Source: a virus. Taken from it: a stretch of 26,138 nucleotides of DNA. Positions 1 through 26,138 of the stretch are shown one piece after another (the first letter of the stretch is position 1; every line of letters begins with the position of its first letter). The position numbers and the translations under genes are program-made. Location: positions 1 through 26,138 of IMG/VR virus record IMGVR_UViG_3300047548_000348, one strand, 5' to 3'. Below the pieces are notes generated by a model. The model saw only the letters and a program-made list of their open reading frames with translations, was not told the origin of the DNA and did not search any database.

Positions 1-1
1 A

Positions 2-760
2 ATTAAGTTTATTTCTGATAAGATCGCTGGAAGATATATTGAAGGAAGGCCATTTGCTTCTTATAAAGAAGTTGAAGAGTTTACTTTTACTAAGGGAAAC
101 GGAGTAAACAGTCGTGCCTTATCAGCGCTTAATGCTGTAGGAGCGCTGACATTCCCAGATAATCCCAGAGATGATGAAAAGGTAAGAGAGAATCTTTATG
201 AGTACCTTAATCTTCCTGAATTTAACATTCAGGTTCCGCAGCACTACCACGCCTATATAACTACAGCAGATGATTTTGATGAAAAGGGAGCCTACATTCT
301 AATGGGGCTGGTTCGTAGCATCAAGCGTGGTAAGGGTTGGAGCAGGATCGAACTACTAGATAGCACAGGAAGCGTAGGTATTTTTGATGAAGAAGAAACA
401 TCCATCGAAGCAGGTAAGACTTATATTATTCTTGCTGGATCTAACAGAATCGTGGAAGCGATTCCTATTGATGAGATACGAGAAAGCAACAGCGCACTGG
501 TACGGTTCTTGAACTATAAGCAGTTGCCATATGGACAAGACGAGTATTTTGTGCTATCCTTTAAGCCTCGTATCACAAAGGCAGGGAAGCGCATGGCAAG
601 CCTCGTAGTCGCTGACAGCGGCAGGGAGTTGATGAGCATGGTTGTATTCCCATCAACATTTGCAATGGCCTATACCAGAATAGAGGCTGGTAATGCATAC
701 AAGATTAATTACAACAAAAACAAGGAAGATGATTTGATTTTTCAGGAGGTAGTAGCATGA
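2..760 (+). CDS. dnaE: DNA polymerase III alpha subunit, C-terminal part (5' partial)
   Basis: The frame is open from base 2, so this is the last 252 or so residues of a longer protein. The visible part resembles the C-terminus of bacterial replicative polymerase DnaE: a helix-hairpin-helix-like stretch with GNGVNSRALSALNAVGAL near residues 35-52, then a beta-rich OB-fold-like domain (YILMGLVRSIKRGKGWSRIE and later SFKPRITKAGKRMASLVVAD). In DnaE these regions bind template DNA. The catalytic palm and PHP domains would lie upstream of the window. An ATG at 302 is internal and is not a likely start. The stop overlaps the next gene's ATG, so they are probably co-transcribed with the recombination genes. 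The family call rests on the OB-fold pattern and context; the polymerase core is not visible. Confidence 0.72.
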   Translation: MKFISDKIAGRYIEGRPFASYKEVEEFTFTKGNGVNSRALSALNAVGALTFPDNPRDDEKVRENLYEYLNLPEFNIQVPQHYHAYITTADDFDEKGAYILMGLVRSIKRGKGWSRIELLDSTGSVGIFDEEETSIEAGKTYIILAGSNRIVEAIPIDEIRESNSALVRFLNYKQLPYGQDEYFVLSFKPRITKAGKRMASLVVADSGRELMSMVVFPSTFAMAYTRIEAGNAYKINYNKNKEDDLIFQEVVA

Positions 761-1092
761 ACGTAAACCTAGAAGAACTAGCATTTGCTATTCATAGCAA
801 TGCTATTGACAAGGGCTTTTGGGAGCCCAATACCCCAGATAACCATACGGTTTTCTACCTTAAGCAACTTGCTATGATTCACTCAGAAGTAAGCGAGACA
901 CTTGAGGCTATTCGCAAAGAAAAGGGAGAAGATGTTGTCGTAGAAGAAATGGCAGACATCCTTATCCGCCTCCTTGATCTATGGGCAGGGATGCAACGAG
1001 ACGGTGCCGTAAGCACTCTCTTAACTGATGCCCTATTAGAGAAGGTCGCAATCAACACAGGCCGTCCTAGACTCCATGGTGTCTTAGCATGA
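757..1092 (+). CDS. MazG-like nucleotide pyrophosphohydrolase
   Basis: This 111-residue protein is a likely all-helical MazG-fold enzyme hydrolysing (d)NTPs to monophosphate and pyrophosphate. The metal-binding signature is visible: an EVSETLEAIR helix near residues 45-54, then EEMADILIRLLDL near 63-75, giving the ExxE and ExxxD acidic residues of the family. The ending NTGRPRLHG is common in phage MazG-like proteins. The ATG overlaps the upstream stop (ATGA) and follows an AGGAGGT ribosome binding site. It lies between polymerase and recA, which suits a role in shaping the nucleotide pool. Preferred substrate cannot be read from sequence. Confidence 0.85.
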   Translation: MNVNLEELAFAIHSNAIDKGFWEPNTPDNHTVFYLKQLAMIHSEVSETLEAIRKEKGEDVVVEEMADILIRLLDLWAGMQRDGAVSTLLTDALLEKVAINTGRPRLHGVLA

Positions 1093-2102
1093 GTGTAGAA
1101 GAAGTTCTTGCAAGTCTCAACCCAAAGTTGCGTAAGAAGATTAGTCTTGGCTCTGAGATAGAGCAGATTCAGTTTGCCTCAACTCCAAGTTATGGATTGA
1201 ACAGGGCTCTCAATGGTGGTTTTCCATATGGCCGTCAGATTCTAGTATGGGGTAATAAGTCAAGCGGCAAGTCTTCTTTTCTCTTGCAAACCATTGCCAA
1301 GGCTCAAAAGGAGGGAAAGATTTGCGCATGGATAGATGCAGAGATGACATTCGATCAAGAATGGGCAAAACTGCTAGGAGTAGACATAGACAATCTTATC
1401 GTTTCTACTGCTCGTACTATGAACGACATGGTAGACGTTGGTACAGATCTTATGAAGGCTGGAGTAGATATTATTGTCGTTGATAGTATCTCTGCTCTGC
1501 TTCCTGCCATTTACTTTGAGAAAGACTCTGACGAACTTAAGCAGTTGGAAAATACTAAGCAGATTGGTGCAGAGGCTCGTGACATGACCAACGCAGTAAA
1601 GATGCTTAACTATGCAAATAATCAAGAAAAGCCAACCCTGCTTATTCTTATCAGTCAGGCTCGCAATAATATTGGAGCAATGTATGCCACTCAGCAGCCA
1701 ACAGGCGGTATGGCAGTAAAGTTCTATTCGTCTACCATCATTAAGTTATTCTCGTCTGAGTCTGACAATCAGGCTATCAAGGGCAAGATCTATGTAGGCG
1801 ACAAGATAATTGAAGAAAAGATTGGACGAAAGGTTCGTTGGGAGGTCCAGTTTTCTAAGACTAGTCCAGCATTCCAGCAAGGAGAGTACGACTTTTATTT
1901 CCGTGGAAACGACCTTGGAGTTGACTCAATAGCAGATCTCGTTGATACAGCAGAGATGCTTGGATTTATTGAGCGAGGAGGCGCATGGTATACCTGTGAA
2001 GGAGAGCGTTTTCAGGGTAGAGAAAAGTTGGTGCTTGGTGTCAAAGAAAATCTAGATATGCAGGAATCCCTAATTAAGAAGGTAATTGGTGAAGAAGTTT
2101 AG
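1089..2102 (+). CDS. recA: RecA-family recombinase
   Basis: A 337-residue RecA-type strand-exchange ATPase. Walker A is GNKSSGKS at about 55-62, the catalytic Glu is in DAEMTFD at about 83-89, and Walker B is IIVVDS at about 128-133, followed by the DNA-binding loop region with the typical ISQARNNIGAM pattern near 193-203. The C-terminus (FYFRGNDLGVDSIADLVD and then GAWYTCEGERFQGREKL) matches the RecA C-terminal layout, so this looks like a bacterial-type RecA rather than a T4 UvsX. Length is close to bacterial RecA. The start ATG overlaps the stop of the MazG-like gene (ATGA) and has only a weak ribosome site of its own, implying translational coupling. Role: recombination-dependent replication and repair with the resolvases downstream. 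Confidence 0.9.
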   Translation: MSVEEVLASLNPKLRKKISLGSEIEQIQFASTPSYGLNRALNGGFPYGRQILVWGNKSSGKSSFLLQTIAKAQKEGKICAWIDAEMTFDQEWAKLLGVDIDNLIVSTARTMNDMVDVGTDLMKAGVDIIVVDSISALLPAIYFEKDSDELKQLENTKQIGAEARDMTNAVKMLNYANNQEKPTLLILISQARNNIGAMYATQQPTGGMAVKFYSSTIIKLFSSESDNQAIKGKIYVGDKIIEEKIGRKVRWEVQFSKTSPAFQQGEYDFYFRGNDLGVDSIADLVDTAEMLGFIERGGAWYTCEGERFQGREKLVLGVKENLDMQESLIKKVIGEEV

Positions 2103-2244
2103 TGTATATAAAGGCACTTTCGTATGTCAGAAGTGCGGAGAAACAGTTGACTCTGGAAGATTCTGGAGAGACACATATGACTTCACATGGATGTGCTCAT
2201 GTAGATATGTTTCTAAAGTAAACCTATATGCTAAGGGTTATTGA
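2089..2244 (+). CDS. Small zinc-ribbon protein, 51 aa
   Basis: A short ORF starting at GTG 2089, inside the end of recA in another frame. AAGAAGG lies about 7 nt upstream and the stop overlaps the next ATG (TGATG), so both edges fit the local operon style. It carries CQKCG near residues 13-17 and CSC near 36-38, a plausible four-cysteine... three visible thiol zinc site in a basic protein rich in aromatic residues. No family is recognised. Zinc ribbons of this size in phages often bind nucleic acid or protein partners, but that is inference. The gene fills an otherwise empty gap and keeps frame throughout. Confidence 0.6.
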   Translation: MKKFSVYKGTFVCQKCGETVDSGRFWRDTYDFTWMCSCRYVSKVNLYAKGY

Positions 2245-2534
2245 TGAGCGAACGAGGGGAAGCAAAGAGGATCGGTGCAAAGCAGCACAAAAATAGTGGT
2301 CGCAACTACACTAAGGGAGACGCATCTTGGAACAACTATGTTTTAGACTTTAAGGAATTTACTAAGTCATTTAGTATAACCCAAGATGTATGGGCAAAAG
2401 TGGTAACAGATTGCCTAAGAGTAGATAGAAAAAAGTCACCAGCGATATACTTAGTACTTGATGGCAAGACAAGGCTTGCTATTGTTGAGTGGTCTGAATT
2501 TGAAAGGTTGGTAGAAAATGACAACGGCTCTTGA
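2244..2534 (+). CDS. Candidate PD-(D/E)XK Holliday junction resolvase-like protein
   Basis: A 96-residue protein starting at ATG 2244 (a TTG three bases earlier is less likely), overlapping the upstream stop. The pattern is a basic N-terminus with NSGR and KGD, a hydrophobic strand ending in VLDFKEFTKSFS (in place of the E-x-K core), a helix starting at SQ/TQDVW, and a basic helix ending in RKKSPAIYLVL. This order resembles small archaeal/phage Hjc-like resolvases: SGR, KGD, E-x-K, S..W.K. The usual Glu of E-x-K appears as Asp. The position between recA and a Cas4-like nuclease fits a recombination role. Family assignment is by pattern only; a DNA-binding protein without nuclease activity is possible. 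Confidence 0.5.
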   Translation: MSERGEAKRIGAKQHKNSGRNYTKGDASWNNYVLDFKEFTKSFSITQDVWAKVVTDCLRVDRKKSPAIYLVLDGKTRLAIVEWSEFERLVENDNGS

Positions 2535-2814
2535 GCAGGTAGATGGTCTATATGAAATTGCTGACTACATGCAGGATGAGGAACTAACCTCCGCGCTAGA
2601 GTTTATTGCAAAGATTATTCTTAAGCCAGACATTCCAACAGACGTTGCTGTCTTGCAAATTGTTCGTCTACAGGCTATTGCTGCTAAACTCCAGATGCGT
2701 GCTACATGGATGGCAAATGTAGATAAAAGTGATAGAGCAAAGAAGAACCTCTATTACACAGCGGCGGCAGAGATAGATAAAACTGTGGCCGCTCTTAAAT
2801 TTATTCTCAAGTGA
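2518..2814 (+). CDS. Hypothetical helical protein, 98 aa
   Basis: The protein is not recognised. It is predicted to be almost entirely helical, with an acidic N-terminal half (YEIADYMQDEELTSALEFI) and a basic middle around KVDKSDRAKKNLYY-like residues 65-77. It has no cysteine cluster, signal peptide or membrane segment. It overlaps the preceding gene by 17 nt in another frame, with AAAGG about 10 nt before the ATG, so it belongs to the same operon. Its stop codon TGA is followed directly by TACAAT, making an extended -10 (TGATACAAT) for the next gene. It may be an accessory factor to the neighbouring nucleases, but nothing in the sequence proves that. Confidence 0.7.
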   Translation: MTTALEQVDGLYEIADYMQDEELTSALEFIAKIILKPDIPTDVAVLQIVRLQAIAAKLQMRATWMANVDKSDRAKKNLYYTAAAEIDKTVAALKFILK

Positions 2815-2820
2815 TACAAT
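2812..2820 (+). promoter_or_regulatory. Extended -10 promoter for the Cas4-like gene
   Basis: TGA-TACAAT: the stop codon of the upstream gene supplies the TGN of an extended -10. There is no clear -35. Predicted +1 is near 2827, giving a leader of about 19 nt with AAGG before ATG 2846. Confidence 0.5.
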
Positions 2821-2845
2821 TATGTTTCTAAAGACAAGGATTATT

Positions 2846-3613
2846 ATGGCAAAGAATTTTTTAAAGCAGGTAATGGACAAGCAACCAGAAGGACCAATAG
2901 ACACAAAGGCACTAATTCAAAAGATTGAATCAGGATATCTTGTAGGAAGAGATCCAAAGTTTACACAGAAGAAATCGTTCAGCCCGTCAACACTCGTCTA
3001 TGGCAATGGCGCTTGCCCTAGATACTGGTTTCTAGCCTTCTCTGGGGCAGAGTTTGTTGACAATGCCGATCCATATGCTGTGGCAAACATGGGAAGCGGA
3101 ACAGATGGCCATGCTCGTATTCAAAAGGCTATCACTGATGCTGGAATTATGGTTGAGGAAGAGAAGAGGATCATCGCCTCAGACCCGCCCATCTTTGGCT
3201 TTGCTGATGCAGTCATTCAGTGGGGAGAAGAGCAGCCAGTCGTAGAGATTAAGACTATGAAGGAAGAGTCATTTGCCTATCGCAAGCACGCCAAGCCACC
3301 AAATTACCATCTTATGCAGTTGATTATTTACATGAAGGTTCTTGGTAAAAGGCTAGGAGTTCTTCTGTATGAAAATAAGAATACTCATGAACTACATGCC
3401 ATCACCGTTGAGCCAACAGATGAGTACATTGCGTGGGCAGACTATGCGTTTGACTGGATGAAGAAGGTGAGGAAGTCTTGGGAGGATGGAGAACTTCCAC
3501 AAAAGCCCTATCGTTCTAACTCTAAGGTTTGCAAGACGTGCCCAATTCAAGCAGCCTGTGCTTCATCAGAAAAGGGCAGCATAAAGATGGAGCCGCTGGA
3601 GTATCTTGAATGA
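2846..3613 (+). CDS. Cas4/RecB-like PD-(D/E)XK exonuclease with Fe-S cysteines
   Basis: A 255-residue nuclease. An early Cys in GACPRYWF (about residue 57) and a C-terminal cluster CKTCPIQAAC (about 229-238) give the four cysteines that hold the Fe-S cluster in Cas4/AddB-type nucleases. Between them are H89 in GSGTDGHARI, D121 in FGFADAVI and the E-x-K core in VVEIKTMK (134-136). The family degrades DNA from ends, usually 5' to 3'. ATG 2846 is chosen because AAGG lies 6 nt upstream and a promoter fits; ATG 2822 would add eight residues but begins one base after the -10. No CRISPR array is nearby, so the role is probably phage recombination, beside recA and the resolvases. Confidence 0.85.
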   Translation: MAKNFLKQVMDKQPEGPIDTKALIQKIESGYLVGRDPKFTQKKSFSPSTLVYGNGACPRYWFLAFSGAEFVDNADPYAVANMGSGTDGHARIQKAITDAGIMVEEEKRIIASDPPIFGFADAVIQWGEEQPVVEIKTMKEESFAYRKHAKPPNYHLMQLIIYMKVLGKRLGVLLYENKNTHELHAITVEPTDEYIAWADYAFDWMKKVRKSWEDGELPQKPYRSNSKVCKTCPIQAACASSEKGSIKMEPLEYLE

Positions 3614-3903
3614 AGATCTGTGCTTGGTGCTCTCAGGAGTTTAATCCAAATGTTTCATATCAAATATATTGCTCTGTTGAATGTAGAGACAATGCAACTA
3701 AGGAAAAAATTGCTGAGAGATACCAAGTAAACAGAATAAAGAACAGGTCTTCTAAAAAAAGAAAATGTTCAGGTGGCTGTGGAACGTATATATCCATATA
3801 CAATGACAATGGTTTTTGTAATACTTGCATGGTTAACAAAAGAAAAGTTGATCAAATGCTAAAAGAACTAAAGGGTCTTTTTGAATATGAACAAGAAAAT
3901 TAA
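3610..3903 (+). CDS. Zinc-finger protein, two Cys clusters
   Basis: A 97-residue basic protein with a first metal site CAWCSQEF...YCSVEC (residues about 4-25) and a second CSGGCG...FCNTC (about 54-74), separated by a lysine/arginine-rich helix. The first cluster resembles the short CxxC-x(n)-CSxxC fingers found in phage and actinobacterial DNA-binding proteins. The ATG overlaps the previous stop (ATGA) with GGAG about 8-10 nt upstream. The last 17-23 nt overlap the start of the RuvC-like gene. A nucleic-acid-binding partner of the neighbouring nuclease and resolvase is reasonable but inferred. No catalytic motif is visible. Confidence 0.75.
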   Translation: MKICAWCSQEFNPNVSYQIYCSVECRDNATKEKIAERYQVNRIKNRSSKKRKCSGGCGTYISIYNDNGFCNTCMVNKRKVDQMLKELKGLFEYEQEN

Positions 3904-4477
3904 AACAGCAGAACTTTATCTTCCATCATCTTTTTGTGCTGTTGATGCAAGCACAAATAGTCTAGCATTTGCATTCTTCAATGAAGGCGAATTAGAAAAG
4001 TATGGAAAGATAAGGTTCATGGGTTCAACAATATATGACAAACTTGGAGACACTGTTCATAAAACAATGAGCCTTTTTAGAACTCTTCCTACAGAAAATA
4101 TGATAATTGAAAAAACTATTTTTGCCAATAGTGCTCAAGTAGCAGCCAACTTAGCCCTAAGCCAAGGCGCTCTTATAGGCGGGGCAAAGATAGGAGGCGT
4201 TCGTAATGTCTATGGAGTAGCGCCTATGTCATGGCAATCGTACATTGGAACAAGGTTGCTAACAACAGATGAGAAGCAAAAGATAAGGCAGGCAAGCCCA
4301 AATAGATCCAACTCTTGGTACAAGTCTCAAGAAAGAGAACAGAGAAAGCAAAAAACAATTTCTACTGTCAATGATAGATTTAATATTAAGTTAGACGACA
4401 ATGATATTGCAGATGCCTGTGGTATCGGAATGTTCGCCATAGACAACTGGGTCAAGGTGGTCAAGGATGCGAAGTAA
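3887..4477 (+). CDS. RuvC-like Holliday junction resolvase (RNase H fold)
   Basis: About 196 residues. The RNase H-like catalytic acids can be placed: Asp in FCAVDASTNS near residue 17, Glu in NMIIEKTIF near 75, and the C-terminal pair in LDDNDIADACGIGMFA near 170-185. That order (D, E, D...D with an ADA helix) is typical of RuvC and phage RuvC-like resolvases, which cut four-way junctions symmetrically. The lysine-rich region between 125 and 155 (QEREQRKQKT) would suit DNA contact. ATG 3887 is annotated; TTG 3881 lies closer to the AAGGG ribosome site (5 nt) and is the alternative start. The gene works with RecA and the nuclease encoded upstream in resolving recombination or packaging intermediates. 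Confidence 0.82.
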   Translation: MNKKIKTAELYLPSSFCAVDASTNSLAFAFFNEGELEKYGKIRFMGSTIYDKLGDTVHKTMSLFRTLPTENMIIEKTIFANSAQVAANLALSQGALIGGAKIGGVRNVYGVAPMSWQSYIGTRLLTTDEKQKIRQASPNRSNSWYKSQEREQRKQKTISTVNDRFNIKLDDNDIADACGIGMFAIDNWVKVVKDAK

Positions 4478-4616
4478 AGGGCTTCATCTATCAGAGCAGT
4501 TTATGAAAAAAAGATATGTTCTTGATAAAAAGTCTCCAGAAGACATTGCCAAAGAGTGTGGGGTCAGTGTACAATTGATATATCGTCAACTAAAGAAATT
4601 TGGACTAAAGAGGTAA
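4467..4616 (+). CDS. Small HTH protein, 49 aa
   Basis: ATG 4467 lies inside the end of the RuvC-like gene with AAGGTGG about 5-8 nt upstream. The 49-residue basic protein reads as a single helix-turn-helix: KSPEDIAKECGVSVQLIYRQ, followed by LKKFGLKR. This is the pattern of the homeodomain-like/ResD-type HTH found in transposase N-termini and small phage regulators. No other domain is present. It sits directly before a promoter and an HNH endonuclease gene, so it could be a small regulator or a leftover DNA-binding module of an endonuclease. The reading is from pattern and operon fit. Confidence 0.65.
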   Translation: MRSKGLHLSEQFMKKRYVLDKKSPEDIAKECGVSVQLIYRQLKKFGLKR

Positions 4617-4631
4617 CTACACTTAAAACTA

Positions 4632-4640
4632 TGATATAAT
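4632..4640 (+). promoter_or_regulatory. Extended -10 promoter, leaderless HNH gene
   Basis: TGATATAAT followed by exactly 6 nt (aggtgt) and ATG 4647, so the predicted +1 is the start codon. No clear -35 and no ribosome site. Confidence 0.65.
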
Positions 4641-4646
4641 AGGTGT

Positions 4647-5138
4647 ATGGCAAAGGCACAAGATTTAGTTGGCATGAAATTTGGAAGGCTGACTGTAATA
4701 GAAAGAGTGTTTGATGGAAAGTCAAATACTCGCTGGTTATGTCTTTGTGAGTGTGGCAATACTACAATAACTGTAACTGGTAATTTAAAAAATGGACGAC
4801 ATAAGAGTTGTGGCTGCTATCTTAAAGGACCAACAAACTATAAGCATAAAGAAAGAACCTATTCAAACGGATATGCATTTATTCTAAAACCAGAGCATCC
4901 TAGGGCGAACCCACACACTGGAAGGGTAAGAGAGCATATCGTGGTAATGGAAGAACTTCTTGGAAGATCTCTTTCTGAACATGAAGAGGTTCATCATATA
5001 AACGGAATACGCGACGATAATCGACCAGAGAATTTAGAACTTTGGTCAAAAAGCCAACCCGCAGGAACTAGAGTAGAGGATAAAGTAAAGTGGGCAATTC
5101 AGATATTGGAGCAATACGCTCCACAGATGATCAAGTAA
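4647..5138 (+). CDS. HNH homing endonuclease with N-terminal zinc motif
   Basis: A 163-residue protein. The N-terminal part has GMKFGRLTVIERV and two CxC-type motifs (CLCECGN near residues 32-38 and CGCY near 55-58), a module common in phage-borne endonucleases. The C-terminal part is an HNH_3-like nuclease: REHIVVMEELLGRSL near 98-112, then EVHHINGIRDDNRPENLELW with catalytic histidines near 118-119 and the Asn of PENLELW. It has its own leaderless promoter and no ribosome site, and it overlaps the next gene by 49 nt out of frame. This fits a self-standing homing endonuclease inserted into an operon. Target site is unknown. Confidence 0.85.
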   Translation: MAKAQDLVGMKFGRLTVIERVFDGKSNTRWLCLCECGNTTITVTGNLKNGRHKSCGCYLKGPTNYKHKERTYSNGYAFILKPEHPRANPHTGRVREHIVVMEELLGRSLSEHEEVHHINGIRDDNRPENLELWSKSQPAGTRVEDKVKWAIQILEQYAPQMIK

Positions 5139-5338
5139 ATCACCCCCTGCATTATACGAGCGATCCATCTGGGGTAGAGTGCTTACAAATTGTTCGTCAT
5201 CGTAACTACAACATCGGAAACGCTATCAAGTACCTTTGGCGTGCTGGTCTTAAGAATGAGGATAAGCATGTTGAGGATTTGAAAAAAGCCATCTTTTATA
5301 TTCAGGATGAAATCAAAAGAATTGAGGGCTCATACTAA
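5090..5338 (+). CDS. DUF3310 protein
   Basis: An 82-residue protein with the DUF3310 pattern: VNHPLHYTS near residues 17-25, GVECLQIVRH near 28-37, GNAIKYLWRAGLK near 43-55, EDLKKAIFYI near 61-70. The family is widespread in phages and has been linked loosely to nucleotide or replication functions, but its biochemical role is not established. Start GTG 5090 is the best available in frame; conserved sequence begins only at about residue 15, so the first residues are encoded within the 3' end of the HNH gene and may be secondary. GAGG lies about 10 nt before the GTG. The stop TAA overlaps the next ATG. Confidence 0.78.
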   Translation: MGNSDIGAIRSTDDQVNHPLHYTSDPSGVECLQIVRHRNYNIGNAIKYLWRAGLKNEDKHVEDLKKAIFYIQDEIKRIEGSY

Positions 5339-5631
5339 TGGGAAGACGAAAGGCAGTCAAAAGTCCACTAGCACATCTATACAATAGAGTTCCATACTAC
5401 ACCATGCCAGATGGTAGAATTATAGAGAAAGACGAAATAATCAAGATAGTTGGAGAACATGGTGGTAAGTTCAAGTTTGTTGAGCACGTTACAAGAACAG
5501 ACTCTGGAATTGAGTGGATTGATTGCTTTGAGTTGCGTGGGGGCTCTCTATGCAGTTGGAGATCTTTTTATCCAGATAGAATCAAGCCTATGCCGAAGCC
5601 TCGCAGAAAGCGCAGGAAGAAGGTAGTCTAG
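5338..5631 (+). CDS. Hypothetical basic protein, 97 aa
   Basis: The family is not recognised. A compact, probably beta-rich core (PYYTMPDGRIIEKDEIIKIV, then GKFKFVEHVTRTDSGIEWID) is followed by a strongly basic tail (PKPRRKRRKKVV) that should contact nucleic acid or an acidic partner. It contains two Cys but no zinc motif, signal peptide or membrane segment. TAATG overlap with the DUF3310 gene indicates translational coupling. Similar KFVEHVTR...GSEWIDC...RSFRPERIK patterns occur in phage proteins of unknown role. A DNA-binding function is only a guess from the charge. Confidence 0.72.
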   Translation: MGRRKAVKSPLAHLYNRVPYYTMPDGRIIEKDEIIKIVGEHGGKFKFVEHVTRTDSGIEWIDCFELRGGSLCSWRSFYPDRIKPMPKPRRKRRKKVV

Positions 5632-5632
5632 T

Positions 5633-5974
5633 TTGTCCAAAGATGGTCTTAGGAAATATGCGCAGCCATCTTTTGTAGATGTTAATAAAAACATAAAAGA
5701 AAAACCTCAAAGACGGCCTGCAAGCAAGAAAAAAGAAGTGCAGGAAATGCTTGCCAAAATAAAAGAAAAAAGTGGATGCATTGATTGTAATACACAATAC
5801 CCCTATTACATCTTAGACTTTGACCATGCTCGTGGCAAAAAAGTTGCAAATATCGGAGAAATGCTAAATTATTTTAGTATAGAAGACATACTAAAAGAAG
5901 TAGCAAAATGTGATATTGTTTGTTCCAACTGCCATCGTGAAAGAACTTATCAAAGAAAAAATAATCAAACATAA
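5633..5974 (+). CDS. HNH endonuclease (paralogue of the one at 20752)
   Basis: A 113-residue protein starting at TTG 5633, one base after the previous stop; GGAAGAAGG upstream may serve as ribosome site. The nuclease core reads CIDCNTQYPYYILDFDHARG (residues about 45-64) and then KCDIVCSNCHRERTY (about 91-105), giving two zinc CxxC pairs around the FDH and CH histidines of a beta-beta-alpha-metal fold. The same core, with the same spacing, appears in the gene at 20752, so they are related. This copy lacks the N-terminal HTH and the private leaderless promoter of the other. It is probably a mobile or homing nuclease. Confidence 0.8.
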   Translation: MSKDGLRKYAQPSFVDVNKNIKEKPQRRPASKKKEVQEMLAKIKEKSGCIDCNTQYPYYILDFDHARGKKVANIGEMLNYFSIEDILKEVAKCDIVCSNCHRERTYQRKNNQT

Positions 5975-5989
5975 TATCAGCAAAAAATG

Positions 5990-6019
5990 TTGACTTCTAC
6001 ATTTTTTTTGTGATACTCT
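5990..6019 (+). promoter_or_regulatory. Promoter for lysozyme-like gene
   Basis: TTGACT, 18 nt, TACTCT, followed by a leader of about 23 nt with AAGGAGG. The -35 lies in the loop of an AT-only inverted repeat (AAAAAATGT...ACATTTTTT, 5984-6007), which may be an operator or terminator of the upstream gene. Confidence 0.6.
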
Positions 6020-6048
6020 AGATTGTTGCCGCCGCAAGGAGGAAACAG

Positions 6049-6582
6049 ATGATAACGAAACTGCTAGGAGGTGTGTTAATGGTAACGGTATTGATGACTA
6101 GTTCATCTAACGCTATTGCTAACACTTCCGCCGAACAGGTGTATGCTAAGTCTGCACCGATTGCGACGGAGGCTTTGTACAAGCCTGTCGTAAACAATAC
6201 AAAGGCTGAAACAAAGCCAAAGGCCTGCAAAAACTGGCTCGTTCGTGAACTGAAAGAGGCAGGATTTAAGGGCAAAGGACTGCGAATCGCATGGGCAGTT
6301 GCCATGCGTGAGAGTGGAGGAAGGGCAAATGCCATCTCTTCCACTGGAGACTATGGAGTCTTTCAGTTTAATCGCGCAGCGTGGGGAGATCAACCTTGGT
6401 GGAATACCAAGAAGATGCTTACACGCGACTACAACATCATGATTGCCTATCGAATTTCACAGAAGGGCAAGACGTTCTATCCTTGGGACATTGATGGAAG
6501 AGGAAACCACAAGGGAGCGTATACATCAGATTCTGTATATGCAAAGTATAAGTCATGGTACAACAAGTATCCATGTAAGTAG
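6049..6582 (+). CDS. Secreted lysozyme/transglycosylase-like protein
   Basis: A 177-residue protein with a probable Sec signal peptide (Lys4, hydrophobic core LLGGVLMVTVLM, cleavage near NAIA-NTS at about 24-25). A low-complexity linker follows, then a lysozyme-like domain from about residue 60. The candidate catalytic Glu is E88 in AWAVAMRESGG, followed by STGDYGVFQFNRAAWG near 98-113, as in SLT/resuscitation-factor-type domains that cut glycan strands. Cys60 and Cys176 could form a disulphide outside the cell. It has its own promoter and a strong ribosome site (AAGGAGG). Possible roles are lysis or localized wall digestion. A second, different wall enzyme lies at 9554. Confidence 0.78.
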   Translation: MITKLLGGVLMVTVLMTSSSNAIANTSAEQVYAKSAPIATEALYKPVVNNTKAETKPKACKNWLVRELKEAGFKGKGLRIAWAVAMRESGGRANAISSTGDYGVFQFNRAAWGDQPWWNTKKMLTRDYNIMIAYRISQKGKTFYPWDIDGRGNHKGAYTSDSVYAKYKSWYNKYPCK

Positions 6583-6589
6583 TCTAGTT

Positions 6590-6644
6590 AGTGGCAGGGT
6601 AGGAAACCTAATTAATCAGGTGGCAACATTCCTACCCTGCTACT
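6590..6644 (+). terminator. 16-bp stem hairpin between lysozyme and terminase genes
   Basis: AGTGGCAGGGTAGGAA (6590-6605) pairs with TTCCTACCCTGCTACT (6629-6644), with one G-T pair. The 23-nt loop contains a smaller ACCT/AGGT stem. There is no U-run, and the right arm ends exactly at the extended -10 of the next promoter, so it is a candidate terminator, attenuator or operator. Confidence 0.55.
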
Positions 6645-6652
6645 GCTATAAT
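6644..6652 (+). promoter_or_regulatory. Extended -10 promoter for terminase genes
   Basis: TGCTATAAT. Predicted +1 is near 6659, giving a short leader with AAAGGA 5 nt before ATG 6675. Its TG is next to or shared with the right arm of the 16-bp hairpin. Confidence 0.55.
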
Positions 6653-6674
6653 TGTTTCCAGTAAAAGGAAAAAT

Positions 6675-7202
6675 ATGGATAATAACGATATCATTTTACA
6701 TCTTGAAGAAGTCAACACTGTTGCAGCAGAATACATTAAGGGTAAAGATGCATCTGCCATTTCTAAAGAACTTGCTATTCCTCGCAACAGAGTTCTTAAT
6801 CTATTAAATGAGTGGCGAGATATGATCGCCAACAACGAAGCCATTAGAATCAGAGCGAGAGAAGCCCTTGCTGGAGCAGACCAACACTACAACCATCTTA
6901 TCCGTCAAACATACGAGGTCATTGAAGAAGCCACTCAGACCTCTAATTTATCTGCTAAGACTGCTGCTATCAAACTAGTCATGGATATTGAGGGCAAGAG
7001 AATAGACATGCTTCAAAAAGCAGGGCTTCTAGAAAATAAAGAACTGGCAGATCAATTACTAGAACAAGAAAGAAAGCAAGATATTCTTATAAAGATTCTC
7101 AAAGAGGTTTCTGGAGAATGTCCACGATGCAGGTCAGAGGTTGCTAGAAGGCTTGCTGAAGCATCTGGTCAGTCAGAGGTGATCACTGTTGAGCACGCTT
7201 AG
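6675..7202 (+). CDS. Probable terminase small subunit
   Basis: A 175-residue protein directly upstream of, and overlapping, the large terminase gene. The N-terminal part has a helix-turn-helix-like segment (AEYIKGKDASAISKELAIP then RVLNLLNEW, about residues 18-48), typical of small terminases that recognise packaging sites. The middle is long and helical, suited to oligomer formation. The C-terminus carries ECPRCRSEV (about 155-163), a single CxxC that may pair with another subunit around a metal. AAAGGA lies 5 nt before ATG 6675. The assignment rests mainly on gene order plus the HTH and helical layout. Confidence 0.78.
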   Translation: MDNNDIILHLEEVNTVAAEYIKGKDASAISKELAIPRNRVLNLLNEWRDMIANNEAIRIRAREALAGADQHYNHLIRQTYEVIEEATQTSNLSAKTAAIKLVMDIEGKRIDMLQKAGLLENKELADQLLEQERKQDILIKILKEVSGECPRCRSEVARRLAEASGQSEVITVEHA

Positions 7203-8976
7203 TTTCGATGAGTTCTTTGACGCCCTTGATGATGATCCTTTTGAGGAAGAGCCAGTAGATCTTGATACCTTTCTTCATAGTGAAAATTATTTAAATCAAC
7301 CCCCCCTATCAGATGTTCAGAGAGATCTTGTTGAGGCTATGAGCCAGATCTACAAGGAAGACGACTTGATTAGATTAATGGGCCACGAAGAAGGCAAAAG
7401 GCATTACAAGAAATATACTAAAGCAGAGGTAATTCTCCAACTTGGCAAGGGATCTGGCAAAGACCATACCTCAACAATTGGGTGTGCCTATTTAGTATAT
7501 AAACTTCTATGCCTAAAAGATCCAGCAAAGTATTTTGGTAAGCCACCAGGTGACTCAATAGACATTATTAATATTGCTATCAATGCTGAACAGGCGAAGA
7601 ACGTCTTCTTTAAAAACTTTAGAAATAAGATAGAAAGATCCCCTTGGTTTGCTGGAAAATATGATTCCAAGGTTAACAATATTGAGTTTAATAAAGCAAT
7701 CACAGTATTCTCTGGACACTCTGAAAGAGAAAGCCACGAGGGTCTGAACCTGATACTTGCTATCCTTGACGAGATCTCTGGCTTTGCCCAAGAATCTTCC
7801 AGCGGAAATGAGAATGCTAAAACTGGCGATGCTATCTATAAAGCCTTCCGCGCTTCTGTAGATTCTCGCTTCCCAGACTATGGAAAGGTTGTTCTTCTAT
7901 CCTTCCCTCGCTATCCAGGAGACTTTATTTCCAAAAGATACGATGAAGTAGTGGCAGAGAAAGAAGTAGAGTTAAAAAAACATACTTTCATTATCAATGA
8001 CGACATGCCCCCAGATGCTCCAGAAAATCAGTTTGAAATTGAATGGGAGGAAGACCACATTCTTTCTTATAAATATCCTGGAGTTTTTGCTATTAAGCGA
8101 CCAACATGGGAAGCAAATCCCACTAGAAGCATAGAAGACTTCAAGATCGCCTTTATGACTGACTATGCAGATGCTATGCAAAGATTTGCCTGTGTTCCAT
8201 CATTCGTTTCTGATGCGTTCTTTAAGCAGAAGGATAAATTAGAGCGAGCAATGTGCCTTCATAACCCCATTGATCATTTTAAAAGAATAGAGGCAGCCTT
8301 TGAGCCAAAAGATGGAGTAAGATATTTTCTTCATGCTGACCTTGCACAGAAGCATGACAAGTGCGCCATTGCTATTTCTCATGTTGACAAGTGGGTTCAA
8401 GTTAGAACGTTTAACGACTATACACAAGTACATCCATTTGTTATAGTGGACGCCATAGTTTGGTGGGAACCAAGAAAAGAGGGTCCAGTTAATCTTTCAG
8501 AAGTAAAAAACTGGATTGTTGATTTTAGGCGGCAGGGATTCCAAATAGGCCTTGTAACCTTTGACCGATGGCAATCGTTTGATATTCAGCAAGAACTAAA
8601 GTCTGTTGGAATAAAGACAGACACTCTTTCTGTTGGAAAGAAGCACTATGAGGATCTTGCTATGCTTGTTTATGAGGATCGCGTCTTGATGCCACACAAC
8701 GATATTCTTCTTGAAGAAATGAGTCAGTTAAGAATCGTTTCTGATAAAAAAGTTGACCATCCTAGAAAAGGAAGCAAGGACTTGTCAGACGCGGTAACTG
8801 GCTCAGTATATAACGCTATTGCTCATACTCCTAAAAATACAAATCAAGAAATATCAATTCACTCATGGAAGTCTTTGGCTAAGGACAAAATGAAGGAAGA
8901 GGCTCAGGGGCTTATTGAGCCACCAAAGCCAACGGAAGAGATAAAGGAATATCTTTCAAACATGGGCTTTATGTAG
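7189..8976 (+). CDS. terL: Terminase large subunit
   Basis: A 595-residue packaging motor. The ATPase domain has Walker A LGKGSGKD at about 85-92 and Walker B ILAILDE at about 189-195, with the coupling segment LLSFPRYPG near 236-244. The nuclease (RNase H-fold) domain has D384 in FLHADLAQ, D459 in LVTFDRW and the C-terminal acids in GSKDLSDAV (531 and 534). Start TTG 7189 is chosen because GAGGTGATC, unusually complementary to the 16S rRNA tail, lies just upstream. The gene overlaps the small subunit by 14 nt. Walker A is GKGSGKD rather than GxGxGKT/S, with Asp after the Lys, a variant seen in some phage terminases. Confidence 0.93.
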   Translation: MSTLSFDEFFDALDDDPFEEEPVDLDTFLHSENYLNQPPLSDVQRDLVEAMSQIYKEDDLIRLMGHEEGKRHYKKYTKAEVILQLGKGSGKDHTSTIGCAYLVYKLLCLKDPAKYFGKPPGDSIDIINIAINAEQAKNVFFKNFRNKIERSPWFAGKYDSKVNNIEFNKAITVFSGHSERESHEGLNLILAILDEISGFAQESSSGNENAKTGDAIYKAFRASVDSRFPDYGKVVLLSFPRYPGDFISKRYDEVVAEKEVELKKHTFIINDDMPPDAPENQFEIEWEEDHILSYKYPGVFAIKRPTWEANPTRSIEDFKIAFMTDYADAMQRFACVPSFVSDAFFKQKDKLERAMCLHNPIDHFKRIEAAFEPKDGVRYFLHADLAQKHDKCAIAISHVDKWVQVRTFNDYTQVHPFVIVDAIVWWEPRKEGPVNLSEVKNWIVDFRRQGFQIGLVTFDRWQSFDIQQELKSVGIKTDTLSVGKKHYEDLAMLVYEDRVLMPHNDILLEEMSQLRIVSDKKVDHPRKGSKDLSDAVTGSVYNAIAHTPKNTNQEISIHSWKSLAKDKMKEEAQGLIEPPKPTEEIKEYLSNMGFM

Positions 8977-9005
8977 TTGACACAGCAGAATCAGAGAGGT
9001 ATAAT
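8977..9005 (+). promoter_or_regulatory. Consensus promoter, leaderless small membrane protein
   Basis: TTGACA, 17 nt, TATAAT: a perfect consensus. Six nt (ttctac) separate the -10 from ATG 9012, so transcription should begin at the start codon. It starts one base after the terminase stop. Confidence 0.85.
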
Positions 9006-9011
9006 TTCTAC

Positions 9012-9173
9012 ATGACAGCATTTATCATTACAAGTATAGCGATATTTTTTGTATCAATTGTTAGCAATATTATTTTTATTCTTAACAACTACACAGAATC
9101 AAAATTTGGTGCAGTCATTGGACTTATTCTTTTTACATCAATGATGATCTGGGGATTTACCCTTTTGTTTTAA
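9012..9173 (+). CDS. Small two-segment membrane protein, 53 aa
   Basis: A 53-residue protein made of two hydrophobic segments (about residues 3-26, FIITSIAIFFVSIVSNIIFI, and 36-53, GAVIGLILF and onward) joined by a short polar loop NNYTESK. No ribosome site is present; a perfect sigma-70-type promoter ends 6 nt before the ATG, so the mRNA should be leaderless. A two-segment membrane protein between terminase and an endolysin gene (9554) could be a holin or antiholin, but there is no charged tail and no family match, so this stays a suggestion. It is upstream of the tRNA at 9180 and probably on the same transcript. Confidence 0.75.
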   Translation: MTAFIITSIAIFFVSIVSNIIFILNNYTESKFGAVIGLILFTSMMIWGFTLLF

Positions 9174-9179
9174 ACTCTG

Positions 9180-9258
9180 CGGCAGGTAGGCAAATTGGTT
9201 ACGCCGCCAGTCTTATAAACTGGGATTTCGATTGCGGGTTCAAGCCCCGCCCTGCCGA
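9180..9258 (+). tRNA. tRNA with anticodon TAT (reads AUA), class II body
   Basis: Acceptor CGGCAGG/CCTGCCG is perfect. The D-stem is 3 bp (GGC/GCC) with loop AAATTGGTTAC. Anticodon stem CCAGT/ACTGG has loop CTTATAA, so the anticodon is TAT at 9214-9216 (AUA, Ile by the standard code). T-stem GCGGG/CCCGC has loop TTCAAGC, and the discriminator is A9258. The variable region is 10 nt (GATTTCGATT, with a possible 3-bp stem), longer than normal for isoleucine tRNAs. The D-arm and A73 look leucine-like. No CCA is encoded. Confidence 0.88.
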
Positions 9259-9260
9259 CT

Positions 9261-9269
9261 TGATACAAT
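9261..9269 (+). promoter_or_regulatory. Extended -10 promoter, leaderless gene at 9276
   Basis: TGATACAAT, then 6 nt (attcca) and ATG 9276. It begins 2 nt after the tRNA end. No clear -35. Confidence 0.6.
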
Positions 9270-9275
9270 ATTCCA

Positions 9276-9461
9276 ATGGAAATTATTGTTAAAAAACTTG
9301 ATAAGAAAAAATATTCAGCAACATTATATATAGATGGAGAAATGTTTACTTCTTCAGTGGAGCCTCGCGCAGGATGCGCTATAAGAACAGTTCTAAATTA
9401 CTTACAACTAAAGTTCGGGGAGCCAGAGGGAGAACTTTCTATTACCATAAATGGCTGGTAA
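9276..9461 (+). CDS. Hypothetical protein, 61 aa (leaderless)
   Basis: The family is not recognised. The 61-residue protein looks like a small alpha/beta fold: strand MEIIVKKLDKKKYSATLYI, a turn around EPRAG, a helix AIRTVLNYLQLKF, then a strand ELSITINGW. It has one Cys, no membrane segment and no signal peptide. There is no ribosome site; an extended -10 lies 6 nt before the ATG. Its neighbours are the tRNA upstream and a 24-residue ORF plus endolysin downstream. It keeps an uninterrupted frame with local codon use, so it is probably real. Confidence 0.7.
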   Translation: MEIIVKKLDKKKYSATLYIDGEMFTSSVEPRAGCAIRTVLNYLQLKFGEPEGELSITINGW

Positions 9462-9464
9462 CAG

Positions 9465-9473
9465 TGGTATAAT
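9465..9473 (+). promoter_or_regulatory. Extended -10 promoter, leaderless gene at 9480
   Basis: TGGTATAAT, then 6 nt (cttatt) and ATG 9480. No clear -35. Confidence 0.65.
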
Positions 9474-9479
9474 CTTATT

Positions 9480-9554
9480 ATGGAAAAAGATACATTTAAC
9501 GAAGAAGATTACACTGTCGCTGATGAAAGCGGAATTGATTGGAGCACTCTATAA
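9480..9554 (+). CDS. Acidic micro-protein, 24 aa (leader of endolysin gene)
   Basis: A 24-codon ORF beginning 6 nt after an extended -10 and ending in TAATG, where the last A of the stop is the first base of the endolysin ATG. The peptide is strongly acidic (about eight Asp/Glu, one Lys). Its position suggests that ribosomes entering on the leaderless start translate it and then re-initiate at the endolysin start, which has no good ribosome site of its own. It may therefore be a translational-coupling leader rather than a functional protein. Evidence is positional. Confidence 0.55.
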   Translation: MEKDTFNEEDYTVADESGIDWSTL

Positions 9555-10258
9555 TGGCTAGACTATGTGCCGCAGGGGTAACCCTAAGGGATCAAGTAAA
9601 TCAAAGGTGGGCCTCTAGAGATAAGTCTAGTGATGGCTGGATAGGCGATTCAGCACATCAGGCAAATTCTGGATGGGGAACAAATGGAAGGGGATCTTAT
9701 CATAATCCAGATCCTAATGGCATTGTTCACGCTATCGACCTAGATGAAGACTTCCTTGGTAAGGGCAAGGGCCAAAAAGAGGCGATGGAGTTTGCCCAAC
9801 AACTCGCTACATATTGCAGAGAAGGTAAAGATGGTGGAAGAATTGCTCACATTGTCTATGAAGATAAGGTAGCATCTGCAACCGCAAACAATTGGCATTT
9901 TCGTGGTAGTGGTTATGGCCACACCCATCACATTCATATTAGTTTTACTAATAAAGCAGATAACAATGGAAAGCCATTTGACCTACCCATCTTTGGACCT
10001 GAAAAGTTGTGGGACGGAAATATTCCAAACTATAATAATATTATTGCTGCAATGAAAGATCCAGAACTAAAAAATCTTGCAGCATACAGACTTGCTTGCA
10101 GACTTCACGACCTTGGATTTTTCAAGGGCACCCCAGTAGAATACGAACAGAGTTATCCTTGGAAAGCCGTAGAAGCATGGCAGAAGTCTAAGGGATACAA
10201 CGTCCAGCCCCCAGGAACTTATGGCCGCAAGGCTCATGAAAAGATATTTGGAGAATAA
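9554..10258 (+). CDS. Endolysin, M15-type zinc peptidase with C-terminal wall-binding-like region
   Basis: A 234-residue protein. The N-terminal domain has the metal-binding layout of D-Ala-D-Ala carboxypeptidase-type (M15/VanY-like) enzymes: H35 in GDSAHQ, D62 in VHAIDLDEDF, and the HHIHISF motif at about 125-131 with the last zinc histidine. The C-terminal 75 residues (ACRLHDLGFFKGTP then PWKAVEAWQKSKGY) look like a peptidoglycan-binding helical repeat. There is no signal peptide, so it would need a holin. ATG 9554 is chosen over an upstream in-frame TTG because of the TAATG overlap with the micro-ORF. It cuts peptide stems, complementing the glycan-cutting protein at 6049. Confidence 0.85.
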   Translation: MARLCAAGVTLRDQVNQRWASRDKSSDGWIGDSAHQANSGWGTNGRGSYHNPDPNGIVHAIDLDEDFLGKGKGQKEAMEFAQQLATYCREGKDGGRIAHIVYEDKVASATANNWHFRGSGYGHTHHIHISFTNKADNNGKPFDLPIFGPEKLWDGNIPNYNNIIAAMKDPELKNLAAYRLACRLHDLGFFKGTPVEYEQSYPWKAVEAWQKSKGYNVQPPGTYGRKAHEKIFGE

Positions 10259-10259
10259 T

Positions 10260-11006
10260 ATGCCACCAAAAGGACCAGCAGGCGGATATCGCGCAGGCAA
10301 AAAAGGATCATATGGATGCAAAGGGTATCCAACAGTAAGTGCAGACGGAACAGTTCATGGCTGTCACCCAACAAAGGCTCGTGCTCAAGCGCAGGCTAGA
10401 GCAATTTGGGCAAGTACAGCAGAAAAGTCAGTTAGTAAGGCTATGGTTACGGAAGGCGATTTCGTAATGTTTATTTGTCATGACGAAGAGATCAAGGTTG
10501 GTCGTGTTGAGTATGTCATGAGAAATGAAGGCTGGCTAGGCATGGAGGGCTCAGAGTACGCTCTTGAGTATATGCCAGAAGATATGCCACTTATTATTCG
10601 ACTATATGAAAGTGAAGATGGTGCTTGGGAAGAAGAGGAGTACGTTGTCTATCACCGTATGTCAGAGGTAGTTAAGATTGAATCTTTAACTGTTATTCAG
10701 GAAATGGAAGTTGAAATGGTAAGCAAGGCTGAGTCTGTTCGTGTAGGACAGATGGTGTCTTGGGGCTCAAGTGGTGGCACAGCAGAGGGAAGGGTTAGAA
10801 GGGTCATTAGAGATGGCTCTTATAATGTCCCAGATTCTGATTTTACAATAACAGGAACATCAGACAATCCAGCAGTAGTCATTGAAGTTTATCGTGATGG
10901 AAAACCAACAGGGAGAATGGTTGGTCACAGAATGAGCACTCTATCAGTAAAGAAGAATGCATGGTCAGGAATGTTTGACCCAAGAGGCATTTCAAAAAAT
11001 GGCTGA
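10260..11006 (+). CDS. Protein with two SH3/tudor-like domains (possible virion-associated)
   Basis: A 248-residue protein from ATG 10260, two bases after the endolysin stop. The first 50 residues are Gly/Ala/Arg/Lys-rich with two Cys (SYGCKGYP and VHGCHPTKARAQAQARAIW). Two beta-rich modules follow, about 60-145 and 160-240, each starting with a VxxGDFV/VRVGQMV strand and ending with a HRMS segment (VVYHRMSEV and VGHRMSTL). The second (VRVGQMVSWGSSGGTAEGRV) resembles the hypervirulence-associated TUDOR/DUF2945 family. The repeated HRMS ending suggests an internal duplication. Such modules occur near capsid-assembly genes in phages, but the role here is not known. Confidence 0.72.
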   Translation: MPPKGPAGGYRAGKKGSYGCKGYPTVSADGTVHGCHPTKARAQAQARAIWASTAEKSVSKAMVTEGDFVMFICHDEEIKVGRVEYVMRNEGWLGMEGSEYALEYMPEDMPLIIRLYESEDGAWEEEEYVVYHRMSEVVKIESLTVIQEMEVEMVSKAESVRVGQMVSWGSSGGTAEGRVRRVIRDGSYNVPDSDFTITGTSDNPAVVIEVYRDGKPTGRMVGHRMSTLSVKKNAWSGMFDPRGISKNG

Positions 11007-11376
11007 TACATATACTCCCACCGCTGGCATGAAGGCTGCTGCTCGTCGTGCTTTAAAGTGGAAGGAAGAGGGTAAGGCAACAGGCGCAGGAACTCCAGTA
11101 GGATGGGGAAGAGCATCTGATATCGTTGCTGGAAGGTCCATGTCCCTTGATACAGTGAAGCGTATGTATTCCTTTTTTTCTCGTCATGAAGTAGACAAAA
11201 AGGGCAAAGACTTCTATAATACTTCTAATCCCTCAAACGGTCGCATAATGTGGGACGCTTGGGGAGGAGACGCTGGATTCTCTTGGTCAAGAAAAATTGT
11301 TCAAAGAGAAGAAGCAAAAAAGATGTGGCAAGGATCAGCATTTGATTCAAATGTTGACAAAAGAAAAAACTCCTGA
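10999..11376 (+). CDS. Hypothetical phage protein, 125 aa
   Basis: ATG 10999 overlaps the end of the previous gene (8 nt) and is preferred to an upstream in-frame ATG at 10957 that lies deep inside that gene. The protein has a basic helical start (TYTPTAGMKAAARRALKWKE), a conserved-looking core (GWGRASDIVAGRSMSLDTVK, then RMYSFFSRHEVDKKGKDFYN) and IMWDAWGGDAGFSWSRK near residues 80-97. This signature recurs in phage proteins, often as a domain of larger capsid-associated or protease-linked proteins; its biochemical role is not established. The stop TGA doubles as the TGN of the next promoter. Confidence 0.75.
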   Translation: MADTYTPTAGMKAAARRALKWKEEGKATGAGTPVGWGRASDIVAGRSMSLDTVKRMYSFFSRHEVDKKGKDFYNTSNPSNGRIMWDAWGGDAGFSWSRKIVQREEAKKMWQGSAFDSNVDKRKNS

Positions 11377-11382
11377 TAAAAT
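11354..11382 (+). promoter_or_regulatory. Promoter inside the end of the 10999 gene
   Basis: TTGACA, 17 nt, TAAAAT. The stop codon TGA (11374-11376) sits directly before the -10 as an extended TGN. Predicted +1 is near 11389, just before the AAAGGAG of the next gene. Confidence 0.75.
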
Positions 11383-11397
11383 ATATAAAAGGAGTTG

Positions 11398-11751
11398 ATG
11401 TTGTTGTTATACTTCCTGCTAGCAGTAGCGCCATCATTTGGATTTTTATGGGCGATACTTGTAGAAGCGTTCTACTTATTTAGAACATCTAAACTAGATA
11501 AGCAATTCAATAGCATAGTCAAAGATGTGGAAGAAGAATTGGAAGAAAAAGAAGAAGATGGAGAAGCAGTAAGCGTGGCTTTTCTTGAAGACAAGGCCTA
11601 TTGGGTACTTGACAACACATTCTATGAGGCAGATATAATAGACGGTGTTATTGATAAGACAACATCACGACCAGTTGATGCTTATGAAATGACAAATTTA
11701 GAAATTATGAAAATGCTTTTTATATTGGACAACCTAACAGAAGGGCAGTAA
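11398..11751 (+). CDS. Membrane-anchored acidic protein, 117 aa
   Basis: The N-terminus is a single hydrophobic segment (LLLYFLLAVAPSFGFLWAIL, about residues 2-21), followed by a very acidic coiled-coil-like stretch (VKDVEEELEEKEEDGEAV, about 42-59) and a small beta-rich domain (VAFLEDKAYWVLDNTFYEAD). It would be anchored in the membrane with the acidic domain outside or inside depending on topology. GGAG lies only 3 nt before ATG 11398, which is tight; TTG 11401 or 11404 may be used instead. No family is recognised. Being close to the endolysin it could influence lysis, but that is inference. Confidence 0.7.
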   Translation: MLLLYFLLAVAPSFGFLWAILVEAFYLFRTSKLDKQFNSIVKDVEEELEEKEEDGEAVSVAFLEDKAYWVLDNTFYEADIIDGVIDKTTSRPVDAYEMTNLEIMKMLFILDNLTEGQ

Positions 11752-12095
11752 TGAATATCGTAGTTCAGGGAACTAAGGAGTTCTCCGATTATAATGTATT
11801 TTTGCGTGCAATGGGAGTAGCGCTATCTGATATTGATGATGGTGAATTTAATGTATATTCCGTTGGACCCGCTCAAATTAACTCATTTACTGCTGAATTC
11901 TGCAATAGATCAGAGAACAGCCTTAAGCAGCGCGGCATCAAGACAAAGTTCTACCGTGTTCCTCCATCATATGTTGAGGAAAATCTTGATGGGTTTGACT
12001 ACTTTGCCTTTCTTTCCACTCCTAATCAGCGACCGTCGAAGTTGGCTGCGTCTGCTGAACTAAAGGGAATGGAAGTTGGCATTTTCCGTTACTAG
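11751..12095 (+). CDS. Hypothetical Rossmann-like protein, 114 aa
   Basis: TAATG overlap with the previous gene. The start MNIVVQGTKEFSDYNVFLRAM resembles the first strand and loop of SLOG/DUF2493-type nucleotide-binding proteins, which typically begin with a strand, a glycine, and an R/EF motif. A later strand FDYFAFLSTPNQRPSKLA near residues 83-100 is consistent with such a fold. The C-terminal MEVGIFRY would be the last strand. No catalytic residues can be named. This may be a nucleotide-sensing or nucleotide-processing protein, as the next gene is a deaminase, but the assignment is tentative. Confidence 0.65.
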   Translation: MNIVVQGTKEFSDYNVFLRAMGVALSDIDDGEFNVYSVGPAQINSFTAEFCNRSENSLKQRGIKTKFYRVPPSYVEENLDGFDYFAFLSTPNQRPSKLAASAELKGMEVGIFRY

Positions 12096-12104
12096 GTGAT
12101 CCAC

Positions 12105-12488
12105 ATGTTGAGCAATAAGGATCAGGCATTCCTTAGTGTGGCACGATACTTTGCTACCAAGTCGTCATCTAGAAACACCCATGGAGCAGTAGTAGTCAAG
12201 GGAGGAAGAGTTCTTGGCACTGGATACAATAAGGATAGGAACCACCCTCTTATTGTTTCTCCAGAGCATATCAAAACAGAATGCAGCACACATGCAGAAG
12301 AATCTGCTATTCGTGATGCAGGATATGATGTAAGAAATGCAGTAATTTATGTAGCAAGAGTAAATAAGCATGGAGAAGATCGTAACAGTAAGCCATGTCC
12401 CAAGTGTGCTAAGTTGATTCAGGACTCTGGGATCAAGCGAGTTGTTTTTACTACAGAAGCAGGAGAAATAAATTATGCTAGTAACTAG
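12105..12488 (+). CDS. Cytidine/deoxycytidylate deaminase-like enzyme
   Basis: A 127-residue zinc deaminase. The zinc and catalytic residues are visible: CSTHAEES with H63 and E65, and KPCPKCAK with C98 and C101, in the usual HAE...PCxxC order. The family deaminates cytosine nucleosides or nucleotides; dCMP deaminases feed dUMP/dTMP synthesis in phages. ATG 12105 is chosen; GTG 12096 is in frame but sits inside AGGTGATC, a good ribosome-site match. A phage enzyme that shapes nucleotide pools fits the MazG and IMPDH/GMPR-family genes elsewhere in the window. Substrate (free nucleotide versus nucleoside) is not decidable here. Confidence 0.85.
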   Translation: MLSNKDQAFLSVARYFATKSSSRNTHGAVVVKGGRVLGTGYNKDRNHPLIVSPEHIKTECSTHAEESAIRDAGYDVRNAVIYVARVNKHGEDRNSKPCPKCAKLIQDSGIKRVVFTTEAGEINYASN

Positions 12489-12696
12489 TCTAAATGAGAT
12501 GGAGCAGATTGTTTCATACCGATCAGATCTTGAATGGGACGGATGGGACGTAGTTCATTATAAAAAGAATGACGCTGCTCAGTTTGCTAACAATGGGGCC
12601 TTTAAGAATGGTCAATGGTATAAGAAGAACGTGTACCCCATTTCTGAAAATGGCTGGAGTATTCCAAATTATATGGGGCTGAGAGATGACCTATAA
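12475..12696 (+). CDS. Hypothetical protein, 73 aa
   Basis: The family is not recognised. The ATG overlaps the deaminase stop by 14 nt and follows AGGAGA by about 9 nt. The protein is rich in Trp and Tyr (WDGWDVVHYKKND, then GQWYKKNVYPISENGWSIP), suggesting a small beta fold. Phage proteins with a DLxWDGWDxVxY.. opening and a GxWYxxxxYxxxxxGWxIP end are fairly common near nucleotide or structural genes, without assigned function. No Cys cluster, membrane segment or signal. The end overlaps the WhiB start. Confidence 0.7.
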   Translation: MLVTSLNEMEQIVSYRSDLEWDGWDVVHYKKNDAAQFANNGAFKNGQWYKKNVYPISENGWSIPNYMGLRDDL

Positions 12697-12970
12697 ATGG
12701 AAGGATGACGCCAAATGCCTTGGACTAGACACTAATATATTTTTTGAAAGATACGAAGATGATCCTGTGATGGCGGCAAGCATTGATCAACTATGTAGGG
12801 ATTGTCCTGTTAACAGAGAATGTTTTGCTGTTGGAGTATCAAATAAAGAATGGGGCGTTTGGGGTGGTGTTTATTTAAAAGAGGGAAATATAGACAAGGA
12901 GTTCAACCAACACAAGAGCAAGCAGTCTTGGTTTGATACTTGGCAGTCTCTTACGATGGAGAAAGTATGA
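12686..12970 (+). CDS. WhiB-type iron-sulphur transcription factor
   Basis: A 94-residue protein with the four Fe-S cysteines in WhiB spacing: C11 in DDAKCLG, then C37, C40 and C46 in LCRDCPVNRECF. They are followed by the hallmark turn EWGVWGGVY (about 56-63). WhiB proteins bind a 4Fe-4S cluster, contact the principal sigma factor and tune promoter choice; they are confined to Actinobacteria and their phages, so this is the strongest host clue in the window. After the turn there is no clear basic DNA-binding tail except KSKQSW-like residues, so it may act mainly through sigma. ATG 12686 overlaps the previous gene. Confidence 0.92.
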   Translation: MTYKWKDDAKCLGLDTNIFFERYEDDPVMAASIDQLCRDCPVNRECFAVGVSNKEWGVWGGVYLKEGNIDKEFNQHKSKQSWFDTWQSLTMEKV

Positions 12971-13230
12971 TATATACACCAAAGATAAAGCAGCAGGTGC
13001 ATTCTATACCAGTTCCTCATGACTTTGTTATGGACGTAGTTGAGTATGACATGTACCCTCCATACATTGGTCTTAGATTTTATGAAAGCCACTGGAGGCA
13101 CTTCAATGATCTTGAGCGTCTTAAGTGTATTGAGTATCTACAGAGAGTAAAAAGAGTTATTGAGGCTAACGGCATTAGCGTAACTCTTGATCCAGTATAT
13201 GATGTTCCTGGAGGACAAAAACTAGGATGA
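12967..13230 (+). CDS. Hypothetical protein, 87 aa
   Basis: The family is not recognised. ATG 12967 overlaps the WhiB stop (ATGA) with GGAG 5 nt upstream, so it is preferred to an in-frame ATG at 12940. The sequence suggests an alpha/beta domain: IPVPHDFVMDVVEYDMYPPY then GLRFYESHWRHFNDLERLK and a helix up to VIEANG, then a final strand ISVTLDPVYDVPGG. It sits between WhiB and the sugar-transferase cassette, overlapping the first glycosyltransferase by 4 nt, which suggests that cassette is transcribed from upstream. Confidence 0.72.
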   Translation: MIYTPKIKQQVHSIPVPHDFVMDVVEYDMYPPYIGLRFYESHWRHFNDLERLKCIEYLQRVKRVIEANGISVTLDPVYDVPGGQKLG

Positions 13231-14186
13231 GTATATTTATTTCCATTGCATCATATAAAGATACTGAATTAGTTCCTACTATTAAAAGCATTATCAATAA
13301 TGCCGATAATTCAGAGGAACTTCACTTTGGTGTAGTATCACAAGATGAGAATAAAAGGCATCCAGATTTAGAGCCCATTGTTGATAATCTATCTTACTTA
13401 AAAATGGATTTTCGTCAAGCAAAGGGGGCTGGGTATGCAAGAAAACTAGCAATGGAAATGTATGAGGGAGAAGATTTTTACTTGCAGTTAGACTCTCATA
13501 TGCGTGCAGTAAAAGGATGGGATACCAAACTAATAAACATGTATCACCAATCATCCAGTTTAGCAGGAACAAACAAAGTTATTCTTAGTCAGTATCCAGC
13601 AGCATATGAGATCCATACTGGTGGAAAAGAATATTTTGTTCAAGATCATGAAGAACTTTGGAGTACCCCTACTTGGTCAAGAGTGCATAACAGAGATAAT
13701 GGATCTTGGTCATCAATAAGAGAAAGGTTTGATGATCTTTCTCAGCCGCATCCATCTCATACAGTCCTTGCTGGATATCTTTTTGCCAACGGTAAGTTTG
13801 TAGAAGAGATTCCTTATGATGAACGTATCTCTTTTATGGGAGAAGAACTATGTATTGCTATAAGAGCATACACACGAAACTGGCATATTTATGCCCCAAA
13901 CGAAATGCTGTTTTGGCACTTTTATAAAAGGAAGCAAAGCCCTAAGATTTGGAATCAATCAGAAGATGCCAAGCGTCCTACCAAGTGGATTGAAATAGAA
14001 ATGAACTCAAAGAGAGTCCAGAAAAATATTCTTCTTGGAATAGAGCAGGGAATATTTGGAATAGGAGACTATGAAAAATATCTTGAATACCAAGATATGA
14101 TTGGTATCAACTTCTCTAATTTTTATGAAAAAGAAATTAATCATAAAGTAAACAATTCCATAAAATCAACAGAAATCTATTTGTAG
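13227..14186 (+). CDS. Glycosyltransferase (GlcNAc-transferase/GT60-like)
   Basis: A 319-residue nucleotide-sugar transferase. It opens with IFISIASYKDTELVPTIKSI (GT-A first strand and helix), has the metal-binding DxD-like FYLQLDSHMR at about 85-93 (Asp89-Ser-His91), and an acid pair in FMGEELCIAIRAYTRNW near 208-224 followed by LFWHFYKRK. This order matches the PF11397 GlcNAc-transferase family (Skp1-type, GT60). It overlaps the upstream gene by 4 nt. Its stop TAG lies directly against the -10 hexamer of the next gene's promoter. The likely target is a surface glycan or a phage structural protein; donor and acceptor are not decidable. Confidence 0.83.
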   Translation: MSIFISIASYKDTELVPTIKSIINNADNSEELHFGVVSQDENKRHPDLEPIVDNLSYLKMDFRQAKGAGYARKLAMEMYEGEDFYLQLDSHMRAVKGWDTKLINMYHQSSSLAGTNKVILSQYPAAYEIHTGGKEYFVQDHEELWSTPTWSRVHNRDNGSWSSIRERFDDLSQPHPSHTVLAGYLFANGKFVEEIPYDERISFMGEELCIAIRAYTRNWHIYAPNEMLFWHFYKRKQSPKIWNQSEDAKRPTKWIEIEMNSKRVQKNILLGIEQGIFGIGDYEKYLEYQDMIGINFSNFYEKEINHKVNNSIKSTEIYL

Positions 14187-14192
14187 TATAAT
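14187..14192 (+). promoter_or_regulatory. -10 element, leaderless glycosyltransferase gene
   Basis: TATAAT directly abuts the upstream stop TAG (14184-14186) and is followed by 6 nt (tctacc) and GTG 14199. The whole intergenic gap is 12 nt. No clear -35. Confidence 0.6.
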
Positions 14193-14198
14193 TCTACC

Positions 14199-14900
14199 GT
14201 GGCTAAATTTGGAATGATGTGGGTGGGAGATTCACTAACAAAAATTCAAGAAATATCTCTGTCATCATTCATATTCCATGGCCACGAAGTTTTCATGTTT
14301 GCTTACAATAAAAATCTTTCTGTACCAAATGGTGTAACTAAACTTGATGCTAATCAGATAGTTCCAGAGTCAGAAATATTTACTGTAAAAAATACTTATG
14401 CAGCATTCTCAGATGTATTCAGATATAAAATGATTAATGAAACTGGACTTCCATGGGTCGATGCAGATACAATTTGTGTTTCTGATGACTGGAATTTCAA
14501 AAACAACATTTATGCTGGATACGAGGGGAAAATAGTTGTTGGTGGAGTTCTCAGTTTGCCACAGGAATCACCAGCAATAAAATATATGATTCAAAAATCA
14601 GAGAACTTTAATAAAGAAAAAATAAACTGGGTAGAAATAGGTCCAGCATTAGTAAATGAAACCTTTAAAAAGTTTAGGTTAATGAAATATGTTTATAGTG
14701 AAGAAACTTTTTGTGGCATACATTATTCCAAGTGGGAAAAACTTTGGAAGCCAGAGTTCTTGGAAGAAATAAAAGAACTAGAACAAAGAGCGCATAGCAT
14801 ATCTGCCTACAACTCTATGGTTACATTTTCTGGACGAGATAAGAATAGGCTTCCAAAGGGTTCCGCCATGGAATATTTTTATAGAAAGTTTGTAAAATGA
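14199..14900 (+). CDS. Glycosyltransferase (GT32-like, DXD sugar-binding)
   Basis: A 233-residue protein starting at GTG 14199, exactly 6 nt after TATAAT, with no ribosome site. The opening GMMWVGDSLTKIQEISLSSF and GHEVFMFAY match the GT32/capsular-sugar transferase pattern; YAAFSDVFRYKMINETGLPW (about 67-86) is the conserved helix before the DxD motif, here V-D88-A-D90-T. DxD binds the metal and nucleotide sugar. The family transfers hexoses onto glycans. It shares no close similarity with the transferases on either side, so the cassette was not built by simple duplication. Confidence 0.83.
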   Translation: MAKFGMMWVGDSLTKIQEISLSSFIFHGHEVFMFAYNKNLSVPNGVTKLDANQIVPESEIFTVKNTYAAFSDVFRYKMINETGLPWVDADTICVSDDWNFKNNIYAGYEGKIVVGGVLSLPQESPAIKYMIQKSENFNKEKINWVEIGPALVNETFKKFRLMKYVYSEETFCGIHYSKWEKLWKPEFLEEIKELEQRAHSISAYNSMVTFSGRDKNRLPKGSAMEYFYRKFVK

Positions 14901-15562
14901 TTAACAATACAATTATCATAAAATATAAGAAGTACCATAATCCGCTATCTATTCTTACAAAAAAGTACGGCAGCGATAAGGGATCTCCCATAGACAATGA
15001 TATATCAGAGTCTGGATGGAGCATGAGTCTATATGCAGACTTCTACCATATGCTTTTTTGGAACAGAAGAGAAAAAATAAAAACAATGTTAGAGGTTGGA
15101 ATAGGGACAAATAACGACTCTCTTCCATCAAATATGACTTCTAAAGGAAAGCCTGGTGCATCCCTAAGAGCATGGAGAGATTATTTTCCTAATGCAATAG
15201 TTTATGGCGCAGACGTAGATAAAAATATTTTATTTCAAGAAGATAGGATAAAAACATTTTATGTTGATCAGGCAGATAAGTTTAGTGTTGCTGAACTTAT
15301 TTCACAAATTGATAAGCAATTTGACTTCATTATTGACGACGGCCTTCATGAGGCACATGCTCAAATTACTTTATTAGAGGGAATTTATTATAAACTAAAG
15401 GTCGGCGGAATCTATATAATTGAAGACTGTATTAATACATATAGAGAAGTAAAGAATCACTTAGATGGCAACGGTTATGAATACATAGACCTAGACTTTA
15501 CCAATGACTCTAACTATTGCTTTGTTATTTTTAAGAGTAAGGAGCCTTGGGATGAATATTGA
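14897..15562 (+). CDS. Class I SAM-dependent methyltransferase
   Basis: A 221-residue methyltransferase. The conserved features are TKKYGSDKG near 21-29, the SAM-binding loop TMLEVGIGTNN (about 63-73), PGASLRAWRDYFPNA and YGADVD (the acidic end of strand 2), FYVDQAD, and FDFIIDDGLHEAHA (about 147-160), then GGIYIIED. This pattern resembles sugar or antibiotic O-methyltransferases of the Methyltransf_24/macrocin-like type. It overlaps genes on both sides (ATGA start; the next ATG lies 11 nt before its stop). Placed among three glycosyltransferases, it probably caps a glycan by methylation. Confidence 0.82.
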   Translation: MINNTIIIKYKKYHNPLSILTKKYGSDKGSPIDNDISESGWSMSLYADFYHMLFWNRREKIKTMLEVGIGTNNDSLPSNMTSKGKPGASLRAWRDYFPNAIVYGADVDKNILFQEDRIKTFYVDQADKFSVAELISQIDKQFDFIIDDGLHEAHAQITLLEGIYYKLKVGGIYIIEDCINTYREVKNHLDGNGYEYIDLDFTNDSNYCFVIFKSKEPWDEY

Positions 15563-16151
15563 TCTTAGAGAGATTAAGACTTTTTATATTAATATGGACA
15601 AAGACAAAGAAAAAGATGTCTTGGTAAGAGGCCAACTGGAGAAGTCGGGAATTAAAGATTTTACTAGGGTATCAGGGGTAAACATACCAAGAAATAAGGA
15701 GTCTGGCTGCGCCTCTTCACACTACAACATCCTTTCTGAGGCATCTAGTCCCACACTTATCTTAGAAGATGATTGTGCTATCTATAAAAATAATCCAGTA
15801 ATAAATGTCCCAGAGAATACTGATGCTGTATATATTGGTTTATCTAGATGGGGAAATAGAAATGGCGTAGCCAAGATAGGCAACTATTCCTATAGCCCAT
15901 GTCGTGGGTACAAAGATCTATATAGAATAGACGGAATGCTTGCAACTCATGCAATATTATACCTATCGGATGAATATATAGATATTTCTAGAAGAGTGGC
16001 AAAACATTGTGCAGATAATTCTATTCATGTTGATATTGGGTTTACTGGAATTCATAAATACTATAACGTTTATGCTGTCGGTCAACCATTTTTTTATCAA
16101 AGTACAAATGAAAAGTCAACAAAAATTGTTTTACGCAACAGCAGAAAATAA
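15552..16151 (+). CDS. Glycosyltransferase family 25-like
   Basis: A 199-residue protein from ATG 15552 (AAGGAG about 10 nt upstream; an in-frame ATG at 15504 lies deep in the methyltransferase gene). The start KTFYINMDKDKEKDVLV matches the GT25 opening (strand, N-x-D, basic helix). Then come SGCASSHYNILSEA near 51-64 and the metal motif TLILEDDCAIY with E72-D73-D74. GT25 enzymes add galactose or related sugars in LPS-like glycans and in collagen-type glycosylation. It is the last of the cassette and is followed by a new promoter. Acceptor unknown. Confidence 0.82.
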   Translation: MNIDLREIKTFYINMDKDKEKDVLVRGQLEKSGIKDFTRVSGVNIPRNKESGCASSHYNILSEASSPTLILEDDCAIYKNNPVINVPENTDAVYIGLSRWGNRNGVAKIGNYSYSPCRGYKDLYRIDGMLATHAILYLSDEYIDISRRVAKHCADNSIHVDIGFTGIHKYYNVYAVGQPFFYQSTNEKSTKIVLRNSRK

Positions 16152-16179
16152 TCTATGACATAGTTCACAACCATATTAT

Positions 16180-16208
16180 TTGACTATTGAACAAATTCTT
16201 GATAAGAT
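16180..16208 (+). promoter_or_regulatory. Promoter for the 57-aa gene
   Basis: TTGACT, 17 nt, TAAGAT. Predicted +1 is near 16215, followed by AAGGAGG and ATG 16239. Confidence 0.65.
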
Positions 16209-16238
16209 ATATATATCAACCCACAAGGAGGAATTTGT

Positions 16239-16412
16239 ATGAAGGCTTTTGCACGCCTATTTGAGAATGTTTTCACAAGCGCCACAAGCGAAAAGAAAAT
16301 GTCTCATAAGGATGTTTATCATGAATGGACCAAGCAGCGTGAAGATGCTGCAAGATTTGGTCAAAGTCATGTTCAGGAGATTGACGCAATCTTCTCTCGC
16401 GCAGGATATTAA
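16239..16412 (+). CDS. Hypothetical protein, 57 aa
   Basis: A short gene with a textbook ribosome site (AAGGAGG, 7 nt before the ATG) and its own promoter. The protein is charged and helical (ARLFENVFTSATSEKK, then KDVYHEWTKQREDAARFGQS and VQEIDAIFSRAGY). There is no Cys, signal peptide or membrane segment. The first helix is mildly amphipathic. The family is not recognised. Strong expression signals and small size suggest an abundant early or regulatory protein, but this is inference. Its stop lies 3 nt before the next promoter's -35. Confidence 0.72.
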   Translation: MKAFARLFENVFTSATSEKKMSHKDVYHEWTKQREDAARFGQSHVQEIDAIFSRAGY

Positions 16413-16415
16413 TAT

Positions 16416-16445
16416 TTGACAACCATCCATGTCATAGTGTAGAAT
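16416..16445 (+). promoter_or_regulatory. Promoter, leaderless 31-aa gene
   Basis: TTGACA, 18 nt, TAGAAT, then 6 nt (tatggc) and ATG 16452. An earlier ATG at 16447 is out of frame and 1 nt from the -10. Confidence 0.75.
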
Positions 16446-16451
16446 TATGGC

Positions 16452-16547
16452 ATGGATGAGTCATATTATGAAGACTATCTATGGTCCTATTATGAAGGAG
16501 TAATCTATGTTGGACGCGAGGGGAATTCCTACAAGAGAGTGTCCTAA
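16452..16547 (+). CDS. Acidic/aromatic micro-protein, 31 aa (leaderless)
   Basis: A 31-codon ORF starting at the predicted +1 of a good promoter. The product is unusually rich in tyrosine (six Tyr) and acidic residues in its first half (MDESYYEDYLWSYYEGV) and basic at the end. The next gene starts inside it in another frame with its own AAGGAG ribosome site, whose bases are encoded here. It may be a true small protein or simply the translated leader of the next gene. No family is recognised. Confidence 0.5.
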   Translation: MDESYYEDYLWSYYEGVIYVGREGNSYKRVS

Positions 16548-16686
16548 TTGCGCCTCTACTTTATTTACAGTTCAAGTAATATTTGACGAAGATTACGAAA
16601 TTGGAATGTATCTATTAAACGCGGAATGCGCAATGTGTCATACATTGGTAACTGCTCCAACACCATTAGACTTGGTAGAACCATGA
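16507..16686 (+). CDS. Small zinc-ribbon-like protein, 59 aa
   Basis: ATG 16507 has AAGGAG exactly 6 nt upstream. The 59-residue protein has CPNCAS near residues 12-17 and CAMCHT near 43-48, two CxxC knuckles 30 residues apart, the spacing of a zinc ribbon, with the intervening part beta-rich (LFTVQVIFDEDYEIGMYLL). The stop TGA overlaps the ATG of the next gene (ATGA). Zinc ribbons of this type bind nucleic acid or proteins; nothing more specific is visible. It is one of several tiny Cys-rich proteins in this window. Confidence 0.68.
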   Translation: MLDARGIPTRECPNCASTLFTVQVIFDEDYEIGMYLLNAECAMCHTLVTAPTPLDLVEP

Positions 16687-16916
16687 CAGAATTTTATGCT
16701 AAGATAGTCCCCTTAAACAAAGGGGCATTCAGATATTGTGCGACCATATGGAAGTCACACGATGGCATAGACAGTATCTGGAATAAAAAAAAGTTTATTA
16801 GAGTCAACGCTGCTAGATCATGGTCAAGCAAGCATTTGGCAAAACTAATATCAAAAGATTCTCAGGCAATGTTTATAAAAGAATCAGATATATTAAGGAG
16901 AAAATGGAATGACTAA
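16683..16916 (+). CDS. Hypothetical basic protein, 77 aa
   Basis: ATG 16683 (MTEFYAKIVPLNKG) is preferred over an upstream in-frame ATG at 16626 because it overlaps the previous stop. The protein is basic and Trp-rich (FRYCATIWKSHDGIDSIW, VNAARSWSSKHLAKLI), ending in LRRKWND. No motif is recognised. It overlaps the next small gene by 8 nt and carries that gene's AAGGAG ribosome site in its 3' end. It is part of a run of tiny overlapping genes between the glycan cassette and the tRNA array. Confidence 0.6.
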   Translation: MTEFYAKIVPLNKGAFRYCATIWKSHDGIDSIWNKKKFIRVNAARSWSSKHLAKLISKDSQAMFIKESDILRRKWND

Positions 16917-17091
16917 TGAAGAACTTCTACAAAAGACACTTAATGCTACCATTGAAAGAATGGGCAGGCAGGCAATTAACTATGAGGCAGAGATCGCTAA
17001 TCTCAACTCACAAATCATTCTTCTGAATGAGAAGATTGAAGAAACAATTAAGGATTCCAAGGTTGCTGAAAAGCCCACTAAAGAATCCTGA
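16909..17091 (+). CDS. Coiled-coil protein, 60 aa
   Basis: A 60-residue protein with AAGGAG about 8 nt before the ATG. From about residue 5 to 50 it is a continuous heptad-like helix (EELLQKTLNATIERM, then NYEAEIANLNSQIILLNEKI), so it should form a coiled-coil dimer or attach to one; the tail is charged and probably disordered. No catalytic motif. The stop TGA is the TGN of the next gene's extended -10, leaving a 12-nt gap. Function unknown; a scaffold or adaptor role would fit but is not shown. Confidence 0.7.
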   Translation: MTNEELLQKTLNATIERMGRQAINYEAEIANLNSQIILLNEKIEETIKDSKVAEKPTKES

Positions 17092-17097
17092 TATAAT
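17089..17097 (+). promoter_or_regulatory. Extended -10 promoter built on a stop codon
   Basis: TGA-TATAAT: the TGA is the stop of the coiled-coil gene. Then 6 nt (atagtt) and ATG 17104, leaderless. No clear -35. Confidence 0.65.
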
Positions 17098-17103
17098 ATA
17101 GTT

Positions 17104-17391
17104 ATGTATAGATTTATGCTTAATGATTTGGAAAAAAGAGATTATAATACAGCCGCTCGTAGAAGAATGGCTGAATCAGGTCAGGCTATGCCAGACGGAT
17201 CTTTTCCTATCGCTAACCGCACTGATCTTCGTAACGCCATCCAGTCTGTAGGAAGAGCAAGCAATTATGAGGCTGCTCGTAGACATATTATCAGTAGGGC
17301 AAGAGCACTAGGAGCAGAGGACATGCTTCCAGAAGACTGGAAGAAATCTGATAAGTCAATGTGGTCTAGCGCTCTATCTCCACGATGGTAG
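17104..17391 (+). CDS. DUF6582-like phage protein, 95 aa
   Basis: The pattern YNTAARRRMAESGQAMPDGS, then FPIANRTDLRNAIQSVGRAS and AARRHIISRARALGAEDMLP, matches a small helical module (DUF6582-like) often fused to, or beside, phage prohead-protease or capsid proteins. Here it stands alone. It has a leaderless start and no ribosome site. Its stop overlaps the start of the 48-aa ORF. The usual partner proteins are not in this window, so a capsid-assembly role is an inference from family context. Confidence 0.75.
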   Translation: MYRFMLNDLEKRDYNTAARRRMAESGQAMPDGSFPIANRTDLRNAIQSVGRASNYEAARRHIISRARALGAEDMLPEDWKKSDKSMWSSALSPRW

Positions 17392-17531
17392 ACATCTTTG
17401 ATGAAGACGATCAGTATGTTTGTGTTTCACACATGATGACTGTTCCATGTCCAGTCGGGGATAACCATTTAGTATCTAATTGGCCTTCAGATGTTGCCAA
17501 GGTACTTGACACAATGAAAAGCAATCAGTAG
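17385..17531 (+). CDS. Small acidic protein, 48 aa, carrying a promoter in its 3' end
   Basis: ATG 17385 overlaps the end of the previous gene. The 48-residue product starts with an acidic patch (MVDIFDEDDQYVCVSHMM) and ends KVLDTMKSNQ. No family is recognised. Its last codons contain a full promoter: TTGACA falls in the Leu-Asp-Thr codons and its stop TAG is the first half of the -10 TAGAAT. The same arrangement, with a similar Leu-Asp-Thr ending, occurs in the gene at 25086, so the 3' end may be conserved as DNA rather than protein. Confidence 0.6.
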   Translation: MVDIFDEDDQYVCVSHMMTVPCPVGDNHLVSNWPSDVAKVLDTMKSNQ

Positions 17532-17534
17532 AAT
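17506..17534 (+). promoter_or_regulatory. Promoter inside an ORF end, repeated at 25177
   Basis: TTGACA, 17 nt, TAGAAT. The leader TAGAATATACCCAACAACTA is shared with the promoter at 25177-25205 (few mismatches). Predicted leader about 23 nt before ATG 17564. Confidence 0.8.
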
Positions 17535-17563
17535 ATACCCAACAACTACAGTTAGGCTATATA

Positions 17564-18061
17564 ATGCAAACTTTCGTTCCCTATGCAGACCTTCATGAGT
17601 CTGCTGCTGTTCTAGATAACAAGCGCCTAAACAAGCAACTTCTAGAAGGCAGGCAGATCTATCAGATCCTTGCTACTAATCGTCGTCAAGGTGGCTGGGT
17701 TAATCATCCTGCCGTCCTTATGTGGAAAAATTATGATATGGGCCTATACTCATATCTTGTAGCAATCAAGGACGAGTGCAATAGTCGTGGCATCAAGACT
17801 GATAAGAACTGGGATGCAATTGTAGGCTTGCACGAAAACAATTGGCACCGTGGAGATAAGATAGTTATGCCTGCATGGTGGGGTGATGAAAGAGTTCATC
17901 AGTCTCATCGCAACAATCTATACCGCAAAGATCCAGACTATTATGCAGAGTTTCAACACGATCAGTTTGTTTCGTGTTGCGACACTTGTAACTACGTCTG
18001 GCCTTCACACTATTTGATTTATAATAATGAATTTACAGGATATTTTAAGGAGACAGCATGA
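17564..18061 (+). CDS. Pyrimidine dimer DNA glycosylase-like protein (PF03013-type)
   Basis: A 165-residue protein. The opening MQTFVPYADLHESAAVLDNK then RLNKQLLEGRQIYQIL and GGWVNHPAVLMWKNY matches the T4 endonuclease V-like/MSMEG_6447 family, whose founding member removes UV-induced pyrimidine dimers from DNA. The C-terminal part has CCDTC near 145-149 and His-rich stretches (HENNWHRGDK, VHQSHRNNLYRKDP). The catalytic N-terminus of true endonuclease V is Thr2; here residue 2 is Gln, so glycosylase activity is uncertain. It is driven by a strong promoter within the upstream ORF. A repair role fits a phage exposed to sunlight, but that is inferred. Confidence 0.72.
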   Translation: MQTFVPYADLHESAAVLDNKRLNKQLLEGRQIYQILATNRRQGGWVNHPAVLMWKNYDMGLYSYLVAIKDECNSRGIKTDKNWDAIVGLHENNWHRGDKIVMPAWWGDERVHQSHRNNLYRKDPDYYAEFQHDQFVSCCDTCNYVWPSHYLIYNNEFTGYFKETA

Positions 18062-18243
18062 CACTAACAGATGAACAAGAGAAGGCTCTTAGGGATTTGG
18101 CATCAGCATCAGACGCTCTGCGTCGAACATCGGGGGGCAAGGCAGGAGATGCTGCTGAAAAGAAGTACGGAGAGGCATATACTAGGTGCTATGTGCTTGG
18201 CCTAAAGCAATACAAGATGCAGGTATGTAAAACTACCCGTTGA
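18058..18243 (+). CDS. Hypothetical protein, 61 aa
   Basis: ATG 18058 overlaps the previous stop (ATGA) and follows AAGGAG by 5 nt. The protein is helical and charged (DEQEKALRDLASASDALRR, GDAAEKKYGEAYTRCYVLGL), with two Cys but no zinc motif. The Q(E/A)KALR...AADALRR...GDAAEKxYGxAYxxLV pattern recurs in actinobacterial and phage small proteins of unknown role. Its stop TGA lies inside the -35 (TTGACA) of the tRNA promoter that follows, another example of promoters tucked into gene ends. Confidence 0.7.
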   Translation: MTLTDEQEKALRDLASASDALRRTSGGKAGDAAEKKYGEAYTRCYVLGLKQYKMQVCKTTR

Positions 18244-18269
18244 CAAATGCCTTGCCCCTAGGCTATAAT
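18240..18269 (+). promoter_or_regulatory. Promoter for tRNA-Gly/tRNA-Arg
   Basis: TTGACA, 18 nt, TATAAT, with +1 near 18276 and tRNA-Gly starting at 18282. An inverted repeat CCCCTA (18255-18260)/TAGGGG (18271-18276) brackets the -10. Confidence 0.85.
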
Positions 18270-18281
18270 TTAGGGGTATAT

Positions 18282-18356
18282 GCGGCATTAGTATAAAAGT
18301 TATTATTCCTGCCTTCCAAGCAGGAGAAGTCGGGGCAGTACCGACATGCCGCTCCA
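18282..18356 (+). tRNA. tRNA-Gly(TCC), non-canonical elbow
   Basis: Acceptor GCGGCAT/ATGCCGC is perfect; discriminator T and CCA are encoded. Anticodon stem CCTGC/GCAGG has loop CTTCCAA, anticodon TCC at 18315-18317. T-stem GTCGG/CCGAC is perfect but the loop is GGCAGTA instead of TTCRANN, and the D-loop has AAAAGTT without the GG pair. D-stem is weak (3 bp). Variable loop AGAA. Confidence 0.88.
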
Positions 18357-18357
18357 A

Positions 18358-18430
18358 GCCCCCGTAGTTCAATGGATGAACGGCAGGTTTCTACCCTGCG
18401 CGTATGAAGGTTCGAGTCCTTTCGGGGGTA
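18358..18430 (+). tRNA. tRNA-Arg(TCT)
   Basis: Acceptor GCCCCCG/CGGGGGT (first pair G-T), D-stem GTTC/GAAC with GG in the loop, anticodon stem GCAGG/CCTGC with loop TTTCTAC (anticodon TCT), T-loop TTCGAGT, discriminator A. Starts 2 nt after tRNA-Gly. Canonical. Reads AGA, frequent in this AT-rich DNA. Confidence 0.93.
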
Positions 18431-18461
18431 CAAAATAAAACAAACAATCAAAAGGAGTATA

Positions 18462-18662
18462 ATGGAAACAATGATGGCAGTAGAAGAGCAGTCCGACGTA
18501 CTCAATACTTCTGATCGTTGTGATAGATGCGGCGCTCAGGCTTATGTTTATACAGAGGGTGTATCTGGAAGTCTTCTATGGTGCCGCCATCATTATCTAA
18601 AGCATCAAGATGCAATTGCGTCTTGGGCCTTTGAGACTATTGATGAGACTAATAAGTTGTGA
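18462..18662 (+). CDS. DUF7455-type zinc protein
   Basis: A 66-residue protein with AAAGGAG before the ATG. The core reads DRCDRCGAQAYVYTEGVSGS then LLWCRHHYLKHQDAI and IDETNKL. CxxCxAQA..., a CxHH motif and the C-terminal ID(D/E)ET match the DUF7455 family, a small zinc-binding protein conserved in Actinobacteria. Its function is unknown. Conservation with host proteins supports an actinobacterial host. Its stop TGA supplies the TGN of the next gene's extended -10. Confidence 0.8.
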   Translation: METMMAVEEQSDVLNTSDRCDRCGAQAYVYTEGVSGSLLWCRHHYLKHQDAIASWAFETIDETNKL

Positions 18663-18668
18663 TATACT
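18660..18668 (+). promoter_or_regulatory. Extended -10 promoter built on a stop codon
   Basis: TGA-TATACT, the TGA being the stop of the DUF7455-type gene. Then 6 nt (tacaga) and ATG 18675, leaderless. The gap is 12 nt. Confidence 0.6.
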
Positions 18669-18674
18669 TACAGA

Positions 18675-19217
18675 ATGACAAATCGCGTATGTTCAGTAGA
18701 CGGATGCCAGAAAAAGCATAAAGGTCACGGACTTTGTGACACACACCTACAAAGACAAAGAAAAGGTTTGTCGCTAACAAAGCAATACAGAAACCCTAAT
18801 GGATCATTTGTAGAGTGCAAAATTGATGGCTGTACAGATAAATCAACGTCCCTTGGAATGTGTCCTACACACTATCATAGAATAAGAAAATATGGTAACC
18901 CAGATACCATTCTTCATGTTCAAGCAAAAGGAAAACTATCACATTCCGATGTATGGGTTACCTATCGTGGAGCACATACTAGAGTTGAGAGATCGCGGGG
19001 AAAGGCAAAAGATATGCCGTGTGCCTGGTCAGGATGTGAATCTCAAGCAGATGAATGGGCCTATGATAATAATGATCCAAATGAAGTAACAGATATTGTG
19101 CGGGGCTATGAAAAAAGATATTCTCTTTTGCCAGAGCACTATATCTCATTGTGTAAAAAACATCATGAACTCTATGATATGAAGCATAGAGAATTAAAAA
19201 ACAGGTCAAGCACATGA
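18675..19217 (+). CDS. Multi-zinc-finger HNH-like endonuclease
   Basis: A 180-residue protein. Two zinc repeats open it (CSVDGCQKKHKGHGLCDTH near 6-24 and CKIDGCTDKSTSLGMCPTH near 48-66, each Cx4C...Cx2H). The C-terminal part has a third Cys pair (CAWSGCESQADEWAYDNNDP near 115-134) and ends with LCKKHHELYDMKHRE. This looks like an HNH-type nuclease with tandem fingers, as in phage recombination or homing endonucleases. It is leaderless, sits between tRNA-Arg and tRNA-Thr, and its stop overlaps a 27-aa ORF. Nuclease activity is inferred from the pattern; the key His of a classical HNH is not certain. Confidence 0.72.
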   Translation: MTNRVCSVDGCQKKHKGHGLCDTHLQRQRKGLSLTKQYRNPNGSFVECKIDGCTDKSTSLGMCPTHYHRIRKYGNPDTILHVQAKGKLSHSDVWVTYRGAHTRVERSRGKAKDMPCAWSGCESQADEWAYDNNDPNEVTDIVRGYEKRYSLLPEHYISLCKKHHELYDMKHRELKNRSST

Positions 19218-19297
19218 ACTGGTGTGACGTACACAAAAAACATTTTGAGTACGATGAAAATGGCTGGCCTAATTGCTTGACACAAACAAATCAATAG
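19214..19297 (+). CDS. Micro-ORF, 27 aa, carrying a promoter in its 3' end
   Basis: ATG 19214 overlaps the stop of the HNH-like gene (ATGA). The 27-residue peptide contains CDVHKKH and a second Cys, so it may bind zinc or be the remnant of a finger. Its last codons contain the consensus promoter for tRNA-Thr (TTGACA at 19277), and its stop TAG lies just before the -10. It is either a coupled small protein or an ORF that happens to cover promoter DNA. Confidence 0.4.
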   Translation: MNWCDVHKKHFEYDENGWPNCLTQTNQ

Positions 19298-19305
19298 TGT
19301 AAAAT
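19277..19305 (+). promoter_or_regulatory. Consensus promoter for tRNA-Thr and downstream array
   Basis: TTGACA, 17 nt, TAAAAT. Predicted +1 near 19312. The transcript would start with a strong hairpin (19317-19352) and then tRNA-Thr. Confidence 0.8.
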
Positions 19306-19316
19306 ATTCGACAAGG

Positions 19317-19352
19317 CCAGAGAACAATCCCTGCGAAAGTAAATTGCTCTGG
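19317..19352 (+). other. Leader hairpin before tRNA-Thr
   Basis: CCAGAG-AA-CAAT (19317-19328) pairs with ATTGCTCTGG (19343-19352): 10 bp with a 2-nt bulge and a 14-nt loop. It ends 4 nt before tRNA-Thr, near the 5' processing site. Confidence 0.6.
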
Positions 19353-19356
19353 TTAC

Positions 19357-19429
19357 GCCTCAATAACTCAGTTGGTAGAGTGCTTCACTTGTAATGAAGA
19401 TGTCGCGGGTTCGACTCCTGCTTGAGGCT
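19357..19429 (+). tRNA. tRNA-Thr(TGT)
   Basis: Acceptor GCCTCAA/TTGAGGC, D-stem ACTC/GAGT with GG in the loop, anticodon stem CTTCA/TGAAG with loop CTTGTAA (anticodon TGT), T-loop TTCGACT, discriminator T. Canonical. No CCA encoded. Reads ACA. Confidence 0.94.
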
Positions 19430-19454
19430 CGTAAGTCCGACAAAAGGAGAAACA

Positions 19455-19823
19455 ATGATTAATAAGTTTATTGCTGCAATTGCTATTTCTTCAGCAGTAG
19501 TGGTTGCTGCTCCAGCAGTTGCAACGGCGGCAGAGCCAAATGTTGCCGTATCAAAGGCTAGCGATTACAGCACGAGCAAGAAGAACCAGTTCTGGAATGT
19601 TGCAAGGTCGCTAGACCCAATGGTAAAATATGCAGGTAAGAAGAGCACCATCAACCTTGGAGTAGCAACATGTGATCTCCTGAGAGCAGGAGGAGACATG
19701 GAGGATCTAGCAATGCTGGTTGTTGATGCTAATGTAGGAGCAGCAGCAGAGAGCGCTCTTATCGCTGTTATTGCTAGCGCTCCAGCAGTTCTCTGTCCTG
19801 ATCAGCAGTATAAGTTCGATTAG
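19455..19823 (+). CDS. Secreted DUF732-like protein
   Basis: A 122-residue protein from ATG 19455 with AAAAGGAG 5 nt upstream; an in-frame ATG at 19422 overlaps the tRNA and is rejected. A clear Sec signal peptide (INKF, then hydrophobic AAIAISSAVVVAAPAVA, cleavage near ATAA-EP at about 26-27). The mature part is helical with a Cys in GVATCDLLRAGG and another in APAVLCPDQQ, giving the C...CL..G...LCP layout of DUF732-like secreted proteins common in mycobacteria and relatives. These are exported, disulphide-linked small proteins without a proven function. In a phage it may modify the host surface, for example to block superinfection; that is inference. Confidence 0.75.
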   Translation: MINKFIAAIAISSAVVVAAPAVATAAEPNVAVSKASDYSTSKKNQFWNVARSLDPMVKYAGKKSTINLGVATCDLLRAGGDMEDLAMLVVDANVGAAAESALIAVIASAPAVLCPDQQYKFD

Positions 19824-19829
19824 GATGGC

Positions 19830-19901
19830 GGCCCGTTCGTCTAAAAGTTAGGATCGCGCCCTTTCAAGGCGCAGAAGAGGGGGCAGTACCCTCACGGGCT
19901 A
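19830..19901 (+). tRNA. tRNA-Glu(TTC), non-canonical elbow
   Basis: Acceptor GGCCCGT/ACGGGCT (first pair G-T), anticodon stem GCGCC/GGCGC with loop CTTTCAA (anticodon TTC at 19863-19865), T-stem GAGGG/CCCTC. The T-loop is GGCAGTA and the D-loop AAAAGTT, the same departures as in tRNA-Gly at 18282. Variable loop AGAA. Discriminator A, no CCA. Confidence 0.87.
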
Positions 19902-19905
19902 CTAG

Positions 19906-19986
19906 GGTAGAGTTGGACAGGTGGTGAGTCCCATTGACTGTAAATCAATCGCTTATGCTGTGGAGGTTCGATTCCTCTCTCTACCA
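19906..19986 (+). tRNA. tRNA-Tyr(GTA)
   Basis: Acceptor GGTAGAG/CTCTACC, D-stem GGAC/GTCC with GG in the loop, anticodon stem ATTGA/TCAAT with loop CTGTAAA (anticodon GTA), a long variable arm (CGCTTATGCTGT), T-loop TTCGATT, discriminator A. Canonical class II tyrosine tRNA. Confidence 0.94.
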
Positions 19987-20015
19987 CGCAAAATAACTAC
20001 TACAGAAAGATACCA

Positions 20016-20525
20016 ATGAACGTCATTGATGAATACAAGTTTATGTATCTTGATGAAATTAAGGCACAATTGAATACAAAGAGAGCAGGATTTACTTCTG
20101 TCTTTCTTAACCTTACCCACGACTTTAATAAAAGTGTTGGAGTGCGCAATCACAATGCTTTTGCAGGAAAGGATATTTGGTTTGTTGGTAAGAAGCAGTG
20201 GGATAAGCGAGGAGCAGTAGGAACCTATCATTATGAGGACATACATTATGCCGATTCTTGGGACACTTTTCTTTTGCATAAGCCAGACGGACCCATTATC
20301 TGTGTGGAAAATGTTGGTGGTTCAAAGCAGGTTTCTCTAGATTCATTTGATCTTCCTTCCAATTCTATCTTTGTCTACGGAGAAGAAAAGGAAGGTATTC
20401 CAGATTATGTGCTAGATTCAGCAGATTATGTTCTCTCTATTCCTATGTGGGGTAGCGTAAGATCGTTGAATGTTGGCGTATCCTCTGGTATTATTATGTT
20501 CGAATATCGTCGTCAGCATGGTTAA
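20016..20525 (+). CDS. SpoU/TrmH-family RNA 2'-O-methyltransferase
   Basis: A 169-residue single-domain SPOUT enzyme. The three SpoU motifs are in order: motif 1 around NKSVGVRNHNAF (Asn38, Arg44, Asn45), motif 2 SIFVYGEEKEGIP (about 117-129) and motif 3 SIPMWGSVRSLNVGVSSGI (about 141-159), which forms the SAM-binding knot. Family members 2'-O-methylate tRNA or rRNA; the short length is near TrmL-type enzymes. Specificity is not decidable. It lies within the tRNA array, has no good ribosome site, and starts 30 nt after tRNA-Tyr. Its last 10 nt are the first 10 nt of tRNA-Val, so tRNA 5' processing would remove its stop codon. Confidence 0.87.
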   Translation: MNVIDEYKFMYLDEIKAQLNTKRAGFTSVFLNLTHDFNKSVGVRNHNAFAGKDIWFVGKKQWDKRGAVGTYHYEDIHYADSWDTFLLHKPDGPIICVENVGGSKQVSLDSFDLPSNSIFVYGEEKEGIPDYVLDSADYVLSIPMWGSVRSLNVGVSSGIIMFEYRRQHG

Positions 20526-20588
20526 CTCAATTGGCAGAGTTCCTGCTTTACACGCAGGCGGTTGGGGGTTCAAGTCCCTCACCATGCA
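20516..20588 (+). tRNA. tRNA-Val(TAC)
   Basis: Acceptor GCATGGT/ACCATGC, D-stem ACTC/GAGT with GG in the loop, anticodon stem CCTGC/GCAGG with loop TTTACAC (anticodon TAC), T-loop TTCAAGT, discriminator A. Its 5' end overlaps the methyltransferase coding end by 10 nt. Confidence 0.93.
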
Positions 20589-20649
20589 CCGCCGTAGCAG
20601 TACCCGTAGAAGTCCCGCAGGGCGAGGGAGGCAGCCGCTTCTACGGTAT
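20589..20649 (+). other. GC-rich structured spacer between tRNA-Val and tRNA-Gln
   Basis: CCGTAGAAG (20604-20612) pairs with CTTCTACGG (20638-20646), 9 bp. Inside, TCCC/GGGA can form a second stem. A direct copy CCGTAG lies at 20592-20597, giving a competing 5' arm. Much more GC-rich than its surroundings. It is too short for a tRNA; an RNA element of unknown role. Confidence 0.55.
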
Positions 20650-20721
20650 TCCCAGATCGTCTAATTGGCAAGACATGCGCCTCTGGAGCGTAGAATTGGA
20701 GTTCGAGTCTCTGTCTGGGAA
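20650..20721 (+). tRNA. tRNA-Gln(CTG)
   Basis: Acceptor TCCCAGA/TCTGGGA (T1-A72, typical of Gln), D-stem GTCT/AGAC with GG in the loop, anticodon stem TGCGC/GCGTA with loop CTCTGGA (anticodon CTG), T-loop TTCGAGT, discriminator A. T-stem has two wobble pairs. Confidence 0.88.
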
Positions 20722-20736
20722 CTTGGTTCAAACAAA

Positions 20737-20745
20737 TGATATAAT
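20737..20745 (+). promoter_or_regulatory. Extended -10 promoter, leaderless HNH gene
   Basis: TGATATAAT, then 6 nt (tgaact) and ATG 20752. No clear -35 and no ribosome site. Confidence 0.65.
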
Positions 20746-20751
20746 TGAACT

Positions 20752-21186
20752 ATGACAAAGCACAAAGAAAATATACTTCGCTTGCGTAGTGAAGGAAAGA
20801 CATATAAAGAAATACAAAACGAACTTGGATGCTCTAAAGGAACCATTTCTTATCATGTAGGAGAGGGCCAAAAAGATAAAACAATAGGAAGAACACGAGA
20901 TAAGCGTGGTGAAATTAAAAAATATATTCAAAAATATAAGCAGGAGCATCCATGCGTCGATTGCGGTGAAAATTATCCATATTGGATAATGGAGTTTGAT
21001 CATCTAAAAGATAAAAAGTTTAATTTAAGTGGTTTTTATGTAAAAACTGCAAAACTTGAAACAGTAAAAAAGGAAATAGAAAAGTGTGAGGTAGTATGTT
21101 CTAATTGTCATAAAAATAGAACATACATGAGATCATACCGCAATGGATCAAATTCTCTTGACGTTTCCATGTACTATGATATATAA
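20752..21186 (+). CDS. HTH-HNH endonuclease (paralogue of the one at 5633)
   Basis: A 144-residue protein. The N-terminal 35 residues are a helix-turn-helix (ILRLRSEGKTYKEIQNELGC then SKGTISYHV), followed by a basic linker and an HNH core: CVDCGENYPYWIMEFDHLKD (about 68-87) and KCEVVCSNCHKNRTY (about 111-125). The core matches the 5633 gene closely in spacing and motif. The gene is leaderless and placed between tRNA-Gln and tRNA-Asn, in keeping with a homing endonuclease that has settled in a tRNA array. Its last codons contain the promoter of the next tRNAs. Confidence 0.86.
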   Translation: MTKHKENILRLRSEGKTYKEIQNELGCSKGTISYHVGEGQKDKTIGRTRDKRGEIKKYIQKYKQEHPCVDCGENYPYWIMEFDHLKDKKFNLSGFYVKTAKLETVKKEIEKCEVVCSNCHKNRTYMRSYRNGSNSLDVSMYYDI

Positions 21187-21187
21187 T
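21158..21187 (+). promoter_or_regulatory. Promoter for tRNA-Asn/tRNA-Ser inside HNH gene end
   Basis: TTGACG, 18 nt, TATAAT. The HNH stop TAA (21184-21186) lies inside the -10. tRNA-Asn starts 12 nt after it. Confidence 0.7.
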
Positions 21188-21198
21188 TTATAACGCGA

Positions 21199-21272
21199 TC
21201 CCCGCTAGCACAATTGGTAGTTGCAGCCGACTGTTAATCGGCAGGTTCCAGATTCGAATTCTGGGCGGGGAG
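21199..21272 (+). tRNA. tRNA-Asn(GTT)
   Basis: Acceptor TCCCCGC/GCGGGGA, D-arm GCAC...GTTGC-like with GG in the loop, anticodon stem GCCGA/TCGGC with loop CTGTTAA (anticodon GTT), T-loop TTCGAAT, discriminator G (usual for Asn). Canonical. Confidence 0.93.
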
Positions 21273-21276
21273 CAAG

Positions 21277-21363
21277 GGAAGATTGGCAGAGAGGCCCATT
21301 GCAGCGGATTGCTAATCCGTGGTCGGAAACGGCCCACAGGTTCAAATCCTGTATCTTCCGCCA
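21277..21363 (+). tRNA. tRNA-Ser(GCT)
   Basis: Acceptor GGAAGAT/ATCTTCC, anticodon stem GCGGA/TCCGT with loop TTGCTAA (anticodon GCT), a long variable arm with GGTCGGAAACGGCC, T-loop TTCAAAT, discriminator G and encoded CCA. Canonical class II serine tRNA. Confidence 0.94.
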
Positions 21364-21398
21364 ATAAATAAAAATATACATAAATAAAAGGAGAAAAA

Positions 21399-21614
21399 AT
21401 GTATACAAGAATTATTCTAGGAAATGATATTTGGTTTGTTGTTGACGAGTCAATGCAACAGATAGTTGATAAGTTTAATAATAATGATGCAACTCTAACT
21501 GCAAACGTTATTGATGGATATGAAATCTCTGTTATTAAAGAAAAGATTATCTGTTTTGTTTCTGTAAATATAACAGAAGAACTAAACATTCCTCTTCTAC
21601 AAGACGAGGACTAA
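21399..21614 (+). CDS. Hypothetical protein, 71 aa
   Basis: A 71-residue protein with AAAAGGAG about 6 nt before the ATG, 35 nt after tRNA-Ser. It looks like a small beta domain (YTRIILGNDIWFVVDESMQQ, ATLTANVIDGYEISVIKEKI, ICFVSVNITEEL). No Cys cluster, signal or membrane segment. The family is not recognised. It is probably co-transcribed with the upstream tRNAs, and is one of several small ORFs placed between tRNAs and nuclease genes. Confidence 0.72.
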   Translation: MYTRIILGNDIWFVVDESMQQIVDKFNNNDATLTANVIDGYEISVIKEKIICFVSVNITEELNIPLLQDED

Positions 21615-21629
21615 TATTTAAACCAGCGG

Positions 21630-21635
21630 TATAAT
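21630..21635 (+). promoter_or_regulatory. Possible -10 element before HNH gene
   Basis: TATAAT, 10 nt before ATG 21646. No clear -35. A transcript would start about 4 nt before the ATG. Confidence 0.35.
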
Positions 21636-21645
21636 GAGGAAAGAG

Positions 21646-22077
21646 ATGAGCAGCGTACTAGTATTGAACGCAGGATACGAACCTCTTCATAGAGTATCAA
21701 TTCAGCACGCCATTAAGATGCTTGTTCGTGAAGTTGCTGTCATTGAAGAAGCAACAGAAGAAATGTTTGGATCTTTTCCTAAGCCTTTGGTTCTTAGATT
21801 AGTAAGATATGTAAAACTAAAGTGGAGATCTAGCAAGCCTAAATGGTCAAGGCAGAGACTTATGATTAGAGATAATCATTCCTGTGGATATTGTGGTAAG
21901 TCTGCTAACACTGTAGATCATATTGTCCCACGCTCAAAAGGCGGGGGCACAACATGGGAAAATACAGTAGCAGCATGTTTTAAGTGTAACGCCAAGAAGG
22001 GCAACAGAGCACCAAAAGAGGCAGGCATGAAGTTGCTTGTTGACATTCATAGCCCCAGTTGGTATCATATAGTCTAG
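21646..22077 (+). CDS. HNH endonuclease, McrA-like
   Basis: A 143-residue protein from ATG 21646 (SSVLVLNAGYEPLHRVSIQH). The nuclease is in the C-terminal half: CGYCGKSANTVDHIVPRSKG then GTTWENTVAACFKCNAKKGN, with two CxxC zinc pairs around the catalytic DH and the terminal Asn of an HNH motif. Proteins with this LVLNAGYEPL start are common in Actinobacteria and their phages and may act in DNA repair, packaging or restriction. Unlike the other HNH genes here, it resembles a host-type chromosomal nuclease. The promoter of tRNA-Leu lies inside its last codons. An in-frame ATG at 21634 overlaps the -10 and is unlikely. Confidence 0.85.
   Translation: MSSVLVLNAGYEPLHRVSIQHAIKMLVREVAVIEEATEEMFGSFPKPLVLRLVRYVKLKWRSSKPKWSRQRLMIRDNHSCGYCGKSANTVDHIVPRSKGGGTTWENTVAACFKCNAKKGNRAPKEAGMKLLVDIHSPSWYHIV
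22040..22068 (+). promoter_or_regulatory. Promoter for tRNA-Leu inside HNH gene end
   Basis: TTGACA, 17 nt, TATCAT, with +1 near 22075 and tRNA-Leu at 22081. Confidence 0.65.
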
Positions 22078-22080
22078 CAA

Positions 22081-22161
22081 GGCCGTGTGGTGGAATGGCA
22101 GACACGCTTGACTCAAAATCAAGTGCCGAAAGGCGTGAGGGTTCGAATCCCTCCACGGCTA
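22081..22161 (+). tRNA. tRNA-Leu(CAA)
   Basis: Acceptor GGCCGTG/CACGGCT (first pair G-T), anticodon stem CTTGA/TCAAG with loop CTCAAAA (anticodon CAA), long variable arm GTGCCGAAAGGCGT, T-loop TTCGAAT, discriminator A. Canonical class II leucine tRNA reading UUG. Confidence 0.93.
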
Positions 22162-22165
22162 CATC

Positions 22166-22630
22166 ATGAAAAAGACAGCAGTGATATTCGATATGGACGG
22201 CACTCTTGCAGATGTGTCGTCTATTCGTCATTACCTAAAGTCTTTTGATGAATCAAAGCGTAGAGTTATCAAACACTTTGATAAGTTTCATGATGAGTCT
22301 ATCAATGTGCCACCGCATAATCACGTTGTGAATGCAGCGCAGATAGCGCATATGCTAGGACATGCCGTGCTTATCGTTACTGCACGCAAGCACATGTGGC
22401 GTCATCACACTGCATGGTGGCTTGCTCTGCATAGAGTTCCTAGCGATATGCTAATGATGCGAGGCAACCTTGACAACAGAAAAGACTACTTGGTTAAAAG
22501 GGATATGCTTGCAACCATACGGAAAGCATACAATGTTATTCACGCATGGGATGATAATCCATCCATTATCAAACTCTGGACAGAAGAGGGTATCCCGTGT
22601 ACAATAGTGGATGGTTGGGATCATGGCTGA
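22166..22630 (+). CDS. HAD-family phosphatase (polynucleotide 3'-phosphatase-like)
   Basis: A 154-residue HAD hydrolase. Motif I is VIFDMDGTLAD with the nucleophile Asp9 and acid Asp11; motif II is the Thr in LIVTARKHMW (about 74-83); motif III is a Lys/Arg in KRDMLATIRK; motif IV is IHAWDDNPSII. The lack of a large cap and the VTAR-K and DDNP motifs recall the 3'-phosphatase half of T4-type polynucleotide kinase. The kinase half is absent. The start is 5 nt after tRNA-Leu with no ribosome site. RNA or DNA end repair is possible; a 5'-nucleotidase role cannot be excluded. Confidence 0.78.
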   Translation: MKKTAVIFDMDGTLADVSSIRHYLKSFDESKRRVIKHFDKFHDESINVPPHNHVVNAAQIAHMLGHAVLIVTARKHMWRHHTAWWLALHRVPSDMLMMRGNLDNRKDYLVKRDMLATIRKAYNVIHAWDDNPSIIKLWTEEGIPCTIVDGWDHG

Positions 22631-22646
22631 TGGTTGGATGATAATG

Positions 22647-22655
22647 TGGTAGAAT
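22647..22655 (+). promoter_or_regulatory. Extended -10 promoter, leaderless endonuclease VII-like gene
   Basis: TGGTAGAAT, then 6 nt (atattt) and ATG 22662. No clear -35. Confidence 0.6.
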
Positions 22656-22661
22656 ATATTT

Positions 22662-23120
22662 ATGCAAAATAAAATATGTTCAACGTGTAAAGAGCAAAAA
22701 GCAATAGAAAATTTTTCTTCATACTTTGAAAAAAGAAGTCAAAAAACAAGAATAGAGTCCAGATGTAAAAGTTGTGAAGCAAAAAGAAACAAAAAGTTTT
22801 TTGAGGAAAGGCCAACATACACAACAAATAGACATAGAAAATGGGCTATCCAAAATAGGTATAACATCTCTTTAGAAAAATATTCTGAAATTTTACAAAA
22901 ACAAAATAACGTATGTGCTATTTGTGGTGGTACAGATGAAAAGGCTTTGGCAATAGACCATGACAGAAGTTGTTGTAATGGAATTAATTCTTGTGGAAAA
23001 TGTATTCGTGGTTTATTGTGTCAAAATTGTAACAACGGGCTTGGAAGATTTAAAGACAATATAGAACTTTTTAAAAAAGCAATATTGTATTTGGAGAAAA
23101 ATAATGGCAAAAAGAAATAA
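22662..23120 (+). CDS. Recombination endonuclease VII-like HNH nuclease
   Basis: A 152-residue protein. The N-terminus has a zinc motif KICSTCKEQKAIENFSSY with RCKSCEAKR, often found in these nucleases. The core is the endonuclease VII signature: VCAICGGTDEKALAIDHDRS (about 84-103), then CIRGLLCQNCNNGLGRF (about 111-127), and a final helix FKKAILYLEK. T4 endonuclease VII resolves branched DNA; phage relatives also act as homing endonucleases. The gene has its own leaderless promoter like three other nuclease genes in this window. Whether it serves recombination or homing cannot be decided here. Confidence 0.86.
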   Translation: MQNKICSTCKEQKAIENFSSYFEKRSQKTRIESRCKSCEAKRNKKFFEERPTYTTNRHRKWAIQNRYNISLEKYSEILQKQNNVCAICGGTDEKALAIDHDRSCCNGINSCGKCIRGLLCQNCNNGLGRFKDNIELFKKAILYLEKNNGKKK

Positions 23121-23265
23121 AAAAGATGATGTGGTTTTATATCCACATACGCCAGAAAAACAATTAACTCAGCCAAGCGGGTTTTGCATGACTGGCCATC
23201 ACGAAACATGTCCATATCAATTTTCCCACGGCAAGTGTGGATGTCAATGTCATAAGGAGAAATAA
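23104..23265 (+). CDS. Small Cys/His-rich protein, 53 aa
   Basis: ATG 23104 overlaps the end of the endonuclease VII-like gene in another frame. The 53-residue protein has a basic N-terminus (AKRNKKDD) and a Cys/His-rich end: FCMTGHHETC then HGKCGCQCHKEK. With five Cys and several His it probably binds one or two zinc ions. The stop overlaps the next ATG (TAATG), and its last codons carry AAGGAG for that gene. Similar GFCxxGxHxxCP...CxCxCH endings occur in small actinobacterial and phage proteins of unknown role. Confidence 0.68.
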   Translation: MAKRNKKDDVVLYPHTPEKQLTQPSGFCMTGHHETCPYQFSHGKCGCQCHKEK

Positions 23266-23603
23266 TGAGTAAGTCAAAGTACAGCGATAGCAATCTTTAC
23301 ATGACTACCCGTGAGTTTGCGGATCTAGTTGTTGAGGCTCTTCATGAGCAGAACTATTTTAAGGTTGACGATGTAGCACATCCTCAGGATATTGCTTTCG
23401 CCTTCACCTCTGTTGGCGAGACAATCGGATCTGTTATGTCATGGGCAATTAAGCAGGAGCATGATGCAACTAAGAGCGGAAAGATCAAGCGTGGCCTTAA
23501 TATCCCTACTGATCTCAAGAAGGTTGCCCTCCCCGTAGATGATGAGGTTGCTCCAGTTACAGGAAACCACCTTGGCTACAATGAGTGGAAGCATTCTTCG
23601 TAA
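23265..23603 (+). CDS. Hypothetical protein, 112 aa
   Basis: The family is not recognised. AAGGAG lies 5 nt before the ATG, overlapping the upstream stop. The protein is mainly helical (TTREFADLVVEALHEQNYFK, AFTSVGETIGSVMSWAI) with a more extended basic C-terminal third (KIKRGLNIPTDLKKVALPVD). There is no Cys and no signal or membrane segment. Codon use is slightly more GC-ending than in the nuclease genes, similar to the IMPDH-family gene downstream. It is the second of a coupled run (23104, 23265, 23603, 23782). Confidence 0.72.
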   Translation: MSKSKYSDSNLYMTTREFADLVVEALHEQNYFKVDDVAHPQDIAFAFTSVGETIGSVMSWAIKQEHDATKSGKIKRGLNIPTDLKKVALPVDDEVAPVTGNHLGYNEWKHSS

Positions 23604-23782
23604 TGCCAATTTATACATATAGGTGTGCAAAATGTGGCACGTTTGATTGGACTCATCCAATTAATACAATGATTGATAACTGCCCAAAGTGTGGATCTCT
23701 AGATATCTCAAAGGTTTTTAATTCTGTTGGGATATCTTTTAAGGGATCTGGATTTTATTCTACAGATAGCAAAGGTAAATAA
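23603..23782 (+). CDS. FmdB-like zinc ribbon protein
   Basis: A 59-residue protein from ATG 23603 (TAATG overlap; an upstream in-frame ATG at 23585 is inside the previous gene). It opens with MPIYTYRCAKCGTFDW and continues DNCPKCGSLDISKVF, the FmdB/CxxC_CXXC_SSSS zinc-ribbon signature with two CxxC knuckles at about 8-11 and 32-35. FmdB proteins are putative regulators or metal-binding accessory proteins; the role in phages is unknown. The C-terminus GFYSTDSKG matches the usual end of the family (GFYxTDY). The stop overlaps the next ATG. Confidence 0.86.
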   Translation: MPIYTYRCAKCGTFDWTHPINTMIDNCPKCGSLDISKVFNSVGISFKGSGFYSTDSKGK

Positions 23783-24834
23783 TGATTAAGTCAAACGTTG
23801 AGACAGCACTATGTTTTGACGACATTCTTCTTGTTCCACAAAGAAGTTCTGTCGCATCAAGACTGAATGTTAATACCGCTATGATTATTGGAAATGGCAA
23901 GAGGTCTATTCATCTTGACCTACCGATCATTGCCGCTCCTATGGATACTGTCTGTGACATAGAAATGTGCATTGCTATGTCTAATGCTGGTGGTATTGGA
24001 ATTCTCCATAGATACATGCCATATGAGGAGCAGGTTCGCAAGGCCAAGACCCTTGCAGACGGACAGTTCGGCTTTGGAGTAGCCATCGCATCAAATAATG
24101 GTTTCATGGAGCAGGCACAGGCCCTTTACTATGCTGGAGCAAGACTGCTCCTAGTTGACACTGCAAATGGTCATGGAAAGTATGCTATTGATGCAGTTAA
24201 GGCTCTGAGAGATAAGTTTGACGATGTTCATATCATGGCAGGCAATGTTGCAACTGCTGATGGATTTGCACGACTCTCTGATGCTGGTGCTGATAGTGTT
24301 CGTGTAGGAATTGGAGGAGGTAGTGCTTGCACAACTAGGCTAGTCAGTGGACATGGCGCTCCTACTCTTGCATCAATCATGGACTGTGATCGGTGGCTAG
24401 AAGAGTTTGGATCAATTGGAATTGATACATGTTCAATTATTGCAGATGGAGGAATTCGTAACTCAGGAGACATGGTAAAGGCTTTTGCGGCAGGGGCACA
24501 TGCGGTTATGGTGGGCTCAATGTTTGCTGGAACTGATGAGTCTCCTGGAAACGTTTTCATTAATGAGCAGGGCCAACACGTTAAGGCCTTCCGTGGAATG
24601 GCCTCTAGAGAGGCACAGAAAGACGCTACAGGCAATGTAAGCGTAGCAGAAGGAATTAGCACTACTATTCCATACAAGGGATCTGTCAAGAACATTATTG
24701 AAGAAATTCGCGGAGGTCTAGGAAGCGGGTGTTCTTATTCAGGTGCTCATAATCTATTTGAACTATCAACCGTTTCAAGATATGTTCGTGTAACCCAAGC
24801 ATCTTTGGGCGAATCAAGGCCTCACGCACTCTAG
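23782..24834 (+). CDS. IMP dehydrogenase / GMP reductase family enzyme
   Basis: A 350-residue TIM-barrel enzyme. Motifs: LCFDDILLVPQRSSV near 10-24, PIIAAPMDTV near 48-57, MAGNVATADG, the active-site loop VGIGGGSACTTR (about 175-186, Cys183) and ADGGIRNSGD then VMVGSMFAG. It lacks the CBS pair, so its length is that of GMP reductase or a minimal IMPDH. The flap AFRGMASREAQKDATGNVS lacks the Arg-Tyr of classic IMPDH and is not typical of GMP reductase either, and the loop has GGGSA where GPGS(I/V) is usual. It would adjust guanine nucleotide supply. Coupled to the FmdB-like gene (TAATG). Confidence 0.87.
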   Translation: MIKSNVETALCFDDILLVPQRSSVASRLNVNTAMIIGNGKRSIHLDLPIIAAPMDTVCDIEMCIAMSNAGGIGILHRYMPYEEQVRKAKTLADGQFGFGVAIASNNGFMEQAQALYYAGARLLLVDTANGHGKYAIDAVKALRDKFDDVHIMAGNVATADGFARLSDAGADSVRVGIGGGSACTTRLVSGHGAPTLASIMDCDRWLEEFGSIGIDTCSIIADGGIRNSGDMVKAFAAGAHAVMVGSMFAGTDESPGNVFINEQGQHVKAFRGMASREAQKDATGNVSVAEGISTTIPYKGSVKNIIEEIRGGLGSGCSYSGAHNLFELSTVSRYVRVTQASLGESRPHAL

Positions 24835-24842
24835 GAGATAAT

Positions 24843-25028
24843 ATGGCTAGCGGAATTCATTGTGATGGTCCAGCATGTGCAAACTGGACTAAATCAGAAA
24901 TGGCAACAAAGTCGGGATTCCTTACCGTCTTTGATGGGGTATATCCAATGTATGCTGATTTTGTTGCACACTTTTGCTCATGGGACTGTGTAATGAAGTA
25001 TGCATCTTTCAAAGAAACTGTAGTTTAA
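24843..25028 (+). CDS. Small zinc protein, 61 aa
   Basis: AGGAGA lies just before ATG 24843, eight bases after the IMPDH/GMPR stop. The 61-residue protein begins IHCDGPACANWTKSE and ends HFCSWDCVMKY, with two Cys pairs at about residues 7/12 and 45/49. The CDGPxCxxW...HFCSWDCxxxY pattern is seen in small phage and actinobacterial proteins and resembles MYM/treble-clef zinc fingers. It probably binds zinc; partners unknown. Confidence 0.75.
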   Translation: MASGIHCDGPACANWTKSEMATKSGFLTVFDGVYPMYADFVAHFCSWDCVMKYASFKETVV

Positions 25029-25032
25029 TTCT

Positions 25033-25085
25033 GTTAACCTTCCTGTGTTATAGTGTTTAATACTATACATTAACAGGAGGTTAAC
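25033..25085 (+). promoter_or_regulatory. Palindrome covering the ribosome site of the 25086 gene
   Basis: GTTAACCT-T-CCTGT (25033-25046) pairs with ACAGGAGGTTAAC (25073-25085): 13 bp and one bulge, enclosing AGGAGG completely. An inner stem TATAGT (25049-25054)/ACTATA (25062-25067) tops it. TGTTATAGT at 25046-25054 could also be an extended -10, in which case the palindrome acts as a DNA operator. Confidence 0.6.
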
Positions 25086-25202
25086 ATGAAAGAACTAACT
25101 GGTAAATGGAAGATTAAGAAGGACGGATCTTGGGCTATAAGATACAAAAAGCGCAAGGTAAAGCCTCTTTCTATACTTGACACCATTCAACATTCAGAGT
25201 AG
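25086..25202 (+). CDS. Small basic protein, 38 aa, carrying a promoter in its 3' end
   Basis: A 38-codon gene with a strong AGGAGG site 5 nt before the ATG. The product is highly basic (KELTGKWKIKKDG then WAIRYKKRKVKP) and ends LSILDTIQHSE. It may bind nucleic acid. As in the gene at 17385, the Leu-Asp-Thr codons contain TTGACA and the stop TAG begins the -10 TAGAAT of the next gene's promoter. A palindrome covers its ribosome site, so its translation or transcription may be controlled. No family is recognised. Confidence 0.62.
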   Translation: MKELTGKWKIKKDGSWAIRYKKRKVKPLSILDTIQHSE

Positions 25203-25205
25203 AAT
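25177..25205 (+). promoter_or_regulatory. Promoter inside an ORF end, repeat of 17506
   Basis: TTGACA, 17 nt, TAGAAT, with leader TAGAATATAGCCAACGACTA close to that at 17529. Leader about 22 nt before ATG 25234, with only weak ribosome-site match (GGAAA). Confidence 0.8.
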
Positions 25206-25233
25206 ATAGCCAACGACTACGATTGGAAACAAT

Positions 25234-26138
25234 ATGACTGAGTGGATGCCACTCAAGCGTAAGGGGCAGCCCAAGCAGAGCCATGTCATTATGGATGACA
25301 TTACTGCTAACCTCATTAGGCCATTTGATTATGATTCAGATGGTACTGAGAGTTTTTATCCCTATGAGATTCCTTTTGATCTTCCCCTGCAATGGGGCAT
25401 TGGCGTTATTGTAGGTGCAAGCGGTACGGGCAAGTCTACCTTGTTGCAAGAATTCGGTACATATGAGAAAGTACAGTGGGAGCACAACAGGTCTATAGCA
25501 TCGCATTTCGATAGCGCAGAAGAAGCAAGTGAGCGCTTGGCAGCAGCAGGACTCATGAGTGTTCCAGAGTGGGTTAAGCCATACAGCGTACTTTCCACGG
25601 GACAGAAGTTCCGTGCTGACCTAGCAAGGAGCATTCATGACTATGCTGTTATTGATGAGTTCACTAGCGTTGTTGATCGTAACGTGGCTAGGGCTGCGTC
25701 TACGGCTCTTTCTCGTTACGTCAGAAAGAATTCTGTTCACAATATTGTGGTTGCTACTTGTCATCGTGACGTACTGGAATATCTTGAACCCGATTGGATC
25801 ATAGACACAGACAGGGGGTACTGGTCCCTTAATGAGGGACAGTTTCAACGACCCGAACTGGTACTGGACATATATCCTGCCTCAAACGACGTTTGGAAGC
25901 ACTTCTCTGCGTACCACTATCTCTCCGAATCGCACAACAAATCCGCACGGTGTTTCGTCGCAGTTTGGGATGGAAAGTTAGTGGGATTTAACTCTGTTAT
26001 ATCCATGCCCAATGGGGCACTCAAGGAGGCGTACCGTGGACACAGGTTGGTTGTCCACCCTGATTTTCAGGGTATGGGGTTTGGTCATAGAATCTCAGAG
26101 GCAATCGCCCAGCATTACATTGATAATGGCAAGCGATA
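25234..26138 (+). CDS. ABC-type ATPase fused to GNAT acetyltransferase domain (3' partial)
   Basis: The 301 visible residues run off the window. The N-terminal half is a compact ABC ATPase: Walker A GASGTGKST (61-69), signature LSTGQKFRADLAR (120-132), Walker B YAVIDEFTS (137-145) and the switch His177 in ATCHRD. There is no membrane segment, and the region between Walker A and signature is short. From about 215 a GNAT domain follows, with the acetyl-CoA loop LVVHPDFQGMGFGHRI (272-287, QGMGFG). This matches the COG2401-type ABC-GNAT fusion, whose function is unknown. Codons are more GC-ending (CCC, CTG, GGC) than in neighbours, suggesting recent transfer. The promoter is strong. Confidence 0.85.
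   Translation, partial: MTEWMPLKRKGQPKQSHVIMDDITANLIRPFDYDSDGTESFYPYEIPFDLPLQWGIGVIVGASGTGKSTLLQEFGTYEKVQWEHNRSIASHFDSAEEASERLAAAGLMSVPEWVKPYSVLSTGQKFRADLARSIHDYAVIDEFTSVVDRNVARAASTALSRYVRKNSVHNIVVATCHRDVLEYLEPDWIIDTDRGYWSLNEGQFQRPELVLDIYPASNDVWKHFSAYHYLSESHNKSARCFVAVWDGKLVGFNSVISMPNGALKEAYRGHRLVVHPDFQGMGFGHRISEAIAQHYIDNGKR

Follow-up and report, generated by a model that had tools for sequence, protein, structure and literature searches.

An alternative D-loop/T-loop elbow in a widespread class of phage tRNAs

We identified a widespread class of phage tRNAs in which the pairing between the D-loop and the T-loop is re-wired, and this class represents a new form of natural tRNA. A search of the open literature found no description of a re-wired elbow class. 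The tRNA-Gly(UCC) and tRNA-Glu(UUC) genes of the window, the whole stretch of 26,138 nt that was analysed, belong to this class. Judging from their sequences, the two are probably functional tRNAs of the translation type, with the elbow re-wired as a unit.

The tRNA-Gly and tRNA-Glu genes of the window

The tRNA-Gly(UCC) gene (18282-18353; all features described here lie on the plus strand) forms a cloverleaf with the D-loop AAAAGTTA (18295-18302, including A17, A18 and G19), a 4-nt variable loop AGAA (18325-18328) and the T-loop GGCAGTA (18334-18340), corresponding to G54, G55, C56, A57, G58, U59 and A60. The bases directly 3' of the gene (18354-18356) are CCA. The tRNA-Glu(UUC) gene (19830-19901) is also a cloverleaf and has the same D-loop (19843-19850), variable loop AGAA (19873-19876) and T-loop GGCAGTA (19882-19888). 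The original prediction that the two genes have these loops in common held for both, except that the D-loop it gave, AAAAGTT, covers only seven of the eight nucleotides of AAAAGTTA. The canonical D-loop G18G19 is replaced by A18G19 in both genes, and only C56 and R57 of the canonical T-loop U54 U55 C56 R57 A58 are kept. The arm lengths are normal (acceptor/T arms of 7/5, a D-loop of 8 nt, a linker of two bases) and the stems are intact, in agreement with the earlier view that these are not decayed copies.

All of the nine remaining tRNAs of the window possess GG in the D-loop and TTCRANN in the T-loop, as had been predicted; tRNA-Arg(UCU) (18358-18431) and tRNA-Tyr(GUA) (19906-19987) served as internal controls with canonical elbows. 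The two alternative-elbow genes are the sole Gly and Glu genes among the 11 tRNAs. Their aminoacyl-identity positions look intact in the sequence when inspected by eye, these being, as we presume, G1-C72, C2-G71, G3-C70, U73 and C35C36 in tRNA-Gly, and U11-A24, U13.G22 and the lack of base 47 in tRNA-Glu.

The window is a fragment of an actinobacterial phage. A putative sigma-70-type promoter-like site, TTGACA-18-TATAAT (18240-18269), assigned by its 12/12 consensus match only, is located 12 nt upstream of tRNA-Gly. A gene for an RNA 2'-O-methyltransferase of the SpoU/TrmH superfamily (20016-20525; PF00588, E=1.3e-17) sits within the tRNA cluster and is kept in syntenic relatives. A tie between this enzyme and the alternative elbow was rejected, because a relative with normal elbows retains the gene, indicating that it is not specific to the alternative elbow. 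The link was also disfavoured by the homologue in Rhodococcus phage Trina, which lies in a stretch without tRNAs.

Both genes exceeded the family cut-off of the Rfam tRNA model RF00005 (29 bits), with 45.1 bits for tRNA-Gly and 39.2 bits for tRNA-Glu, and with the default Rfam filters the former was reported and the latter was not. ARAGORN reported neither tRNA-Gly(TCC) at 18282 nor tRNA-Glu(TTC) at 19830 when applied to the window. In two independent contigs, tRNA-Glu was identical over 74/74 nt (L126/G007) and tRNA-Gly was 98.7% identical (L057/G008), with flanks of only ~70-79% identity. Such near-identical gene copies with diverged flanks excluded sequencing error.

Co-variation across phage tRNAs and in syntenic relatives

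A cloverleaf finder blind to loop sequence was used for the survey. It gave ~850 matches in 2.9 Mb of real sequence and 12 in the same sequence reversed, excluding a chance origin. When gapped 16-base bait patterns were run on viral contigs, most matches arose by chance and were removed by a structure check. BLAST of both tRNAs against isolate phages returned mainly partial matches and pointed to a Samistivirus tRNA-His, whose alternative form is conserved among Samistivirus and Coruscantvirus phages, and to a tRNA-Glu of a Stenotrophomonas phage. Phage Jay2Jay has tRNA-His in both forms, alternative and normal, side by side.

The sample comprised ~1,000 phage tRNAs called blind to the loops. 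After removal of redundancy and bait, tRNAs with UC at T-loop positions 55-56 had G18G19 in the D-loop in 702/717 cases, whereas those with GC had A18G19 in 52/54 (Fisher p ~1e-64), and UU at 55-56 was paired with GA in the D-loop. Mixed states were rare, with AG found beside UC in 6/717 and GG beside GC in 2/54. Co-variation linked position 18 to 55, 19 to 56, 54 to 58 and 60, and 17 to 59. These relations indicate that A18:G55 substitutes for G18:psi55 while G19-C56 is retained, and at the level of sequence they support D-loop/T-loop pairing at 18-55 and 19-56 in phage tRNAs. Positions 54-58 in the alternative class are G-G or A-U, with A60 and a variable loop usually of 4 nt, the short variable loop accompanying 54-58 pairs other than UA. 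Co-variation in hundreds of phage tRNAs thus bore out the numbering first proposed (A18, G19, G54, G55, C56, G58), and with it the claim of a coordinated change in which 18, 54, 55 and 58 are swapped and G19-C56 is kept.

The search for this elbow in other phage tRNAs, suggested at the outset, yielded 52 non-redundant, non-bait A18:G55 tRNAs at 24 loci in unrelated phages, with 24 anticodons and initiator-like tRNAs among them (L226, L192 and L313). The loop pair of the window was also present in Thr, Gln, His and Ala tRNAs from unrelated phages. The nearest canonical relative had the same anticodon for 40/72 A18:G55 tRNAs, when compared to 2.8 expected, indicating that elbows changed within isotypes. 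Among 361 phage tRNAs lying close to an unrelated anchor, 5 (1.4%) belonged to the class. Alternative elbows predominated in some phages (8/9 in L188 and 4/6 in L189), and phages with the class also carry normal elbows. In the 26-tRNA array of L158 the alternative tRNAs were the sole Glu and His genes; class members were often the sole decoder of their codon within a phage's set. ARAGORN found 0/42 of the G54-G58 members. For the contigs L166 and L188, both rich in alternative elbows, a protein search gave no named host.

Bacterial and archaeal chromosomes were searched for two sub-forms of the class, AAAAGTTA..GGGGCAGTACC and the alternative tRNA-Glu pattern. The former occurred in 9 stretches among 84,980 cellular genomes, none of which scored as a cloverleaf. 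The alternative tRNA-Glu pattern was found in 0/299 and 0/199 genomes, with the canonical pattern in 11/40 in the first phylum.

Syntenic relatives carried the same Gly and Glu genes with normal, intermediate or re-wired elbows. The T-loop/D-loop combination of orthologous tRNA-Glu was GGCAGTA/AAAAGTTA in the window and L126, ATCGAAA/AATGGCTA in L057 and L344, and TTCAATT/ATTGGTTA in L326. The D- and T-stems of these five were identical despite the differing loops, so that most T-loop positions changed over unchanged stems, the reverse of the usual pattern in tRNA. Orthologous tRNA-Gly had GGCAGTA in the window, L057 and L334, AGCGTTA in L126 and normal loops elsewhere; between the window and L334 its T-stem showed a compensated change with the elbow unchanged. 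In tRNA-Phe of L187, positions 18 and 55 differed jointly from a ~80%-identical T5-like homologue (GG/ATCGTTA against AG/AGCGTTA). Normal loops at the same genes had been named as a possible sign of error or decay; some relatives indeed have them, but others are re-wired or intermediate, and the near-identical independent copies speak against error. The wide co-varying class and the varied elbows of relatives made error, decay and a one-off gene conversion between Gly and Glu unlikely.

Proposed mechanism and alternative explanations

Going by their sequences, these tRNAs most probably decode in the ordinary way, and the elbow would keep its shape without the bases 18, 54, 55 and 58 that bacteria modify. 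The sequences and their co-variation show A18:G55 standing in place of G18:psi55 with the outward-facing G19-C56 retained, and the closing pair of the T-loop, U54-A58, changed to G54-G58, or A54-U58 in sister forms, along with A at base 60, a variable loop usually of 4 nt and co-varying bases 17 and 59. The replacement pairs are presumably near-isosteric and would hold the same L shape, so that synthetases, RNase P, EF-Tu and the ribosome would still accept the tRNA. The 19-56 pair is the surface that RNase P and the ribosome use (PMC4810234), and tRNA elbow modifications are located at 18, 54, 55 and 58 (PMC7912444). All bacteria-modified elbow bases (Gm18, m5U54, psi55 and m1A58) would be absent; the predicted escape from host modification can be upheld as a statement on sequence, the substrate bases being absent. 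Less certainly, the phage tRNAs might fold and work independently of host elbow-modifying enzymes, and host factors reading the canonical elbow, possibly including tRNA-cutting defences, might miss them.

From the sequences, it is plausible that these tRNAs would evade host enzymes or defence nucleases that read the elbow. More tentatively, the class might be a hidden, modification-free one, its elbow re-coded as a matched set that goes unrecognised by host enzymes and by tRNA-targeting immune nucleases reading the universal elbow, with relatives exchanging elbow state in an arms race. Elbow switching at the same gene in relatives, in tRNA-Glu over unchanged D- and T-stems, fits fluctuating selection by host factors. 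The low frequency of the class, the coexistence of normal elbows and the close relatives that manage with normal elbows suggest that any advantage is conditional or absent. No defence system is known to read positions 54, 55 or 58. For the PARIS defence nuclease AriB, a D-loop contact has been modelled and cleavage is impaired by U16C (PMC12409363). Evidence of this type bears on pyrimidines of the D-loop and on the anticodon stem, and does not concern 18/55.

Neutral compensatory drift, in which host modification enzymes impose weak constraint and equivalent pair sets wander with the L shape kept, bringing neither benefit nor escape, deserves consideration as a minority possibility. Equivalent sets (GC/AG, TT/GA, TC/GG with A54-U58, G54-G58 or A54.A58) do coexist at low frequency in all isotypes, and elbow state differs between close relatives, but the single-step intermediates are rare, the tRNA-Glu loops change at most T-loop positions over static stems, some phages have mostly alternative elbows, and the swapped bases are those modified by the host. 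We are a little more doubtful of independence from modification without any defence role, the elbow being stable without psi55, m5U54, m1A58 and Gm18, for example when tRNAs are made in a burst or across hosts with differing modification sets. The replacement of all four modifiable bases with the unmodified C56 and G19 kept agrees with this, as does the main role of elbow modifications in stabilising the elbow (PMC7912444); against it, most phage tRNAs, including nine in the window, keep the modifiable bases, and the A18:G55 form with U54-A58 retains two sites.

Gene conversion or recombination within the phage, suggested originally from the exact agreement of both loops and the variable loop in tRNA-Gly and tRNA-Glu, is very improbable, as all stems between these loops differ, other isotypes in unrelated phages have the loop pair, and L057 has this type in Gly and not in Glu. 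Equally improbable is the proposed non-translational role, in which the tRNAs would avoid EF-Tu to serve another pathway. A tRNA-Gly(UCC) with a non-canonical elbow recalls the staphylococcal cell-wall tRNA-Gly, but the 24 anticodons, the initiator-like tRNAs, the unique decoding slots filled in complete phage tRNA sets and the seemingly intact identity positions point to translation, and no cell-wall ligase gene was found among the neighbouring genes scanned. Decayed genes or sequencing or assembly errors, which the silence of ARAGORN might suggest, can be dismissed with near certainty given the intact stems with compensated changes, the copies in independent contigs, the conserved alternative tRNA-His and the co-varying partner loop.

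Significance and comparison with known systems

Few bases in biology are as conserved as G18, U54, U55 and A58, whose modifications are near-universal. That all four are swapped naturally, recurrently and in co-variation, apparently without loss of the L-shape contacts, shows that the tRNA code is not fixed at the elbow. The class provides natural double and triple mutants for testing the roles of the elbow and its modifications, and its elbows supply sequences for tRNAs that are orthogonal to the modification enzymes of the host. None of the G54-G58 members was detected by ARAGORN, so these genes are overlooked wherever tRNA counts in phages, arguments from codon usage or studies of defence evasion rely on it.

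T5 tRNA-Lys evades PARIS AriB (PMC12409363), for which sequence outside the anticodon matters, and T5 tRNA-Tyr evades retron-Eco7 (PMC11555353). In those systems phage tRNAs stand in for attacked host tRNAs, as the present class might, but the T5 elbows are not described as re-wired, and a defence role of the present class is hypothetical. Natural departures from G18G19/TPsiC or extra D/T-loop contacts occur in tRNA-Pyl, tRNA-Sec and allo-tRNAs, such as the C16-C59 contact of E. coli tRNA-Sec (PMC7609411). Those tRNAs have altered arm lengths (a 12-13 bp acceptor domain, a short D-loop, one linker base), whereas in the phage class arm lengths are normal and the elbow pairing alone is re-wired.

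The class resembles the canonical bacterial elongator tRNA (RF00005) in its cloverleaf, stem lengths, anticodon loops, G19-C56, U8, identity positions and clustered phage genes, and differs from it in A18:G55, G54-G58, A60, the usually 4-nt variable loop, the 17-59 co-variation and its being largely invisible to ARAGORN. The staphylococcal non-proteinogenic tRNA-Gly(UCC), which lacks the D-loop GG and the usual T-loop, feeds peptidoglycan ligases and binds EF-Tu poorly. In contrast, the phage class is phage-borne, is not confined to Gly, has no cell-wall context, and its elbow pairs are swapped instead of lost. Zagryadskaya, Doyon and Steinberg (2003, NAR 31:3946) reportedly selected suppressor tRNAs in vivo from randomised D/T loops; some active E. 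coli suppressors are said to have had G54-G58 or G54-A58 where U54-A58 normally stands, and modelling reportedly led the authors to regard these as mimics of the reverse-Hoogsteen pair. G54 and G58 are both present in tRNA-Gly and tRNA-Glu of the window, for which decoding is predicted; the suppressors came from laboratory selection, whereas the phage class is natural and recurrent, extends over many isotypes and is coupled to A18:G55 and A60.

Two tRNA genes with a shared elbow

The tRNA-Gly(UCC) gene (18282-18353) and the tRNA-Glu(UUC) gene (19830-19901) both had complete stems and the variable loop AGAA, and had in common the D-loop AAAAGTTA and the T-loop GGCAGTA. The remaining nine tRNAs of the window were canonical, so that re-reading of the loops agreed with the original prediction. 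The two genes were also confirmed to be real with intact stems. The complete cloverleafs scored 45.1 bits (Gly) and 39.2 bits (Glu) with the Rfam tRNA model (cut-off, 29 bits). The anticodons of the 11 tRNAs were all distinct, giving unique decoding slots. Under the default Rfam filters the Gly gene alone of the two was reported, and ARAGORN reported neither in the window.

Near-perfect sigma-70-type promoter-like sites were located directly before the tRNAs for Asn (21158-21187), Thr (19277-19305) and Gly (18240-18269), the last, TTGACA-18-TATAAT, lying 12 nt upstream and being promoter-like by its perfect consensus match only. The tRNA-Ile(UAU) at 9180-9258 had a 10-nt variable region, unusual among isoleucine tRNAs.

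Coupling of positions 18-19 with 55-56

The window, viral contigs (many of them fragments of uncultured phages) and isolate phage records were surveyed with a purpose-written cloverleaf finder blind to D- and T-loop sequence, which gave 12 matches in 2.9 Mb of reversed sequence. Removal of all tRNAs matching the baits, the patterns used to fetch contigs, and collapse of near-identical ones left 820 tRNAs, in which positions 17-19 were numbered by rule. The D-loop had GG in 702 of the 717 tRNAs with UC at 55-56, AG in 52 of 54 with GC, and GA in 12 of 17 with UU. The Fisher p value for the 18-55 association (about 1e-64) is an indication of strength, as the tRNAs are partly dependent. This tracking of 55-56 by 18-19 indicates that A18:G55 substitutes for G18:U55, and A19:U56 for G19:C56 in the UU/GA form. 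The search across phage tRNAs, of a kind recommended in the original prediction, yielded a class rather than a pair. As an explanation of these elbow changes, neutral compensatory drift competes seriously with a gain for the phage.

A second alternative elbow, combining the T-loop TTTGA with D-loop GA, had A19-U56 replacing G19-C56 and retained U54, U55 and A58 (viral loci L166, 7044; L150, 2092; L151, 1389, 2666, 5070 and 5857).

The non-redundant A18:G55 class comprised 24 loci and 24 anticodons, including initiator-like tRNAs in L226, L192 and L313, and its 54-58 combination was G-G in 17, U-A in 16 and A-U in 15. Active suppressor tRNAs with G54-G58 were reportedly selected by Zagryadskaya, Doyon and Steinberg (2003), which serves here as a lead only. 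Base 60 was A in 41/42 G-G and 13/13 A-U forms, which almost always had a 4-nt variable loop and had mostly lost the usual 15-48 Levitt combination; in U-A forms it remained a pyrimidine. Within the G-G form, 17 co-varied with 59: among 35 clustered tRNAs, 7 had A-U, 8 U-A and 9 C-C (p about 1e-4), and no such signal was found in canonical tRNAs. The window pair AAAAGTTA/GGCAGTA is thus one consistent elbow solution, with A17-U59, which explains its sharing by Gly and Glu without the gene conversion proposed originally as one option.

At the same loci, ARAGORN recovered 672/675 canonical tRNAs, 13/16 A18:G55 tRNAs with U54-A58, 6/13 with A54-U58 and 0/42 with G54-G58.

Elbow changes among relatives and distribution of the class

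Elbow change at single genes was tested directly with syntenic relatives. The Glu gene of L126 shared the pair GGCAGTA/AAAAGTTA and was identical to that of the window over 74 nt (19830-19903), with flanks about 70-77% identical. The corresponding gene had ATCGAAA/AATGGCTA in L057 and L344, and TTCAATT/ATTGGTTA in L326. The D-stem and T-stem were exactly the same in all five, as was the anticodon stem except in L326. The Gly gene (18279-18354) was 98.7% identical to that of L057, and in L334 the elbow was kept despite a compensated T-stem change and different anticodon-stem pairs; L126 had AGCGTTA/AAAAGCA. For tRNA-Phe, the L187 gene combined AG with AGCGTTA where its T5-like homologue combined GG with ATCGTTA, both compensating changes occurring together. 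The nearest canonical relative had the same anticodon for 40 of 72 A18:G55 tRNAs (2.8 expected). These comparisons indicate that elbows switch repeatedly within isotypes, as sets. The Gly gene had a normal elbow in L326 and many other relatives, which the original prediction would have read as sequence error or decay, yet with such set-wise switching normal loops in relatives need not mean decay.

Across phages, alternative genes were 98.7-100% identical (window/L126, window/L057) versus about 70-79% for flanks, which suggests recent exchange or strong constraint. In the E. coli phage TrudiGerster (Bas27; L317), the T5-like tRNA-Met (ATCATAC) and tRNA-Phe (ATCGTTA), at 8006 and 10001, retained G18-U55 with 54-58 reversed to A-U, an intermediate form that is laboratory-tractable.

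Because baited searches enriched the G-G form, prevalence was taken from contigs fetched via an unrelated canonical tRNA, where the A18:G55 class made up 1.4% (5/361) of tRNAs. Some contigs were rich in alternative tRNAs (L188, 8/9; L189, 4/6; L166, 7/17), and those of L158, with 26 tRNAs, were its sole Glu and His tRNAs. The Streptomyces phage Jay2Jay had an alternative tRNA-His next to a normal one, and the elbow also occurred in other Samistivirus and Coruscantvirus phages, in a tRNA-Glu of Stenotrophomonas phage BUCTxx99 (unannotated) and in a tRNA-Cys of Vibrio phage 2.275.O. An amber reader (anticodon CTA) with the GGCAGCA alternative elbow was seen in L173 at 5228.

Cellular searches covered the AAAAGTTA/GGCAGTA form and the alternative tRNA-Glu pattern. 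The former gave 9 matches among 84,980 genomes, none scoring as a cloverleaf; the latter gave 0/299 and 0/199 in two genome sets, and the canonical control matched 11/40 genomes in the first phylum. No description of natural phage tRNAs of this elbow kind was found in the open literature.

Neighbouring genes and possible consequences

The window is a viral record of 26 kb. Its terminase was 55.7% identical to those of Streptomyces phages such as Karimac (Stanwilliamsviridae), which indicates a distant relative of these actinobacteriophages. A SpoU/TrmH-superfamily RNA 2'-O-methyltransferase gene (20016-20525) lay within the tRNA cluster and was 81-86% identical in three syntenic relatives; as it scored under the TrmL and TrmH equivalog cut-offs, position 34, 18 or another is a candidate target. 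A PNKP-type HAD phosphatase domain (22166-22630) adjoining tRNA-Leu showed distant similarity (about 28%) to polynucleotide kinases from Jay2Jay and Karimac. Both of these phages also encode an RNA ligase, and tRNA repair is a possible role.

The whole evidence base is sequence comparison, by which the elbow pairing rules, the conserved stems and elbow, and the unique decoding slots are demonstrated. Elbow modifications are located at 18, 54, 55 and 58 (PMC7912444, which cites Zagryadskaya, Doyon and Steinberg (2003) for the 54-58 pair), and RNase P and the ribosomal L1 stalk recognise the flat face made by the 19-56 pair (PMC4810234). The alternative elbow would preserve the L shape together with this outer face while losing all four modification sites. 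A gain for the phage might, more tentatively, lie in independence from, or invisibility to, elbow-reading host factors. Loop changes could in principle affect AriB-type recognition, since D-loop contacts of AriB were modelled, U16C impaired cleavage, and sequence of T5 tRNA-Lys beyond the anticodon arm matters (PMC12409363). Base 59, the position co-varying with 17 in the G-G form, takes part in a D-loop/T-loop contact of E. coli tRNA-Sec, C16-C59 (PMC7609411).
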